A DNA stretch of 64,000 nucleotides from Porphyromonas endodontalis ATCC 35406 (GTDB lineage: Bacteria > Bacteroidota > Bacteroidia > Bacteroidales > Porphyromonadaceae). The notes under the pieces were generated by a model, which made no database searches, was not told the origin of the DNA, and saw only the letters and a program-made list of their open reading frames with translations. The position numbers and the translations under genes were made by a program. The DNA lies in assembly GCF_000174815.1 (NCBI RefSeq), contig NZ_ACNN01000026.1, positions 1-64,000 of the forward strand, given 5' to 3'. The first letter of the stretch is position 1. Each line of letters starts with the position of its first letter. Positions 1 through 64,000 of this stretch are shown here, piece by piece.

Positions 1-104
1 AAGGGTACTCCCAAATAATTGCTCCCTCAATCGAACAGTTAAGTGTCACTGTATCTTGTTGAGTGGGGAGGTTGCCTCCTTAAAAAGAACTCCCCATAAC
101 AAAA

Positions 105-139
105 AAGTACCTACACTCCTATCTGGAGAGAAGGTACTT
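105..139 (-). terminator. Intrinsic terminator downstream of rho
   Basis: On the minus strand, AAGTACC and GGTACTT form a 7-bp stem, extended inside by CTCC/GGAG, and the hairpin is followed directly by a run of T (complement of the A-run at 101-106). It lies 25 bp after the rho stop codon and fits a Rho-independent terminator for that gene. Confidence 0.7.
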
Positions 140-163
140 ATAAACCATTGAACTATGGCCTTT

Positions 164-2113
164 TTAGCTATTCATCGATGCTAAGAACTCAAGATTCGAA
201 TCCGTAGATTCAATACGTTGTTTAACGAATTCCATAGCTTCGATGGGATTCATATCTGATAGATACTTCCGCAAGATCCACATGCGATTGAGGGTTACAG
301 GATCGAGAAGAAGATCATCTCGGCGGGTGCTACTCGACATGATATCCATAGCCGGGAAGAGGCGTTTATTGGCGATTCTTCTGTCGAGTTGCAACTCCAT
401 ATTCCCTGTTCCCTTAAACTCTTCGAAGATCACTTCGTCCATCTTGGAGCCCGTATCGGTGAGGGCTGTTGCGAGTATCGTAAGACTCCCTCCGTGTTCG
501 ATATTACGAGCCGCACCAAAGAATCGTTTAGGCTTTTGTAGAGCATTCGCATCAACACCCCCTGAGAGGACTTTGCCGGAGGCCGGTTGCACAGTATTGT
601 ATGCTCGGGCAAGGCGCGTGATTGAGTCTAGTAAGATTACAACATCATGCCCACATTCCACCATACGTTTTGCCTTGCTTAGCACGATTTCTGCAATCTT
701 TACATGACGCTCAGCCGGCTCATCAAAGGTGGAGGCGATAACCTCAGCATTAACGTTGCGAGCCATATCTGTCACTTCTTCAGGGCGCTCATCAATGAGC
801 AATATGATCTCATAGACTTCGGGATGATTGGCTGCAATGGCATTGGCAATGTCCTTTAGAAGCATTGTCTTACCCGTCTTAGGCTGGGATACGATAAGCC
901 CACGTTGTCCCTTCCCAATAGGGCAGAATAGATCTACAATGCGCATGGCTGTTTTATCGAATACGCCTGCCACATCAAGACTTTCGAGCTTGAATTTTTC
1001 TTCGGGGAAAAGCGGAGTCAGGTGGTCAAACGGCACTCTGTCTAAAATCTCCGACGGGAGCTTCCCATTCACCTTCTCAAGAGAAGCAAAGGGGAAATAT
1101 TTCTCTCCATCTTGAGGAGGATAGATGGTTCCCTCTACCACATCTCCCGATTTTAACCCATAGGTCTTGATCTGCTGTTGTGAGAGGTATATGTCATCCG
1201 GCGAGGAGAGGTAGTTGTAATCGGCACTACGCAAGAAGCCGTATCCATCAGGCATAACCTCCAGCACTCCAATGCAAGGAAGCATACCTTCGAAATTGTA
1301 TAGAGGGGTTTCTTCTTCGCCGTGGCTCTCTGTTTTTCCCGCTTTATCTTGGCGATTTTGCTGATTACGATTGCTCTTTTCTGCATTTTTCTGTCCCTTA
1401 CGCTCCTGGGGTGCTGCAGGCTTCTCTCCATTTGTACCCTTTGTAGGGGTAATTAGCGGCATAATAGAGTCGAGGAGGGAGTCTTTGGCATTAACATTGG
1501 TGAATACCATTTGAGTGGGTTTATTCGGAGAATTCGACTCTTGAGACTCTTTGGCTGCCGGAGTGTCGGGGAGGATGGCTGCCGCCCCCTTGGGGTATGT
1601 ATCTTCGTTTTTGATGGTTGAAGCTATTTCTTCCGGGATGGAGCTGGAAGAGAGTAAAGCCGGATGGATTGAGGAGCTTTCCGTCTTAATATTTCCTGTT
1701 AGATGACTTGCGCTCTCGGCTGAGGCAGCTTCGATGGCTTTTTTCCGCGCTTCGTCGTCCATGTCCGGAGAGAAGAGACTCTTCTGCTTGGGAGAAGAGG
1801 AGCTATTTGTAGAGGCCCTTTCTGCCCCCTTGGGGGTATTGGAGCGATCTTTCTCCTTAGATTGAGAAGAGGACTTCCCCTCTGTTGTATTTGTATTGCC
1901 TGTATCGGGACGCTTAGAGTTACCCCGGTCTGCTTTAGATTTTCCTTGTTCTTTTCCAACTTCTGCCTGGAGTTCTGCCTGGAAGTCTAGAATGGCATAA
2001 ATGAGTTTATCTCTGCCCGAGGGGGTGTCTTTCATCCCTAATTCTTGGGCGATAGCGCGCAGCTCTTCGTCTGTTTTGCCATCAAGAGATACAATAGTGT
2101 ACTTTGTTTGCAT
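164..2113 (-). CDS. rho: Transcription termination factor Rho, with long disordered insertion
   Basis: Hexameric RNA-dependent ATPase/translocase that ends transcription. The 649-residue protein has an N-terminal Rho_N/SAP-like helix region (about 1-47), a Ser/Asn/Lys/Glu-rich low-complexity stretch (about 48-268), a cold-shock-type RNA-binding domain (about 272-345) and a RecA-like motor. Seen in the motor are Walker A PKTGKTML (411-418), Walker B VVILLD (491-496), the Q-loop SGKVLSGGV (512-520) and the R-loop KGTGN (567-571). E. coli Rho has about 419 residues; the extra length is nearly all the low-complexity insert, a known trait of Bacteroidetes Rho. The gene is monocistronic, with a 5' leader of about 270 nt and its own terminator. 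The assignment is secure. Confidence 0.98.
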
Positions 2114-2387
2114 CGTGTGTATTACCTTCTGCTATTTTGCTTTTATGCTCCTTTAGTCTTTTCTCCTTATCTCAAAAGATTATGCAGACTATGGAGATGA
2201 TAAATATATGATTGGCTACGATGGAGAATCAATCAATTCCAAAAACTTACGAAACTCGAAAATAAATCACTTTCCCAGAGGAGAAAGTTTTACTTAGCGA
2301 TTAGTTCAGAAAAAGGGACGATTCTTTCTACAAGGACAAGGAAGACTTTATACCTCCTAATATAGATCCATCGATACTATTTCCCTG

Positions 2388-2395
2388 CAAATGTA
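2388..2395 (-). promoter_or_regulatory. Candidate rho promoter -7 box (TACATTTG)
   Basis: Perfect match to the Bacteroidetes -7 consensus TAnnTTTG on the minus strand, about 275 bp upstream of the rho ATG. I see no good TTTG -33 element at 17-21 bp. The long leader would leave room for Rho autoregulation (inference). Confidence 0.4.
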
Positions 2396-2434
2396 CAATA
2401 CAAAATCTAAATAGCGGTGCTTAAAAAACACAAA

Positions 2435-2502
2435 ACTCCTTATGAAAGCTTTTTTGTTTCCTCCCGACTGGAGGGAGAGTGCTTTAGACTTTTGTAAGGA
2501 GT
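2435..2502 (-). terminator. Branched terminator-like structure after sigma factor gene
   Basis: On the minus strand an outer 8-bp stem ACTCCTTA/TAAGGAGT encloses a small CCTCC/GGAGG hairpin and is followed by TTTTGTGTTTTTT. It begins 9 bp after the stop of the upstream minus-strand gene. Confidence 0.5.
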
Positions 2503-2511
2503 CTGGCTGTT

Positions 2512-3099
2512 TTAGTCAAAGGCTTGACGAGGTGCCATCTTGCGCAAGTTCATAAGAGCATAACGCATTCGCCCCAATGCCGTATTGATACTGACTCCAG
2601 TATAATCGGCAATCTCCTTGAAACTCATATCTTTATGGTAGCGCAAGATGAGTACGTCTCGCTGTTCTTTGGGGAGACGTGCCACACAAGAGTGTAATAG
2701 ATCTCTGCGATTTCGCTCTACCAACTGCTCCTCTATATTAGGGCTAGGGTAGGGAAGTCTATCAAGATACTCTTCGCGAAAATTTTCGTCATGGATCGAG
2801 ACAACATGCTGTGCCTTGGTGCGTCTAAAATAGTCTATCACCATGTTACGAGCGACCCTAAACAGCCACTGGCGGAACTTGCCTTGCATCTGATAGGTAC
2901 CGGCACGGAGCACATGAATAACCTTGATAAAAGTATCTTGGAATAGGTCATCTGCCACATCGCTATCGCCTACTTGTAGACGTATATAAGAAAACAACTC
3001 ACCGTCATATCTGTCGATAAGTGCATCGAAGGCTTCGTTGCAACCTTCAACATAGAGTGAGATCAACTCATCGTCTGATCTCAGCTTTATATCTTTCAT
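2512..3099 (-). CDS. ECF-like RNA polymerase sigma factor
   Basis: A 195-residue sigma-70 family protein of the ECF type. Region 2 (about residues 20-95) carries the core-binding and -10-melting helices (DDLFQDTFIKVI, FRQWLFRVARNMVIDYFRR). Region 4 (about 130-185) has the helix-turn-helix around MSFKEIADYTGVSINTALGRMR. No anti-sigma gene or other partner lies beside it: rho is downstream and a ROK repressor upstream. Length and organisation resemble widely conserved stand-alone Bacteroidales sigma factors. The exact orthologue is not identified, so no symbol is given. The ATG at 3099 is the first in frame; the leader contains an (AG)8 tract. Confidence 0.93.
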   Translation of the reverse strand: MKDIKLRSDDELISLYVEGCNEAFDALIDRYDGELFSYIRLQVGDSDVADDLFQDTFIKVIHVLRAGTYQMQGKFRQWLFRVARNMVIDYFRRTKAQHVVSIHDENFREEYLDRLPYPSPNIEEQLVERNRRDLLHSCVARLPKEQRDVLILRYHKDMSFKEIADYTGVSINTALGRMRYALMNLRKMAPRQAFD

Positions 3100-3173
3100 A
3101 TTGCTATGATCTTCTAATAATTAAAGAGTAGCAATGTTTCGATAGGCAATCGTGATCTAGTTTTATATTCCTC

Positions 3174-3189
3174 AGAGAGAGAGAGAGAG
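3174..3189. repeat. (AG)8 dinucleotide tract in sigma factor leader
   Basis: Sixteen bases of uninterrupted AG repeat on the plus strand (CT on the sense strand of the sigma gene), about 75 bp upstream of its ATG and downstream of the candidate promoter, hence within the predicted 5' leader. Confidence 0.85.
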
Positions 3190-3222
3190 CAGCCTTGGTA
3201 GACTATTCCTCCCTCTCTGGTG

Positions 3223-3254
3223 CAAAGTAACACTATTCTTACGAAATATGCAAC
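3223..3254 (-). promoter_or_regulatory. Candidate sigma factor promoter
   Basis: Minus-strand TTACTTTG (one mismatch to TAnnTTTG) at 3223-3230, with GTTG at 3251-3254 about 20 bp upstream as a partial -33 element. This predicts a leader of about 115 nt. Confidence 0.35.
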
Positions 3255-3309
3255 AAGAGGGAGGGAAATTGGAGGGGAAGAAATTTTTATCCTCCCCTCT
3301 GTTTTTAGA

Positions 3310-4548
3310 TTAGTTTGTTTTGCCAAAGCGGCGAGAGCGAGCCATCATGCAAGAGCCAATAAGCCCGGCTTCTTTTCCAAGAGTGGCAATCTTGATAGAT
3401 GTGTCGTTACTTACAACATTGAGTGTATAGGTACGTACAATAGTCTCAACGGGGAGGCGTAAGAACTCGCCTGTTGCTGCCAAAGCTCCTCCCAAAATCA
3501 CTACTTCGGGGTTGAAGATATTGATGAGTCCTGCAAGTTGTCTACCTAGTTTGCGTCCAATCGAATCAAGAACTTCGAGGCAAAGTACATCCTCATGATT
3601 GATAGCATCGATGATGTCGGACAGTGTGATATTCTGCCCTTTGTTGTAGAGGTCAGAAAGCACAGATACCTCTCCTGCAGCAATACGTTGTGTGAGGACG
3701 CGATGGAGGGCGAGTCCGCCAATCTCGGTTTGCATACAGCCTTTCTTTCCACAAGGGCAAAGTATCTCATTGTCGAAGATGCTCATATGTCCAAACTCAC
3801 CACTGAAACCGGATTTACCTGTGTAGATTTTACCATCGAGGATAATACCAAGCCCAAGTCCCCAGCTTAGATTGAGGTAGAGAACGTTCTTAGCATCAGA
3901 GCCTGCTGTTACCCCTTGCGTATATTCTCCGTAAGCCATGCCTCGTGTATCGTTGTCCAACGAAACATTAAAGCCTAGTTCTTTATTGAGAATCTCTGCG
4001 AGCGATATTTCTTTTTGTAGCTGTTGGAAGAAGGTATAGCTATGCCCTGTTAGAGAGTTGATACGCCCCGGCATATTGACATTGATATTGAGTAGGTTGC
4101 TCGTGTCAACCTTATGTTCCGAGATAAAGGAGCGAATCAGGTTGCAAAGCTCGCTGAGAGCTTCCGGGGTATCACTTAGCGTGTAAGGAATATCGTAGTC
4201 TTGTAGGAGGATGTCTCCCACCAAATTCATAAGTCCAATGTGGATACGATCGTGCTGTACATCTACTCCGATGAATATCCCTGCTTCGGGGTGTAACCCA
4301 TAGATGTAGGGATAACGCCCTCCATTAGTCTCTAGCTTGCCATAGTTGGCAATGCACTTTTTGTTCTCTAGCTCTGTGATGAACTTAGTAACGGTAGGCG
4401 TGCTAAGCATTAAATGATGCGCGAGATCGGTAATGGTAGAAGGACCATGTTCGATACAATATGCAATGATCTGGCTTTTCGTTTGTCCAACCTTTGTCCC
4501 AGATGAGACTTCACTGAGTAATATGGGTTCTTTCATTGATTTCTTCAT
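3310..4548 (-). CDS. ROK-family transcriptional repressor
   Basis: A 412-residue protein with an N-terminal winged helix-turn-helix (about 15-75; ITDLAHHLMLSTPTVTKFITEL) fused to a ROK sugar-kinase-like domain. The ROK zinc motif CPCGKKGCMQTEIGG and the sugar-binding GEFGHM stretch are present. NagC/Mlc/XylR-type ROK regulators bind a sugar or sugar phosphate and control carbohydrate genes. The effector and targets cannot be read here, because no sugar operon is adjacent. I chose the ATG at 4548 over an upstream in-frame TTG at 4557. It follows rhlE on the same strand with a gap of about 24 bp, so the two may be cotranscribed. Confidence 0.9.
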   Translation of the reverse strand: MKKSMKEPILLSEVSSGTKVGQTKSQIIAYCIEHGPSTITDLAHHLMLSTPTVTKFITELENKKCIANYGKLETNGGRYPYIYGLHPEAGIFIGVDVQHDRIHIGLMNLVGDILLQDYDIPYTLSDTPEALSELCNLIRSFISEHKVDTSNLLNINVNMPGRINSLTGHSYTFFQQLQKEISLAEILNKELGFNVSLDNDTRGMAYGEYTQGVTAGSDAKNVLYLNLSWGLGLGIILDGKIYTGKSGFSGEFGHMSIFDNEILCPCGKKGCMQTEIGGLALHRVLTQRIAAGEVSVLSDLYNKGQNITLSDIIDAINHEDVLCLEVLDSIGRKLGRQLAGLINIFNPEVVILGGALAATGEFLRLPVETIVRTYTLNVVSNDTSIKIATLGKEAGLIGSCMMARSRRFGKTN

Positions 4549-4572
4549 TATTGGCAATAGAGATAATAGTGT

Positions 4573-5928
4573 TTATTCTTCCCCCTTAGATCGCTTTTTT
4601 CTGAAAAAGGGTTTTCTAGAGCGGTGCGAAACCCGTCCTTTGGGGGTTGTTCCGTTTTCAGATTGTGTCTGTTTTTGTTTTCCGTTAGAAGCTCTTTTAG
4701 CTTGCTTTTCGCCCTTCGGGCGACGTCTATTCCCTCCGTTATTGTAACGCTTTTGAGATGTTTTTGGAGAGTACTTAGGGGCTTCTCCATACTCCGACCC
4801 TATGGGAACTTTGTATATCGAGTATCCTAGGAAGTGTTCTAAAGCAGCAAAGCTACGTTGTTCTTCTTCGTTGACAAGGGTGATAGCAACGCCTCTTCCG
4901 TCAGTCCCTCTTGCCGTACGTCCGATACGGTGTACGTAGTCTTCGGGATCATGAGGCATATCGTAATTGATTACCACCTTGATGTCATCAATGTCAATAC
5001 CTCTGGCCACAATATCTGTAGCTACAAGCACCTCCACATAACCCGTTTTGAAGTCACGCATTACCTGTTCTCTCGTGGTCTGGTCGAGGTCCGAGTGCAT
5101 TTCTGCAACATTTACTCCTCTGCTTTTTAGAGCAGTAGCAAGCTGATGTACCTTGAGCTTTGAAGAGGAGAATACCACCGTTTTGGTTGGTTTCTCTTCA
5201 GACATTGAGGACAAGAGATCTGTAACAATGGGTAATTTTTGTGCTTCGTAGCAGATATAGGCACTCTGTAGAATGGTCTCGGGAGGTTTGGAAATTGCGA
5301 TGGCAACGTGTACCGGATCCTTAAGAATACTACGAGCGAGTTCCTCTATCTTGGGAGGCATTGTGGCCGAAAAGAGTGCAATTTGGCAGGTCTTAGGTAG
5401 ATGTCTACAGATGCTCATTATATCATCATAGAAGCCCATATCGAGCATTCTATCAGCCTCATCAATAACAAAATAGGAAGTGTGAGATATGTCCGCAGCT
5501 TGTAGATTTAGCATGGAGATTAGCCTACCCGGGGTGGCTACAACAATATCGGTCCCCCGCTCGGCTCCCCGCTGAGCTTGTGCCCAAGCTGATCCATCAG
5601 TCCCCCCATATATGGCAAGAGAGGAGATAGAAACAAAGTATCCAAATCCCGTAATTTGCTGATCTATTTGTTGTGCTAATTCTCGTGTAGGAGCCATTAC
5701 GATAGCCTTGATATACCCCTCTTCGAACTCGCCTAAATAGATTCGATTAATGATGGGAAGAAGATAAGCTGCCGTTTTGCCAGTACCCGTTTGGGCACAT
5801 CCAAGAAGATCTCGCCCCTCCAAAAGAGGTGGAATAGTCGCCTCTTGTATGGGGGTTGGCTCTGAAAAATTCATGGCATCCAGTCCGTCTAGGACTTCGT
5901 CTGCAAAGTCAAAATCGAAAAAATTCAT
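4573..5928 (-). CDS. rhlE: DEAD-box RNA helicase, RhlE type
   Basis: ATP-dependent RNA helicase of 451 residues. Visible motifs in order: Q motif (FSEPTPIQ, about 21-28), motif I AQTGTGKT (about 45-52), Ia PTRELAQQ, motif II DEAD within VIDEADRMLDMGF, motif III SAT, and motif VI HRIGRTARG. A basic, low-complexity C-terminal tail of about 75 residues (Lys/Arg/Gln rich) follows the helicase core and probably adds RNA affinity. Such proteins act in ribosome assembly and mRNA turnover. The ATG at 5928 is preferred; a TTG nine bases upstream is the only longer alternative. A TATCTTTG -7 box lies just upstream, which predicts a very short leader. Confidence 0.94.
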   Translation of the reverse strand: MNFFDFDFADEVLDGLDAMNFSEPTPIQEATIPPLLEGRDLLGCAQTGTGKTAAYLLPIINRIYLGEFEEGYIKAIVMAPTRELAQQIDQQITGFGYFVSISSLAIYGGTDGSAWAQAQRGAERGTDIVVATPGRLISMLNLQAADISHTSYFVIDEADRMLDMGFYDDIMSICRHLPKTCQIALFSATMPPKIEELARSILKDPVHVAIAISKPPETILQSAYICYEAQKLPIVTDLLSSMSEEKPTKTVVFSSSKLKVHQLATALKSRGVNVAEMHSDLDQTTREQVMRDFKTGYVEVLVATDIVARGIDIDDIKVVINYDMPHDPEDYVHRIGRTARGTDGRGVAITLVNEEEQRSFAALEHFLGYSIYKVPIGSEYGEAPKYSPKTSQKRYNNGGNRRRPKGEKQAKRASNGKQKQTQSENGTTPKGRVSHRSRKPFFRKKRSKGEE

Positions 5929-5948
5929 TACATACAATCTTTCCCTAG

Positions 5949-5956
5949 CAAAGATA
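5949..5956 (-). promoter_or_regulatory. Candidate rhlE promoter -7 box (TATCTTTG)
   Basis: Perfect TAnnTTTG match on the minus strand, 20 bp upstream of the rhlE ATG. It predicts a leader of only about 14 nt. No clear -33 element is seen. Confidence 0.45.
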
Positions 5957-6090
5957 GGAGTTTTTTCTTTATAATGGCCTTTTTGTAGAAGAAATGTTTT
6001 TGAAACTCTATAATAGCTCCCTTTGCTTGCTTATCTCTTGCTTTCTAAAGTGTTTTATATCTAAACTATTCTTTGAAAATCTCTTTGACT

Positions 6091-6133
6091 AAAAAAAGAA
6101 CTCCCATACAAATAATAAAACTTGTATGGGAGT
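6091..6133 (-). terminator. Intrinsic terminator after HIT gene
   Basis: A perfect 12-bp stem (ACTCCCATACAA/TTGTATGGGAGT), a 10-nt AT-rich loop, then on the minus strand TCTTTTTTT. It is 59 bp beyond the HIT stop codon and separates the greA-HIT unit from rhlE. Confidence 0.85.
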
Positions 6134-6191
6134 GATAGGATAGGGCAGATTTGCCTTTGGAGGAGGGACTCCTGCTTGGTTCGTTTCTTCT

Positions 6192-6590
6192 TTATTTGAT
6201 CCTTTGTGCTATACTGTCTGCAATACGTTGCATCTCTTCGCTACTTAGCGAGAGGTGTTGCCCCGAGGCAAAATTTACGCTCGATTCGTCTTGTAGGGGT
6301 ATGAGGTGGATATGTGCATGGGGAACATCTAATCCCAATACAAAAGAACCTACCTTGCGACATGGAATAGCCTCGCCAATGGCTTTTGCTACCTTTTTGG
6401 CAAATAGGTGAAGGGCAGCTGTACTCTCATCATCGAGGTCGAATATGTAATCGACTTCTTGCTTAGGAACTACAAGAGTGTGCCCTATGGCCTTAGGATT
6501 GATGTCTAGGAATGCAAAATGATGCTCGTCTTCTGCCACCTTATAACAAGGTATCTCTCCTGCAATAATTCGAGAAAAAATCGAACTCAT
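6192..6590 (-). CDS. HIT-family nucleotide hydrolase/transferase
   Basis: A 132-residue histidine-triad protein. The signature is HAHIHLIPL at about 91-99 (His 91, 93, 95), with the usual N-terminal IFSRIIAGEIPCYKVAED block. HIT (Hint-type) enzymes cleave adenosine phosphoramidates and related nucleotides; the physiological substrate here is unknown. It sits 38 bp after greA on the same strand and is followed by a strong terminator, so it is probably the second gene of a greA-HIT unit, an arrangement common in Bacteroidales. Confidence 0.93.
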   Translation of the reverse strand: MSSIFSRIIAGEIPCYKVAEDEHHFAFLDINPKAIGHTLVVPKQEVDYIFDLDDESTAALHLFAKKVAKAIGEAIPCRKVGSFVLGLDVPHAHIHLIPLQDESSVNFASGQHLSLSSEEMQRIADSIAQRIK

Positions 6591-6628
6591 AGCTTATTAC
6601 CAATTTGTAATCTTACGGAGTGAGACCC

Positions 6629-7099
6629 TTAGATAGAGATCTCCAAAATTTCGAAGCGAAGAAGCCCTATAGGTACTTGTACTTCGGCTATCTCTCCTAC
6701 CTTTTTCCCGATAAGTCCTCGGGCGATAGGGGCAGTAACGGAGAGTTTCCGCTCTTTGAAGTTGGCATCTATCTCGGGCACAATCGTGTATTCTATAATA
6801 GAATTGTCATCAAGGCGCTTCACTTTTACCTTGGTTAGTAGTTGCACCTTGCTAGTATCAATCGTACTTTCGTCTATAATGCGTGTGTTGGCAGCTTGTG
6901 TTTTAAGTTGCGAAATCTTTGCTTCGAGCAGCCCTTGAGCTTCGCGAGCAGCGTCATACTCCGCATTTTCTGAGAGGTCTCCTTTGTCCCGAGCCTCAGC
7001 AATTGCTTGGGCTATGGCAGGACGCTCCTCCCTTTCCAGACGACTAATTTCATCCATTAGACGGTCGAATCCGTCTTGAGTCATGTAGTGATATTCCAT
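6629..7099 (-). CDS. greA: Transcription elongation factor GreA
   Basis: Rescues backtracked RNA polymerase by stimulating transcript cleavage. The 156-residue protein has the normal family length. The N-terminal coiled coil carries the conserved acidic tip DKGDLSENAEYDAA (about 38-51), and the C-terminal FKBP-like domain contains VTAPIARGLIGKKVGE. The ATG at 7099 agrees with the family start. It is transcribed from a TACTTTTG promoter at 7321-7328 through a leader of about 215 nt with a large hairpin and T-run, which suggests regulation in the leader. Confidence 0.97.
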   Translation of the reverse strand: MEYHYMTQDGFDRLMDEISRLEREERPAIAQAIAEARDKGDLSENAEYDAAREAQGLLEAKISQLKTQAANTRIIDESTIDTSKVQLLTKVKVKRLDDNSIIEYTIVPEIDANFKERKLSVTAPIARGLIGKKVGEIAEVQVPIGLLRFEILEISI

Positions 7100-7181
7100 T
7101 TCTCTTGGGTTAGAACCATTTCTCTTGCTCTTTCATTTACTCATTGGGAGGAGGAATGGCTATTGTTTTCACCTTAATGTC

Positions 7182-7277
7182 AAAAAAACAATGGGCAGGT
7201 TCTCTATGCGTCCTTCTTGGTTTCCCTGTTCTAGAAGTCAGAAAAAAGTTTCTGTTTCATAGAGTGCTTGACCCATT
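7182..7277 (-). promoter_or_regulatory. Structured leader with U-run: candidate attenuator or small RNA end
   Basis: On the minus strand, AATGGG (7277-7272) pairs with CCCATT (7195-7190) and CTCTATG (7264-7258) with CATAGAG (7208-7202). An inner hairpin, CAGAAA/TTTCTG, separated by a short T-rich loop, lies between them. Seven T residues follow at 7188-7182. The whole lies between the greA promoter and the greA ATG, so it could terminate a transcript of about 125 nt or act as an attenuator. I could not match it to 6S, SRP or tmRNA. Confidence 0.5.
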
Positions 7278-7320
7278 ATGTGCTGCGACACCGTAATAGG
7301 CCTTTATCGCAATACGAGTG

Positions 7321-7328
7321 CAAAAGTA
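7321..7328 (-). promoter_or_regulatory. Candidate greA promoter -7 box (TACTTTTG)
   Basis: Perfect TAnnTTTG match on the minus strand about 222 bp upstream of greA. The -33 element is not clear. Confidence 0.45.
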
Positions 7329-7470
7329 GCTATTTCTTTTTAATGTAGGCCTATCCTCCCTATCCCCTTTTAGAAATACAATCCCATCAGCTCTAGAGTA
7401 ATCTTATTGTAGCACATGTGGTTAAGACCTAGAGCTTGAGGGAGAAAGAAGGGCGTGGAGAGATAAGCTT

Positions 7471-9396
7471 TTAGTCGAAGCTTTGCTGTATTTCGTTGTT
7501 AGACAATACGCGCATGATTAGTTTCCCTTGCGGAGTGTAGGTACTCTCTTGGCAAGAGAATAGTTTTGCAATAAGAGCTTCAATCCCCTCTGGAGAGACT
7601 GGGAGGTTGCTAATTGCCCCCCTATAATTCGATAATTTGAGGGCGAGGATTTCTACAAGAGCCTCCTTAGTAGAGATGGATTGCTCTAGGGCATTGGATA
7701 TAATTTGTTCGACTAGTTCTTTTGCATCAGTCTCTACCATTTCCGGAACTGCCAAGATAGAGTAGCTCCCTCCCCCGAGTGAGGAAATCTCGAATCCGAT
7801 GGATTCTAGTTCGGGAAGAAGGCTATCCACCAAAGCAACATCCTTTGTAGGGAATGAGCATAACTCAGGAAAAAGTAGCTTACGAGTTGCGTGTTCTTTT
7901 CCCTCTTTGGCAAACTCCCTCTTTACCTCTTCGTAGATAATCCGTTGTTGAGCTCGCTTGTAGTCGATGAGAACAACACCTCTACTAACAGAACTAACGA
8001 TGTATTTATTGTCGTGGAGAAAGCAGGGTGTTTTCTCTAGAGATACTGCCTGAGAAGAAAAATTTTCTTGGGTAGAAAAAAGTTGATTTTGGGGTGGATT
8101 TTTTTCCGAAACTAGGCAGCTTTCCGGAGAGATTGGGGCTGCTTCTTTTTGAGAGAAGGTTGTAGCCCTGTTTTCTTTGTGTTGCTCGAAGCTCTCGAAC
8201 ATGGACTTCCAATCCACCTTCGGTCGCCGAGAGGGGGCTGAATACCCCTTAGCACTTGACTGGGTAATGGGTAGGTCTGTCGAATTAAACGGATTGTAGT
8301 CCGGGTCTAAAGGCTGATCGGGAGAGGGGAGTACCTCTTTTTGTTTCCCTGAGTAAATGGGGATATCTACAACGTTTTTATGCTCGAAGTCTATGGTCGG
8401 TACAGCCATAGTTGTGCTCAGCGACTGCCGAATGGCGATAGCTAGGAGCTTGAAGATGGCTTGTTCGTCGAGGAATTTTATTTCCGTTTTTGTGGGGTGT
8501 ATGTTTACATCAATACGAGAGGGATCGATGGAAAAGAACAGAAAATAATTGGGGGCATAGCCGGGGGAGAGTAGCTTCTCGTACACAGAGAGGATGGCAC
8601 GATGGAAGTAGGGATGGCGCATATATCGCCCATTGACAAACAGATATTGCTCTGCACCTCGTTTCTTTGCGTAGTCCGGTAGGGAAACGAATCCGTTGAT
8701 ATTGGAGATTTCGTTTTCGAAATGGATGGGAATTAACCCCTTATCCACAGACTGTCCCAGCGTGTCTGTGATACGGCGCCGCTGTGTAGTGGCCGGTAGA
8801 TTGAGCGTCAGGTTTCCATCACTATAAAAGGAGAAAGAAACCCCGGGATAGACCAATACGATGCGCTCGAATTGTTCTATAAGGTGTTTTAGCTCGGTCT
8901 GATTGGATTTGAGGAAGCGCCTACGTGCCGGTACATTGAAGAAGACATTTCGTACCATAAAACTACTCCCTACGGGGGCAGCAACGTTGCGTACACTCAC
9001 AACGTCGGAGCCATTAAGGGTAAGTTGGGTAGCCATTTCGTCTTCAGCGCGTCTCGTAGTCAGCTCAACTTGCGCAACGGAGGCAATAGAGGCTAGAGCC
9101 TCCCCCCGAAATCCCATTGAGCGTAGAGAAAAGAGATCTTGGACGTCAGAGATTTTGCTGGTGGCATGACGCTCAAAAGCCATGCGAGCATCCATTTGAG
9201 ACATTCCGCAGCCATCGTCCGTAACCTTGAGACTCGCCTTCCCGGCCTCTTCTACTTCCACAATAATACGCTTTGCACCGGCATCAAGAGAGTTCTCGAC
9301 CAATTCTTTCAGGATGGATGCAGGACGCTGGATAACCTCCCCGGCTGCTATTTGGTTGGCAATACTATCGGGGAGTACATGTATTATATCGCTCAT
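7471..9396 (-). CDS. mutL: DNA mismatch repair protein MutL
   Basis: Couples MutS mismatch recognition to downstream repair. The 641-residue protein has a GHKL ATPase N-terminus: ELVENSLDAGA (31-41, catalytic Glu/Asn), DDGCGM (60-65), ATSKI (78-82) and FRGEALASIASV (96-107). A low-complexity linker (about 345-455) leads to the dimerisation domain. The C-terminal site that usually reads DQHAxxE or, in many Bacteroidetes, DQHRAH is LIDYKRAQQRIIYE here, and the CPHGRP-like site is TPQGKL. Endonuclease activity therefore looks lost or altered. The start overlaps the stop of the upstream small gene by 4 bp, so it is probably translationally coupled. Confidence 0.96.
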   Translation of the reverse strand: MSDIIHVLPDSIANQIAAGEVIQRPASILKELVENSLDAGAKRIIVEVEEAGKASLKVTDDGCGMSQMDARMAFERHATSKISDVQDLFSLRSMGFRGEALASIASVAQVELTTRRAEDEMATQLTLNGSDVVSVRNVAAPVGSSFMVRNVFFNVPARRRFLKSNQTELKHLIEQFERIVLVYPGVSFSFYSDGNLTLNLPATTQRRRITDTLGQSVDKGLIPIHFENEISNINGFVSLPDYAKKRGAEQYLFVNGRYMRHPYFHRAILSVYEKLLSPGYAPNYFLFFSIDPSRIDVNIHPTKTEIKFLDEQAIFKLLAIAIRQSLSTTMAVPTIDFEHKNVVDIPIYSGKQKEVLPSPDQPLDPDYNPFNSTDLPITQSSAKGYSAPSRRPKVDWKSMFESFEQHKENRATTFSQKEAAPISPESCLVSEKNPPQNQLFSTQENFSSQAVSLEKTPCFLHDNKYIVSSVSRGVVLIDYKRAQQRIIYEEVKREFAKEGKEHATRKLLFPELCSFPTKDVALVDSLLPELESIGFEISSLGGGSYSILAVPEMVETDAKELVEQIISNALEQSISTKEALVEILALKLSNYRGAISNLPVSPEGIEALIAKLFSCQESTYTPQGKLIMRVLSNNEIQQSFD

Positions 9397-9803
9397 TTTT
9401 TATAATAGAGGAACCATACCAATACTCCCAATACGAGGAGTACGAGCAGGATCTTTAGTATTTCATTTATTCTCCCTCTGCCCGATATCCCTTTCTCTTC
9501 TTGCTGACTAAGATGGCGCATGTTTTGCAACATAGAGGAGTGGAGTTCGTCAGCAAATTGAGTGCGATGCTCCTCTGTTTGTGCCTTCTTTTTTGCCTCG
9601 TGCTCGGCAATTTGTTTCCCTAAAAGAGTCTCTGTATTGTAGAGGTCTACTTCTTTGTCGGGAGAGATCTCTCCTTTTTCTTCGAGTTCTTTTCGGATGC
9701 GTGCTACTCGCTCCTCTAGGGCTTCTCGCTCTTGATTCCAATAGATTGGCCTGTGTTCGAAGCGTCTTGCTCGTTGATTGTTGAAGAAGAAAAAGAGTCC
9801 CAT
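9393..9803 (-). CDS. Small coiled-coil protein with C-terminal membrane anchor
   Basis: A 136-residue protein of unknown function. A conserved-looking basic N-terminus (FNNQRARRFEHRPIYWNQE) resembles small Bacteroidales proteins with an R-x-F-x-H-x-PIYxD motif (recalled, not checked). A charged predicted coiled coil (about 25-75) follows, then a single hydrophobic segment near the C-terminus (about 114-133, ILLVLLVLGVLVWFLYY) that suggests a tail-anchored membrane protein. It overlaps the 3' end of the OstA-like gene by 88 bp in another frame and the mutL start by 4 bp. The ATG at 9803 keeps the conserved N-terminus, so the overlap looks genuine. Confidence 0.8.
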   Translation of the reverse strand: MGLFFFFNNQRARRFEHRPIYWNQEREALEERVARIRKELEEKGEISPDKEVDLYNTETLLGKQIAEHEAKKKAQTEEHRTQFADELHSSMLQNMRHLSQQEEKGISGRGRINEILKILLVLLVLGVLVWFLYYKK

Positions 9804-11695
9804 AGTTGTTTCATTGCATTATTGAAAATATCAAGAGGCTGGGGAGCCAGCCAAGAGGGTGTGCTTTCATCGGGACGGCGAATGTAGAGACTTAGTTTCT
9901 CTTCTTGCTCCGCTTTGTCCTTATCGTTGCCATCGTTTTGAGACTCTTTCTGCTCTAGAGCGGCTTGCTGAGTCTCTAGCTTCTCTACCTCTTTGTCTAG
10001 GAGTTGATAAGCTGCCAATGCGGCTTGTGCTCCGCTAAAGCCTCGGAGGGTGGAGGCTTGAGGGTGTGTGTAAGGGATGGGAGTTCCTAGAGAATCTAGC
10101 TCTTGGGTAAATAGATCGTCGGGAGATTGGGGGCGTTTCTCCGGCTGCCAAACCAAGCCGCTAATCCTAGATATGTCTGGGCTTACACTCTCAATAGGGT
10201 GAATCCCTCCCGAGGCGGGGCCTTGCCATATTGTTTTTTGCAAAGTATCCGCAGCGAGATAGGTATATACATGCGGCGACTTTATGCGACCCACCGCATA
10301 GTAGTGCTTGATGGATTCTTGCAAGGCATAGTACACCATCTCGACCTCTCCGTGGGCTTGCATCTCTCGTATGCTACTATCCGCAAAGAAAGCAATGAGA
10401 GAATCCCCTTTGATTTGTTCGAACTTATCGTCTTCCAACAGGCGCATGGCCTTTGCATTGAGCCAAGCCGTTGCATGATGTAGCGTGTCATCAGCAAAGT
10501 GCAGGCGTATTGTGTCACCCTCTAGCTGCATGCTATCCCTCCATAGAATAGGGGCTCCATAGAGAGCCATTGTAGAGTCCATAGAGAAGTAATGGAGGGA
10601 GTCTGCTACCGCTTGGGCGTCATTTCTATACACCCTTGTATTGTGGTAGGCTCGCGTTATGCGAATGTCTTTGGGTTCCTGCTTTCGGGTGATTAACTCA
10701 AGAGTATCGGCTCCGAGATAGAGAGTATCGGGCTTTGAGTAATCCGTAAGCCAAGCGTGTTGGGTAGAAAAGGCATACTCTTTATTCTCGTCATAATAAC
10801 CATATTCCCCTCTGAGTATTGCTTGATTTACGGTATCAATCAGCACCATATTACCAAAGGCCTCTGCAAACTTCAACCGATTGTCATAGAGTAGAGAATC
10901 TCCCTCTACGGTACCGTGTGTGTTGTACACTATAGAGCGATCGAGTAGGATACCTAGGTCTTGTTCTGTGTCGTACACTCCCCGTGTGCTTTCTATATGA
11001 CCGGAGTCCGAAACAATATATGTAGGCCCATCATATACTGCAATTTTTGTTCGCGTATTGTAGACGAGATAGTCTGTATTCAGAGTAAAATCGGGATTGA
11101 CAAGTTCTACTGCATCCCGAAAGATAGCTTGGTCTGTACTGGGGGTGTACTCCCCATAGATGGAGGTTAAGGTATTGAGAGAGTCTACAATGGTTCCCGT
11201 ATCGAAGTAATACCCTTTACCTGCAACCCTGTCATAATCCAAACTATCGGTGTAGAGGGTGGCTGTGGAGTTACGAAGCTCCACGGTATTTCTGAGTCTT
11301 GCAAACCGAGCCATTCCATCGTAATTCAGGTATTTCGATAGGATGGTTATAGAGTCCCCTTCGTGTATTTCCACATTTCCGAAAGCTTCAAATTGATCCG
11401 TCTCTTGGTCGAGAAAGGCACTATCACAGGTCATTACCCAATTGAGATGGCGCAGCTGGACATTTCCAACAAGACGCTGTACTCCGGGAGTAAGTTCGGC
11501 ATTATACTCTAGGCGATCTGCATGATCAAGGATAATGCGTCGCGTCCCTTTTGCTTGCGTGTTACCCCCTAAGGTAGGAGGTGGTGGCATTAGGGCGAAC
11601 GAAGAGAAGAGAATAAATAAACCAATGAGCACCACAGTGGAAATCTGCCACCGTGCGTGCTCTTTAGTGTGAGGGTGAGAGTCTTTGTTCGACAT
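9716..11695 (-). CDS. OstA/LptA-like outer-membrane biogenesis protein
   Basis: A 659-residue protein with an N-terminal membrane/signal segment (about 18-36) and repeated OstA-type beta strands of the D-x-(L/A)-x-Y-(D/N) kind (ADRLEYN, SKYLNYD, TDSLDYD, TDYLVYN, GDSLLYD). OstA-like proteins share the beta-jellyroll of LptA/LptD and are linked to lipopolysaccharide transport to the outer membrane. The C-terminus (about 560-659) is low complexity with a Glu/Gln-rich coiled coil. It lies 70 bp downstream of surA, whose E. coli partner lptD depends on SurA, so a role in LPS export fits. Which Lpt component it represents is uncertain. Confidence 0.85.
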   Translation of the reverse strand: MSNKDSHPHTKEHARWQISTVVLIGLFILFSSFALMPPPPTLGGNTQAKGTRRIILDHADRLEYNAELTPGVQRLVGNVQLRHLNWVMTCDSAFLDQETDQFEAFGNVEIHEGDSITILSKYLNYDGMARFARLRNTVELRNSTATLYTDSLDYDRVAGKGYYFDTGTIVDSLNTLTSIYGEYTPSTDQAIFRDAVELVNPDFTLNTDYLVYNTRTKIAVYDGPTYIVSDSGHIESTRGVYDTEQDLGILLDRSIVYNTHGTVEGDSLLYDNRLKFAEAFGNMVLIDTVNQAILRGEYGYYDENKEYAFSTQHAWLTDYSKPDTLYLGADTLELITRKQEPKDIRITRAYHNTRVYRNDAQAVADSLHYFSMDSTMALYGAPILWRDSMQLEGDTIRLHFADDTLHHATAWLNAKAMRLLEDDKFEQIKGDSLIAFFADSSIREMQAHGEVEMVYYALQESIKHYYAVGRIKSPHVYTYLAADTLQKTIWQGPASGGIHPIESVSPDISRISGLVWQPEKRPQSPDDLFTQELDSLGTPIPYTHPQASTLRGFSGAQAALAAYQLLDKEVEKLETQQAALEQKESQNDGNDKDKAEQEEKLSLYIRRPDESTPSWLAPQPLDIFNNAMKQLWDSFSSSTINEQDASNTGQSIGIKSEKP

Positions 11696-11765
11696 TCTCT
11701 ATCGAGATAGGGATCAATCCATGCTCTTAGGGAGGGAGAATGGCTTTTGTGCGACCTTTGTTCGG

Positions 11766-13151
11766 TTATTTATTATCGTGAATCCAACCTGGGTACTTGA
11801 AGTCACAATTGCGATAACCCTCGGCAACTTCGATAAATGTTTTGAGTTGTTGTGTGCGTACCCAATCATCGAGCTCTTGGTTTCGCTTTTGCTGGAGAGC
11901 CATTTCTTTGATTGTTTGATAGTCTTCTGTAAGCGTAGCGCGGTGAGCATCGTGTTTATTGCGAAGTTTTACTATCAAGACCTCTCTATTGCCTTTCTCA
12001 TTGATCATTACGAAAGCTCGTGACAGCTCTCCTACCTTTAGATTAGCCACTTCTCGGCTAATATCTTGGGGAAGCTCCTCAAGAGGGAAGAACGAACTGC
12101 CGGCATAGGTGCTTTGGTAATTGGTATTTACGAGTAATCCCTCGCTATTGCTTGTTTCTTCGTCTTGCGAATATTGAGCTACAGCAGCCTCAAAGGAGAG
12201 GGCTCCACTCGTTATCTGACCGGCTATACTATCGAGTTTGGTAACCTCCGTCTCAAGGGCTTCGTCGGCAACTTTGGGGCGCAAGAGAATGTGGCGGAAG
12301 TTGATAAGATCTCCACGTTTTTCTATGATTTGTACAATGTGGTAGCCTTCTTCACTTTGGATAATGGGAGAAACTCGTTTGTTGTTGGGCATATCGAAGA
12401 GAATGCGAGCGAACTCACTTTCCAAACTCGTTTTGGCCACAAATCCATATTCTCCGCCATTGAGGGCTGTACGAGTGTCTTCGCTGTAGAGGCGAGCAAG
12501 GGTGGAGAAAGAAGTTTTTCCGGAGTTGACCTCTTCAGAGTATTCGCGAAGTTTTTGTTTAATACGATCGATCTCCGATAGCTTTACAATGGGCTTGCGC
12601 ACAATTTTTTGTACTTCTAGTCGGGTAGGAATATAGGGTAGAGAGTCTGTGGGGATGGAGGCGAAGTAAGCACGTATCTCCGACGGACTTACCGAGATGT
12701 TCGACACCAGCTTTTGCTGCATGGCACGCACGATCTCTCCGCTTTTGGCCTGCCGTCTCTGGTCTTCTCTAATCTGAGTTAGACTTTTATTGAAGTACTC
12801 TTCGAGTTTCTCTTTAGAACCCACTTCCGCTATCATCCCTTGGATATTGGCTTCCACATAGCGATTGATCATCGCATCATCTACCGTGATGCTATCAATT
12901 TTTGCCTGGTTGAGGAAGAGCATTTGCACGGCAAGTTGCTCCGGTAGGGCGCACTCTGAGTTGGCATCTAGGCGTACACCTTGAGAGAGAAGGCGTAGCT
13001 TTTGATATTCTACATCGGAGCGAAGGATCGCTTCATCCCCCACCATCCAAACTACTTCGTCTATGACTTGCTGAGCCAATAGGGTACACATGGAGACACA
13101 TGATAGCCCGATGGCTAGAATCCAAGGGCGTAGGGAGTTGAGTCTTTTCAT
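11766..13151 (-). CDS. surA: Periplasmic peptidyl-prolyl isomerase/chaperone SurA
   Basis: A 461-residue secreted protein with an N-terminal signal peptide (about 1-26, cleavage near TLLAQ), a SurA-type chaperone domain (IDEVVWMVGDEAILRSDVE onward) and two parvulin-like domains. The first is around 175-285 (RLEVQKIVRKP ... GEYGFVAK ... SEEGYHIVQIIEKR); the second, more diverged, is around 290-400 (NFRHILLRP). SurA escorts outer-membrane proteins through the periplasm. The gene lies between recQ and the OstA-like gene in one minus-strand run. A second parvulin copy is common in this phylum, so this could be one of several paralogues. Confidence 0.92.
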   Translation of the reverse strand: MKRLNSLRPWILAIGLSCVSMCTLLAQQVIDEVVWMVGDEAILRSDVEYQKLRLLSQGVRLDANSECALPEQLAVQMLFLNQAKIDSITVDDAMINRYVEANIQGMIAEVGSKEKLEEYFNKSLTQIREDQRRQAKSGEIVRAMQQKLVSNISVSPSEIRAYFASIPTDSLPYIPTRLEVQKIVRKPIVKLSEIDRIKQKLREYSEEVNSGKTSFSTLARLYSEDTRTALNGGEYGFVAKTSLESEFARILFDMPNNKRVSPIIQSEEGYHIVQIIEKRGDLINFRHILLRPKVADEALETEVTKLDSIAGQITSGALSFEAAVAQYSQDEETSNSEGLLVNTNYQSTYAGSSFFPLEELPQDISREVANLKVGELSRAFVMINEKGNREVLIVKLRNKHDAHRATLTEDYQTIKEMALQQKRNQELDDWVRTQQLKTFIEVAEGYRNCDFKYPGWIHDNK

Positions 13152-13188
13152 TTTCTTTATTGCTTAGAGAAATGGGGGTTGGGCTAGG

Positions 13189-15363
13189 TTAATTGGCTTG
13201 CTCGGATATGAATTTGATGCGAATAAGACGTAGCTCCTCTAGGGAATAGACATCCCCAAACTCTTCGAGAACAGCATCTATGGAGTCCGTCTCTGATTGC
13301 TTGAGGTAGGTATATACCTCCAAAACATCACTATCATCCATTATCTCTTTGATGGCATAGTCGATATTGATGCCCGTGCCAGAGTATACGATTTCTTCCA
13401 ATTCGGTGAGGAGCTCATCAATCTCTAAATTGTTGAAGAAAGCGATATCTTCGAGCGATACCTTGCGGTCGATCTGTTCGATAATGGTGAGCTTGATCTT
13501 AGACTTGTTGGGGATAGTACGTACATGGAAGTCTATGGGGCGTTCTATTTCATTCTCCTCCACATGTTTGCGAATGAGCTTGAGGAATTCGGCTCCGTAG
13601 CGCTTTACCTTACTCGAACTTACTCCGGGAATGTTCTGTAATTCCTCCTCGGTGGTGGGGTAGAGTGTAGCCATAGCCTTGAGAGAGGCATCTTGGAAGA
13701 TCACGTAAGCCGGCACCTTTAGTTGTAGAGCCATCGTCTTACGAAATTCTTTCATGATAGAGAAAAGCTCGGGGTCTCCTGCCTCTCCGGAAGCATCCTC
13801 TTTACCTACCATGGCATCCTCTTCATCGTCTTGATCATCAATTACGACCTCGAATTTGGTGGGCTTCTTTAGGAACTTTTTTCCCTTTGCTGTTACCTTC
13901 AGGATACCATAGTTCTCTACATCCTTGTCTATAAATCCTCCTATCACAGCTTGGCTAATGACGCATTGCCATAGATCGGCATCTACATCATTTCCTTGCC
14001 CAAAGCACTCTAGTTCGGTATGGCCATAGGCTTCTGTATCCGCAGTATCCACGCCTCTTAGCACGTCTACTACGTATTCTGCTTTGAATTTTTCTTTGAG
14101 TGCGAGTACCGTCTCTATGAGAGATTGTAACCACTCACTTGCGTTTAATTTCTTTTTTGACATCGTACAATTGTCACAATTTCCACAATTCTCCTCTCTG
14201 TATTCTTCTCCAAAATAATGAAGTAGGAGCTTGCGCCTACATAGGGCGGACTCGGCATAGTTACTTGTTTCTGCAAGCAGTTGTTTGCCTATCTCTCGCT
14301 CACTATTGCTCTTGTCTTGCATAAACTTTTCCAACCGTTGCATGTCGCTCTGGCTGTAGTAAGCAATGCATACTCCCTCTCCTCCGTCTCGTCCCGCTCT
14401 ACCGGTCTCTTGATAATATCCCTCAAGACTTTTAGGCATATCGTAGTGAATGACAAAGCGTACATCGGGCTTGTCTATCCCCATGCCAAAGGCGATGGTT
14501 GCTACAATTACCTGGCACTCTTCGCTAAGGAATGCATCTTGATTAGCGGCTCGCTCTTGAGCATCTAAACCGGCATGATAAGGAAGGGCACGGATACCAT
14601 TGATCCGAAGAATCTTGGCAAAAGTAGTGACTTTGCTCCGACTCATGCAATAGACTATGCCACTTTTTTGAGGATTTGAGAGAACAAATCGAACAATATT
14701 TCGATCAACATCCTCATTTTTAGGGAGTATGCTGTAGAAAAGATTGGGTCGATTAAATGAAGATCGGAAGATATGAGCTTGAGGAATTTGTAGGGTTCGC
14801 AGGATATCGTGCTCCACCTTGGGGGTGGCTGTTGCCGTGAGAGCAATGATGGGACGGCGTCCTATAACATCGATCATAGGGCGTATTTTACGATACTCCG
14901 GACGGAAGTCATGACCCCACTCAGAGATGCAATGAGCTTCGTCTATGGCAAAGAAGGAAATAGAAATAGATTGTAAGAAAGCTTGGTTCTCCTCCTTAGT
15001 AAGACACTCGGGGGTAACATAGAGAAGTTTGGTTCGCCCCGCTAGGGTGTCCTGTCGCACAAGATCCATTTGACTCTTGCGTAGAGACGAATTAAAGAAG
15101 TGCACTACACAGTCGTCATTACAGTAGCTACGTAAAGCATCTACTTGGTTCTTCATAAGAGCAATGAGAGGAGAGATGATAATTGCCGTCCCCTCAGAGA
15201 TAAGGGCGGGCAACTGGTAACACATACTTTTCCCCCCTCCGGTAGGCATCAACACAAAACAATCTTTGCCCTCCAATAGGGCGCAAATAATCTCTTCTTG
15301 GTGATTTTTGAATGTCTCGAAGCCAAAATGCTCTTTGAGATGAGCCAGTAGGGTTAGATCCAT
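13189..15363 (-). CDS. recQ: ATP-dependent DNA helicase RecQ
   Basis: A 3'-5' DNA helicase used in recombination and fork repair. The 724-residue protein has motif I TGGGKS (41-46), motif II DEAH (141-144), the aromatic-rich loop, motif VI QETGRAGRDG, and an RQC zinc-binding region (CRRKLLLHYFG ... CGNCDNC). An HRDC domain (about 555-630) and an extra C-terminal helical region of roughly 100 residues complete it, making it longer than E. coli RecQ (about 609). The ATG at 15363 is preferred to an upstream in-frame TTG at 15390, because the former begins MDLTLLAHLKEHFGF as expected. It is 35 bp downstream of clpX. Confidence 0.95.
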   Translation of the reverse strand: MDLTLLAHLKEHFGFETFKNHQEEIICALLEGKDCFVLMPTGGGKSMCYQLPALISEGTAIIISPLIALMKNQVDALRSYCNDDCVVHFFNSSLRKSQMDLVRQDTLAGRTKLLYVTPECLTKEENQAFLQSISISFFAIDEAHCISEWGHDFRPEYRKIRPMIDVIGRRPIIALTATATPKVEHDILRTLQIPQAHIFRSSFNRPNLFYSILPKNEDVDRNIVRFVLSNPQKSGIVYCMSRSKVTTFAKILRINGIRALPYHAGLDAQERAANQDAFLSEECQVIVATIAFGMGIDKPDVRFVIHYDMPKSLEGYYQETGRAGRDGGEGVCIAYYSQSDMQRLEKFMQDKSNSEREIGKQLLAETSNYAESALCRRKLLLHYFGEEYREENCGNCDNCTMSKKKLNASEWLQSLIETVLALKEKFKAEYVVDVLRGVDTADTEAYGHTELECFGQGNDVDADLWQCVISQAVIGGFIDKDVENYGILKVTAKGKKFLKKPTKFEVVIDDQDDEEDAMVGKEDASGEAGDPELFSIMKEFRKTMALQLKVPAYVIFQDASLKAMATLYPTTEEELQNIPGVSSSKVKRYGAEFLKLIRKHVEENEIERPIDFHVRTIPNKSKIKLTIIEQIDRKVSLEDIAFFNNLEIDELLTELEEIVYSGTGINIDYAIKEIMDDSDVLEVYTYLKQSETDSIDAVLEEFGDVYSLEELRLIRIKFISEQAN

Positions 15364-15398
15364 GTTAGAGGAGTGGGGGATAGAATGCAATCTCTCTT

Positions 15399-16661
15399 CT
15401 AATTGCGAATATGTAGTTCCTTGCTATGCTCTTGTGCGTATTCTCGTGTTACGAGAAGTTCGGAAACGTCGGTATTACCCGGGAGGGTGTACATCGCTTC
15501 CATCATGATTGTTTCCACTACGGAGCGAAGTCCTCTAGCTCCCAGTTCCTCTTTGATCGTTTTGTCTACGATATAGTCGAGAGCCTCATCGGTAAAATGA
15601 AGTTTGATTCCATCCATTGCAAAGAGTTTTACGTACTGACCGATAATGGCGTTTTTAGGTTCAGTAAGAATGCTCTTGAGGGTACTTCTTTCTAGAGGAT
15701 CAAGATAAGTAAGGATGGGGAGACGCCCAAGGATCTCGGGAATAAGCCCATAGGCTCTAAGATCTTGGTGGGAGACATGTTTGAGAAGATGCTGAGGATC
15801 AACATGAGAACGCTCACCTTCTTCTTGGTAACCAATGTAGCGAGTATTTAATCTGTTGGCAATTTTTCGTTCGATACCATCGAAAGCCCCTGCACAGATA
15901 AATAGAATATGACGAGTATTTACGTGGATGAACTTTTGATCGGGGTGCTTGCGACCGCCTGCCGGAGGTACATTGATAATGGACCCCTCAAGCAACTTGA
16001 GCAACCCTTGCTGCACACCCTCTCCACTCACGTCGCGAGTAATGGAGGGATTATCACTTTTGCGCGCAATTTTGTCTATCTCATCAATGAATACGATTCC
16101 ACGCTCTGCTGCTCTTTCGTCGTAGTTGCACGATTGCAAAAGACGAGTGAGGATACTTTCAATATCTTCCCCTACATAACCAGCTTCGGTAAGTACGGTA
16201 GCATCTGCAATGGCAAAGGGTACGTCTAGCATACGGGCTATAGTCTGGGCAAGGAGTGTCTTACCTGTACCCGTAGGCCCTACCATGATGATATTGCTTT
16301 TTTCTACCTCAATATCTTCGTCATTGGGCACTTGGAGCACCCGTTTATAGTGATTGTATACAGCAACCGAGAGGTATTTTTTTGCAGCATCTTGTCCAAC
16401 TACATATTGGTCTAAGAAGGCTTTTATGTCTTTGGGGCGGGGCAATTTTTCAAAACAAAGGTCTGCTTTGGGAGGGTTCTCTACCGTGCTATCTACAGGA
16501 GTAGGACCCATCGCTTGGCGGATCATCTTGTTCATTTCGTTGATACAAAGGTCACATATGGCTACACCTTCTTCGCCTTGTATCAAGAAGTTTACATCTT
16601 CTTCTCCACGTCCACAATAGCTGCAATGCTTATGATTGCCGTCTTTCTTTTTAGGAGCCAT
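15399..16661 (-). CDS. clpX: ATP-dependent Clp protease ATP-binding subunit ClpX
   Basis: AAA+ unfoldase that feeds substrates to ClpP. The 420-residue protein has the N-terminal C4 zinc finger (Cys 13, 16, 36, 39), Walker A GPTGTGKT (128-135), a GYVGEDIES pore loop, Walker B FIDEIDKI, and a C-terminal D2 domain. The IGF-type ClpP-docking loop appears as [10 protein letters not shown], where IGY replaces IGF. Length and order are normal. It starts 49 bp after the clpP stop, forming the usual clpP-clpX pair. Confidence 0.97.
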
Positions 16662-16710
16662 CTCTCTTTTTACTGGAGGAGTACTATCTCTTTGTGTGTA
16701 TAGAGGTCAA

Positions 16711-17397
16711 TCAGTTTCCTTTCTTTGGCTTGGGGCTGAGTACCTTATCAATCATACCATAAGCCTGAGCCTCTTCGGCTGTCATCCATTTGTCTCGATC
16801 GCTATCGCGTTCAATGACTTCTAGTGGTTGCCCGGAGTGCTCAGAGATGATTTTGTAAAGCTCTCCCTTTACACGCAAGATCTCTTTTGCTGCGATCTCT
16901 ATATCACTGGCTTGCCCTTGCATTCCGCCCAAAGGCTGATGAATCATGACACGAGAGTGCGGTAGTGCAAACCTTTTTCCATGAGAGCCGGCTACTAACA
17001 GTACTGCCGCCATAGAGGCTGCCATACCCGTACAGATAGTAGATACGTCGCAACTGATATACTGCATTGTGTCGTAGATCCCATAACCGGCATATACAGA
17101 TCCGCCTGGGGAGTTGATATAAATAGAGATGTCTTTTCCGGGATCAGAGCTATCCAAGAATAGTAGTTGAGCTTGTATTACGTTGGCGGTATAATCGTCT
17201 ACACCCGCACCAAGGAAAATGATCCTATCCATCATAAGACGAGAGAATACGTCCATTTGAGCCACATTGAGCTGGCGTTCTTCTATGATAGTAGGGGACA
17301 CATAACCTCCGTTTGCGGATATGTAATGGTGTAGGGTATTGCTGTTGAGCCCTAGCTTACGGGTTGCAAAGTGCTTAAATTCGTCTTGTACTGTCAT
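16711..17397 (-). CDS. clpP: ATP-dependent Clp protease proteolytic subunit ClpP
   Basis: Serine protease forming the degradation chamber of ClpXP. The catalytic triad is visible: Ser128 (GMAASMAA), His153 (SRVMIHQP) and Asp198 (ERDSDRD). The 228-residue length includes an N-terminal extension of about 30 residues relative to E. coli mature ClpP, as seen in Bacteroidales. It is the first gene of a compact run clpP-clpX-recQ-surA-ostA-like-small gene-mutL, transcribed from a TACCTTTG box at 17482-17489. The trigger factor gene tig, often next to clpP, is not here. Confidence 0.97.
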
Positions 17398-17481
17398 CTT
17401 GTATCTGTTTCGCTATCTCTATGCTTATAAGATGCCTTTAGGGTAGGTAAGCCCTCAAGAGAGATTCCCTATCTACCAAAA

Positions 17482-17489
17482 CAAAGGTA
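17482..17489 (-). promoter_or_regulatory. Candidate clpP operon promoter -7 box (TACCTTTG)
   Basis: Perfect TAnnTTTG match on the minus strand, 85 bp upstream of the clpP ATG, in an AT-rich, TTG-rich stretch. The exact -33 element is unclear. Confidence 0.5.
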
Positions 17490-17648
17490 ATAAAAACAAT
17501 AACAATAATCTCCCCCTTTCATCCATCTCTCAAGCAAGAGGAGGGGGAGCAATGGTGTGCTAGAGGGGTGTTTCAGAATCTCTTCTTAGAAGACAGACTT
17601 CTTACTTCCCCTCTGGTAGAGAATCTATTGAAGGCAAAAGAAAGAATT

Positions 17649-17679
17649 ACAGCCCATGGATTTCTTCTCCACGGGCTGT
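17649..17679 (-). terminator. Terminator-like hairpin after clpB
   Basis: ACAGCCCGTGG and CCATGGGCTGT pair with a single mismatch around a 9-nt loop, 6 bp beyond the clpB stop. The trailing minus-strand sequence is T-rich (AATTCTTTCTTTT) but interrupted. Confidence 0.55.
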
Positions 17680-17684
17680 AAAAT

Positions 17685-19853
17685 TTAGATATTGGTAAAC
17701 GTGAATTTCTTCGTCTCTGCATCCACATCAATATGGATGGGGCGATCCTTGTCAACACTATTCCCCAGCAAAGCTTTTGAGAGCTCGTTGAGGATCTCTC
17801 TCTGCAATACACGTTTGAGAGCTCGCGCCCCGAACTCAGGGCTGTAACCCAACTCCGTGAGTCGAGCAACGGCAGCGTCTGAGTAGGTCAGTTCTATGTC
17901 GCTACTCTTTAGGAGTGCGCCAATAGACTGCAACTGCAGGCGTACGATGCTTGCAATCTCTTGTGCAGTGAGAGGCTTAAACATTACAACTTCGTCAATA
18001 CGATTGAGGAACTCGGGTCGGATACTTTTCTTGAGTATAGCCCAGACCTCTTCTCGCGCCTCTTCCTCTACTCTTTCCCTATTCTCAGGGGTAATGTGGG
18101 CAAACTTTTGATTAATCTCGTAGCTCCCTAAGTTGCTTGTCATTATGATGATCGTATTCTTGAAATTGACCACATGCCCCTTATTGTCTGTTAGACGTCC
18201 GTCGTCCAATACTTGCAATAGGAGATTGAATACATCGGGATGCGCTTTTTCGATTTCATCGAATAGAACCACAGAGTAAGGTTTGCGTCGTATGGCTTCG
18301 GTAAGCTGCCCCCCCTCTTCGTATCCAACATACCCTGGAGGTGCACCAATCAATCGGGTTGCACTAAACTTCTCTTGATATTCGCTCATATCAATACGAG
18401 TCATCATGCTTTCGTCATCGAAAAGCACCTCTGCCATAGCCTTGGCAAGTTCTGTTTTCCCGACTCCGGTGGTACCCAAGAAGATGAAGCTACCGATAGG
18501 GCGGCGAGGGTCTTGTAGGCCGGCTCGAGAGCGACGTACAGCATCGGAAACCACGCGTATCGCTTCGTCTTGCCCAACTACTCTCTTATGCAATTCTTCC
18601 TCTAAGTGGAGTAGCTTTTCTCGTTCACTCGTAAGCATACGATTCACTGGGATGCCGGTCCATTTGGCTACAATCTCGGCAATATCGTCGCTGCCGACTT
18701 CCTCTTTGATAAGAGGTTCTCCTGAGCGGATTTCATCTAGCTTCTTTCGCTCTTCTTCTACTCGGGCATCAATATCTCGTATCTTACCATAGCGGATCTC
18801 TGCTACCTTGCCATAATCTCCTTCTCGTTCGGCCTTATCGGACTGAATGGATAGTTGCTCCTTGTCGGACTTCAATTGCTGGATGGTGTTGATGATCGTC
18901 TTCTCCTTATTCCAGCGAGATGATAGTTCGCTTTCTTGCTTACGGAGCTCTTCAATCTCCTGGGAGAGTTGAGACACCTTTTCCTTGTCGTGCTCCCTCT
19001 TGATTGCTTCGCGTTCGATCTCTAGTTGCTTGATGCGTCGGCTTATTTCGTCTAATTCCTCGGGTTGAGAATCGATTTGAATACGAAGCCGTGCAGCCGC
19101 TTCGTCTATCAAGTCGATGGCTTTGTCGGGCAAAAATCGATCTGTGATGTAGCGGTGTGATAGATGCACTGCGGATAGAATGGCCTCATCAAGGATACGG
19201 ACTTTGTGGTGATTTTCGTAACGCTCTTTGAGACCTCGTAGGATGGAGATAGAGGCAAGTTCGTCGGGTTCTGAGACCATTACCATTTGGAATCGACGCT
19301 CCAAGGCCTTATCTACTTCAAAATACTTTCGGTATTCGTCGAGAGTGGTTGCTCCGATGGCACGAAGTTCACCTCGCGCCAACGCTGGCTTTAGAATATT
19401 GGCGGCATCCATGGCTCCGGAGCTCTTTCCGGCTCCCACCAAGGTGTGAATCTCATCAATGAACAAGAGGATTTGTCCCTGACTTTCCACTACTTCTCGT
19501 ACTACTCCCTTGAGTCGTTCTTCGAATTCTCCCTGATATTTAGCTCCAGCGATGAGAGCTCCCATATCGAGAGAGAATATCTTTTTGTCGTGAAGATTCT
19601 CTGGTACGTCACCACGAATAATACGTTGTGCAAGCCCCTCTACAATGGCTGTTTTGCCCACCCCCGGCTCTCCTATCAAGATGGGATTGTTTTTCGTTCT
19701 TCGGGATAATATTTGCAACACACGGCGAATCTCCTCATCGCGCCCGATCACGGGATCTAATTTTCCCGCACTGGCAGCTTGACAAAGGTCGCGAGCGTAA
19801 AGGCTGAGAGCACTCTGTTGCTGAGTTGTTGATTGTCTGTTTTGATTTTCCAT
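17685..19853 (-). CDS. clpB: ATP-dependent disaggregase ClpB lacking the N-terminal domain
   Basis: Hsp100 chaperone that reactivates aggregated proteins with DnaK. The 722 residues contain NBD1 with Walker A GEPGVGKT (61-68), a long coiled-coil middle domain (about 260-385) that separates ClpB from ClpA, and NBD2 with Walker A GTTGVGKT (460-467) and the GYVGYEEGG pore loop. The Clp_N domain of about 140 residues found in full-length ClpB (about 860 residues) is absent, and I find no remnant in the roughly 190 bp upstream. The size resembles the E. coli internal-start short form. It is preceded by tRNA-Pro and followed by its own hairpin, so it is probably monocistronic. Confidence 0.93.
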
Positions 19854-19999
19854 AGGTCAATGCTTTATTATTTGCTCTCCATGGATGCAAAGAATATGCC
19901 TTACCCAAAATTGCTAGACAAAATGTCCAATCTATGTCGTTTTGTTCGTTTTTTCGGACAATGATTACCAAGGTCGTTGAGCCTCCACTCTGAAGAGAT

Positions 20000-20040
20000 A
20001 TAAAAAAGACGTGCTGAATAAATCTTTACTCAACACGTCT
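20000..20040 (-). terminator. Intrinsic terminator after tRNA-Pro
   Basis: On the minus strand AAGACGTGTTGAGTAAA pairs with TTTATTCAGCACGTCTT (two G-U pairs), followed by a run of T. It starts about 11 bp past the tRNA 3' end. Confidence 0.85.
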
Positions 20041-20050
20041 TCTTGTTTGT

Positions 20051-20126
20051 TGGTCGGGATGAGAAGACTCGAACTTCCGACCTCCACGTCCCGAACGTGG
20101 CGCGCTACCAACTGTGCTACATCCCG
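20051..20126 (-). tRNA. tRNA-Pro (anticodon CGG)
   Basis: A 76-nt cloverleaf on the minus strand. Acceptor arms CGGGATG/CATCCCG, anticodon stem CCACG/CGTGG with the 7-nt loop TTCGGGA giving anticodon CGG, T-arm loop GTTCGAGTC, discriminator A and an encoded CCA. The D-stem reads GCAC/GCGC, leaving an A-C mismatch at 12-23. It has its own -7 box upstream and a strong terminator downstream. Confidence 0.93.
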
Positions 20127-20143
20127 ATGGACTTTTCCGACCG

Positions 20144-20151
20144 CAAAGGTA
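20144..20151 (-). promoter_or_regulatory. Candidate tRNA-Pro promoter -7 box (TACCTTTG)
   Basis: Perfect TAnnTTTG match on the minus strand, 18 bp upstream of the mature tRNA 5' end. Confidence 0.5.
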
Positions 20152-20319
20152 ATAAGAATATTAGACTTAGCCACCTTATAGCGATCAAAAGAAGTGCAGA
20201 AATGCTTGACAATTGGAGAGCTTTTTCCATAAGGAAGCCCATAAATAGAAACTCTCCCACCCCAAAAGATGGAGTGAGAGGCTTTTAATTATACTCTTCT
20301 CAACGTGGAAAAGTATTGC

Positions 20320-21684
20320 TTATTCGGCTAGGATGGCTACACCAGAACCGGCAGGGAACAGGTTACGTAGGTGTGTTTCTTCATCTCCGCTATCCACCAA
20401 TACTCTCTTAAGACCCGTATTGCCTTCTTTTATTTCGTACTGGGCATCTTCGTTATACTCGCCGTTTCTTAGGTTTATCTCCTCAAGCGTGGGAATGTAT
20501 TCCGACCTTAGGTCACGTATAAGTTTATTGGACGATAAATCAATCTTGACTAGAGGGTTCTTATCAATATCCAGATGGAAGAGCATTGGGAGCTTGCTAA
20601 GATCGATTGATTTTAGCTCATTTTCGTGGGTGTGTAGGAACATGAGCTTAGGTAAGTCTAGCTCTAGAGTCTGCAACTTATTATTGTAAACACTTAGGTG
20701 CATGAGAGCGGGCAGGTCCTTCAAGTTAACTCTCGTTAGTTGGTTATTATCAATGTAGATCTTCTTTATGGCAGGTAACCCCTTAAATGAAACGCTAGAA
20801 ATCTGACATTTAACGGCAAGGACTTGATTAAGTTTGGGAAGGTCTGTAAGGATTAAGCGAGTGAGGTTTGTTCGGTTTACATTGAGGTCTATAAGCTCTT
20901 TATTGTTGGTTACATCAATCTCTGAGATTTGAGTGTCTTGGATATAGAGAGTATCAAGCTTAGTGTTGCTTCTAACATCAATCTCCTTTATATTCTTATT
21001 ACCAAAGAGACGGAGGTCGCGCAATTCCGGCATCTCTTTTACTTGTATAGAGGGAATCTCTGTATAAGTAATGTAGAGCTTTTCGAGCTTTTTGAGAGCT
21101 TCTACAGGAGTAGCATCTTTGATAAATTGGTTTTTGAGATTGAGATAGGTAAGGTTGGTAAATAATTCGATTCCCTCAACACTTGTGATTTTTTCCTCCG
21201 CTGTCGCTTTGGCCTTGTCCTTGATCTCAAGATCTAATTCTGTGAGCAGAAGAGCCTCCTCCGGAGTGATAGCTCCATCTTTATTGGTATCAATTTCGGG
21301 GTGGAGTTGTAGGATCCTCTTTGGGAGGTTAGGGTCTGTAAACCTGAAACCTTCTGGGGCTACAGTTATGGTACATAGGGCAGTTTTCTTTATTCCATTG
21401 ATGGTTGCTTCTGCATACACATTAGTAGTACCGGCATTCAAGGCACGTACGAGCCCATTATCCACAGAGGCAACATTGGGTTTTTCTACACTCCATGAAA
21501 TCTGGGTTTTCTTGGAAATATATCCACTGAATTTGAGTGTAACTTGTTCACCTATTTTAAGCGTGATACTTTCTTGCTCGAATTGAAACTTGCTATTGCA
21601 TGGCTCTGGTTTGAGACAAGAGCTAGTAAGAAGTACTACCAAAGCAAAGGGAATACTTAGAATGCTTTTGATAATCTTGTTCAT
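20320..21684 (-). CDS. Leucine-rich-repeat lipoprotein with Ig-like domain
   Basis: A 454-residue predicted surface lipoprotein. The signal peptide ends in the lipobox LLTSSC (lipidated Cys23). A bacterial Ig-like (BIG2-type) domain follows at about 35-110 (SVEKPNVASVDNGLVRALNAGTTNVYA style), then an EF-hand/dockerin-like loop DTNKDGAITPEEA (about 132-144). About ten leucine-rich repeats of roughly 21 residues with an L-x-x-L-x-(L/I) core fill 165-400. The layout recalls internalin-like adhesins, such as P. gingivalis InlJ, but binding partners cannot be inferred. It lies 126 bp downstream of ftsQ on the same strand, an unusual neighbour for a division gene. No type IX secretion tail is seen. 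Confidence 0.85.
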   Translation of the reverse strand: MNKIIKSILSIPFALVVLLTSSCLKPEPCNSKFQFEQESITLKIGEQVTLKFSGYISKKTQISWSVEKPNVASVDNGLVRALNAGTTNVYAEATINGIKKTALCTITVAPEGFRFTDPNLPKRILQLHPEIDTNKDGAITPEEALLLTELDLEIKDKAKATAEEKITSVEGIELFTNLTYLNLKNQFIKDATPVEALKKLEKLYITYTEIPSIQVKEMPELRDLRLFGNKNIKEIDVRSNTKLDTLYIQDTQISEIDVTNNKELIDLNVNRTNLTRLILTDLPKLNQVLAVKCQISSVSFKGLPAIKKIYIDNNQLTRVNLKDLPALMHLSVYNNKLQTLELDLPKLMFLHTHENELKSIDLSKLPMLFHLDIDKNPLVKIDLSSNKLIRDLRSEYIPTLEEINLRNGEYNEDAQYEIKEGNTGLKRVLVDSGDEETHLRNLFPAGSGVAILAE

Positions 21685-21810
21685 AACTTATCGTTTGTTT
21701 ATCTAGATGTTTTGATGTATGTCTTTTTTTCGATAGGGGAATGTCTTGTAAAAGGAGAGCACTCCAATCTTTCAGAGGCTTACTCCATCTTGTTTCCTCT
21801 GTCCACCTCT

Positions 21811-22560
21811 CTAGAGAGAAATGCGCTCAGTAGCCGTAATGCGGTTGGGGTACTCAAGAGAGATCTGACTATAGGCCTGCCAACCGACTTTGGGGATGGC
21901 TTGGTCTATGAAGGTGCGGAGTTGCCACAATTTGTATTTCCAGTCCCCCATCGAACCAAAGTTGATGGAAAGATGATCGTATTGCGTGTCGGCTACTACA
22001 TTTTTGCTCCCGGGTTGTACTCGTATGCCCGTGAAAAAGCTACTCCAGTAGGCATCTGACGAAATGAGATTACAGAGATCATAGATCTCTCCTATAGCCT
22101 CCTGCTCTTCCACGTCTCCATACACTACAAGCAAGGGTTGTGAGTATTTCCCTAGTTGTTCGGCCGGGATACATTTACGAGCTTTCGATACATAATAGCT
22201 TTTGTTGTCGCTAACTACTAAGAATACAGGCTCTGCGGGGGTAATATCCACGTGCAATTCACCCTCTAGGGTATAGTAGACATTTACTTTTTCAAAGAGT
22301 CCGTTTTGTTTTAGTTTTGCCTCAATCTTATGTACATCAATCGAGTCTATACTTTTAGTTTTTCCGCTTGGGAACATCTGTTGCAGCTCGTGTATTACAT
22401 CCTCTTCGTCTATATTGGCAGCACCTTCTACTCTTTGTATGTTGGCAACATACTTGACAATATGGATGTGACTGCGATCGCGATGCGTAGTGATTGCCAG
22501 GGTGATGAGAGTAGCAATTAGGAGCAGTCCTACGATGAAGAAAAATAATTTACGATTCAT
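21811..22560 (-). CDS. ftsQ: Cell division protein FtsQ
   Basis: Bitopic division protein linking early and late divisome parts. The 249-residue protein has one N-terminal transmembrane segment (about 4-24, FFFIVGLLLIATLITLAITT) followed by a periplasmic POTRA-like and beta domain. Sequence similarity in this family is low, so its place directly after murC is the main support. I chose the ATG at 22560; an in-frame TTG six bases upstream is the alternative. Here ftsQ ends the dcw run, whereas ftsQ usually precedes ftsA. Confidence 0.88.
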   Translation of the reverse strand: MNRKLFFFIVGLLLIATLITLAITTHRDRSHIHIVKYVANIQRVEGAANIDEEDVIHELQQMFPSGKTKSIDSIDVHKIEAKLKQNGLFEKVNVYYTLEGELHVDITPAEPVFLVVSDNKSYYVSKARKCIPAEQLGKYSQPLLVVYGDVEEQEAIGEIYDLCNLISSDAYWSSFFTGIRVQPGSKNVVADTQYDHLSINFGSMGDWKYKLWQLRTFIDQAIPKVGWQAYSQISLEYPNRITATERISL

Positions 22561-22572
22561 TCTCAAGGACGT

Positions 22573-23967
22573 TTAATTTCGCTCCAGGAGCATATCTCGC
22601 AGCGGAGCTACAATACGATCGATATTCCCAGCGCCTAGTGTTAGAATTACTCGATTAAGATTCTCTCTCTCTCGTAGTCTTTCTATCAATTCTTCTCTAG
22701 GGATTAAGGATTTCTCTGCAGTGGAGACTTTATCTAAAATAAGAGAGGAAGAAACCCCCGGTATAGGCTCTTCTCGCGCAGGGTAGATGGGCAGCAAGAT
22801 AACCTCGTCTAGCTCAGAAAGGACCTCGGCAAACTCAGGATAAAAATCTTGTGTACGTGAGTATAGGTGAGGTTGGAAGATTCCCGTTATCTTGTCGTGG
22901 GGGTAGAGTGCTCGTACAGAGGCTATGGAGGCTCTCAGCTCTTCCGGGTGATGGGCGTAATCGTCTATGAGCACTCTGTTGGGTGTATCTAGCAAACGCT
23001 CAAATCTGCGGTGAATACCACGGAAAGAGGCTAGTGCAGAACGGAGTTCTGTTTCGCTTACTCCTAATAAGCAGGCTGCCGTGAGAGCTGCTGTAGCATT
23101 CTCCACATTGATGGTAATAGGTACTCCCAACTCTAGATTCTTGAACTCTATGCCTCGTTCTGGGAAGTGCCAATCGAAAAAAAGACGCCCCTCGTCGAAG
23201 TGGATGTTGTCGGAGTAACTATCGGCTGTCTCGCCCATAGCATAGGTATAGCATTTGACCTCTTCTTGTGTTTCGGGAGTGGAGGTAATCCCCTTTTTAT
23301 AGATTAGGGTTCCTCCAGGTTTTACTTGTCGGATGAATTGAGCAAAGCCCTCACGATAACCTTCGGGTGTCCCATAAATATCCAAATGGTCGGGGTCCAT
23401 GGAGGTGACTATCGCAATGTGAGGGTATAGGTGCAGGAAAGATCTGTCGTACTCGTCAGCCTCTACTACTACATAGGGACTCACTGAGTCTAGCAGTAGA
23501 TTAGACTGATAATTGGCACTAATTCCACCTAAAAAAGCATTTGTTTTTACCCTACTATGGTGCAAAAGATGGGCAAGAAGCGAAGAGGTGGTGGTTTTCC
23601 CGTGCGTTCCGGCCACGGCGAGTAGGAGATCATCTTGCACTGCGGCTCCCAAGGCTTCGCTCCGTTTTACTACTCGGTAACCCTCATGTCTAAAGTATTG
23701 TAGCTCTCCCAAATGGTCGGGGACAGCTGGTGTGTACACAACGAGTGTGGTTGCTAGAGGAAAAGCACAACGAGCAAGATACCCCGGATCATCGGTGTAG
23801 TGTACGGAGATTCCTTCGCTTTGTAAAGCCTCTGTGAGAGGACTCGGAGTCAGATCATACCCTTCTACCAAGGAGCCTTTGGCATGAAAATAACGAGCCA
23901 AGGCACTCATACCAATACCTCCGATACCAATAAAATATACGTGGCTATAGAACTTATCTTTGTTCAT
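22573..23967 (-). CDS. murC: UDP-N-acetylmuramate--L-alanine ligase MurC
   Basis: Adds L-Ala to UDP-MurNAc, the first amino acid of the peptidoglycan stem, in the cytoplasm. The 464-residue Mur ligase has the N-terminal dinucleotide-type loop GIGGIGMSALA (14-24), the ATP loop AGTHGKTTTS (119-128), the DEYD and H-x-R-F-E stretch in the centre, and a C-terminal domain with DDYAHHP. It lies between murG (20 bp upstream) and ftsQ (12 bp downstream). Confidence 0.97.
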   Translation of the reverse strand: MNKDKFYSHVYFIGIGGIGMSALARYFHAKGSLVEGYDLTPSPLTEALQSEGISVHYTDDPGYLARCAFPLATTLVVYTPAVPDHLGELQYFRHEGYRVVKRSEALGAAVQDDLLLAVAGTHGKTTTSSLLAHLLHHSRVKTNAFLGGISANYQSNLLLDSVSPYVVVEADEYDRSFLHLYPHIAIVTSMDPDHLDIYGTPEGYREGFAQFIRQVKPGGTLIYKKGITSTPETQEEVKCYTYAMGETADSYSDNIHFDEGRLFFDWHFPERGIEFKNLELGVPITINVENATAALTAACLLGVSETELRSALASFRGIHRRFERLLDTPNRVLIDDYAHHPEELRASIASVRALYPHDKITGIFQPHLYSRTQDFYPEFAEVLSELDEVILLPIYPAREEPIPGVSSSLILDKVSTAEKSLIPREELIERLRERENLNRVILTLGAGNIDRIVAPLRDMLLERN

Positions 23968-23987
23968 AGGATAGGGCTTTCTTGTTG

Positions 23988-25112
23988 CTATTGGGAGATG
24001 ATACTTTCCAAAAGCTCTACGATACGACGAGCTGAATGAGGTGCGGCCAATTGCTTGACATTCGCTGACATGTCATTTTGCCTCTGCTTATCTTTTATTA
24101 AGGCTAGAGCCTCATCCACGAGCCGATTGCGAGCATCAATATCTGTTACTAATACGGCTGCATTGCGAGTGGATAGAGCCTTTGCGTTGCAGGTCTGGTG
24201 GTCTTCTGCAACATTGGGAGAGGGCACTAGAATAGAGGGCTTCCCTAGCAAACATAGCTCACTAATGGTGGTGGCCCCTGCGCGAGATACCACTACATCG
24301 GCACAAGAGAAGGCATCCTCCATGTGATCAATAAAGGGCATTGATACGATCCATTGCGCTGCATCGGGACCTAACGCCTTAATAGCGTCTTGGGCTCTAG
24401 AGGCGAAGGCCTTGCCTGTTTGCCAAATCAAACGTATTTTATTCTCCATTAGAAGAGCCAAACCGGCTTCTATACTTTCGTTGATGGTTCTAGCACCGAG
24501 GCTTCCTCCTACGACCATCAGTAGAGGATATTCTTCGTCAGTAAACCCAAAACGAGCGAGGGCTCCACTCCTATCGGGTAGGGGAGAGTCTTCGAGGATA
24601 GGGCGAACCGGATTCCCTGTTAAGATGATAGATTCTTTTGGGAAAAAGCGGTCCATATTGGGATAAGCAACGCAGATATACTTTGCTCGGGTAGCCAGCA
24701 TCTTATTGGCTTTACCTGCAAAGCTGTTTTGCTCTTGGATGAGCGTGGGTACCCCTAAGCGTTGAGCCGCTCTAAGGGTAGGGGCAGAGGCATATCCTCC
24801 CACACCTACTACCACTTGGGGATGAAACTCCCTTACCAGCTTCTTCGCCTTTTGTTCCGATCGGAGGAAGTCAAGCAATACTTTGAAGTTGCGCCACGGA
24901 CGCTTACGATCAAGACCTCTAACAGAGAGCCCTTCTATCTTGTAGCCGGCTTTGGGCACTCGCTCCATTTCCATACGTCCCTCAGCTCCTACAAAAAGGA
25001 TCTCGGCGTTGGGATATTGGGCTCGTACTGCATCGGCAATAGCGATGGCCGGGAATATATGCCCCCCAGTGCCTCCTCCTGATATGATAACTCGGTCTAT
25101 TGACTTATTCAT
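23988..25112 (-). CDS. murG: UDP-GlcNAc:undecaprenyl-PP-MurNAc-pentapeptide transferase MurG
   Basis: Membrane-associated GT28 glycosyltransferase that makes lipid II from lipid I. The 374 residues include GGGTGGHIFPA (12-22), the second glycine loop GGSLGA, and the C-terminal UDP-binding patch LVPSPNVAEDHQ. I prefer the ATG at 25112, which gives MNKSIDRVIISGGG and overlaps the ftsW stop by eight bases (ATGAATAA); an ATG at 25133 is also open and has an AGAAGG-like sequence before it. The overlap suggests translational coupling with ftsW. Confidence 0.96.
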   Translation of the reverse strand: MNKSIDRVIISGGGTGGHIFPAIAIADAVRAQYPNAEILFVGAEGRMEMERVPKAGYKIEGLSVRGLDRKRPWRNFKVLLDFLRSEQKAKKLVREFHPQVVVGVGGYASAPTLRAAQRLGVPTLIQEQNSFAGKANKMLATRAKYICVAYPNMDRFFPKESIILTGNPVRPILEDSPLPDRSGALARFGFTDEEYPLLMVVGGSLGARTINESIEAGLALLMENKIRLIWQTGKAFASRAQDAIKALGPDAAQWIVSMPFIDHMEDAFSCADVVVSRAGATTISELCLLGKPSILVPSPNVAEDHQTCNAKALSTRNAAVLVTDIDARNRLVDEALALIKDKQRQNDMSANVKQLAAPHSARRIVELLESIISQ

Positions 25113-26523
25113 GTTTGTTGATTGTTTCTTCATCGAGGCCTTCTAGCTCTTCTGTAATGGGGGCTTGGGAGGTTTCGATGATAGCGCCTGTCTCTGATTT
25201 TTCGCGTTCCTCTTGTTCTCTTTTGTCTGCCATTTTTTCCCTGTATATGATGGAGACAACGGCTGCAATAAGCCCAAACTGTATGGATACTGCCCACTGC
25301 GAGGATCCTCCATAGCTTATAAGGGGGAGCGTCTGCCCTGTAACGGGGATCATGCCAGTGGCTACAAACATATTGACGAGAGCCTGGAGCACGATACTCG
25401 TAGTGAGACCATAGAGGACAATTTCGTAGAAGCGATATTTTGAGTCTTGGGCTATTTGTCGAATATAGAGCAGCAATAATAGATATATGATGGGTACCCC
25501 GATGAGCCCCAAATAACCATACTCCTCAATGATAAGAGAGTAAATAAAGTCGTTGTATATCTCGGGCATGAAGTGACGCATCTTGCTATTCCCCGCTCCT
25601 TGTATCCCATTGTGCAACCCTCTTGCTACTGCCATCTTTGCATACTTCTCTTGCATAGTGGCATCTGTTATTACATAGTTTAGAGAGTCTTGTTGCGTCT
25701 TCGATAAGGCATTATATTCCTCCTTTGTCAAGCCTGCACGGTCTGGTTCCAATCTGTTTTTCCAGGTGATCATGCGCTCGAGTTTGGTGCCACGCACCGC
25801 ACTATCAGGAGTATATTTTATAGCTAAAAATCCTACTCCTGCAATGATCGCCATACCTAGTACTACCTTGATAAAAAAGCGATCAATCTTACCCCCATAT
25901 AGTACGAGTATTAGGGAGAGTAAGACTAAAAAGATAGTCATAGATAGAGCATGAGAGAATACAAAGAATAGGGGGGTAAATACCAGAATAAAGAAAGAAG
26001 CCGTGGGGCTACACTCGAATTGTGGAATCCCTCTGAAGATCCTTCTTAGGAGGTTCATTAGGTTGTCGGCCAATCGGCTGATGGGGTGATTGAAATCCCC
26101 GAATACCATGGCAGCCACAAAGACAATCCCAATTTTGAAAAACTCAGTGGGTTGAATAGAACCTATTATTGGCATGGGTAGAGAGCGTCGGGCTCCATTA
26201 ATCTCTAGTCCTATGAAAGGGACGAGGACTATCCCAAGCACAGAGAGAAGATAGATTATCCACCCTGTATTTATCAATCTATTACGCCGTTGGATGCTGG
26301 AGAACGAAAAGAATAGCACAAGAGTGCTGAACATGATCCCCAAAGATTTGACTAATACACCCAAAAAAGTACGTCCTTCTTCTCCGGCCAAGAAGCTGAT
26401 AGCACTGAATTGTACCAGTACGGCAATAGCCCAAAGTACAAGGAAAAGACTGACAATTACACGATTGGAGCGAAAGAAACTCTTACGCAATCCATCTGCT
26501 TTCGATACAACATCTATTGGCAT
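25105..26523 (-). CDS. ftsW: Peptidoglycan glycosyltransferase FtsW
   Basis: SEDS-family polytopic membrane protein that polymerises lipid II at the septum. The 472 residues contain about ten hydrophobic helices. Signature pieces are GARRSLPMP with the nearby SIQPTEFFKI, and the C-terminal TGQTLPLISYGGSS. A hydrophilic extracytoplasmic loop lies around 255-310, and a charged cytoplasmic tail of about 40 residues ends the protein. It is 22 bp after murD and overlaps murG. Confidence 0.95.
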   Translation of the reverse strand: MPIDVVSKADGLRKSFFRSNRVIVSLFLVLWAIAVLVQFSAISFLAGEEGRTFLGVLVKSLGIMFSTLVLFFSFSSIQRRNRLINTGWIIYLLSVLGIVLVPFIGLEINGARRSLPMPIIGSIQPTEFFKIGIVFVAAMVFGDFNHPISRLADNLMNLLRRIFRGIPQFECSPTASFFILVFTPLFFVFSHALSMTIFLVLLSLILVLYGGKIDRFFIKVVLGMAIIAGVGFLAIKYTPDSAVRGTKLERMITWKNRLEPDRAGLTKEEYNALSKTQQDSLNYVITDATMQEKYAKMAVARGLHNGIQGAGNSKMRHFMPEIYNDFIYSLIIEEYGYLGLIGVPIIYLLLLLYIRQIAQDSKYRFYEIVLYGLTTSIVLQALVNMFVATGMIPVTGQTLPLISYGGSSQWAVSIQFGLIAAVVSIIYREKMADKREQEEREKSETGAIIETSQAPITEELEGLDEETINKHE

Positions 26524-26545
26524 ATACCGCTCTGTTTGGGGGAGG

Positions 26546-27904
26546 CTATCTATCCTTAATTGCTAGTACTTTGTTCTTAAATTGCTCTCCTCGATCTTCG
26601 TAGTTTTTGAAAAGATCGAAGCTGGCACACGCAGGGGAGAGTAGGACTACATCTCCGGACTGGGCGAGCTCTTGGGCATGGGTTAAGCACTCATCCATGG
26701 AGCGAGCATCGCGTATTTGATCAATTTTACCATCGAAGGCTCGGTGTAACTTATCGTTGTCTATCCCCATAAAAATGAGGGCACGACATTTACTGAGTAC
26801 TACATCCTCAATCTCTGAATAATTATTCCCCTTATCCGTCCCTCCTAGGATTAGTACCACAGGGGTAGTTTGCGCCTCTAAGGCATAAAAGGTGCTTTGG
26901 ATGTTTGTTGCCTTGCTATCATTGATATAGCGTACGCCATCAATCTCTGCTACGTACTCAATACGGTGAGGAACATTCTTAAAGTCTCTTAGTGCTTTAC
27001 CGAGGTATTCGTTGCTCACCCCAAACTCACGAGCTACGAGAGCGGAAGCCATTGCATTGAGTAGATTATGCTTACCCACAAGGGCTAAATCACGCTTGGG
27101 GATGGAGAAGGCCGAGAGGTTGTGTTGGGCTTCTATGTGGAGCGTTTCTTTATCGCTCTCATATAGGGCTTTTGCTCCACTAGTTTGTAGAGAAAAGGGA
27201 AGTAGGGTGCACTCCATTGAGTGTTGCTCTAGATACTTCTTTATAAAGGCGTCTTCTTCCCAATAAACAAAGCTATCTCCTTTGCCAAGTTGCTGAGTAA
27301 TACGCATCTTCGATAGGGCATATAACTCAAATTTATGCTTGTAACGATCTAAGTGGTCGGGGGTAATATTGAGCAGTACAGATACATTGGGATGAAATTT
27401 GTAGGTGCCATCGAGTTGGAAACTACTCATCTCTACTACGTAGTATTTGTGAGGATCTTCCGCAACAAGTCGTGCCATAGAAAAGCCAACATTGCCGCAC
27501 ATGGCAGCATCGTATCCGGCCGTTTTTAGGATATGAGTAACCCAATTGACGGTGGTAGTCTTACCATTCGAACCCGTAATAGCAGCGACCTTTGTATCCT
27601 CCGGTAGGTATCGAGAGGCAAACTCTATTTCGCTAATAACAGAGATCCCACGCTTTATAAAGTCTTGAATTAGGGGGAGAGAATCCGGTATCCCGGGGCT
27701 TTTAATTACTTCGTTGGCATCGAGAAGCCAATCGGGAGAGTGCTTACCCTCTTCGTAGGGAATCCCTCGTTTTTCTAGTTCTTCTCGGTACTGAGGGTTC
27801 AATTTCCCCTTATCACTAACTCGGCAAGGCAACCCTACCTTTTGTGCGAGAATAGCGGCACCTACACCGCTTTCTCCACCTCCTAATACCAATAAATACG
27901 ACAT
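26546..27904 (-). CDS. murD: UDP-N-acetylmuramoyl-L-alanine--D-glutamate ligase MurD
   Basis: Adds D-Glu to UDP-MurNAc-L-Ala in peptidoglycan precursor synthesis. The 452-residue protein has the N-terminal GGGESGVGAA loop (8-17), the ATP loop TGSNGKTT (110-117), SSFQLDG in the centre and NDSKATN further on, all typical of MurD. It follows yqeY by 50 bp and precedes ftsW by 22 bp. In the standard dcw order it follows mraY, which is not in this window. Confidence 0.97.
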   Translation of the reverse strand: MSYLLVLGGGESGVGAAILAQKVGLPCRVSDKGKLNPQYREELEKRGIPYEEGKHSPDWLLDANEVIKSPGIPDSLPLIQDFIKRGISVISEIEFASRYLPEDTKVAAITGSNGKTTTVNWVTHILKTAGYDAAMCGNVGFSMARLVAEDPHKYYVVEMSSFQLDGTYKFHPNVSVLLNITPDHLDRYKHKFELYALSKMRITQQLGKGDSFVYWEEDAFIKKYLEQHSMECTLLPFSLQTSGAKALYESDKETLHIEAQHNLSAFSIPKRDLALVGKHNLLNAMASALVAREFGVSNEYLGKALRDFKNVPHRIEYVAEIDGVRYINDSKATNIQSTFYALEAQTTPVVLILGGTDKGNNYSEIEDVVLSKCRALIFMGIDNDKLHRAFDGKIDQIRDARSMDECLTHAQELAQSGDVVLLSPACASFDLFKNYEDRGEQFKNKVLAIKDR

Positions 27905-27954
27905 ATAATACTTACACTGTGTACACCATACAGAGATTAATTCTGTATAGGATT

Positions 27955-28410
27955 TTATTCAGAAGCTAGTACCTTTTTTACAACCTCGCCGATGAGCTTT
28001 CCATCCGCTTTTCCTGCTAGTTGCTTGCAGAGTATACCTACTAAGCGACCGCCTTGCTTGGGGTCGGTAATGCCGTTTTCTTGGGCAGCAGCTCGCACTA
28101 TGGGCATGAGTTCTTCCTCGCTTAGTTGTTTGGGAAGATAGCGCTCGAGTACATGGCTTTCCGCAAGTTCGGCTTCTGCAAGCTCGGGACGACCATTTTG
28201 TGTGTAAATTTCGGCGCTGTCGCGTCTTTGCTTTAGTAGTTTTCGGATAATGGCAAGAGCCTTGTCATCCGGCAACTCCCCATTGCTCCCCTTGGCTGTC
28301 TTTGCTTCGAGGAATTCTTTTTTGATCCCGCGTAGAGCCTCTAGGGTTACTTTGTCGCGAGCGAGCATTGCGCTCTTTATGTCTTCACTTATTTGATCAA
28401 ATAGATTCAT
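27955..28410 (-). CDS. YqeY/GatB-like domain protein
   Basis: A 151-residue helical protein of the YqeY family, related to the tail domain of GatB. The N-terminus (DQISEDIKSAMLARDKVTLEALRGIKKEF) and the C-terminal LPKQLSEEELMPIVR and GKLIGEVVKKVL stretches are characteristic. The cellular role is not settled; a link to tRNA-dependent amidation or tRNA binding is suggested by the fold. It sits 50 bp downstream of ftsZ, the usual Bacteroidales arrangement. Confidence 0.9.
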   Translation of the reverse strand: MNLFDQISEDIKSAMLARDKVTLEALRGIKKEFLEAKTAKGSNGELPDDKALAIIRKLLKQRRDSAEIYTQNGRPELAEAELAESHVLERYLPKQLSEEELMPIVRAAAQENGITDPKQGGRLVGILCKQLAGKADGKLIGEVVKKVLASE

Positions 28411-28460
28411 AGAATATTACGGATAAATAGAGTTAGTATAAATAGAGGGACCCCTTTTCC

Positions 28461-30002
28461 TTAGTCGAAGTCGATAACATTGCTTACGAGGGGTTTATCG
28501 TCGATGGTATTGGTACCACTGAAGCCACTCGCTTTGTTTTCTCCTCCTGTCATGTCGGGATTCCTCAGTTTGCGCAGGCTCTCAAGCTCCTCATGATTAC
28601 GGTTGTAGGCAGGAGTCTTGAGTAGGGCATTTATAAACTCATCGTCATCAAGTTCTTCTTCTTTTAGGATAAAGGGAAGATTGAGGTGCCCACGAAGTTT
28701 ACGATTGAAGTTATCAACCGACTGAGTACCCTCGTAGTATTTATTGATGAGTTGCTGTTGATTTTTATGCCGTTGCAGTAGCTCGCTTTTGGCGATAGGA
28801 TCTCCTAGATTGGCACTTTCGATAGTGGCGGAGAGGTCGAATCCCGAAGCCAAAATAGTTACTCGTAGATTTTCTTTGAGAGACTTGTCTTCGTAGAACC
28901 CAGGTATGAGCTTATAGTCTTGCATTCCCGAGGTAAAGTCGTTAAGTGCATCCAACTCTTCTGTCTGGAAGTTGTAGGTTGGATCTTCGTCGTTGTCGGG
29001 GGCATGGGCAATGGCTATCAGCACACGCTTGGCTTGGGTAATGTCATTGTTATTGAGAACGGGAGAGGAGAGAGCATCGTCAATGGCTTTCTTGAGACGA
29101 TCTTCTCCGCTTGCAATACCAGTACTAATGATAGCTACCCCTCCATTATTCAGCGTCTTCTTTACATCATTAAAGTCGAGGTTTATATACCCCGGATTGA
29201 TAATGAGATCGGAAATACTACTGGCTGCCTTAGATACAGCGGTGTCTCCTATGTAGAGAGATTTGGTAAAGGAGTTCTTTTGAGCCGCGTTGTATTGGCG
29301 GAGGCGTTCGTTATTGACAATTAAGATGGAGTCTACTTCCTCTTTAAGTTTTTCTACCGCCTCTAGGGCTTTTATAATCTTGTGTGACCCCTCAAAAGCG
29401 AACGGGATAGTAACGATGGCTACTGTGAGAAGTCCTAGTTCCTTCTTGGCAATATTAGCCACTACGTGGGCAGCTCCGGTACCGGTACCACCTCCCATGC
29501 CTGCTGTGATGAATACCATCTCGGTATTGCCATCGCGGAGGGCTTCTCTAATCTTGTTTGCACTCTCTTGAGCAGCTTGGCGAGCGATCTCGGGCGTATC
29601 ACCGGCACCAAGCCCCCTTGTTACATTCTCTCCGAGTACGATTTTGTGAGGGATCTTATTGTCGTTGAGTTGCTGTACATCGGTGTTTAGGATTAGATAG
29701 CTTACGCCTTCTACTCCTTCTAGATACATGTGCTCGGCTGCATTACCACCACCACCACCGATACCTACGATCTTTATAGGCTTGCGCTCTGCCATCGAAG
29801 TGGTAAGAAGGTCAAACGGAAGTCCCCCCTTTAGCACCTCCTCGTGCTCTTCCATCAAGTCGCGAGAGGCGTTTGCTTGGGCGGGCGCGGGAGTTGGTGT
29901 CTCTGAAGCATTATCTGAGTTTACATCAAACTCAATCGAAAAACCCTCTTCGCTTCTCTTGAGAGGAGTATCATTTATATCCTTATTATCTTCTGGAAAC
30001 AT
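28461..30002 (-). CDS. ftsZ: Cell division GTPase FtsZ
   Basis: Tubulin homologue that forms the Z ring. The 513-residue protein has an N-terminal extension of about 70 residues ahead of the first nucleotide-binding loop GIGGGGGNAAEHM (80-92). The tubulin signature GGGTGTGA is at 170-177 and the T7 loop NLDFNDVK further on. The C-terminal tail (about 420-513) is variable and ends with VSNVIDFD, perhaps the partner-binding peptide. It starts 28 bp after the ftsA stop. Confidence 0.97.
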   Translation of the reverse strand: MFPEDNKDINDTPLKRSEEGFSIEFDVNSDNASETPTPAPAQANASRDLMEEHEEVLKGGLPFDLLTTSMAERKPIKIVGIGGGGGNAAEHMYLEGVEGVSYLILNTDVQQLNDNKIPHKIVLGENVTRGLGAGDTPEIARQAAQESANKIREALRDGNTEMVFITAGMGGGTGTGAAHVVANIAKKELGLLTVAIVTIPFAFEGSHKIIKALEAVEKLKEEVDSILIVNNERLRQYNAAQKNSFTKSLYIGDTAVSKAASSISDLIINPGYINLDFNDVKKTLNNGGVAIISTGIASGEDRLKKAIDDALSSPVLNNNDITQAKRVLIAIAHAPDNDEDPTYNFQTEELDALNDFTSGMQDYKLIPGFYEDKSLKENLRVTILASGFDLSATIESANLGDPIAKSELLQRHKNQQQLINKYYEGTQSVDNFNRKLRGHLNLPFILKEEELDDDEFINALLKTPAYNRNHEELESLRKLRNPDMTGGENKASGFSGTNTIDDKPLVSNVIDFD

Positions 30003-30029
30003 GTTGTTTTCGATTCTAGTGCTTGCTCT

Positions 30030-31484
30030 TTATTCTTTGTCGTCTTCGGGCCGTGCATTGGAAGCCGCATCGAGGATATCTATGAAGACCTTCCCAAAAG
30101 AAAATTTATTTTTCTTCTCTTCTTTCTTAGGCGAAGGATCGGCTTTTCTATTCCTATCGTCTGTCTCGCTCTTGTTTTCTTCTTTCTCTATTGACCTTTC
30201 TACAGAGGAGTTGTCGAAAGATTCGTCTTGTTGCACAGTCTTAGAGGTATCTTTTTCGAGATCCTCTTGCTCTGTAAGTGGCGAGAATACCGTGTTGGCA
30301 ACTTCTAGACACCCCTTTGTGGCGCAATAAATGGCACCTACAATACTTGCATATTGAGAGGGGGTTGCAAAAAACTCATTCGTATTAGGCTCTGCAAAGA
30401 AGAGTTTGTCGTTAACAGAGGTGATCTGTATGGAGTCATTAGTCCCCATATCTTTTAGTAGACGATTGAAGCGGCCAATAAGGCAACCACCCCCTGTGAA
30501 AATATATCCTCCATCGATGCGATTAGCCACTCCGGAGCTCTCTACCAAGGCTTGTACATTGGCGATAATCTCTTTCATGCGGGCTTGTACACAGCGATTG
30601 AGGTCTAAGAGTCTAATTTGTTGAGGCTCTTTGCCGATAAAAGAGGGGATTTCCACAAAATAATCTCCGTCTTTCATTTCGCTTACTGTGCTAAGTTGGC
30701 TGCACTTGATCTCCTCAGCATCCTCTCGTAGGATATGCAACGTAGAGAGGTCGCTGGTTACGGCATTCCCTCCTACGGGGTAAACGCGCAACAACTCTAG
30801 AGCATCTTCTTTGTAGACAGATACTGTAGTACAATCTGCCCCGATGTTTACAAGAGCACATCCCATTTGCCGAATTCCAGGGCTCAAAATTACCTGGGCT
30901 TCGCAGATGGGAGCTGCCAAGATACCGGCGAGTTTTAGACGCAATCTCTTTTCTACCAAGTCGGTGATGAGGCGAACATAGGTCTTGCGTACGAGCAGCA
31001 ATGTGTAATAGGCACGTACTTCTCGGCACAACATTCCCACAATGGAGTTTTCTCTTCGCCCATTCACATAGTAGTAGGGTGGGAGTACAGAGAGTATTTC
31101 GTATCCATCAAATTGCTCTTTTAGCACCTCCTCTTCCAGCTCTTTCACATGCTCTTCCGTGGCGAGTATTCCATCACCATCATAGCTGTGAGAGACGATA
31201 TGTCGTAGAGAATGAAGAGAACGACAATCTATCGAAATGTACACTTGTGATATGCTATAGCCACTTCCTTCTAGCTCTCGGTCGAAGTCTTTGATGATCT
31301 CTTTGGCTATCGCGCTTGCTGCATCTATGTTGTAGATCGTCCCATGTACGATACTTCCTTTACTCTCCACCCGACGCGAAGCCATAGGCACAACGCGCCC
31401 TAGAGCATCTTTGTAGGCAAGTAGCCCGCTGAGATGAGAGCTACCTGGCTCAAGGGCAACATACACTAACTTGTTTGTGTCCAT
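30030..31484 (-). CDS. ftsA: Cell division protein FtsA
   Basis: Actin-like protein that tethers FtsZ to the membrane. The 484-residue protein has actin-type phosphate and adenosine loops (VNIGADCTTVSVYKEDALE around 220-240; YIFTGGGCLIGRF around 335) and the 1C subdomain near the N-terminus. The last 90 residues are charged and low complexity (KKEEKKNKFSFGK), followed by a short segment that could be the amphipathic membrane-targeting helix. It is the first gene of the division cluster here, behind a TACTTTTG promoter box. ftsQ, which normally precedes it, is instead 7.5 kb downstream. Confidence 0.95.
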   Translation of the reverse strand: MDTNKLVYVALEPGSSHLSGLLAYKDALGRVVPMASRRVESKGSIVHGTIYNIDAASAIAKEIIKDFDRELEGSGYSISQVYISIDCRSLHSLRHIVSHSYDGDGILATEEHVKELEEEVLKEQFDGYEILSVLPPYYYVNGRRENSIVGMLCREVRAYYTLLLVRKTYVRLITDLVEKRLRLKLAGILAAPICEAQVILSPGIRQMGCALVNIGADCTTVSVYKEDALELLRVYPVGGNAVTSDLSTLHILREDAEEIKCSQLSTVSEMKDGDYFVEIPSFIGKEPQQIRLLDLNRCVQARMKEIIANVQALVESSGVANRIDGGYIFTGGGCLIGRFNRLLKDMGTNDSIQITSVNDKLFFAEPNTNEFFATPSQYASIVGAIYCATKGCLEVANTVFSPLTEQEDLEKDTSKTVQQDESFDNSSVERSIEKEENKSETDDRNRKADPSPKKEEKKNKFSFGKVFIDILDAASNARPEDDKE

Positions 31485-31547
31485 ATTCCAACGACTGATA
31501 TTATTACAAACTCCTTTCCTAAAGTATTACAACGGAATTATTCCCTA

Positions 31548-31555
31548 CAAAAGTA
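31548..31555 (-). promoter_or_regulatory. Candidate ftsA operon promoter -7 box (TACTTTTG)
   Basis: Perfect TAnnTTTG match on the minus strand, 64 bp upstream of the ftsA ATG. No clear -33 element is seen; instead an inverted repeat lies just upstream (31575-31616). Confidence 0.5.
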
Positions 31556-31574
31556 ACTATAATAGATGACTTAT

Positions 31575-31616
31575 ACCCCTATATGCTACCGAATTAATTG
31601 GAACGGATATAGGGGT
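31575..31616. repeat. Perfect 10-bp inverted repeat upstream of ftsA promoter
   Basis: ACCCCTATAT at 31575-31584 and ATATAGGGGT at 31607-31616 pair perfectly around a 22-nt spacer. No T-run follows on either strand, so an operator or RNA-processing structure is as likely as a terminator. It starts 19 bp upstream of the ftsA -7 box. Confidence 0.5.
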
Positions 31617-31749
31617 TGTGAAGATGATGTATAACAGAGGTTGAAAGGAACTGCCTGTTGAGGGATTGAATGGTTATTTATTTCCCCTCATAGCGAAGGA
31701 GGAGAAGCCCTCTCGAATCCAGCTAGCCCCTTTTGGAGGCGTGGGGATG

Positions 31750-31855
31750 TCCCGAAAAAATCTTGCCTAATTTTCTGCCGACAACTGAGTGAAACTTTTT
31801 GTAATCTTAGGCAAGACAAAAATATTTACAGGGCAGAATTCAGAAAAATCTAGGC
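31750..31855. repeat. Intergenic GGCAAGA/GGGCAGAA element, copy upstream of ftsA
   Basis: CTTGCCTAA (31762-31770) and TTAGGCAAG (31807-31815) form a perfect 9-bp stem; on the minus strand it is followed by ATTTTTTC. A further GGGCAGAATTC and CAGAAAAATC lie at about 31832-31853. The words recur in other long intergenic regions of this window. Confidence 0.45.
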
Positions 31856-31944
31856 TGTGACATTACGACGATTTTACCCAATTCGTGATCGAAATGTTTG
31901 AGGGTGGATGTTTTGTGCTAGCGCTTTGTTTATAACAAAGAAGA

Positions 31945-31989
31945 GCAGCTTGGGAAGAGAGAGCTCGTAACTCTCAATTCCCAAACTGC
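31945..31989 (-). terminator. Terminator after SDR gene
   Basis: A long hairpin with outer pairing GCAG/CTGC, then TTGGGAA/TTCCCAA and inner GAGAG/CTCTC. On the minus strand the trailing sequence is TCTTCTTTGTT. It is about 70 bp after the SDR stop. Confidence 0.6.
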
Positions 31990-32059
31990 CCTTCAATATA
32001 GGATTAAATCTTCCGTGATGTGTAGTACAGAGGAATAAAAAGAAAATGTTCGCAGGGGG

Positions 32060-32830
32060 TTATTTGCGGTAGAAGTCTCGACTAGAGCCCTGAGCCTTAG
32101 GGAGAACCAGCATGTCTGCCAAGCAAACGTTGTCAGGTAAGCGGAGGGCGGCTTCGATACAAGAAGCTATATCATCGCCAGTGAGGGGTGTATATCCCTC
32201 ATAAACTTTCTCAGCACGAGCCGTATCATCATGGAAGCGAACGAGTGAAAACTCCGTTTCTACAGCTCCTGGAGCTATCTGGGTTACCTTTATACCATAC
32301 TTGTGCATGTCAATTCTCATCCCCTTGGAGAGTGCATCCACAGCATGTTTGGTAGCGCAGTATACGTTGCCGGAGGGGTAAACTTCACGCCCTGCGATAG
32401 AACCAATATTAAAGATATGCCCACGTCCCCGAGCGATCATCCTGGGAGAAACTACTTTAGTTACATAGAGTAGCCCCTTGATGTTGGTATCAATCATTCG
32501 CTCCCAATCATCTACCAAGCCGTCTTGCAGAGGCTCCATCCCAGCGGCTAATCCGGCATTATTTACAAGCACTTCAATATCAGTCCACTCCGAGGGGAGA
32601 GTGCCTAAATGCTTCTGAACCTCCTCAAAGGAGCGTACATCAAAAACTAAAGGCAATGTGTGGCTTTTTGTTTCTTTTTCTATCTCCTGACTCAAGGCAA
32701 CAAGACGTTCGCTACGACGCCCCGTAATGATAACATTGTATCCCATGTGTCCCAGCCTCAATGCTGTAGCACGACCGATACCTGATGTAGCCCCTGTTAC
32801 GAGAGCAATCGGATGTGATTTTTTTGCCAT
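32060..32830 (-). CDS. Short-chain dehydrogenase/reductase (YdfG-like)
   Basis: A 256-residue NAD(P)-dependent oxidoreductase with a Rossmann fold. Seen: the cofactor loop TGATSGIG (12-19), an ITGRRSER stretch whose Arg residues suggest NADP preference, NNAG (90-93), and the catalytic Ser144, Tyr157 and Lys161 (YCATK). The overall sequence resembles the YdfG group, which oxidises serine and 3-hydroxy acids, but the substrate cannot be set from sequence. It starts 38 bp after the ROK sugar kinase gene, probably in the same transcript, and is followed by a terminator. Confidence 0.92.
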   Translation of the reverse strand: MAKKSHPIALVTGATSGIGRATALRLGHMGYNVIITGRRSERLVALSQEIEKETKSHTLPLVFDVRSFEEVQKHLGTLPSEWTDIEVLVNNAGLAAGMEPLQDGLVDDWERMIDTNIKGLLYVTKVVSPRMIARGRGHIFNIGSIAGREVYPSGNVYCATKHAVDALSKGMRIDMHKYGIKVTQIAPGAVETEFSLVRFHDDTARAEKVYEGYTPLTGDDIASCIEAALRLPDNVCLADMLVLPKAQGSSRDFYRK

Positions 32831-32868
32831 AGTAGTTCGATATCTAATTTGAAAAGGATATAATATTA

Positions 32869-33864
32869 TTACGAAGCCATTGCGCCTTTACTTTGTCCAC
32901 TAGCGTGGAGGGCTGCCTCTACTCCTACAGCTGCAGCGCCTAATATGGCGGCATCATCGGTAGGAAGTTCAGAGAGAAGCAATTGGGGTGTTTGGTAAAC
33001 GCAGAGAAGATTTTTGTTAAGAGCTTTCCGGATGGGCTGCAGCAATCGCTCCCCGGCTGCCGTAACTCCTCCGAAGAGAATAATCGCTTCCGGACTCGAA
33101 AAGGTCATGAAATCTGCCAAACTTTCGCCCAATATCTCCCCTGTCATCTCAAATACTTTTTGAGCAATCGGATCCCCGGCTTCGGCGGCATCATAGACAG
33201 CCTTACTTGTGATTTCTTCCTCTTTGACGTGGCGCAAGGGGCTGTCTTCTGTACTTTCTTGGAGCAATTCTATCGCAGTGCGTGCCATACCGCGTGCCGA
33301 ACAGTAGGTCTCTAAACATCCACAACGTCCGCAACCACAGGGGCGACCCCCACGGCGAATTATAAAATGTCCCAGTTCTCCGGCTAGTCCATCATGACCA
33401 AATATAAGCTCTCCATTGGCTACAATACCACTCCCAACACCAGTACCCAAGGTAATGATAATGAAGTCGCGCATGCCGCGTGCCGCTCCGTAGGTGCGTT
33501 CTCCAATGGCGGCAGCTTTGGCATCGTTTATAAGGGCGACGGGTAGATGTGTTCGCTCTTGGAGCAGCCGGACGATGGGAAAAGGCTCTTTCCATGGGAG
33601 GTTAGAGGCAAAGGCTATGGTACCATTTCCATGGTTACCATTGGGAGCACCAATCCCAATTCCATCAATCTTGCCGGCAAGATTATATTGCTGGGTAAGC
33701 GCGTAAATATACCTCTCTATTTTATCTGTAAAACAAGTGAAATTGGCACCACAAGAACGTGTCGGGAATTTTTCTCGAGCAAGAATAGTGCCATTAGTCG
33801 CCACTACACCTACCACAGTATTGGTTCCTCCAATATCTATGCCTATAGTATATGTTGTTTCCAT
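32869..33864 (-). CDS. ROK-family sugar kinase (glucokinase-like)
   Basis: A 331-residue ROK kinase without a DNA-binding domain. The ATP-binding loop DIGGTN (10-15), catalytic-region IND followed by AAAIGE, sugar-binding GELGHF, and the zinc motif CGCGRCGCLETYCS are all present, so it should be an active hexokinase-type enzyme such as glucokinase. I chose the ATG at 33864 (METTYTIGIDIGG), which has AAAGG upstream; a TTG at 33891 would run into the promoter. The downstream SDR may act in related metabolism (weak inference). Confidence 0.92.
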   Translation of the reverse strand: METTYTIGIDIGGTNTVVGVVATNGTILAREKFPTRSCGANFTCFTDKIERYIYALTQQYNLAGKIDGIGIGAPNGNHGNGTIAFASNLPWKEPFPIVRLLQERTHLPVALINDAKAAAIGERTYGAARGMRDFIIITLGTGVGSGIVANGELIFGHDGLAGELGHFIIRRGGRPCGCGRCGCLETYCSARGMARTAIELLQESTEDSPLRHVKEEEITSKAVYDAAEAGDPIAQKVFEMTGEILGESLADFMTFSSPEAIILFGGVTAAGERLLQPIRKALNKNLLCVYQTPQLLLSELPTDDAAILGAAAVGVEAALHASGQSKGAMAS

Positions 33865-33888
33865 ATAATAACCTTTACTCTTTATATG

Positions 33889-33896
33889 CAAAGGTA
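33889..33896 (-). promoter_or_regulatory. Candidate ROK kinase promoter -7 box (TACCTTTG)
   Basis: Perfect TAnnTTTG match on the minus strand, 25 bp upstream of the chosen ATG. Confidence 0.5.
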
Positions 33897-34001
33897 TTAA
33901 AAATATTATGGTAGGTGTATGTTAGTTGCAATATAAGAGAGCAAATTGGCAACTTCAAGTGTGCAAACTTGTGCTTTCTAGTGCTGTTTTGTTTTTCTTG
34001 G

Positions 34002-34385
34002 CTAGTATTTCTTTCGTACTGTTGCCCTAAAGGCATCTTTATAATACTCTATATCAAAGGATTGATCAAAGGGATGGAAAACGGCTGTGAGCACATCAAA
34101 CCGTATGGGTAGGGTAATGCCCTTTAGACGGATGTAGGCGTTTGTAAGGGATATTATGTTGGCTTGCTTACGCCTAGTAACTGCCGATAATGGAGAAACA
34201 GAATAATCTTCGTTCCGTGTTTTGACCTCAATAACAATGAGTTCTCTCTCGTCTGTGGCAAAAATATCCACCTCCTTCTTGCCATCAATAGACCAATTCG
34301 TATCGAGTATTTTGTACTTCAATTGTTCTAGATAGCGGTAGGCAGCTCGTTCGCCCAATACGCCAAGGTCATTGTGTTGTGCCAT
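34002..34385 (-). CDS. YraN-family (UPF0102) putative nuclease
   Basis: A 127-residue protein of the YraN family, which has a restriction-endonuclease-like fold. The characteristic core is GERAAYRYLE (11-20), EVDIFATDERELIVIEVKTR (about 38-57; the D...E-x-K pattern of the nuclease site) and the following VTRRKQANI. Its role is undefined in most bacteria, though DNA processing is proposed for the family. It lies 8 bp downstream of the glsB-like gene. Confidence 0.92.
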   Translation of the reverse strand: MAQHNDLGVLGERAAYRYLEQLKYKILDTNWSIDGKKEVDIFATDERELIVIEVKTRNEDYSVSPLSAVTRRKQANIISLTNAYIRLKGITLPIRFDVLTAVFHPFDQSFDIEYYKDAFRATVRKKY

Positions 34386-34393
34386 CTATTGCT

Positions 34394-35338
34394 CTAGCTC
34401 GCGGGGTGAGACATTTTCTGAAACGTATTGATGTGTCGCTCTTTTTTCTCTTCTAAAATTTGATCTATACGGATCAGAATCCCTGTCTCTTCCACCTCAC
34501 TAAACTCGTAATTAATCGCTGTGCCGAGGAAGAGGAGTTGGGGTGAAAGGGATATATAGGCACTGAAGAGAGGTGGAATGCTGATGCCTGTTTTGCGAAC
34601 CTCGCGCTTGAGTGCTAGATAATCGGCACTGAGAGTCCCTGCTGAAAATAGCCGATTCATCTCCTCCGGATCAACATCAATGGTTAGAGGTTGCTTGGGA
34701 GTAACGAGGTGTCGATCGTCGTGGAAATGGCGTTGCATAAAGTGCAAAATGAGGTTGCGACAACGACGATTGTAATTGGCATACATGGTTACCTTTCCAA
34801 AGAAGTACTGAATCTCAGGATTGAGTACCGTGAGTGCTCCCAAGCCATCCCATAGGTTGTCTAATGCAAAGATGGAGAGGTGGTGAAAGCGGGTAGACTG
34901 GAAGTCGGGAGAAACAAACGAGCGTCCCAATTCTATTGTATAGGGAAGAATATCTCGTACGAACTCATCGCTGTAGTCAAACATATGAGAAGTGGCAAGT
35001 ATATCGGTACCTTTCGGATGTTTTACCACGTCGGAACCTAAAATATAGCGATAGCCCCCTACAATCACTTGAGCCTCGGGGTTCCAAACTACGAGTTGTT
35101 TATAGCCCAATGGATCAAGGTCATACTCATCAATATCACACGCAAGACCACTCCCTCCGCCGCCGGCACGGAAAGCCTCTTCCCTCAGTCGTCCAACCTC
35201 TCGCATGGTGTGTGGGGCCTCGTGTGCTGAGAAAGTGTAAATGTTATTGCGTCCTTTATTTGTGGGGCGAAGCAACTTGTCGGGGGTAAGTTCCTCCATG
35301 ATAAGTTCCGGAGCAATAGGGGCTATAATGGGTTGCAT
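34394..35338 (-). CDS. glsB: Hemolysin-like GNAT acyltransferase (GlsB-type N-acyltransferase)
   Basis: A 314-residue acyltransferase of the OlsB/hemolysin-like GNAT group. The pattern LREEAFRAGGGGSG ... DIDEYD ... VVWN ... IVGGYRYI followed by IELGRSFV and FQ is typical of enzymes that N-acylate an amino acid with a 3-hydroxy fatty acid. In Bacteroides thetaiotaomicron the homologue GlsB forms monoacyl glycine lipid, and the adjacent GlsA adds the second acyl chain. Here the PlsC-like gene lies immediately upstream, matching that pair, so I infer glycine (or serine-glycine) lipid synthesis. The amino acid used is not readable from sequence. Confidence 0.8.
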   Translation of the reverse strand: MQPIIAPIAPELIMEELTPDKLLRPTNKGRNNIYTFSAHEAPHTMREVGRLREEAFRAGGGGSGLACDIDEYDLDPLGYKQLVVWNPEAQVIVGGYRYILGSDVVKHPKGTDILATSHMFDYSDEFVRDILPYTIELGRSFVSPDFQSTRFHHLSIFALDNLWDGLGALTVLNPEIQYFFGKVTMYANYNRRCRNLILHFMQRHFHDDRHLVTPKQPLTIDVDPEEMNRLFSAGTLSADYLALKREVRKTGISIPPLFSAYISLSPQLLFLGTAINYEFSEVEETGILIRIDQILEEKKERHINTFQKMSHPAS

Positions 35339-35370
35339 AGATTATTGCAATAAAATGATTGAGGTGAATA

Positions 35371-36213
35371 CTAGAGGGACGATGGCGCACTCTCTTGCGG
35401 AAGACGATATACACGTTCACGAATGGCAAGAGCAATATCTGCCGGGCGTTTCCCCATAGAGGGAAGCTCTTGATAGGGGATAGGTTCTCCTACCCAAACC
35501 CGGAATGACGAGCCTTGGGCACGAAACATCTCATCGGGGAGCAATGCAGTACCGATGTTGAATTTGAGTCCGAGGTTTCTGCGCACTCGCTCTATCCTAT
35601 AAAAGCGTTTACTATTATAACCTTCGAAAAAGAGGGGTACAATGGGACGATGGAACTCCTCGGCATGACGTACAAAGCTCTTTTGCCATGTGAGATCTTG
35701 GATGCGGCCGTCAAAGTGGCGGGAGCAAAGGCCTGCAGGGAAGGTGATCACCGGTAGGTCACCCGCTAGAGCGGCATTCATTCTTTCAATAGAGCTACGG
35801 CTCTGGGAGCCATACTTATTGACGGGGAGAAAAATAGACTCTAGAGGTTTGAGATTTCCTAGGAGGTCGTTGACAATGTAGCGAATGTCTGATTGATAGT
35901 GTCCTGCGAGCATGTGAGTAAGACAGATGCCATCTAGCCCTCCTAGAGGGTGATTGGAGACGAAAAGAGCACGTTTGTCTTGTGGCAAACGCTCCTCATG
36001 AACAAAACCCAGAGAAAGCCGAAAAATCTCCACTAGCTTATCCATAAAGGCAACGCCTTGTAGGTGCCCGTGGTCTCGCAGTATCTCATTGATTTCTCGT
36101 TGATGGATAAGTCTCTCTACCAAACGCACAACAAAGTGCGGAACGCTTCGCCCCCACTTTGCCGATATGATGGCACCGATATCTATTTGTTGTGGAGTGA
36201 TACTCCCTTCCAT
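35371..36213 (-). CDS. glsA: PlsC-like acyltransferase (GlsA-type O-acyltransferase)
   Basis: A 280-residue membrane-associated acyltransferase. The catalytic block reads NHPLGGLDG (about 99-107), a His-x5-Asp form of the HX4D motif, and a second block FPAGLCSR (about 169-176) corresponds to the acceptor-binding motif. In Bacteroides the equivalent GlsA O-acylates the product of GlsB to complete glycine lipid. The gene is first in a glsA-glsB-yraN unit, 32 bp ahead of glsB, behind a TACTTTTG promoter box. A plain phospholipid acyltransferase is the alternative. Confidence 0.8.
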   Translation of the reverse strand: MEGSITPQQIDIGAIISAKWGRSVPHFVVRLVERLIHQREINEILRDHGHLQGVAFMDKLVEIFRLSLGFVHEERLPQDKRALFVSNHPLGGLDGICLTHMLAGHYQSDIRYIVNDLLGNLKPLESIFLPVNKYGSQSRSSIERMNAALAGDLPVITFPAGLCSRHFDGRIQDLTWQKSFVRHAEEFHRPIVPLFFEGYNSKRFYRIERVRRNLGLKFNIGTALLPDEMFRAQGSSFRVWVGEPIPYQELPSMGKRPADIALAIRERVYRLPQESAPSSL

Positions 36214-36307
36214 ACGTTCTTTTTATAAGTGATGTCATACCCAGCCTCGTAAAGGATGTGGATACAACTTTCCTTTCTTTATCTATGTTGTGTGGTGTTG
36301 CTTATTA

Positions 36308-36315
36308 CAAAAGTA
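36308..36315 (-). promoter_or_regulatory. Candidate glsA promoter -7 box (TACTTTTG)
   Basis: Perfect TAnnTTTG match on the minus strand, 95 bp upstream of the glsA-like ATG. No clear -33 element. Confidence 0.45.
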
Positions 36316-36350
36316 GTAATATATCGTTGTATGAATGTCGTCTTTAGTAA

Positions 36351-36380
36351 AGTTGCACGTTTTAGTCGCATCGTGCAACT
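36351..36380. repeat. Perfect 9-bp inverted repeat in divergent intergenic region
   Basis: AGTTGCACG (36351-36359) and CGTGCAACT (36372-36380) around a 12-nt spacer, no T-run. It is about 36 bp upstream of the glsA -7 box and could be an operator serving the glsA unit. Confidence 0.5.
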
Positions 36381-36801
36381 AAATCCCCTTATATTCCCTA
36401 GTCTTGGGGCGTTATTTTCATCTTTGTTCCCCCCTTTTTCAGCTCTTCGAAAAGAGAAGTGCCTTCCTGTAAAAGAACAATGTTTTCTGTCTTTTCTTTC
36501 AGTTTTATTCGGTTTTTATGAGAGTATTATGTGGAATTTAGCTAAAAACAACGTCTTGGAGCGAAAGACATGCGGATGTTTAATGTGTTATTGGAGTGGT
36601 GCAGATTTCGTTCTCAATATAGTGAAAGTATATAAAATCGAGTTACATTTGTCCCGAGATGGATGTTTGTTGTGGATCAATAGCGCCTTTTTGGCTAAGT
36701 GGAGAAGCTGTAAAACATATTATCTCTAAGATAATTTCGTGCTAAGCATGGTTTGTTGTAAGTCGAATGTATAAGTACATAAATAAATCAAAATCAGAAC
36801 A

Positions 36802-38157
36802 ATGACAAGAAAGTTATTCCCTGCCACACTTCTTGTGGTATTAGCGTTTTTGATGGCTGCTTGTGGTAAAATTCCAAGTCCGAAGCCCGCTCCTATTTTG
36901 GTAACGCTCCCTAGCTCTCTTTTCGGTAAAAGCTATGATGCTCTCGAAGCTGAGGCCAAACAGCTAGGTCAGATTGTGACAAAAGATGCCGAGGCACGTG
37001 CTCTCACAGTCAGGATAAATGGGGACCAGGGGCTAGCCCGTACCATTTACCTCCAGTTTGATGCTGAGGGGAAGTATCGCTATGCCATGGAAAAGATTGC
37101 AAATACAGAGTCCGAAGGAGCTTTTGTAGCAAGCCTCCTAAGTCAAGGATTTGTACAAGAAAAGACTGCGACTAAGTTGGCAACTGAGGGGGTGTTTGTT
37201 CACAAACAACGTGGATGGGTAGTCTTCATTTCGCATCGTAGTGATAGCGACATTTCTTATGTTTTCGCTCCTTTTGATGAGGCTATTACCTCATGGTCTC
37301 GTATTGATAAGAAGGAACATGCAACAGGGCTTTGGGCTCCTCTTATGGGGCTTGATAATACCCTTGATATGGTAACTCGCTTTGAGGCTCGTATGGGACA
37401 CACTCTTGATCCCGAAGCAACGATGGCGGACAAGGGGGTCTATTCTTTCAAGACTGGCAACCCCAATTACCCTAGCACCCGTTATTGGTTTGATGTGAAA
37501 ACCAAATCTTTCGTAGAGGAGTGCGCTATCTTCGTGGCTCCCGATAAGCGTCCTAAACCCGATGATGTTACAGAGTATATGCGCTCTATGGGATTTTTGA
37601 TCACCACACTTTCTGACCACGGTAATCCTGTGTACTATAATAAGGACACCAATATGGCTGCTGTGGCTGAGCTAAACAAACCTACAGATGGAAGCGCATT
37701 CGTTCCCAAAGTGCAGTTCTTCAAAGGCAATCCCCAGATGGCAGATTCCTTTATGAAAGAGGAGTTGGATATTCCTTTGCCAATCCTCGAATTTGGCAAA
37801 TACACCTTGGCAGAAGCTCTTGAATTGTACAAGAAGCAACCTTACTTTAAGTCTCTTGATAAGAATGAGCTCGGTGACGTTGTTAATACAACCTCAAAAG
37901 ATTTCCCTATGATGCTTATATGGGAAGGTGAAGGAGAATATGCCGGTAAGTATGCCATGGCGATTGTGTTTACTGACGATGTGAGAGTGATCAACTCAAC
38001 CTATATCGAGAAGTTTTTTACCGGTAAAGGATGGGAGAAGTATTCGAAATCGGCCATACTTACCTACATCGATCGTAAAAACAATGTGATGGTACAGGTG
38101 GATCAATCGGGTAATTTTGGTGGATTGTGTCTCGCATTTAGTCCGAATGAATTCTAA
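36802..38157 (+). CDS. Predicted lipoprotein with three diverged internal repeats
   Basis: A 451-residue protein I do not recognise. The signal peptide ends in the lipobox LMAAC (lipidated Cys21). The mature part seems to be three tandem repeats of about 115-125 residues: roughly 37-155, 180-295 and 325-447. Each starts with a helix-rich stretch, includes a central FKT or AMAIVF-like strand region and ends with a GF or GW turn (116-117, 264-265, 410-411) followed by a strand pair with lone Asn/Lys (VFVHKQRGWVVFI, VYYNKDTNMAAVA, TYIDRKNNVMVQV). It begins a plus-strand island and has a strong terminator of its own. A surface or periplasmic binding role is possible but unproven. Confidence 0.8.
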   Translation: MTRKLFPATLLVVLAFLMAACGKIPSPKPAPILVTLPSSLFGKSYDALEAEAKQLGQIVTKDAEARALTVRINGDQGLARTIYLQFDAEGKYRYAMEKIANTESEGAFVASLLSQGFVQEKTATKLATEGVFVHKQRGWVVFISHRSDSDISYVFAPFDEAITSWSRIDKKEHATGLWAPLMGLDNTLDMVTRFEARMGHTLDPEATMADKGVYSFKTGNPNYPSTRYWFDVKTKSFVEECAIFVAPDKRPKPDDVTEYMRSMGFLITTLSDHGNPVYYNKDTNMAAVAELNKPTDGSAFVPKVQFFKGNPQMADSFMKEELDIPLPILEFGKYTLAEALELYKKQPYFKSLDKNELGDVVNTTSKDFPMMLIWEGEGEYAGKYAMAIVFTDDVRVINSTYIEKFFTGKGWEKYSKSAILTYIDRKNNVMVQVDQSGNFGGLCLAFSPNEF

Positions 38158-38229
38158 ACTTTCGCTTTAGAAGATTTTATCTCCCCGCTAATTAGGGGAT
38201 AGTACCTCTTCATTGATTCCCTCGAAAAG

Positions 38230-38268
38230 GAGTCGACCCTTTCTAGCAAAAGGGTCGACTCTTTTTTT
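38230..38268 (+). terminator. Intrinsic terminator after three-repeat lipoprotein gene
   Basis: A 13-bp perfect stem GAGTCGACCCTTT/AAAGGGTCGACTC followed by seven T residues, 73 bp past the stop codon. Confidence 0.93.
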
Positions 38269-38354
38269 ATGAACAGAGGGAGGAGGTTGCTTTCTGTACT
38301 AATTTTTATTTCACTTCTATTGCGCAGATCTCAGAGGCTACTCCATGGAGATAA

Positions 38355-38485
38355 ATATTTTTGGGCAGAAGGGTAGGGGGGAATCAGCTAGTTTTGTACC
38401 CTGAAACTACCTGGAAAAGTTTTTTCTTTTGCCCAAGAATTTTTTTGTTGTAGGGCAAGAAAGTTTTTCTTTTCAGGCAGCATTC
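38355..38485. repeat. Intergenic GGGCAGAA/GGGCAAGAA element, copy upstream of serC
   Basis: Contains TTTTTGGGCAGAAGG near 38357, then TTGCCC and GGGCAA forming a 6-bp stem around a T-rich loop (about 38438-38460), flanked by AAAAGTTTTTTC and AAAGTTTTTC tracts. It shares its words with the copies near 31.8 kb and 63.7 kb. Confidence 0.4.
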
Positions 38486-38540
38486 CGAATACTTCTTTTG
38501 GAGCCCTCTTTGTGAAGAAAGAGGGATGTATTAGGGTGTA

Positions 38541-38573
38541 TTTGGCTTTATTCAAATGTTTAGTTTACCTTTG
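38541..38573 (+). promoter_or_regulatory. Promoter of serC operon (TTTG -33, TACCTTTG -7)
   Basis: TTTG at 38541-38544 and TACCTTTG at 38566-38573 with a 21-bp spacer, the best two-part Bacteroidetes promoter match in the window. It predicts a leader of about 95 nt. Confidence 0.65.
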
Positions 38574-38674
38574 TAGGTGCTTAGGGGTTGGGGGATGTGC
38601 AACATTCCAAGCCTCGGTTCCGTGTGATAATAGGAATAGACTAATATAAGTAATCAATAAAAACAGTTGCGGTG

Positions 38675-39757
38675 ATGAAAAAGCACAATTTTTATGCCGG
38701 ACCCTCAATTCTAAATCAAGGGGTTATCAAGAATGCTGCTGATGCAGTAATGAATTTTGCAGGTACAGGTCTTTCTGTACTTGAAGTATCGCATCGTGGT
38801 AAAGAGTTTACCGCTGTGATCGAAGAAGCTGCTCAGCTCTTCAAGGAACTTCTCGATATCCCCGAAGGATACGAAGTTATCTTCCTCGGTGGTGGTGCAA
38901 GCCTCCAATTCTACATGGTACCTCTTAACCTTATGCACAAGAAGGCTGCCTATATCAACACAGGTACGTGGGCTACAAATGCTATCAAGCAAGCCGGATA
39001 TGTATCTAAGGTATTTGGTGGAGAAGTAGAAGTTTTGGCTTCTAGCGAAGATAAGAACTTTACTTACATCCCCAAGAACTTCGTTATCCCCGAAGATGTA
39101 GACTACTTCCACTACACCTCCAACAATACCATCTATGGTAGTGAAATTCGCAAGGACTTCGACTGCAAGGCTCGCTTGGTGTGCGATATGTCTAGCGATA
39201 TTTTCAGCCGTCCTGTAGATATCAGCAAGTACGATCTTATCTATGGTGGTGCACAAAAGAATTTGGCTCCTGCCGGTGTTACTTTCGTGATTGTAAAGAA
39301 GGATGCACTTGGTCGTTTCGAGCGTCCTATCCCCACAATGCTCGACTACAACACTCACATCAAGAAGGAGTCTATGTTCAATACTCCTCCTGTATTCCCC
39401 ATCTATGTGGCTCTCCAAACCCTCAAGTGGTACAAAGAGTTGGGTGGTCTCAAGGTACTCGAAAAGCGCAACCTCGACAAGGCTGAGCTCCTCTACAACG
39501 AAATCGACCGCAACAAACTATTCCGTGGTACCGTAGCTACCGAAGATCGCTCTATCATGAACGTTTGCTTCGTGATGAACGACGAATACAAAGAACTCGA
39601 AGCTGAGTTCGCCACTTTCGCTGCAGAGCGTGGCATGATCGGTATCAAGGGTCACCGCTCGGTAGGTGGTTTCCGTGCAAGCCTCTACAACGCTCTCGAA
39701 ATGGATAGCGTAAAGGCTCTCGTAGACGCTATGAAGGAGTTTGAAAGCAAACACTAA
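38675..39757 (+). CDS. serC: Phosphoserine aminotransferase SerC
   Basis: PLP enzyme converting 3-phosphohydroxypyruvate and glutamate to phosphoserine; it also serves pyridoxal synthesis in some bacteria. The 360 residues begin with the typical [11 protein letters not shown], include [17 protein letters not shown], and carry the PLP lysine in [11 protein letters not shown] (about residue 196). The C-terminal [16 protein letters not shown] is also conserved. The ATG at 38675 is chosen; a GTG codon sits directly before it. First gene of serC-serA-DUF1015. Confidence 0.97.
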
Positions 39758-39770
39758 TTAATCACATCTT

Positions 39771-39842
39771 AGTGCTCTCGCTCATCTAGATACTTCTATT
39801 TCTTTTAGAGGTCTCATCTAGTGAGCAGAGCACTTCTTTTTA
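39771..39842 (+). terminator. Intercistronic hairpin with T-run between serC and serA
   Basis: AGTGCTCT pairs with AGAGCACT, and inside it GCTCA with TGAGC and CTAG with CTAG, giving an interrupted stem of about 17 bp, followed by TCTTTTT. It could be a serC terminator or a partial attenuator that lowers serA expression. Confidence 0.7.
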
Positions 39843-39858
39843 ATCCTAATATATTGTT

Positions 39859-40782
39859 ATGACAAAGGTTCTTATTGCCACAGAAAAGCCTTTTGCTGCT
39901 CCTGCTGTTGCAGCGATTAAGGATATTGTAAGCAAGGCAGGTTATGAAACTGTATTGCTAGAAAAGTATACCGAAAAGAGCCAGCTCCTCGCAGCTGTTG
40001 CCGATGTAGATGCTATCATTATCCGTAGTGATAAAATTGATAAGGAAGTATTTGATGCCGCAAAGAATCTTAAGATTGTAGTGCGTGCAGGTGCCGGTTA
40101 TGACAATGTAGACCTTGCAGAGGCAACCGCACACAACGTGTGTGTAATGAATACTCCCGGTCAGAACTCAAATGCTGTGGCTGAGCTTGTGATGGGTCTT
40201 CTCGTATTCAATGCTCGTAATCAGTTCAATGGCAAGTCGGGGAGTGAGCTAAAAGATAAGAAGATGGGTATCTTGGCTTATGGTAATGTGGGTCGCAATG
40301 TGGCTCGTATCGCCAAAGGCTTTGGTATGGAAATCTTCGCTTATGATGCTTTTGTACCTGCAGAAGCTATCAAAGAATCGGGTGCAACTCCTATTGCTAC
40401 CGTGCCCGAATTGTTCGCTACTTGCGATGTAATTTCGCTCCATGCTCCTGCTACTCCCGAGACGATTAAGTCTATCAACTACGATCTTCTCATGAAGATG
40501 CCCAAGGATGCCGTTCTCATCAATTCTGCTCGTAAGGAGATTATTGACGAAGAGGGCGTACTAAAGGCTCTCACAGAGCGTACAGACCTTCGCTATCTCA
40601 CGGACATTATGCCCGCTAACCACGAAGCTATGGTAGCTGCTCTTGGCGATCGTTACTTCTCTACCCCCAAAAAGATGGGTGCACAGACTGGCGAAGCTAA
40701 CAACAATGCAGGTATTGCAGCTGCTAACCAAATCGTTGACTTTATAGCCAATGGTGTGGAAAAGTTCCGTGTAAATAAGTAA
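39859..40782 (+). CDS. serA: D-3-phosphoglycerate dehydrogenase, short Lys-type
   Basis: Oxidises 3-phosphoglycerate with NAD, the first step of serine synthesis. The 307-residue protein has the substrate domain (VRAGAGYDNVD about 77-87), the nucleotide loop GILAYGNVGRNVA, and NSARKEIIDEE with the catalytic Arg. It ends without the ACT or ASB regulatory domains of E. coli SerA. Where most family members have the catalytic His in TPHIG, this protein reads TPKKMGAQT, with Lys. That substitution defines a known short type III (Lys) group shared by Bacteroidetes and Entamoeba. No serine feedback domain is present. Confidence 0.93.
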   Translation: MTKVLIATEKPFAAPAVAAIKDIVSKAGYETVLLEKYTEKSQLLAAVADVDAIIIRSDKIDKEVFDAAKNLKIVVRAGAGYDNVDLAEATAHNVCVMNTPGQNSNAVAELVMGLLVFNARNQFNGKSGSELKDKKMGILAYGNVGRNVARIAKGFGMEIFAYDAFVPAEAIKESGATPIATVPELFATCDVISLHAPATPETIKSINYDLLMKMPKDAVLINSARKEIIDEEGVLKALTERTDLRYLTDIMPANHEAMVAALGDRYFSTPKKMGAQTGEANNNAGIAAANQIVDFIANGVEKFRVNK

Positions 40783-40824
40783 TTTCTTTTTTGTAGTATT
40801 AGAACACAAAAAGATCGACAGAGT

Positions 40825-40868
40825 GGGGGAGCACATGGGTTTTTATCGTAGAGATACCATGTCTCCCC
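40825..40868 (+). terminator. Hairpin between serA and DUF1015 gene
   Basis: GGGGAG/CTCCCC and ACATGG/CCATGT pair around a loop, with one mismatch between the helices. The trailing sequence TTATTTCGATTTTTTC is T-rich but interrupted. It ends 30 bp before the DUF1015 ATG, so it may attenuate rather than fully stop transcription. Confidence 0.55.
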
Positions 40869-40898
40869 TTATTTCGATTTTTTCTTTGAGTATATAGT

Positions 40899-42146
40899 AT
40901 GGCTAGAATTAAACCTTTCAAGGGACTTCGTCCTCCCGTTAACCTCGTAGAGAAGGTATCTTCTCGTCCTTATGACGTCCTCAGCAGCGAAGAAGCTCGT
41001 GCTGAAGCAAAAGGAAATGAGATGTCTCTTTATCATATTATCAAGCCCGAAATCGACTTCCCCGAAGGTACGGATGAGCACGATGAACGTGTTTATACCA
41101 AGGCTCGTGAGAACTTCGATCTCTTCCAAGAGAAGGGATGGCTTGTTGAAGACGCCAAAGAAAACTACTATGTATATGCCCAAACCATGAATGGTAAGAC
41201 CCAATATGGTTTGGTAGTAGGTGCATGGGTAGAAGATTATATGGATGGTGTAATCAAGAAGCATGAGCTTACCCGTAGAGACAAAGAAGAGGATCGTATG
41301 AAGCACGTTCGTGTAAATAACGCTAACCTCGAACCCGTTTTCTTCGCTTATCCTGATAATGCAGAACTTGACGCCATCGTGGCTCGTTACACCAATGCTG
41401 CTCCCATCTACGATTTTGTAGCTGATATTGATGGCTTTGGTCATAAGTTCTGGATCATTGATCAAGAAGCCGATATCAAGCGTATCACGGAGATTTTTGC
41501 AGGATTCGAAGCTCTCTATATTGCCGATGGGCACCACCGTTCGGCTGCAGCTGCCCTCGTAGGAGCTGAGAAAGCAAAGAATAACCCTAATCACAAGGGC
41601 GATGAAGAGTATAACTACTTCATGGCAGTTTGTTTCCCTGCCAACCAATTGACGGTTATCGATTACAACCGAGTTGTAAAAGATCTCAATGGTTTGAGCG
41701 AAGCTGACTTCCTAAAAGCTCTAGAAAAGAACTTCATTGTAGAGAAGAAGGGTGCTGATATTTACAAACCTGCCAAGTTGCACAATTTTGCTCTTTACCT
41801 TGGTGGTACATGGTATTCGCTCACAGCAAAGCCCGGTACTTATAACGACAACGACCCCATCGGGGTGTTGGATGTTACCATCTCTTCTAATCTAATCTTA
41901 GATGAGATCTTGGGTATCAAGGATTTGCGTTCAGATAAGCGAATCGACTTTGTTGGAGGTATCCGTGGTCTCGGCGAGCTAAAGAAGCGTGTTGATAGTG
42001 GTGAGATGAAGGTCGCTTTGGCTCTTTATCCTGTTACTATGAAGCAAATTATGGATATTGCTGATACGGGGAACATTATGCCTCCCAAGACAACTTGGTT
42101 TGAGCCTAAACTCCGTTCCGGTATTGTTGTTCACAAGCTCGACTAA
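40899..42146 (+). CDS. DUF1015 family protein, serine-operon associated
   Basis: A 415-residue cytoplasmic protein of the DUF1015 family. Conserved parts seen: the start MARIKPFKGLRP, a SSRPYDVLS motif (about 21-29), H-E-L-T-R-R-D-K-E-E-D-R (about 122-133), and IADGHHRSAAA (about 208-218), which reads like a catalytic or metal/phosphate site. The biochemical function is not established to my knowledge. Its position behind serC and serA, recurrent in Bacteroidales and some Firmicutes, points to serine metabolism; no serB phosphatase is found in the window. A role in phosphoserine or serine turnover is an inference only. Confidence 0.88.
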   Translation: MARIKPFKGLRPPVNLVEKVSSRPYDVLSSEEARAEAKGNEMSLYHIIKPEIDFPEGTDEHDERVYTKARENFDLFQEKGWLVEDAKENYYVYAQTMNGKTQYGLVVGAWVEDYMDGVIKKHELTRRDKEEDRMKHVRVNNANLEPVFFAYPDNAELDAIVARYTNAAPIYDFVADIDGFGHKFWIIDQEADIKRITEIFAGFEALYIADGHHRSAAAALVGAEKAKNNPNHKGDEEYNYFMAVCFPANQLTVIDYNRVVKDLNGLSEADFLKALEKNFIVEKKGADIYKPAKLHNFALYLGGTWYSLTAKPGTYNDNDPIGVLDVTISSNLILDEILGIKDLRSDKRIDFVGGIRGLGELKKRVDSGEMKVALALYPVTMKQIMDIADTGNIMPPKTTWFEPKLRSGIVVHKLD

Positions 42147-42197
42147 ATGAGTTTCGTGTTATAAACACGGACAATAAGGTCTATCTAGTAAAAAGAG

Positions 42198-42240
42198 AAA
42201 GGGAGGATTTGAGGCGATCAAGTCCTCCTTTTATTTTCTC
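42198..42240 (+). terminator. Intrinsic terminator after DUF1015 gene
   Basis: AAAGGGAGGA pairs with TCCTCCTTTT, extended by TTGA/TCAA, and the T-rich ATTTTCTC follows. It lies 52 bp past the stop and closes the serine cluster. Confidence 0.8.
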
Positions 42241-42364
42241 TATTTGCTGCATGCTATTCTCTTTTGCTCATAATTCTATTCATCTCTTCGGGTTTAATGG
42301 TGAACCATCACAAGTTATTATCCGTTTTGAGAGTAGAAAAAGTAGTAACTAAACAACAAACAAA

Positions 42365-43345
42365 ATGATCGCAGTAAACCAACCCGTAATAGAAGCCCAA
42401 GCACCTCGTCCTAGTAAGGAGAATCTAAAGACAATCTATTTAGCAGGCGGATGCTTTTGGGGAATGCAGAGCTATTTTGATGGAGTACAAGGCGTGGTAG
42501 AGACCACTGTTGGCTATGCTAATAGCACTCGTCCCAATCCCAAATACGAGGATGTAGATACCGATTATGCCGAGACAATTCGTGTCGAGTACGATGCCTC
42601 GGTGGTCCCTCTAAAGTTTATCCTAGGGTTGTATTTCGATGTAATTGACCCTACTATTCTCAATCGGCAGGGCAATGACGTTGGGCGTCAATACCGAACG
42701 GGTATCTATTATACTAATGCTCAGGATGAAGTGGTGGCGAAGGAGATGCTTCAAACTCTGGCGAAAAAGTATCCTAAGCCTATTGTTGTAGAGTGTATCC
42801 CGCTGAAGAATTTTTATCCGGCCGAGGCTTATCATCAAGATTATCTAAAGAAACATCCTTCGGGGTATTGCCACATAGGAAAAGATAAAATAGCAAGAGC
42901 GCATGCACAACGCTACGTGGATAAGGAGCAGTTACGCCGTAAGCTTACTCCTATGCAGTACCATGTGACTCAAGAGCAGGGGACAGAGCCTCCTTTCAAA
43001 AATGAGTATTATGATCATTATGCTAAGGGTATTTATGTAGACGTGGTGGATGGTACGCCCCTATTCGTCTCTACAGATAAGTTCGAAAGTGGCTGTGGAT
43101 GGCCGGCTTTTTCACGTCCTATAGATGATAAACTTCTGCTAGAACGTACGGATACATCGCATGGAATGGTGCGTGTAGAGGTTCGGAGTAAATCTTCGGG
43201 GAGCCATCTTGGTCATGTCTTTGAAGATGGACCGAAAGAATTGGGAGGGGAACGTTATTGTATCAATAGTGCATCTTTGCGCTTTATTCCGTTGGAGGAA
43301 ATGAAAGAACAGGGGTATGAAGATTACATTAAGTATGTAAAATAG
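42365..43345 (+). CDS. msrAB: Bifunctional methionine sulfoxide reductase MsrA-MsrB
   Basis: Repairs oxidised methionine of both stereochemistries. The 326-residue fusion has MsrA first: GGCFWG with catalytic Cys30 (about 20-175), including YCHIG. MsrB follows (about 190-315) with [10 protein letters not shown] and the catalytic Cys299 in [11 protein letters not shown]. The CxxC zinc pairs found in many MsrB proteins are absent. There is no signal peptide, so it should act in the cytoplasm, unlike secreted MsrAB of some pathogens. It is flanked by terminators on both sides and probably forms its own unit. Confidence 0.96.
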
Positions 43346-43367
43346 AAGATATCTATTTCTATTTGTC

Positions 43368-43426
43368 AAGCTTGATCTGTGGGCCTTTGTTGGGATACTA
43401 CCCAAAGAGGCCTATAAATCAAGCTT
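43368..43426 (+). terminator. Large hairpin between msrAB and V-ATPase operon
   Basis: AAGCTTGAT pairs perfectly with ATCAAGCTT, and inside GGCCT with AGGCC and TTTGGG-type sequence with CCCAAA. TTGTTGT follows. It terminates msrAB and abuts the V-ATPase promoter. Confidence 0.75.
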
Positions 43427-43432
43427 TTGTTG

Positions 43433-43440
43433 TACCTTTG
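43433..43440 (+). promoter_or_regulatory. Candidate V-ATPase operon promoter -7 box (TACCTTTG)
   Basis: Perfect TAnnTTTG match on the plus strand, 104 bp upstream of the subunit E ATG. The upstream hairpin occupies the place of the -33 element. Confidence 0.5.
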
Positions 43441-43543
43441 CTCGGAGTATAGAGGGTATGGCTCCTGTTGTCACTTTCGAAAGGCAAGAGGAGTTGTAGT
43501 TTTCTATGGAAATAGCGAATACAAATTATAACATAGATAAGAT

Positions 43544-44134
43544 ATGGATGCTAAGATCCGGGAACTAACTGACAAAATTTTCAACGAAGGGGTTGAAAAA
43601 GGGAAGCTAGAAGCAGATAGACTCGTGGCTGATGCCCAAAGCAAAAGCGACGAAATGCTCAACCAAGCTAAGGCGGAAGCTGAGAGAATCATCCGTGACG
43701 CTGAAAAGAGATCTGATGAACTCAAAAAGAATGTTGAGGCAGAACTCAAACTCTATGCTGCTCAAACTCTAGATGCCTTGAAGGCTTCTGTGGCAAATTC
43801 TATTACCGACAAGATTGCCCAAGGCAACGTAAAAGCAGCTGCTGAAGATCCCAACTTTATGCGCGAAGTCATTCGCAAGATTGTTGAAAACTGGACTCCT
43901 GGAAACGATGTTGTAATTGAAACAGCCGATGCCAAGGGGTTGGAAGAGTATTTCGCCTCAAATGCTAAGGACCTCCTCAATAAGGGTGTTACCATTAACG
44001 AAGTAGCTGGTACGGCAACCAATTTCGTTCTAAAACCCGCAGATGGATCGTACAAGATTCAGTTTGGAGAAGAAGAACTAAAGTCTTTCTTCCAGAGCTT
44101 CTTGCGTCCTCGTCTTGTGGAAATGTTATTCTAA
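43544..44134 (+). CDS. ntpE: V-type ATP synthase subunit E
   Basis: Peripheral-stalk subunit of the rotary V/A-type ATPase. The 196-residue protein has a long N-terminal charged coiled coil (about 1-80, KLEADRLVADAQSKSDEMLNQAKAEAE pattern) and a globular C-terminal domain ending FLRPRLVEMLF. First gene of the operon. The partner stalk subunit G/H, a short coiled coil, is not seen. Confidence 0.9.
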   Translation: MDAKIRELTDKIFNEGVEKGKLEADRLVADAQSKSDEMLNQAKAEAERIIRDAEKRSDELKKNVEAELKLYAAQTLDALKASVANSITDKIAQGNVKAAAEDPNFMREVIRKIVENWTPGNDVVIETADAKGLEEYFASNAKDLLNKGVTINEVAGTATNFVLKPADGSYKIQFGEEELKSFFQSFLRPRLVEMLF

Positions 44135-44141
44135 GTGCACC

Positions 44142-45053
44142 ATGGCAAAGTATTATGCCACAATATCGGGTTTACCGAATATTGGTGTAGACGATAGAAA
44201 ACTCCCCTTTTCTTCGGAGCTCTTCGTAGAGGAGCTTAGAGAAGTGCTTACCTCGGGCGATTTTAAGCTTTTGGAGGTGCTTCGCTGGGAGCGCGAGAAT
44301 AGATTTCTTATCGATTATCTCGAATCTCCGGAGAAAGCATTGGAGGCAACCGAGCAACCTCAGCTACTTTCTTACGAAGAGGTCGCTACGGTGATGGATG
44401 CTCTCAAGAAAGGTACAAAGCTTCCTAAGCATCACTTACCTGCTTATATCATAGATTTTCTCAAGGATTTTGTGGTAGAGAAGGACGAGGAAGATGACGT
44501 ACAAGACGATGAGGAAGAGGTACGTATGTGGCCCCTTCGCCTTGAGGATAAACTTGCCGATTACTATTATACCAAGTTTGCTCTTCCTGCTAGAAATCAT
44601 TTTGTAGCAGAGTGGTCGCGTCTTAATCTTGATATAAGGAATGTTTTTGCAGCCTTTACAAGTCGCAATCTAGGTTGGGATCCCAAAGATTATATCGTGG
44701 GAGACTCCGAAGTAGAGCGTAAACTAAAGACGTCGACGGCCACAAACTTTGGTCTCTCCGAAGAGGAGATGGACTACATCGCTGCTCTTACTTCAGTGCA
44801 AAATGAGACTGATATTACTCGTCGGGAGCGCATGTTGGATGTCCTCAAATGGAACTGGCTAGAGGAGCGTGTCTTCGATCGTACGTTCAATGTTGAGACC
44901 ATCTTGGCATACTATCTACAGCTACGTATCATAGAGCGCTGGACGGAGCTCAATGAGAAAACGGGAGAAGAAACATTCCGTTCCATTGTAGCAACACTCA
45001 AAAAGGAGAGTAACGACTCTCTCAACGAGTTCAAGAGAAATCAAAAGAAATAA
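44142..45053 (+). CDS. DUF2764 family protein, V-ATPase operon component
   Basis: A 303-residue, apparently all-helical, acidic protein of the DUF2764 family found inside Bacteroidetes V-ATPase operons. It starts MAKYYATISGLPNIGVDD, has an acidic run DEEDDVQDDEEEV (about 118-130) and helical segments such as DKLADYYYTKFALPARNHFVAEW and ILAYYLQLRIIERW. No subunit C/d, the helical rotor-docking subunit of about 330 residues, is annotated elsewhere in the operon. Length, helicity and place make this protein a candidate counterpart of C (inference). I chose the ATG at 44142, 7 bp after subunit E, over an upstream TTG. Confidence 0.88.
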   Translation: MAKYYATISGLPNIGVDDRKLPFSSELFVEELREVLTSGDFKLLEVLRWERENRFLIDYLESPEKALEATEQPQLLSYEEVATVMDALKKGTKLPKHHLPAYIIDFLKDFVVEKDEEDDVQDDEEEVRMWPLRLEDKLADYYYTKFALPARNHFVAEWSRLNLDIRNVFAAFTSRNLGWDPKDYIVGDSEVERKLKTSTATNFGLSEEEMDYIAALTSVQNETDITRRERMLDVLKWNWLEERVFDRTFNVETILAYYLQLRIIERWTELNEKTGEETFRSIVATLKKESNDSLNEFKRNQKK

Positions 45054-45060
45054 TATATCC

Positions 45061-46812
45061 ATGACAAAAGGAGTTGTTAAGGGGATTGTGTCCAACCTTG
45101 TGACCGTTGAGGTAGATGGACCAGTCTCTCAAAACGAAATTTGCTTTATCACGGTGGGTGGAACTCGCCTGATGAGTGAGGTGATCAAGATCATCGGTGC
45201 CAAGGTGTTTGTGCAGGTGTTTGAGAGTACTCGTGGTATGAAGGTAGGGGATGTGGCTGAGTTTGCAGGTCACATGTTGGAGGTAACACTCGGTCCCGGC
45301 CTCCTTTCCAAGAACTTCGATGGTTTGCAAAACGACCTCGATAAGATGGATGGGGTTTTCCTACAACGTGGTACGTATACCTATCCTCTAGAGGAAGATA
45401 AATTGTGGGAGTACAAACCTCTCGCTCAGGTAGGTGATCTTGTAGAGGCTGGAGACTGGCTTGGTGAGGTTGATGAAAACTACCAACCCCACAAGATAAT
45501 GGTTCCCTTTGTTTTCGAGGGGCAGTACAAAGTCGTAAGCCTTAAGCCTGCCGGCAAGTATCGTGCTGATGAAGAAATCGCAGTACTTGAGGATAAGAAT
45601 GGCGAGAAGCACTCTGTTACAATGATTCAGAAATGGCCTGTAAAGAAAGCCATTCCTTGCTATGCAGAGAAGCCCCGTCCATTTAAGTTGCTCGAAACCG
45701 GGGTACGTACGCTTGATACACTCAATCCTATCGTAGAGGGTGGTACGGGCTTTATCCCAGGGCCTTTTGGTACGGGTAAGACGGTGTTGCAGCATGCTAT
45801 TTCTAAGCAAGCTGAGGCAGACATCGTGATTATGGCGGCTTGTGGAGAGCGTGCAAATGAGGTTGTGGAAATCTTTGCTGAGTTCCCAGAACTTGTAGAT
45901 GCTCACACCGGACGTAAGCTCATGGAGCGTACGATCATTATCGCTAATACCTCAAACATGCCTGTTGCAGCTCGTGAAGCATCTGTGTACACGGCCATGA
46001 CTATTGCTGAGTACTATCGTACAATGGGTCTTCGTGTTCTCCTCATGGCGGACTCTACTTCTCGTTGGGCACAAGCTCTTCGTGAGATGTCAAACCGTCT
46101 AGAAGAACTTCCTGGACCTGATGCTTTCCCAATGGAGCTTTCGGCCATCGTAGCCAACTTCTACGCCCGCTCTGGGTTCGTTTATCTCAAAAATGGCAAG
46201 ACTGGTTCTGTAACCTTTATTGGTACGGTATCTCCTGCAGGGGGTAACCTCAAGGAGCCTGTGACAGAAAATACTAAGAAGGTTGCTCGATGCTTCTACG
46301 CACTAGAGCAAGAGCGTGCCGACCGTAAGCGTTATCCGGCCGTTAACCCTATTGATAGTTATTCAAAATATCTCGAATATCCTGAGTTCCAAGAATACAT
46401 TTCGCAGCACATTGCACCCGATTGGCTCGAAAAAGTCAATGAGCTAAAAATGCGTTTGCAGCGTGGTAAGGAAATTTCGGAGCAGATCAACATCTTAGGG
46501 GACGACGGGGTACCTGTAGAGTATCACGTTACATTCTGGAAGGCTGAGCTTATCGACTTCGTGATCCTTCAGCAAGATGCTTTCGATGATATCGATTGTA
46601 ACTCTCCTCTTGCTCGCCAAAAGTATATGTTGGATCTTGTAGCAAAGATCTGCCATACCGGGTTTGAGTTTGAAGATTTCAATCAGGTAACGGCGTTCTT
46701 TAAGGGCCTTATCAACGTACTCAAGCAGATGAACTACTCAGAGTTTGAGAGCGATGACTTTAAGAAGTACTTGGCACAATGCGAAGAGATGATTGTCAAA
46801 GGTGGCAAGTAA
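45061..46812 (+). CDS. ntpA: V-type ATP synthase subunit A (catalytic)
   Basis: Catalytic subunit of the V1 head. The 583-residue protein has the beta-barrel N-terminus, the bulge domain characteristic of A-type subunits (about 90-200), Walker A GPFGTGKT (234-241), the catalytic GERANEVVE (about 262-270) and LMADSTSRWAQALRE. It starts 7 bp after the DUF2764 gene. Length and motifs are those of an active enzyme. Confidence 0.97.
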   Translation: MTKGVVKGIVSNLVTVEVDGPVSQNEICFITVGGTRLMSEVIKIIGAKVFVQVFESTRGMKVGDVAEFAGHMLEVTLGPGLLSKNFDGLQNDLDKMDGVFLQRGTYTYPLEEDKLWEYKPLAQVGDLVEAGDWLGEVDENYQPHKIMVPFVFEGQYKVVSLKPAGKYRADEEIAVLEDKNGEKHSVTMIQKWPVKKAIPCYAEKPRPFKLLETGVRTLDTLNPIVEGGTGFIPGPFGTGKTVLQHAISKQAEADIVIMAACGERANEVVEIFAEFPELVDAHTGRKLMERTIIIANTSNMPVAAREASVYTAMTIAEYYRTMGLRVLLMADSTSRWAQALREMSNRLEELPGPDAFPMELSAIVANFYARSGFVYLKNGKTGSVTFIGTVSPAGGNLKEPVTENTKKVARCFYALEQERADRKRYPAVNPIDSYSKYLEYPEFQEYISQHIAPDWLEKVNELKMRLQRGKEISEQINILGDDGVPVEYHVTFWKAELIDFVILQQDAFDDIDCNSPLARQKYMLDLVAKICHTGFEFEDFNQVTAFFKGLINVLKQMNYSEFESDDFKKYLAQCEEMIVKGGK

Positions 46813-46851
46813 TCTCTAGGGAAAGAGAGACCTCGTATAGAGAAAATTAAT

Positions 46852-48183
46852 ATGGCAACACAAGCTTTTAAAAAGATATATACCAAGATCTCGAACGTTA
46901 CCAAGGCAACTTGTATGCTAAGTGCTACAGGGGTTGGTAATGACGAGTTGGCTTTGATCCATGGACGAATGGCTCAGGTCGTAAAAATCATTGGCGACGA
47001 AGTAACCCTCCAGGTTTTTGAGGGTACTGAAGGTATTCCTACCAATGCAGAGGTTGTATTCCTCGGCAAAGCTCCTACGCTCAAGGTGAGCGATCAGCTT
47101 GCAGGACGCTTCTTCAATGCTTATGGTCTTCCTATTGATGGTGGAGCGCAGCCCGAAGGACGTGAAGTAGAAATTGGTGGTCCTTCTGTAAACCCCGTGC
47201 GTCGTAAACAGCCTTCTGAGTTGATTGCAACCGGTATTGCAGGTATCGACCTCAATAATACCCTCGTAACCGGACAAAAGATTCCATTCTTTGCGGATCC
47301 GGACCAACCCTTTAATGAAGTAATGGCTATGGTGGCCATGCGTGCCAAGAGTGATAAGATTATTCTTGGGGGGATGGGGATGACCAATGACGACTACCTC
47401 TTCTTCAAGAACACTTTTAGCAATGCCGGTGCTCTAGATCGTATTGTTAGTTTCATCAATACAACCGAAGACCCCTCTGTAGAGCGTCTGCTTATCCCAG
47501 ACATGGCTCTTACAGCAGCAGAATATTTTGCGGTAGAAAAGAACGAAAAGGTGCTCGTGCTCCTTACGGACATGACCAACTACGCGGATGCTTTGGCTAT
47601 CGTATCAAATCGTATGGACCAGATTCCTTCGAAGGATTCTATGCCGGGTTCGATTTACTCAGACCTTGCTAAGATCTACGAAAAGGCAGTGCAATTCCCC
47701 GATGGTGGGTCTATTACCATCATTGCCGTTACCACGTTGAGTGGTGGCGATATCACGCACGCTGTGCCCGATAATACGGGGTATATTACCGAGGGTCAGC
47801 TCTATCTCCGTAAGGATAGCAATGTGGGTAAAGTTATTATTGACCCATTCCGCTCTCTCTCTCGCTTGAAGCAGCTTGTAATTGGTAAGAAGACTCGTGA
47901 CGACCATCCTCAGGTGATGAATGCCGCCGTACGTCTATTCTCCGATGCTGCCAACGCACAAACAAAGATGGAGAACGGTTTCGACCTTACCGACTACGAT
48001 AATCGTTCTCTTGCTTTTGCAGACGATTATTCTCGTCAATTGCTTGCTATCGACGTAAACGTGGATACGACTGAAATGCTCGATATTGCTTGGAAACTTT
48101 TTGGAGAACACTTTACTCCTGCAGAAGTAAACATCAAGCAATCTCTTGTAGAGAAGTATTGGGTTGGTGAGAAAAAAGCCTGA
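46852..48183 (+). CDS. ntpB: V-type ATP synthase subunit B
   Basis: Non-catalytic nucleotide-site subunit alternating with A in the V1 head. The 443-residue protein lacks a Walker A loop, as usual: the place reads IPFFADPDQPFNEV. Family blocks include GLPIDGG, LIATGIAGIDLNNTLVTGQKIP, and LVLLTDMTNYADALAIVSNRM with the arginine finger region SRLKQL. It is 39 bp after subunit A. Confidence 0.97.
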   Translation: MATQAFKKIYTKISNVTKATCMLSATGVGNDELALIHGRMAQVVKIIGDEVTLQVFEGTEGIPTNAEVVFLGKAPTLKVSDQLAGRFFNAYGLPIDGGAQPEGREVEIGGPSVNPVRRKQPSELIATGIAGIDLNNTLVTGQKIPFFADPDQPFNEVMAMVAMRAKSDKIILGGMGMTNDDYLFFKNTFSNAGALDRIVSFINTTEDPSVERLLIPDMALTAAEYFAVEKNEKVLVLLTDMTNYADALAIVSNRMDQIPSKDSMPGSIYSDLAKIYEKAVQFPDGGSITIIAVTTLSGGDITHAVPDNTGYITEGQLYLRKDSNVGKVIIDPFRSLSRLKQLVIGKKTRDDHPQVMNAAVRLFSDAANAQTKMENGFDLTDYDNRSLAFADDYSRQLLAIDVNVDTTEMLDIAWKLFGEHFTPAEVNIKQSLVEKYWVGEKKA

Positions 48184-48195
48184 TAGATAAGAGTC

Positions 48196-48813
48196 ATGGC
48201 TATTAAGTTTCAATACAACAAAACTTCGCTCCATCAGCAGGAGAAGCAGCTGAAGATGCGAGTGCGCACGCTCCCTACGATCAAAAGTAAGGAGAGTGCT
48301 CTTCGTCTTGAGGTGAAGAAGACGAAAGACGAAGTGGTGAAATTGGAACAAAAGTTAGAAGATGGCATCTCTAGTTATCAGCACATGGTTGGGCTTTGGA
48401 ATGAGTTTAATCCGGAGCTTATATCTGTGAAGGATGTGAAGTTGTCTACCAAGAAGATTGCCGGTGTTATAGTACCGGTCTTGGATAAGATAGACTTCGA
48501 GGTGAAGCCATTTAGTTTGTTCAATTCTCCTTCGTGGTTCTCTGAGGGATTAGAGTTGCTTAAGGTGCTTGCTACTACTGGTATAGAAGCTGAGTTCCTT
48601 GGCCTCAAACTAGAATTCTTGGAGTATGCTCGTAAGAAGACCACTCAGAAGGTAAATCTTTTTGAGAAGGTACAGATCCCTGGGTATAAGGATGCTATTC
48701 GTAAGATTAAGCGATACCTTGAAGATGAAGAGAGTCTCTCTAAATCGTCTCAGAAGATCATGCGAGCCAATATTGAAGAACGCGAACGCAAAGAAAAGGA
48801 GGCACTGCTATGA
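48196..48813 (+). CDS. ntpD: V-type ATP synthase subunit D
   Basis: Central-shaft subunit, a long antiparallel coiled coil that turns inside the A3B3 head. The 205-residue protein has the expected N-terminal helix (LHQQEKQLKMRVRTLPTIKSKE style), and the C-terminal helix with VNLFEKVQIPGYKDAIRKIKRYLEDEE is highly typical. It overlaps subunit I by 4 bp (ATGA). Confidence 0.93.
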   Translation: MAIKFQYNKTSLHQQEKQLKMRVRTLPTIKSKESALRLEVKKTKDEVVKLEQKLEDGISSYQHMVGLWNEFNPELISVKDVKLSTKKIAGVIVPVLDKIDFEVKPFSLFNSPSWFSEGLELLKVLATTGIEAEFLGLKLEFLEYARKKTTQKVNLFEKVQIPGYKDAIRKIKRYLEDEESLSKSSQKIMRANIEERERKEKEALL

Positions 48814-50636
48814 TTGAAAAAATGCAGAAGTATCTTTTCTTGATATACCACAGAGAGTATGAGGGCTTTTTGCAGAGTCTTCGTGAGCTTGGCGTGGTAC
48901 ACATCAAGGAAACTAAGAGCCCTAAGCAGTTCGATAACCTACAAGCCCTCCTCGCTAAGCGTAAAGACTTGGCAGACCTGCGTCGTCGTGTAAAATCATT
49001 GCGATCCAAAGATGCTCCGGAGGTTTCTATGATCCTCCCTCAATCTGAGGAGCAAGGAGTGGCTGTGAGGTCTGAGATAGAGGAGCTCATGGAAAAGGAA
49101 AGGAATCTTGCTAACCAGATTGCTGCCCAACGACGTGAGATCGACTATTGGAGTATTTGGGGTGAGTATGACCTCGATCTGATGAAGAAACTTGAGAATG
49201 CTGGTTACAAGCTGCACTTCTATGTAGTGGCTTCGCAGCAGTTCAAGGAGGAGTGGATTGAGGAGTATCGCGCCGTAAAGGTTAATGATTTTCGCGCTCA
49301 AGCCTACTTTGTTACGATTGGACAAAGTGGTGACGCTCGTCCCGAAGCCGATGAGGTAAAGGCTCCAACGGCTTCTATGGATGAGATGCAAAGGAAGTTG
49401 GAAACCCTACAGCAGGAGGCAGAAGAGACCCATAATAGGATTGTTGAATTTGCTGATACTCGCTTGGGCGAACTAGATGGATATGATCGATTCATCGAGC
49501 GCGATTTTGATTTCGCCAATGCTCTCTTGCAGGCGGAACCCGAGGCTAACGATACCCTTATGGTATTGGAGGGCTGGGTGCCCGAGAGAGTGGCAGACAA
49601 AATTGCTCCCGCTCTAGATGGAGTACCTTGCTACTACGAGCAGGTAGAGATCCAAGAGAATGACAATGTCCCTGTGAAGCTTAAAAACAATCGTTATGCT
49701 CGTCTTTTCGAGATGATAACGAAGATGTATTCGCTTCCTAACTATGGCGAGTTGGATATTACGTCGTTGTTTGCTCCCTTCTTTATGCTCTTCTTTGCTC
49801 TTTGTTTTGGAGATGGTGGGTATGGACTATTGCTTTTGATAGGAGCCACCGTTGCTAAGACGAAAGCTAAAGAGGATGGTGTTAAGTCTGTGTGTAGTAT
49901 GCTCATGTGGTTAGGTGGAACTACCGCCATCGTAGGCTCTCTCATGGGGACTGTCTTTGGTATGGTAATGCCTTGGACCGGTGGTACGATACTCGGCTCT
50001 GTGCCCGATACCTACATCCTCAACCAGAACACAATGATGTATTTGTCCGTTGTGCTGGGGCTTATTCAGATTGTATTCGGTAAGTTTATTGCCGGCTATA
50101 AGATGCAAGTACAGAAGGGATTCAAGTATGGTTTGGCTACTTATTGCTGGGCAGCTTTGATCCTCTTTGGAGGACTTGGGCTCGTAGCGATGATGCTGGG
50201 TGAAGGTAATCCTATGCTTGCTATGGCATCAAAAGTCCTCTTGGGGATTGCTGCTCTCGCCTTTGTTATTGCTTTGTTCTACAATACACCGGGCAAGAAT
50301 ATCTTCCTCAATTTTGGTTCCGGTTTGTGGGCAACCTACAATAATGCTTCCGGACTTTTGGGAGATACGCTCTCGTACATTCGTCTGTTTGCTATCGGTT
50401 TGACCGGTGGTATCTTGGGTGGGGTGTTTAATAACCTTGCCGTACAAGTGGGCGGAGGGCTCCCTGTAGGTCTCAATTTTGTGGTAATGGCAATCATTTT
50501 GCTATTTGGTCATGGTCTCAATTTTGGGCTGTGTATGATTAGCTCTTTGGTGCACCCTCTACGTCTTACATTTGTTGAATTCTACAAGAATGCAGAGTTT
50601 GAAGGTGGGGGGCGTCAATACACTCCTTTCAAGTAA
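48810..50636 (+). CDS. ntpI: V-type ATP synthase subunit I
   Basis: Membrane stator subunit (a/I type) that forms the ion half-channels beside the K ring. The 608 residues split into a cytoplasmic, coiled-coil-rich half (about 1-310) and a membrane half with about seven or eight helices (FFMLFFALCFGDGGYGLLLL onward). The functional helix GLLGDTLSYIRLFAIGLTGG carries the essential Arg. It is somewhat shorter than eukaryotic a subunits, as in bacteria. Confidence 0.96.
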   Translation: MIEKMQKYLFLIYHREYEGFLQSLRELGVVHIKETKSPKQFDNLQALLAKRKDLADLRRRVKSLRSKDAPEVSMILPQSEEQGVAVRSEIEELMEKERNLANQIAAQRREIDYWSIWGEYDLDLMKKLENAGYKLHFYVVASQQFKEEWIEEYRAVKVNDFRAQAYFVTIGQSGDARPEADEVKAPTASMDEMQRKLETLQQEAEETHNRIVEFADTRLGELDGYDRFIERDFDFANALLQAEPEANDTLMVLEGWVPERVADKIAPALDGVPCYYEQVEIQENDNVPVKLKNNRYARLFEMITKMYSLPNYGELDITSLFAPFFMLFFALCFGDGGYGLLLLIGATVAKTKAKEDGVKSVCSMLMWLGGTTAIVGSLMGTVFGMVMPWTGGTILGSVPDTYILNQNTMMYLSVVLGLIQIVFGKFIAGYKMQVQKGFKYGLATYCWAALILFGGLGLVAMMLGEGNPMLAMASKVLLGIAALAFVIALFYNTPGKNIFLNFGSGLWATYNNASGLLGDTLSYIRLFAIGLTGGILGGVFNNLAVQVGGGLPVGLNFVVMAIILLFGHGLNFGLCMISSLVHPLRLTFVEFYKNAEFEGGGRQYTPFK

Positions 50637-50659
50637 TCAATAATAGAAAAATCAAATAA

Positions 50660-51166
<507 letters not shown>

Positions 51167-51224
51167 GAGTATCTAGAGAATAATCTTGTTTCCCTTTATT
51201 TAGGGAGATAAATCATTTCTATAG

Positions 51225-51260
51225 CTCCTGCTCTCACTCCGGTAGAGCAGGAGTTTTTTT
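51225..51260 (+). terminator. Intrinsic terminator of V-ATPase operon
   Basis: CTCCTGCTCT/AGAGCAGGAG forms a 10-bp perfect stem with a 9-nt loop, followed by seven T. It lies 59 bp past the subunit K stop. Confidence 0.93.
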
Positions 51261-51333
51261 ATGCCCTTTTGTTTACTTAAACCTTGATAATAACGCCACG
51301 GCTTCCTCGGTCTAGGTGGCGAAGCTTACATTA

Positions 51334-51368
51334 GCGGAACGACTGTCGTTAGTAAACAGTCGCTCCGC
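51334..51368. repeat. GC-rich hairpin between V-ATPase and HU-family genes
   Basis: GCGGA-A-CGACTG and CAGTCG-C-TCCGC pair with one internal mismatch, 11 bp stem, 11-nt loop, no T-run on either strand. It lies 35 bp past the HU-family stop codon and may be its transcript end. Confidence 0.5.
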
Positions 51369-51402
51369 AGAGAGTGTGATGATCGTTTCTCAGAGAGGCA
51401 AG

Positions 51403-51873
51403 CTATTCGTTGCCCTCATTGCTGCCTTGATTAGGCTTGGGTGTAGGTTTAGGCTTTGCCGTTTTCTTCGCAGGAGCTTCCACACGTTCATAACTTACAC
51501 CCGAGAGTGTGAAATACTTGCGTGAGGGCGAGAGGCGCACGACAGGCTTGGTGATATGGACATTGGGGTTGAACTCCGTCTTGCCTTTCTCCACGATTTT
51601 GCTTTGGAACGAAGGCGTGAGTGTACCGATGTCACCAAACTCCACAATGTCTCCGTTTTCCACGTGCCGTTTCGCAATTTCGGCGGCAAGTCGTAGTACA
51701 GCTTCCACTTCGGCTCCCGTGAATGTAGTTGCTCTTGCCACTTCCTCACAGAAGTTGCGGTGGTCGATGCGCTTGCGTCCTGTCGGACGTGCCTGAAGCA
51801 CTGTTTTTCCTGCCATTGCTCCGATGGCTGCCTTACGCTCGGTAAGCGTGTAGGCCAATGGTCTGTTTGCCAT
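51403..51873 (-). CDS. HU-family histone-like DNA-binding protein
   Basis: A 156-residue HU/IHF-fold protein of the HU-HIG type common in Bacteroidales. The HU core is spread over about 20-125: FCEEVARATTFTGAEVEAVLRLAAEIAKRHVENGDIVEFGDIGTLTPSF, with helix pair and beta arm. A Lys/Pro-rich tail (KKTAKPKPTPKPN) ends the protein. By eye the gene is richer in GC than its neighbours. It is isolated between opposite and unrelated genes, and its promoter carries three palindromes at 22-bp intervals. Such HU variants are often linked to mobile elements, so this may be a captured or relic copy. The role, chromosomal organiser or local regulator, is unknown. Confidence 0.88.
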   Translation of the reverse strand: MANRPLAYTLTERKAAIGAMAGKTVLQARPTGRKRIDHRNFCEEVARATTFTGAEVEAVLRLAAEIAKRHVENGDIVEFGDIGTLTPSFQSKIVEKGKTEFNPNVHITKPVVRLSPSRKYFTLSGVSYERVEAPAKKTAKPKPTPKPNQGSNEGNE

Positions 51874-51912
51874 AGTCTTTTAGTATTAAGTTTGTTCCTC
51901 GTAAATGATGTT

Positions 51913-51954
51913 CTGCCAACCGTCAGAGCGAGGAGTTTTCTCTCCCATTGGCAG
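51913..51954. repeat. Inverted repeat in HU-family gene leader
   Basis: CTGCCAA (51913-51919) and TTGGCAG (51948-51954), within the predicted 5' leader of the HU-family gene. It could fold the leader RNA. Confidence 0.4.
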
Positions 51955-51974
51955 GGCCTTTCGTTACTTGGTGG

Positions 51975-51982
51975 CAAATGTA
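51975..51982 (-). promoter_or_regulatory. Candidate HU-family gene promoter -7 box (TACATTTG)
   Basis: Perfect TAnnTTTG match on the minus strand, 102 bp upstream of the ATG. The first palindrome of the operator array fills the place of the spacer and -33 element. Confidence 0.55.
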
Positions 51983-51986
51983 CGAA

Positions 51987-52047
51987 AATATGATATCATT
52001 TCTGGCGAAATATGACGTCATATTTGTAGGGAAATGACGTCATATTT
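51987..52047. promoter_or_regulatory. Triple palindromic operator array upstream of HU-family gene
   Basis: Three related palindromes centred at 51994.5, 52016.5 and 52038.5, exactly 22 bp apart. The middle one is a perfect 18-bp palindrome, AAATATGACGTCATATTT. The first has core ATGATATCAT and the third core ATGACGTCAT. The first adjoins the -7 box. The equal two-turn spacing places all sites on one DNA face, as expected for cooperative binding by a dimeric regulator. The binding protein is unknown; autoregulation is possible. Confidence 0.75.
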
Positions 52048-52135
52048 TTAGTGAGCACTCGTCTTTTCACTTGATCCGGGCGTGTAGCCGGTATTATCGT
52101 TATCATACAGGAGAGAAGCTCCTATTTAATAAGAA

Positions 52136-52176
52136 ACCCCGGAGAGTATTCGGAGTGTGAGAATACTTCCCGGGGT
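52136..52176 (-). terminator. Terminator after LuxR-type regulator gene
   Basis: ACCCCGGGAAGTATTC and GAATACTCTCCGGGGT pair over 14 of 16 positions around a 9-nt loop, followed on the minus strand by TTCTTATT. It is 29 bp past the stop. Confidence 0.75.
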
Positions 52177-52204
52177 GGTTTTGTGAAAAGAATTGCCCCT
52201 ATTA

Positions 52205-52804
52205 CTAGGTATGAATTTCGTCGATATTTACAAGCTTATTGACAATAGCATAGATCGTGAGTCCGCTAGGGCTATGAATCTTGAGTTTCTTGGCAATATT
52301 ACGCCTGTGGGTAATTACGGTGTGAATAGAGATAGAGAGCTTAGCGGATATTTCTTTATTCGTAAGCCCTTTTGCCACGTAAGCCACCACGTCTTTTTCT
52401 CTCGGTGAGAGTAGGCGTTCGTTGTCTAGATCCATCTCTTCGTTCTCGGCTTGGCTAACAACGGAGAGAAGGTTTTGTAGAATGGTTTCCGTAGAGTCTC
52501 CAATGTTGATAGTCGCGTCGTAGCTATAAAGTACAGACGGATCAACAGAACCTGTGGTAAGCGCCAAGATTTTGGCACGTGCTACAGTCAAGAATCTCTC
52601 ATCTAGGTGTACGCCCATTACGATGGGATTCATCAAGATAATATCGGGAGTAAAGAAACGAATGGTAGAAATAATGCTTTCTATATCAAGCTCAAATGCA
52701 ATCTGCGTTCTGAACTTATTCGATCGCTTGATCACCGCTTCTATCCCCAAGGCAATTACGGGATTAGGCTCTACGATGAGTAGTTTATGTACACTTTGTA
52801 TCAT
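52205..52804 (-). CDS. LuxR/NarL-type regulator with degenerate receiver domain
   Basis: A 199-residue protein with a receiver-like N-terminal domain (about 5-115) and a LuxR-type helix-turn-helix (about 130-178; LLSPREKDVVAYVAKGLTNKEI, then THRRNIAKKL). The receiver lacks the normal phosphorylation chemistry: the phosphoacceptor place reads PDIILMNP, Asn59 instead of Asp, and the acidic pair is reduced to VEPNP. It is therefore probably a phosphorylation-independent response regulator. It lies 53 bp downstream of a hemerythrin-domain gene on the same strand, followed by a terminator, so the two likely form one unit. Targets are unknown. Confidence 0.9.
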   Translation of the reverse strand: MIQSVHKLLIVEPNPVIALGIEAVIKRSNKFRTQIAFELDIESIISTIRFFTPDIILMNPIVMGVHLDERFLTVARAKILALTTGSVDPSVLYSYDATINIGDSTETILQNLLSVVSQAENEEMDLDNERLLSPREKDVVAYVAKGLTNKEISAKLSISIHTVITHRRNIAKKLKIHSPSGLTIYAIVNKLVNIDEIHT

Positions 52805-52857
52805 CTCAAAATTTATTTCCTCTAAGAGTAAGACTTTAGCCCCAAGGGTATGAGGGA

Positions 52858-53568
52858 TTATGAATTTTGCTTCTGTTCCATCGAACGGATGAGAGGAACA
52901 AAAAGGAAATCTTCGACAAAGTTGTGTGTAGCGAGGTCATCTTCGGCAGAGAATAGCTCGTGCAGTACACTGGTTAGCTCGTAGCCGCTACCATCGGGGA
53001 AATACTTGATCAAGATATTCTTAAGCTCTCCAATACGAGCCTCCACCTTATCGTGCCGGCGAGAGAATATGTCTATATTGTATGCCCCGGCACCCCGTTT
53101 TTGAGTACCATCTACTAGAGCACGTACATAAGGGAACACGTTTTTATCCTCATATCCCATATGTTTGTGTACCTCTGCTACGTATTGATCGAAGAATTTA
53201 TTGATGAGAAATACGATCTCTTCGGGGCCGCCCTCTATGGCACGACGGAGGTGCACCAAAAGTTTGGGTAGGCGATAGTCTAAGAAATAATGGTGTGAAC
53301 GCTTCAAGAAGTCTACCAAAGCCATGGGAGAAAGCGATGCAAGTAGTTCTTGGCTAGGCTTGGTATTGTGAGATACAATAGTATTGACTACAGCAATAAG
53401 TGTCTCTACATGTACATTATTTTCCTCACAAACCTCGCGTATAGTCTGGTCTCCAAACCCAAGGGGGATACCAAAGCGAGTAATAACGAGTAGGAGGTCG
53501 TATCGTTCACAAATAAGATCGCTCATGAGCGTATCTGCTGAGTAGAATTGCGTTATGCGTAGTGACAT
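52858..53568 (-). CDS. Hemerythrin-domain protein, RIC/YtfE-like
   Basis: A 236-residue protein with an N-terminal ScdA_N-like stretch (about 25-60, IREVCEENNVHVETLIAVVN) and a hemerythrin HHE four-helix domain. Candidate di-iron ligands are the His residues in SHHYFLDYRLPKLLVHL, HKHMGYEDKNVFPY, RRHDKVEARI and HNFVEDFLF, with the Glu/Asp near them. YtfE/ScdA proteins repair iron-sulfur clusters after oxidative or nitrosative stress; this one differs enough that an O2/NO sensor role is also possible. The ATG at 53568 is chosen over a TTG at 53583. It is cotranscribed with the downstream LuxR-type gene. Confidence 0.87.
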   Translation of the reverse strand: MSLRITQFYSADTLMSDLICERYDLLLVITRFGIPLGFGDQTIREVCEENNVHVETLIAVVNTIVSHNTKPSQELLASLSPMALVDFLKRSHHYFLDYRLPKLLVHLRRAIEGGPEEIVFLINKFFDQYVAEVHKHMGYEDKNVFPYVRALVDGTQKRGAGAYNIDIFSRRHDKVEARIGELKNILIKYFPDGSGYELTSVLHELFSAEDDLATHNFVEDFLFVPLIRSMEQKQNS

Positions 53569-53597
53569 ACTTCTATCAATCAATTAGTAATACAATG

Positions 53598-53629
53598 CAA
53601 AGATAGGCTAGCCCAGCATACTATACAAG
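53598..53629 (-). promoter_or_regulatory. Promoter of hemerythrin-regulator unit
   Basis: Minus-strand TATCTTTG (53598-53605), a perfect -7 box, with CTTG at 53626-53629 about 20 bp upstream as the -33 element. It predicts a leader of about 25 nt. Confidence 0.55.
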
Positions 53630-53631
53630 TA

Positions 53632-53663
53632 AAAGCTATCCCCAAAAGTAGTGAGATAGCTTT
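53632..53663 (-). terminator. Terminator of glyS-to-glycosyltransferase operon
   Basis: AAAGCTATC/GATAGCTTT perfect 9-bp stem, 14-nt loop, then TTTTACTTG on the minus strand. It is 25 bp past the glycosyltransferase stop and abuts the promoter of the next unit. Confidence 0.7.
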
Positions 53664-53688
53664 CTGATGTAGTGTTGAATTTCCCGTT

Positions 53689-54702
53689 TTAGGGCTTTAA
53701 GTCGGAGAAATGTCGCTTGCCCAAGAAGAAGTATTGCCAGACAATAGAGTGTGGATATACGCTGCTTAGCTGCACTGGTGGAGCAAGAGGGGGAGTGTAG
53801 TGCTGTTTCATTTTTCTGAAGTCTCTATGAGCTTTGTAGATAGCCCAAGCGAAACGAGATTTCCCTTTGACTAGATACATGCCTGCCGATAGTCCATCCA
53901 GTAGCATACGTTTGGGGAGAAGTCTTTTTGCTTGCTTCCTAGGAAGGTTTTTATAGAGCATCAGAAGGTTGTTGCGAAAGTTGAGATACACCTTGCGAGC
54001 ATTACTAGTGCTAAGAGTGGCACCACCCAAATGATATATTGTGCTATTGGGGGTATATCTCACTTCGTAGCCACTCCGTAGCCATCGCCAGCAGAGGTCA
54101 ATTTCTTCCATATGAGCAAAGAATCGCTCATCTAATCCGCCTACTTGGAGGTAAGCATCACGGCGAACAAATAGACAGGCTCCTGAAGCCCAAAAAATAG
54201 AAGCCTCTGTATCGTACTGCCCTTTGTCCTCCTCTATGGTGTCGAATACCCGACCTCGACAAAACGGATATCCTAGATGATCTATGAAGCCTCCTGCTGC
54301 CCCTGCATATTCAAACTGAGAGGGATGGTGAAAGCTTCGTATTTTCGGTTGTACTGCTGCGAGACGAGCATTTGCTTCAAGCATAGCAAGAGGAGCATCT
54401 AGCCATCCTTCTGTCACGGCTACATCACTATTAAGCAAACAATAATAGGGAGTCTCGCATTGTGCCAGAGCCTGATTGTAGCCCTTTGCAAATCCGTAAT
54501 TCTCTGAGAATTTAAGGAGCTTTACGGATGGGAATCCCCTCTCCACGACCTCAATGGAGTCGTCTGTAGAGCCATTGTCAATTACCACAATGCAAGCCTT
54601 ATCACTAGGCGTACAGCGTACAACATCGGGGAGGAACTTACGGAGCAGATGGCTCCCATTCCAGTTGAGGATCCCTATGGTGATAAGAGGTGCCGTGCTC
54701 AT
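53689..54702 (-). CDS. Family 2 glycosyltransferase
   Basis: A 337-residue GT2 enzyme of the GT-A fold. The N-terminal pattern ITIGILNWNG ... VVIDNGSTDDS, the NSD metal-binding motif (91-93), and the acceptor region RFFAHMEEIDLCWRWLRSGY (the ED and W features) resemble rhamnosyl-type transferases of the WbbL group. It has no signal peptide or strong transmembrane helix. The product, perhaps a surface polysaccharide or LPS part, cannot be named. Last gene of the glyS-led unit, 7 bp after mtaB. Confidence 0.9.
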   Translation of the reverse strand: MSTAPLITIGILNWNGSHLLRKFLPDVVRCTPSDKACIVVIDNGSTDDSIEVVERGFPSVKLLKFSENYGFAKGYNQALAQCETPYYCLLNSDVAVTEGWLDAPLAMLEANARLAAVQPKIRSFHHPSQFEYAGAAGGFIDHLGYPFCRGRVFDTIEEDKGQYDTEASIFWASGACLFVRRDAYLQVGGLDERFFAHMEEIDLCWRWLRSGYEVRYTPNSTIYHLGGATLSTSNARKVYLNFRNNLLMLYKNLPRKQAKRLLPKRMLLDGLSAGMYLVKGKSRFAWAIYKAHRDFRKMKQHYTPPLAPPVQLSSVYPHSIVWQYFFLGKRHFSDLKP

Positions 54703-54709
54703 AATCTTT

Positions 54710-56047
54710 TCATTCTAGGGAGCAAAAGGCTATACCCGGCTCTTTTTCCCTTCCAATTTTGGCTTGAGTGATAGCTCCTGATAGAGCAATATCGGGGCAA
54801 AATTCGTGCTCTAGTCGGATATAATTGTCTGTAAAACCATACATCTTACCATCTACACAAGAGTGCTCCCAAAGTACGGGACGCTTTTCTCCTTCGTGCT
54901 CTTTGTAAAAACTGCTTAGCTTACGATTCGATAGATCGATAAGGGCTTTACTACGTTCTTTTTTCTCTTCGGGAGACACTACGAGAGGTATGGATAGAGC
55001 AGGTGTACCACTGCGTTCACTATAGCTAAATACATGGAGTTGTGTTACAGGTTGCCCCTCAAGGTATGCAAGACTCTCTTCGAAAAACTCAAGAGTTTCG
55101 CCTCTCATCCCTACAATTACATCCACACCAATAAAGGCTGCCGGCATCATTTCTTTGATACGAGCCAGACGATCGGAGAAAAGCTGGGTGCGGTACCGCC
55201 TTTTCATCAGAGCTAGTACGGTATCGCTACCACTCTGTAGCGGTAGGTGCCAGTGGGGCATGAAGCTTCTTGATTGAGCAACAACTTCGAGCAACTCATC
55301 GGAGAGCAGATCGGGCTCTAGAGAGCTAATGCGGTAGCGTTCTATGCCATTGACCTGATCCAAAGCCCGCACTAGGTCTACAAATTGTTCGCCTGTGGAG
55401 CGACCGAAATCCCCAATATTAACTCCTGTAAGTACAATCTCTTTTCCTCCCTCTTGGGCAACTCTTTCTGCTTGAGCAACCAGAGAGGCAATGCTTCCAT
55501 TGCGACTTACCCCTCTAGCCTTGGGGATGGTACAATAGGTACAGCCGTAGTTACAGCCATCTTGTACCTTTAGGAAGTGTCGCGTTCTGTCGTCGCTGCT
55601 ACAGCCTTCTTCGAAGCGGTGTAGATGAATCCGCTCGCCGGCGTAGTGATGCTTATTGGTAGGTGTCACCCCTTCTCCAGAGAAGAAGGTAATAAGATGC
55701 TCTACGACTTCGCTTTTTCTACCGGCCCCCACTACTATATTCACGCCTGGGATGTTGAGAATTTCTTCCCCCTTCAGTTGGGCATAGCACCCCATGACTA
55801 CCACGGCTGCATGTGGATTCTCCCGAACTACTCGGTGGATGAGGGTGCGATCTTTGCGATCGGCCGCACTCGTTACGCTACAGGTATTGATGATACATAT
55901 ATCGGCAGAGGAGCCCTCCGTAGCCAATACTACTCCTAACTCTCGCAATTGCCGACCTATGGTAGAGGTCTCTGCAAAGTTTAGTTTACACCCTAAGGTG
56001 AAAAATAAAGCCGTCTTACCCTGTAATACCGTTGTGTCTGGAAGCAT
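54710..56047 (-). CDS. mtaB: tRNA (N6-L-threonylcarbamoyladenosine-37) methylthiotransferase MtaB
   Basis: Radical-SAM enzyme adding methylthio to t6A37 of ANN-decoding tRNAs. The 445 residues hold the UPF0004 domain with cluster cysteines Cys20, Cys56 and Cys87, the radical-SAM triad Cys165-x3-Cys169-x2-Cys172 (GCNYGCTYC) and a C-terminal TRAM-type region. The spacing and THGC-like FFTLGCKLN start favour MtaB over MiaB or RimO. It starts 9 bp after dnaB. Confidence 0.93.
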   Translation of the reverse strand: MLPDTTVLQGKTALFFTLGCKLNFAETSTIGRQLRELGVVLATEGSSADICIINTCSVTSAADRKDRTLIHRVVRENPHAAVVVMGCYAQLKGEEILNIPGVNIVVGAGRKSEVVEHLITFFSGEGVTPTNKHHYAGERIHLHRFEEGCSSDDRTRHFLKVQDGCNYGCTYCTIPKARGVSRNGSIASLVAQAERVAQEGGKEIVLTGVNIGDFGRSTGEQFVDLVRALDQVNGIERYRISSLEPDLLSDELLEVVAQSRSFMPHWHLPLQSGSDTVLALMKRRYRTQLFSDRLARIKEMMPAAFIGVDVIVGMRGETLEFFEESLAYLEGQPVTQLHVFSYSERSGTPALSIPLVVSPEEKKERSKALIDLSNRKLSSFYKEHEGEKRPVLWEHSCVDGKMYGFTDNYIRLEHEFCPDIALSGAITQAKIGREKEPGIAFCSLE

Positions 56048-56056
56048 GGATAAGTA

Positions 56057-57550
56057 TTAGAATGGAACGGAATTCCCGTCAAGGGCAATGGGCGAAAAGT
56101 TTCCTCCGATACCGCTATCGATGGTAACGAAGTTAACGCTATCGTAGGGGGCAAACTTTGTGTATTCTCCGCGGAATATAAGTTTTACGTCTCCGATAGG
56201 TCCATTACGATGTTTTGAGATAATGAAGAAGCCCATCCCTTGGGTAGATGTATTGTCTTCGGGGTTAACCTTGATATTGTACACCTCGGGACGATGGATA
56301 AAACATACCATATCGGCATCTTGCTCAATGGCTCCGGATTCGCGAAGGTCTGAGAGCTGAGGTCTCTTACTATTGGAGTCCCCCTGTCGTGTTTCTAGGG
56401 TGCGGTTGAGCTGGGAAAGGGCTATAATGGGAATGTTTAGCTCCTTGGCTAGGATCTTGAGAGAGCGGGATATCGTACTTACTTCTTGCTCTCGGTTACC
56501 AAAGCTCATACCTTGGGCATTCATCAGCTGTAAGTAGTCTATGATAATAAGCTCTACATGTTGCTCTCGTACTAACCTGCGAGCTTTGGTACGAAACTCG
56601 AAAACAGAGAGGCTCGGAGTGTCATCTATATAGAGAGGTTTGTCTTGAATATCTCGCAGCTTAGTACTAAGTTGCGTCCATTCATAGGCTTCCATCTGAC
56701 CATTCTTTAACTTCTCTCCCGGTATCTCACATACGTTGCTGATGAGACGCTTTATAAGTTGTTTTGCACTCATTTCGAGGTTGAATATAGCTACCGGTAT
56801 ACCTAGGTCGATAGCCATATTCTTGGCCATTGACAAGACAAAAGCTGTCTTACCCATGGCAGGACGCGCTGCAATGATAATGAGGTCGGACTTTTGCCAC
56901 CCTGCGGTCATCTTATCTATCGCAGGGAAACCGGAGGATATACCACTAATACCATCTCCTATATTTCTAGCCTCTTGTATCTCCGATATGGTCTCCTCTA
57001 GGAGCGAATCGGCTCGGCGAATGTCTTGCTGGATATTCTGCTTTGAGAGTTCGAAGAGAGCTGCTTCAGCCTCTTGCATCTGTACTTCAGACTCAATAGA
57101 ATCTTCGTATGCCTTGGTAAGAACTTCGGAGGCAAAGGAAATTAAATTACGGCTCGTGGCTTTGCCAGCAACGATATGGGCATGATAGAGCACGTTGGCA
57201 GTAGCTCCTACGCTTGTTGTAAGGTTGGCAATGTAGGCGGCTCCACCTACCTCTTCGAGCTGATCTGTACGACGAAGCTCCTCTGTGACGGTGAGCATGT
57301 CGATGGGCTTCTGGTTCGCTTCGAGCTCCCAGATCACCCTGAAAATAGTTTCGTGTGCTCTTACATAAAAGCTCTCTGGCTTAAGAATTGTTGCTACATC
57401 GCCCATAACTCCGGGTTGAAGTAGTATTGCTCCCAGCACAGCACGCTCCAGCTCTACCGCTTGAGGGGGTATATGCCCATCTAGCGCTGTTACTGCACTT
57501 TGGCTCGAAGAAGCCTTACTCTTTTTTCCCTTTGTGTCGTTTTTTGCCAT
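56057..57550 (-). CDS. dnaB: Replicative DNA helicase DnaB
   Basis: Hexameric 5'-3' helicase at the fork. The 497-residue protein has the helical N-terminal domain (PPQAVELERAVLGAILL about 28-44), a linker and the RecA-like motor with Walker A ARPAMGKT (228-235), Walker B IIIDYLQLM and the C-terminal LSQLNR/LSDLRESGAIEQDAD arginine-finger region. No intein is present. It is 32 bp after lepA. Confidence 0.97.
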   Translation of the reverse strand: MAKNDTKGKKSKASSSQSAVTALDGHIPPQAVELERAVLGAILLQPGVMGDVATILKPESFYVRAHETIFRVIWELEANQKPIDMLTVTEELRRTDQLEEVGGAAYIANLTTSVGATANVLYHAHIVAGKATSRNLISFASEVLTKAYEDSIESEVQMQEAEAALFELSKQNIQQDIRRADSLLEETISEIQEARNIGDGISGISSGFPAIDKMTAGWQKSDLIIIAARPAMGKTAFVLSMAKNMAIDLGIPVAIFNLEMSAKQLIKRLISNVCEIPGEKLKNGQMEAYEWTQLSTKLRDIQDKPLYIDDTPSLSVFEFRTKARRLVREQHVELIIIDYLQLMNAQGMSFGNREQEVSTISRSLKILAKELNIPIIALSQLNRTLETRQGDSNSKRPQLSDLRESGAIEQDADMVCFIHRPEVYNIKVNPEDNTSTQGMGFFIISKHRNGPIGDVKLIFRGEYTKFAPYDSVNFVTIDSGIGGNFSPIALDGNSVPF

Positions 57551-57582
57551 ATCTGATCCTCCGACCTTATGTTTCTATAGGC

Positions 57583-59370
57583 CTAATCGAGTTTGAGTAC
57601 AGCAAGGAATGCTTTCTGAGGCACCTCTACCGTACCAATCTGTTTCATTCGTTTCTTTCCCTCTTTTTGCTTTTCTAGAAGTTTTCTCTTACGCGAGATA
57701 TCCCCCCCATAACACTTGGCGGTTACGTCCTTACGTACGGCTTTGATCGTTTCTCGTGCAATGATCTTTGCTCCAATAGCTGCTTGTATGGCAATATCGA
57801 ATTGCTGACGAGGGATAAGCTCTTTGAGCTTTTCGCACATCCTCCGCCCGAAGGATACACTGTTGTCTATGTGGGTTAGGGTAGAGAGGGCATCAACGGG
57901 TTCTCCGTTTAGTAATATATCCAACTTGACAAGTTTAGATGGGCGGAAGTCGCTGATGTGATAGTCAAAAGAGGCATATCCTCTAGAGATACTTTTTAGT
58001 TTGTCGTAGAAGTCGATAACGATCTCTCCTAGGGGCATATCAAAGAGTACTTCTACGCGATTTCCCGATATAAACTCCTGCTTGATGAGAATGCCTCGCT
58101 TATCCATACAGAGGGATATGATGGGGCCAATATAGGCAGCTTGAGTGATGATGGTAGCGCGGATATAGGGCTCGTCGATATGATCAATTAGGGTGGGATC
58201 TGGCAGGCCGGAAGGGTTATGCACTTCGCTCATTGCCCCCTTCTTGTCGTACACTTGGTAAGAAACGTTGGGGACTGTGGTTATTACGTTCATGCCGAAC
58301 TCTCGGTCAAGCCTATCCTGTACAATCTCCATATGGAGCAGACCTAGGAAGCCGCACCGAAATCCAAAACCTAATGCTACCGAGCTCTCAGGGGTAAATG
58401 TAAGGGAGGCGTCATTGAGTTGCAATTTCTCAAGAGAGGTACGAAGATTTTCAAAATCCTCTGTTTCGATAGGATATACCCCTGCAAATACCATCGGTTT
58501 CACCTCTTCAAAACCCTCAATCGCCTCCAGAGCCGGGCGCGCTATATGGGTGATGGTATCGCCCACTCGTACCTCTTTACTTGTTTTTATCCCTGATATA
58601 ATGTAGCCAACATCGCCTGTTTTTACCTCTTTGCGAGGAGCCATCTCCAATTTGAGTACGCCTACTTCGTCGGCCTCATACTCCATACCTGTGGCGATAA
58701 ATTTCACTTTATCTCCTGTCTTGATAGAGCCATTGACCACCTTGTAGTACGCGATAATTCCTCGGAATGGATTGAAAACAGAGTCGAAAACAAGGCACTG
58801 AAGGGGGGCTTCCGGATCTCCCTTTGGAGGGGGGACTTGCTCTACAATGGCATGAAGAATAGCCTCAACTCCCATGCCGGTCTTGCCGCTTGCTCGTATG
58901 ATGTTTTCGGCAGATTCTCCTAGCAAATCTACAATCTGATCCTCTACTTCCTCGGGAGTGGCACTCGCTAGGTCGCACTTATTGATTATGGGGATAATGG
59001 TCAGATCGTTCTCTATCGCCATGTATAGATTGGAGATGGTTTGAGCCTGAATCCCCTGAGTTGCATCCACCACCAAGAGAGCACCCTCGCAGGCGGCAAT
59101 AGATCTTGAGACTTCGTAGCTAAAGTCCACGTGTCCCGGAGTATCTATCAGATTGAGGATGTATTTTTCTCCTCCCTCTTCGTACTCCATCTGTATGGCA
59201 TGGCTCTTAATGGTGATACCCCTCTCGCGCTCCAAGTCCATATTGTCGAGTACTTGAGCTTGGAGATCCTTGCCGGAGACTGTCTTTGTGTACTCAAGAA
59301 GACGATCTGCCAAGGTACTTTTACCGTGGTCGATATGGGCGATAATGCAAAAATTGCGGATATTCTTCAT
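57583..59370 (-). CDS. lepA: Elongation factor 4 (LepA)
   Basis: Ribosome-binding translational GTPase, linked to initiation and ribosome assembly under stress. The 595-residue protein has G1 AHIDHGKS (11-18), G3 DTPGHVDF (about 76-83), G4 NKCDL and the EF4-specific C-terminal domain ([21 protein letters not shown]). Length is normal. Starts 26 bp after lpxB. Confidence 0.97.
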
Positions 59371-59396
59371 CGAAAGATAGCGTGATGTCTTTGTTA

Positions 59397-60542
59397 CTAA
59401 TGAATGATAGAGCGAGTGATAACTTGGGCAGCAGTGCGAGCAGCCGGCACACGTCCGAGCTGGGAACGAAGGCGTGCATAGCCCTCAGAGATCTGTTGTG
59501 TCGGAGACAGAAGTCGCTCAATAGCACTATGGAGATGCTCAGGAGTTGCTTTGGCTGCAAGTAGCTCTTCTAGTAGAGGGGTATCTAATATGAGATTTAC
59601 TAGAGAGAAGTAGGAGATAGGCAAGCGCGAAAAAGCCCAATTGACAAGAGGAGATCCGATGCTTCGGTAACAGACTATCTGAGGAGTCCCGATGAGTGCC
59701 GTCTCTAGGGTAGCGGTGCCCGATGTTACAAGGGCAAAATCTGCTGCTGCCAAGATGCTGTAGGTCTGTCCAAAAAGGACTTCTGCCTTATGTCCTTGGA
59801 TGAGTGGGGTATAAAACTCTGCCTCAATGCCTGGGGCTCCTGCTACGACGCATTGATACTCTGGGTAATAAGTCCGTAGGGTGGAGAGCATAAGGGGTAG
59901 ATTGTGTTTTATCTCTGCACGTCTGCTCCCTGCGAGTATTGCTACAATCGGATGCTCTATTGTGAGTTGAGGTGTTTTATCGAGTAGGGATACTTTTGCT
60001 TGTGGGTCGCCCCATGTATCCCAATACTTTCCCACTGCGTCTACACACGGATTACCTACATAGTAGGCATTGACGTTGTGGCGAATCAAAAATTCCTCCT
60101 CAAAGGGGAGGATGCTCAGCACTTGTGTACAAAGGGTACGGAGCTTCTTTGTACGCCTTTTCTTCCAAGCCCACACTTTGGGAGGGATGTAGTAAAAGAC
60201 GGAAGTGCGGGGCAATGCCTTGTCCACAAAAGGGAGAATGTAACGAAAGTTGAACCCGGAGTAGTCAATGGGTATTACAACATGTGGATCGAAATCCTTG
60301 ATCTCTTGCTGCACAAGATGAGCTGTGGAGCGAATCTCGGGGAGGTGTCTCAAAACTGAGATAAACCCCATAAAGGCAACCTTGCTGTAATGGACAATAG
60401 GTCGCCTCCCCGCTTCGTAGGCCATCTGATCTCCGCCCATAAATGCGAATGTAGCCGAAGGGTCTTCGGCTTTTATGGCTCTGATGAGGTGAGCACCATG
60501 AAGGTCTCCCGAAGCCTCTCCTGCTATCAAGAAATATCGCAT
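59397..60542 (-). CDS. lpxB: Lipid-A-disaccharide synthase LpxB
   Basis: GT19 enzyme joining UDP-diacylglucosamine and lipid X into the lipid A disaccharide on the inner membrane. The 381 residues show the family start [15 protein letters not shown], and the motifs [30 protein letters not shown] and [11 protein letters not shown]. Its presence confirms an LPS-bearing Gram-negative. It is 15 bp after surE, a pairing seen across Bacteroidales. Confidence 0.96.
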
Positions 60543-60557
60543 CGTGGGGACGTGATT

Positions 60558-61337
60558 TTATTCGGGGAGACCATCGCGAAATGCCTCATGGAGCTGAGGC
60601 AAGAAATTCCTATCGGTCATGTCAATACGGATAGGCGTGAGGGTTGCATACCCTTCCTCCAAGAGATCCCAGTCCGTATTGGGTTCATCCTCTGTTTTTA
60701 CTTGGCTTCCTACCATCCAGTATACTCGTCCCCCGGATCCATTTGTGCTCTCTAAGAATTCGTCTCTAAAGCGCCCTACTGCCTGTGGAGCCACCTTGAA
60801 TCCCAAGGGTGTAGTACTAGGGAGATTGAGGCTGAGCATCGTATGTGTTGGTATTTTGTTTGAGAGCATCCAACGGACTAGTGTGTTCGTGTAGGCTACG
60901 GCATAGCGCATTTCCGCATCATCTCCATGGTCATTGACTGATACTGCTAGGGAGGGAATACCCGCAATACAGCCCTCTAGAGCTGCCCCAACGGTACCCG
61001 AATAAACAACACAGATACCATCATTACGCCCATGGTTAATCCCGGTCACAACAAGATCGGGACGGCATTCTTTTGAGAATAGTACGTTAAGAGCTAGCTT
61101 TACACAGTCGGCAGGAGTGCCGGTACAGCGATAGACTCGGTAGCCCTCTTCCTCTTCCATCTTGGTCAGTTTCAAGGGCAGGGAGGAGGTGATTTGAGAC
61201 GAAGCTCCCGATCTCGCTCCCTCTGGGGCAACAACGGTAACATCCCCAATTGTGCGAAGCATAGTGCTTAGGGCTGCTATGCCGGGGGCGTGAATACCAT
61301 CGTCGTTAGATATAAGAATATGGGGTCTGGATACCAT
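60558..61337 (-). CDS. surE: 5'/3'-nucleotidase SurE
   Basis: Metal-dependent survival protein that dephosphorylates nucleoside monophosphates. The 259 residues carry the metal-binding NDDG (11-14), the phosphate loop SGASSQIT (about 43-50), TGTPADCVKLAL and GINHGRNDG, and YSGTVGAA. Length is normal. Located between FKBP-lipoprotein and lpxB genes. Confidence 0.96.
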   Translation of the reverse strand: MVSRPHILISNDDGIHAPGIAALSTMLRTIGDVTVVAPEGARSGASSQITSSLPLKLTKMEEEEGYRVYRCTGTPADCVKLALNVLFSKECRPDLVVTGINHGRNDGICVVYSGTVGAALEGCIAGIPSLAVSVNDHGDDAEMRYAVAYTNTLVRWMLSNKIPTHTMLSLNLPSTTPLGFKVAPQAVGRFRDEFLESTNGSGGRVYWMVGSQVKTEDEPNTDWDLLEEGYATLTPIRIDMTDRNFLPQLHEAFRDGLPE

Positions 61338-61384
61338 TAATATCTAGTTGGATTGCAAATAATATAGACTACCTCTTGGGAGAG

Positions 61385-61939
61385 TTATTCAGCAGATTCA
61401 GGTACGATGCTATCAAGACGAATCTCGTACCTCAAAGCTGAGTAACCTGGGATGTTAATGTTCTGTGATTTAGTAGTTTTAGCACCATAGGCTAGATACC
61501 AAGGGATAATCACCTCGGTATGATCTCCTACTACCATATTTTGGAGTGCAATTTGCATACCTGCAATCGCCCTTTGTTTCTCTCCTCTATTGAGTGAAAG
61601 GCGTAACCCCTGTTCTTGATCAAAGTTACCATCCAAAGGCGCTGTGCCTGTAGATGATGTAGAAACAAGGAGGTACATAGCATAGTGGATAATCACACGT
61701 GAGGTGGATATAGGATGCTCTGTACCGGTGCCTTTGGTCTTGGTCTTCATAAAGACGTAGGGAAGAGAGCCATCTGTCGTAACCTTTTTGTACTCACTTT
61801 TGCTCTCATAGTCTGCAAAGGCCTTTTCGTTACGGCGACGCCACTCCTCAGAGGAGTCTACTGAGCTCTGGCATGCAGGTAGCAGTGCTGCCATCAAAGT
61901 GGCAACAACTATCAAGATTGGAAATATTTTCTTATTCAT
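61385..61939 (-). CDS. FKBP-type peptidyl-prolyl isomerase lipoprotein
   Basis: A 184-residue predicted lipoprotein: signal peptide with lipobox LLPAC (Cys23), a short helical linker and an FKBP domain (about 80-180) with SRVIIHYAMYL, AIAGMQIALQNMVVGDHTEVIIPWYLAYG and the end YEIRLDSI. It should assist periplasmic or outer-membrane protein folding. The start ATG at 61939 lies inside the glyS stop region (ATGAATAA overlap); a GTG at 61948 is less likely. Confidence 0.9.
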   Translation of the reverse strand: MNKKIFPILIVVATLMAALLPACQSSVDSSEEWRRRNEKAFADYESKSEYKKVTTDGSLPYVFMKTKTKGTGTEHPISTSRVIIHYAMYLLVSTSSTGTAPLDGNFDQEQGLRLSLNRGEKQRAIAGMQIALQNMVVGDHTEVIIPWYLAYGAKTTKSQNINIPGYSALRYEIRLDSIVPESAE

Positions 61940-63488
61940 GGTTGTCACAAGCTATTTTCCGTAGTAAAGTCCCCATATCCACCTTTTGGGCGATTTCTTT
62001 GCGGAGATCTGTTATAGCAACTCTGTGCTGCTCCATCGTGTCGCGTTCTCGGATGGTAACAGTATTGTCCTCCATTGTTTGATTGTCAATAGTGATACAA
62101 TAGGGGGTACCTATGGCATCTTGACGACGATAACGCTTCCCGATGGAGTCTTTTTCGTCGTATTGACAAGTAAAGTCGAAGCGAAGCTCACGTACCACTT
62201 CGCGTGCCTTTTCGTCCAAACCATCTTTGCGTACGAGAGGGAGTACAGCGAGTTTGATAGGCGCCAAGGCAGCGGGGAGGCGTAGTACGGTGCGCATCTC
62301 GCCATTTTCTGTAGGCTCTTCGCAGTAAGCACCACACATCAAGCTGAGGAATAGGCGGTCTACCCCGATAGAGGTTTCCACTACGTAGGGTATATAGCTC
62401 TCTCCTGTTTGAGGATCGAAGTAGCGGAGTTTCTTTCCGCTGAACTCCTCGTGACGGCTCAAATCGTAGTTGGTACGGCTATGAATCCCCTCTACTTCTT
62501 TGAATCCGAATGGCATTTCGTACTCAATATCTGTAGCTGCATTGGCGTAGTGCGCTAGCTTCTCGTGGTCGTGATATCGATATTTGTTGTCGCCCAGTCC
62601 GAGAGATTTGTGGAATGCCATACGTGTCTTTTTCCAGTACTCAAACCACTTCATCTCTTCACCGGGAGCTACAAAGAACTGCATTTCCATCTGCTCAAAC
62701 TCACGCATACGGAAGATAAACTGACGGGCCACAATCTCATTGCGGAAGGCCTTTCCTATCTGAGCAATCCCAAAGGGGAGCTTCATACGCCCTGTTTTCT
62801 GCACATTGAGGTAGTTAACAAAGATCCCTTGAGCCGTCTCCGGGCGCAGATAGATTTTTGAGGCACCATCTGCTGTAGATCCCATTTCTGTGGCAAACAT
62901 CAAATTGAATTGGCGTACTTCTGTCCAATTACAGGTGCCACTAATGGGGCAAACAATCTTTTTGTCTATGATGATGGTGCGGATTGCCTCAAGATCGTTG
63001 TCGTTGAGTGCTTTGGAGAATCGCTCTAGTGTTTCGTTTTTCTCGGCTAGATAGCCCTGTACTCTGGGATTGGTTTCGCGATAGAGTGCAGCATCAAAAG
63101 ATTCTCCAAAACGCTTTGCAGCTTTTGCAACTTCCTTGTCGATTTTTTCGTCAAGTTTGGCGAGATAATCCTCGATCAAGATATCGGCACGATAGCGTTT
63201 CTTCGAGTCCTTATTGTCGATAAGGGGGTCGTTAAAAGCATCCACATGCCCCGAGGCTTGCCAAATCTTGGGGTGCATAAATATGGCCGAGTCTATCCCC
63301 ACTACATTTTCATGCAATAGGGTCATACTCTTCCACCAAAAGGCTTTTATGTTATTCTTCAGCTCAACACCATATTGCCCATAGTCATACACTGCTCCCA
63401 ACCCGTCGTAAATCTCCGAAGAAGGGAATACAAATCCATATTCTTTGCAGTGGGATACTATTTTCTTGAAAAGATCTTCTTGAGCCAT
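61932..63488 (-). CDS. glyS: Glycyl-tRNA synthetase, dimeric class II
   Basis: Attaches glycine to tRNA-Gly. The 518-residue protein is the alpha2 (eukaryote/archaea-like) type, not the E. coli alpha2beta2 GlyQ/GlyS. Seen: the N-terminal catalytic start YGFVFPSSEIYDGLGAVYDYG, motif 2 FRNEIVARQFIFRMREFEQMEMQFF, motif 3 SIGVDRLF, and the C-terminal anticodon-binding domain. First gene of the eight-gene unit ending at the glycosyltransferase. Confidence 0.97.
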   Translation of the reverse strand: MAQEDLFKKIVSHCKEYGFVFPSSEIYDGLGAVYDYGQYGVELKNNIKAFWWKSMTLLHENVVGIDSAIFMHPKIWQASGHVDAFNDPLIDNKDSKKRYRADILIEDYLAKLDEKIDKEVAKAAKRFGESFDAALYRETNPRVQGYLAEKNETLERFSKALNDNDLEAIRTIIIDKKIVCPISGTCNWTEVRQFNLMFATEMGSTADGASKIYLRPETAQGIFVNYLNVQKTGRMKLPFGIAQIGKAFRNEIVARQFIFRMREFEQMEMQFFVAPGEEMKWFEYWKKTRMAFHKSLGLGDNKYRYHDHEKLAHYANAATDIEYEMPFGFKEVEGIHSRTNYDLSRHEEFSGKKLRYFDPQTGESYIPYVVETSIGVDRLFLSLMCGAYCEEPTENGEMRTVLRLPAALAPIKLAVLPLVRKDGLDEKAREVVRELRFDFTCQYDEKDSIGKRYRRQDAIGTPYCITIDNQTMEDNTVTIRERDTMEQHRVAITDLRKEIAQKVDMGTLLRKIACDNHE

Positions 63489-63592
63489 TTATCCTATTCT
63501 ATTTTATGAGTGTATTTATCGTCTATAAAAATCTTCCGCTCCTCTGTTTTTTCTCGCACTCTAGAGAGAGGCAAAAACAAGAGTGCTGCCTG

Positions 63593-63600
63593 CAAAAGTA
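63593..63600 (-). promoter_or_regulatory. Candidate glyS operon promoter -7 box (TACTTTTG)
   Basis: Perfect TAnnTTTG match on the minus strand, 105 bp upstream of glyS. -33 not clear. Confidence 0.5.
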
Positions 63601-63669
63601 ATCATTTTGCAGCAGATGGCAGGCTGACTAGTGTAAACATGGAATAGGCTGTGAAAACAGAAAAAGAGA

Positions 63670-63744
63670 CTGGGCAGAATTTTTTCGGATTTAGGCCTGT
63701 AGCAAAATGTTTTTCAGCCAGTAAGAGGGGAGAGTTCTGCCCAG
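63670..63744. repeat. Intergenic GGGCAGAA hairpin element, copy upstream of glyS
   Basis: CTGGGCAGAA (63670-63679) and TTCTGCCCAG (63735-63744) form a perfect 10-bp stem around a 55-nt interior that includes TTTTTTCGG. On the minus strand TCTCTTTTTC follows. It shares its words with copies near 31.8 and 38.4 kb. Confidence 0.55.
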
Positions 63745-64000
63745 AAAAGTTTCTATTTCTAGCCAATATGAAATTCATTATCAGCCTGTCTTTTTTTCTT
63801 CTTTGGGCGCATTGTGTCTTCTAGTTGCGGGATTTGTGTATCTTTACCTGCGGATAGTGGTCTGGCATATTTAAACATTGGTGCTACGAAGCTGTCTAAT
63901 ACTAAAGAGTATAGAGAGGTAGAATGAATATCTCCGGTTCTCCGTGCGGGAGAGCTTCTATTTTGAGTAAAAAGAATAACATCAACACTTTAATTATAAG

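Follow-up and report, generated by a model that had tools for sequence, protein, structure and literature searches.

Results

The HU-HIG locus and its upstream array

The gene described here encodes a member of the HU-HIG family and lies in a 64-kb stretch of DNA, the whole of which is called the window in the following (Table 1). Its neighbors on one side are genes for a LuxR/GerE-type regulator and a hemerythrin-domain protein, and on the other side a gene for an ATP synthase C subunit, part of an ATPase that we take to be of the V/A type as judged by its other genes. The protein matches PF18291 (HU-HIG), a model that also scores the ordinary HU of control genomes, with 60 bits (E 3.1e-16) against a gathering cut-off of 26.2 bits, and it is a relative of TIGR01201 (HU_rel) that falls outside that family by the NCBIfam cut-off (61.6 versus 68.6 bits). 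An AlphaFold2 model (pLDDT 86.9, pTM 0.63) predicts the HU/IHF fold, namely two helices followed by a beta-sheet with arms, and a Foldseek search with this model matched HU, IHF and 4fmr (best E 4.9e-4), the best PDB fold matches being HU 6n2l and BVU_2165 of Bacteroides (4fmr). In the model, two beta-strands (residues 6-14 and 24-30) precede the HU-type helices, and a further strand spans residues 83-91 with residue 93 just after it, which by our reading of the secondary structure would be the place where the HU arm begins.

Table 1. Features of the HU-HIG promoter region, with positions counted from the first letter of the window
Feature	Position	Strand	Description
HU-HIG family gene	51403..51873	-	156 aa; array upstream of gene
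-7 box	51975..51982	-	TACATTTG (pattern TAnnTTTG); 3 bp from unit 1, 109 nt upstream of ATG
Array unit 1	51986..52003	none	AAATATGATATCATTTCT; core ATGATATCAT at 51990-51999
Array unit 2	52008..52025	none	AAATATGACGTCATATTT; perfect 18-bp palindrome, core ATGACGTCAT at 52012-52021
Array unit 3	52030..52047	none	GGAAATGACGTCATATTT; core ATGACGTCAT at 52034-52043

The array reads AAATATGATATCATTTCT-GGCG-AAATATGACGTCATATTT-GTAG-GGAAATGACGTCATATTT (51986-52047) and holds the exact core ATGACGTCAT twice and ATGATATCAT once. A first-pass annotation of this DNA had described three palindromes centered at 51994.5, 52016.5 and 52038.5, the middle one perfect over 18 bp and the first adjoining the -7 box. 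The centers and the 22-bp steps hold, since they follow from the core positions, the perfection of the middle copy is borne out by its sequence, and unit 1 indeed directly neighbors a match to TAnnTTTG, presumably the Bacteroidales -7 consensus. No clear -33 element of the HU-HIG promoter was identified. Taken as a whole, positions 51985-52048 form an inverted repeat that is 78% complementary, and the array is the sole stretch in the 64 kb in which 27/40 or more positions match at any of the lags 18-26. As single cores with up to two mismatches are not enriched in the window (15 found versus 24.65 expected), the signal lies in the phasing and perfection of the units, and loose cores carry none.

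One could imagine an RNA role for the palindromes, as an attenuator or terminator structure, given that they can fold and that plus-strand positions 52003-52020 match a loose terminator pattern. We regard this as highly improbable, however, because the palindromes are located upstream of the -7 box and hence probably outside the HU-HIG transcript, because an Rfam search of 51160-52300 returned no match up to E 0.1, and because the LuxR-type gene has a fitting hairpin of its own at its end (52136-52176). This strong hairpin, whose 16-nt arms are 88% complementary, lies directly 3' of the LuxR-type gene (52205-52804, minus strand) and is likely its terminator.

Arrays upstream of HU-HIG genes in other genomes

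The first-pass annotation had proposed to look for the core upstream of HU-HIG genes in relatives, and it is present there: in five Prevotella-type loci (L055, L123, L116, L087, L103), the ATGACGTCAT word is found directly upstream of HU-HIG genes 82-91% identical to that of the window, as it is upstream of a broken HU-HIG copy (L052). The same annotation had held that orthologous promoters devoid of the palindromes would speak against an operator. The close orthologs in G008 and G033, two genomes from which ATGACGTCAT arrays are absent, do lack this word but are preceded by other 22-bp arrays (L020, L021), so that the objection holds in its letter only.

Among 80 genomes, a pair pattern of the word was found in the own genome alone, with a reversed-pattern control of 0 in all 80. 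A scan of a species-genome collection gave 81 stretches, many of them in Prevotella, Hoylesella and Alloprevotella, whose genomes hold several each; those in Sharpea, Akkermansia and Bartonella, among others, are apparently unrelated. The close HU-HIG clade itself is patchy, with members in 22 of 80 relatives (E 1e-10), 3 of 247 genomes sampled within the order and 16 of 200 genomes of the P. aurantiaca genus (both at E 1e-15). Behind the ATGACGTCAT word, the HU-HIG gene is broken or gone in SUG325, P. dentasini and HJM029. Broken or lost HU-HIG copies behind this word, with arrays that persist, were noted at L052, L114 and L061 in three Prevotella genomes. P. falsenii and Alloprevotella Lung230 carry ATGACGTCAT-type arrays, and all of their 13 and 8 PF18291 matches, respectively, are more than 5 kb away from the arrays listed. 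None of 14 other HU-HIG loci compared has the neighbor genes of the window locus, and similarity beyond the HU-HIG gene was limited in this comparison to the array and the leader.

The period is far more widespread than the word. Upstream of 36 HU-HIG homologs, a best repeat lag of 22 was obtained at 24 loci, one of 44 at 7, and neither at the other five; after removal of the window and of five loci that had been found via their arrays, 25 of 30 homologs still had one of these two lags. On average, 29.6/40 positions matched at lag 22, compared with about 15-18 at lags outside these two, and control stretches from the same loci gave 11-23 matches per 40. The words vary (ATGACGTCAT, ACCCTCGAGGGT, CAGTCGACTG, ACGTATACGT and others), and where ATGACGTCAT is missing, the homolog in most cases has a different word that keeps the 22-bp period. 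At loci that passed our array caller, the unit is an 18-bp quasi-palindrome of the form A4-N10-T4 plus a 4-bp linker; the caller accepted nothing in 21 of 68 aligned loci, in some of which (L131, L143, L168) arrays are visible by eye. Arrays of 22-bp period upstream of HU-HIG genes are thus general and reach beyond one promoter. Among other PF18291 matches, 14 of 30 readable loci had a best lag of 22 or 44 (L014 being weak with 24/40), a further five of the 35 having been skipped as too short. Arrays at HU-HIG genes of other subfamilies were seen with best lags of 23 (L243, 31/40), 46 (L228, 33/40) and 24 (L248, 40/40).

The proximal unit may overlap the TAnnTTTG box or stand tens of bases or more away from it, the median distance being 17.5 as measured at 34 loci with a rough caller. 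At L226 and L230, the array sits between the box and the HU-HIG start codon in a roadblock-like position, and L239 has a second, nearer 22-bp array at the HU-HIG gene with a word of its own (ACCCTTATAAGGGT).

The paralogs of the own genome (L007, L010, L011) and the window gene all differ in their word. This bears on the alternative, also raised by the first-pass annotation, that an unlinked regulator binds the arrays and HU-HIG is merely a target gene: since the words of these paralogs are different, several private regulators would be needed.

Covariation of the word with the HU-HIG protein

If HU-HIG reads the array, close homologs with different words should consequently differ at contact residues. 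Over 144 residues, the HU-HIG proteins of the window and of SUG325 (L138) share 92% identity (87% over the whole alignment); their words differ, and the few differences between the proteins include residues 29 (R/N) and 93 (I/L). For a broader view, five of 47 loci with a called array were left out as doubtful (L165, L137, L187, L136, L156), and the remaining 42 gave 282 pairs of more than 70% identity and 85 columns. Residue 29 ranked first of the 85 columns (r 0.42); none of 2000 label permutations, which ignore relatedness, reached this value, and their mean maximum was 0.19. Base by base, half-site position 6 is best matched by residue 29, at r 0.61 against 0.17 for the runner-up column, and position 8 by residue 93, at r 0.50 against 0.19. 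A second test, which used all 42 loci, put the same pairings on top, with R2 values of 0.65 (of 116 columns) and 0.50 (of 115 columns), respectively.

The trend can be read from the residues themselves. Position 6 is T in 13 of 15 loci with R or K at residue 29 versus 2 of 27 with other residues, and in 8 of 10 versus 2 of 16 if identical combinations are counted once. Leucine at residue 93 goes with T at position 8 in 9/10 cases and I, T or M with A in 6/6, and for A, V or S (26/42 loci) the picture is mixed, with no clear base. For position 7, the best columns disagree between the tests (12/13 or 27), and residues 12/13 were rejected as its readers, as few loci carry the signal (L180, L046, L038) and the second test disagrees.

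Relatedness inflates these covariation figures. When pairs of any identity are considered, residue 29 ranks fourth behind 108, 27 and 130, and this lower rank among distant pairs slightly reduces our confidence in the main explanation, that of a private operator. On a tree built without the trait columns, the word changes 12 times, with 'no array' counted as a word state, and residue 29 changes 8 times. The sister rows L020 and L021, on a starred branch, differ in both. For the ACCCTC word, there are two independent switches on well-supported branches, both concordant and too few for significance; for ATGAC and R29, the one well-supported switch either agrees or shows no difference, depending on the pairing. 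Three close homologs with L or V at residue 29 (L173, L175, L176) have no array, and the more distant L146 (L) has one. Given that the word covaries with HU-HIG residues, which would not be expected of an unlinked regulator, binding of the array by the window protein itself is nevertheless the most likely reading.

Arrays away from HU-HIG genes

Of nine genome-word pairs in which the genome has an HU-HIG matching the word, 7 also have same-word arrays at places other than this gene, versus 0 of 9 pairs lacking such an HU-HIG; this difference (Fisher p 0.002) covers two words, and some genomes fall into both groups for different words. For the ACCCTC word, the counts are 4 of 5 genomes versus 0 of 5, one of the positives (G094) being a single two-mismatch pair, and the reversed controls are all 0. 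For the CGTATACG word, they are 3 of 4 versus 0 of 4, with reversed controls of 0 or 1 in 7 of 8 genomes and of 4 and 7 in G027, where the forward count is 3. The reversed pattern in G027, with more matches than the forward one, consists of TGCATATGCA pairs at a 22-bp step and may be a word belonging to a different HU-HIG. The Prevotella genomes that were chosen for having ATGACGTCAT arrays are rich in them, and some ATGACGTCAT-rich Prevotella have no intact partner. In P. falsenii, arrays of this word are found at about ten places.

We fetched 40 regions around arrays, of which L328, L332 and L353 gave no chain. According to a crude ORF caller, the genes flanking 39 arrays are convergent in 12, divergent in 7 and tandem in 17 cases (3 undetermined), and because of this mix of orientations we disfavor a role of the scattered arrays at promoters alone. 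Among the flanking ORFs of at least 100 aa, 30 of 66 were scanned and revealed no common theme, with 2 of the 30 lacking a Pfam match; the neighbors are mixed and often of housekeeping type, such as EF-G-like, TsaE, RecG, D-Ala ligase and queuosine synthesis genes. P. falsenii and P. aurantiaca share orthologous arrays, one beside TsaE and one beside a MiaB-like gene. Transcriptional insulation or nucleoid anchoring would be guesses at what scattered arrays do.

That arrays occur at many places without an HU-HIG gene, and that the P. falsenii arrays are well kept with no HU-HIG beside them, is what one would expect of an unlinked regulator. In view of the different words of the own-genome paralogs and the covariation described above, we nevertheless consider such a regulator unlikely, and autoregulation by HU-HIG is supported as the better of the two options offered by the first-pass annotation.

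The arrays could also be selfish or mutational repeats, that is minisatellites, partly inside a repeated carrier, that lie near HU-HIG genes by chance and are read by no protein. In favor of this, the number of units differs between orthologous sites (3 versus 2, 5 versus 4), and BrickBuilt of P. gingivalis is described in the accessible part of its report as a MITE with a 23-nt repeat (PMC4596501). Common flanks, TACCTGATTCTTAAAGAATGAGCATTAA ... AAACAAAAGAGTAA, surround ATGACGTCAT-type arrays at L102, L103, L234 and L239, forming a repeated element found in P. aurantiaca, P. pallens and P. brunnea, and because of these shared flanks a carrier element around the arrays is possible in some species. 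Flanks in H. pleuritidis had suggested a MITE as general carrier. This idea was dropped, as a single one of 35 flank pairs tested (about 104 bp on each side) is clearly above its shuffles, namely that of an H. pleuritidis array (L361) with terminal inverted repeats matching at 14/14 positions; in L345, the inverted repeat beats its own shuffles by one. Further evidence against a selfish repeat comes from the two orthologous arrays, in which the cores (23/30 and 28/30 identical) are better conserved than the remaining spacer (88/176 and 112/168), from the covariation of the word with protein residues, and from the presence of arrays upstream of most HU-HIG homologs tested and their absence from control stretches. 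As such, we judge it very unlikely that the arrays are mere repeats.

Discussion

From our point of view, the array is probably a private operator of the adjoining HU-HIG gene, which would accordingly encode an autoregulated, sequence-specific HU. The comparative data, namely the same word upstream of related genes, other words at the 22-bp period upstream of most homologs that lack it and the covariation with residues, favor self-control within the operator reading of the first-pass annotation. We infer HU-HIG binding, cooperativity and autorepression from sequence comparison as follows. Each HU-HIG dimer would bind one 18-bp quasi-palindrome (A4-N10-T4), and the three sites, being spaced by 22 bp and thus sharing nearly the same helical face, would invite side-by-side cooperative binding. 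As unit 1 is located just upstream of the -7 box, filling of the array would silence HU-HIG's own promoter. The half-site AAATATGAC could be read by the added N-terminal beta-strands, with residue 29 and possibly 27, together with residue 93. Other arrays of the same word, in two tra operons of this genome and at about ten places in P. falsenii, may represent further binding platforms.

HU is the textbook example of a non-specific DNA packer, and IHF is a protein of the HU fold that prefers particular DNA, recognizing chiefly its shape, by means of the arms, at individual asymmetric sites. HU-HIG would resemble IHF as an HU-type protein with a DNA preference, but the putative sites here are short quasi-palindromes in 22-bp tandem arrays with a different word per protein, and they covary with a residue in added N-terminal strands. 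The PF18291 family, to which the window protein belongs, was reportedly named HU-HIG by Burroughs et al. in 2017. MatP/matS, ParB/parS and Noc likewise involve dispersed palindromic sites, each read by one chromosome-organizing protein; to our knowledge, these proteins have folds unrelated to HU and no 22-bp arrays.

A literature search that covered few subscription papers found, among the matches listed, no private operator arrays or DNA words for HU-HIG. In the accessible text of one match, 'HU-HIG' is the mere name of a B. vulgatus gene (PMC11035120). The nearest described repeat among the matches listed is BrickBuilt, which forms dispersed intergenic arrays in P. gingivalis and of which one copy adjoins a gene for a DNA-binding protein (PF00216). 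It differs from the arrays described here by its 23-nt unit inside a MITE, and a cognate protein is not named in the part of the report available to us (PMC4596501). Because two HU-HIG loci (L243, L228) have best lags of 23 and 46, a link between BrickBuilt and HU-HIG arrays is possible. PG0121 of P. gingivalis is, according to the accessible part of its description, a classical HU that prefers distorted DNA (PMC3969353). BldC of Streptomyces is described, in the text at hand, as a small protein that forms cooperative multimers on repeated sites; it is MerR-like and binds direct repeats, in contrast to an HU fold on palindromes (PMC5859096).

The main interest of the present findings lies in their generality, i.e., in an HU-type family with private, diversified 22-bp operator arrays, and the sequence comparisons suggest a little-explored family of HU proteins that recognize specific DNA words. 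If this is true, these proteins, in which changes at one or two residues go along with changes at one or two bases, would represent natural experiments on the route from an HU fold to sequence-specific binding and could serve as a source of orthogonal DNA-binding parts. It could further account for minisatellites of 22-24 nt that have gone unexplained in the genomes of Porphyromonas and Prevotella, and it gives the expanded HU-HIG paralogs, as well as the arrays inside conjugative transposons, a role that can be tested.

The latter arrays deserve a closer look. The exact 14-mer ATATGACGTCATAT occurs at three places in the own 2.06-Mb genome, namely in the window, on contig C3, with a one-mismatch copy 22 bp before it, and on contig C26. 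Both sites outside the window lie between traG and the next gene in tra operons of conjugative transposons (TraG, TraJ and TraK were identified with NCBIfam; for the neighbor of traG, the match to TrbJ is weak). Both arrays are composite, in that CAGTCGACTG-type units carry on at about the same 22-bp step. One could speculate that HU-HIGs are fast-diversifying, mutually orthogonal sequence-reading nucleoid proteins with their own 22-bp address arrays, and that conjugative transposons carry composite arrays of different hosts' words (CAGTCGACTG plus ATGACGTCAT, located between traG and the tra gene that follows it and sharing one 22-bp phase), which would let any host they enter silence or license the tra operon; we consider this extended reading doubtful.

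An array is not a general feature of tra operons, as it was present in 4 of 30 loci read (from 34 matches in the own genome and relatives), two of these four being from the own genome. The four tra-operon arrays (L251, L252, L270, L279) have near-inverted ends, CGCGTAATACAA ... TTGTATCTACGC, which were unseen in the other junctions read, and an array with such ends looks like a small insertion. Composite arrays or array neighborhoods with ACCCTCGA-type and ATGACGTCAT units were also observed at L109 and L366 of SUG325, and L366, at the place of L065, holds a remnant of an HU-HIG leader besides the array.
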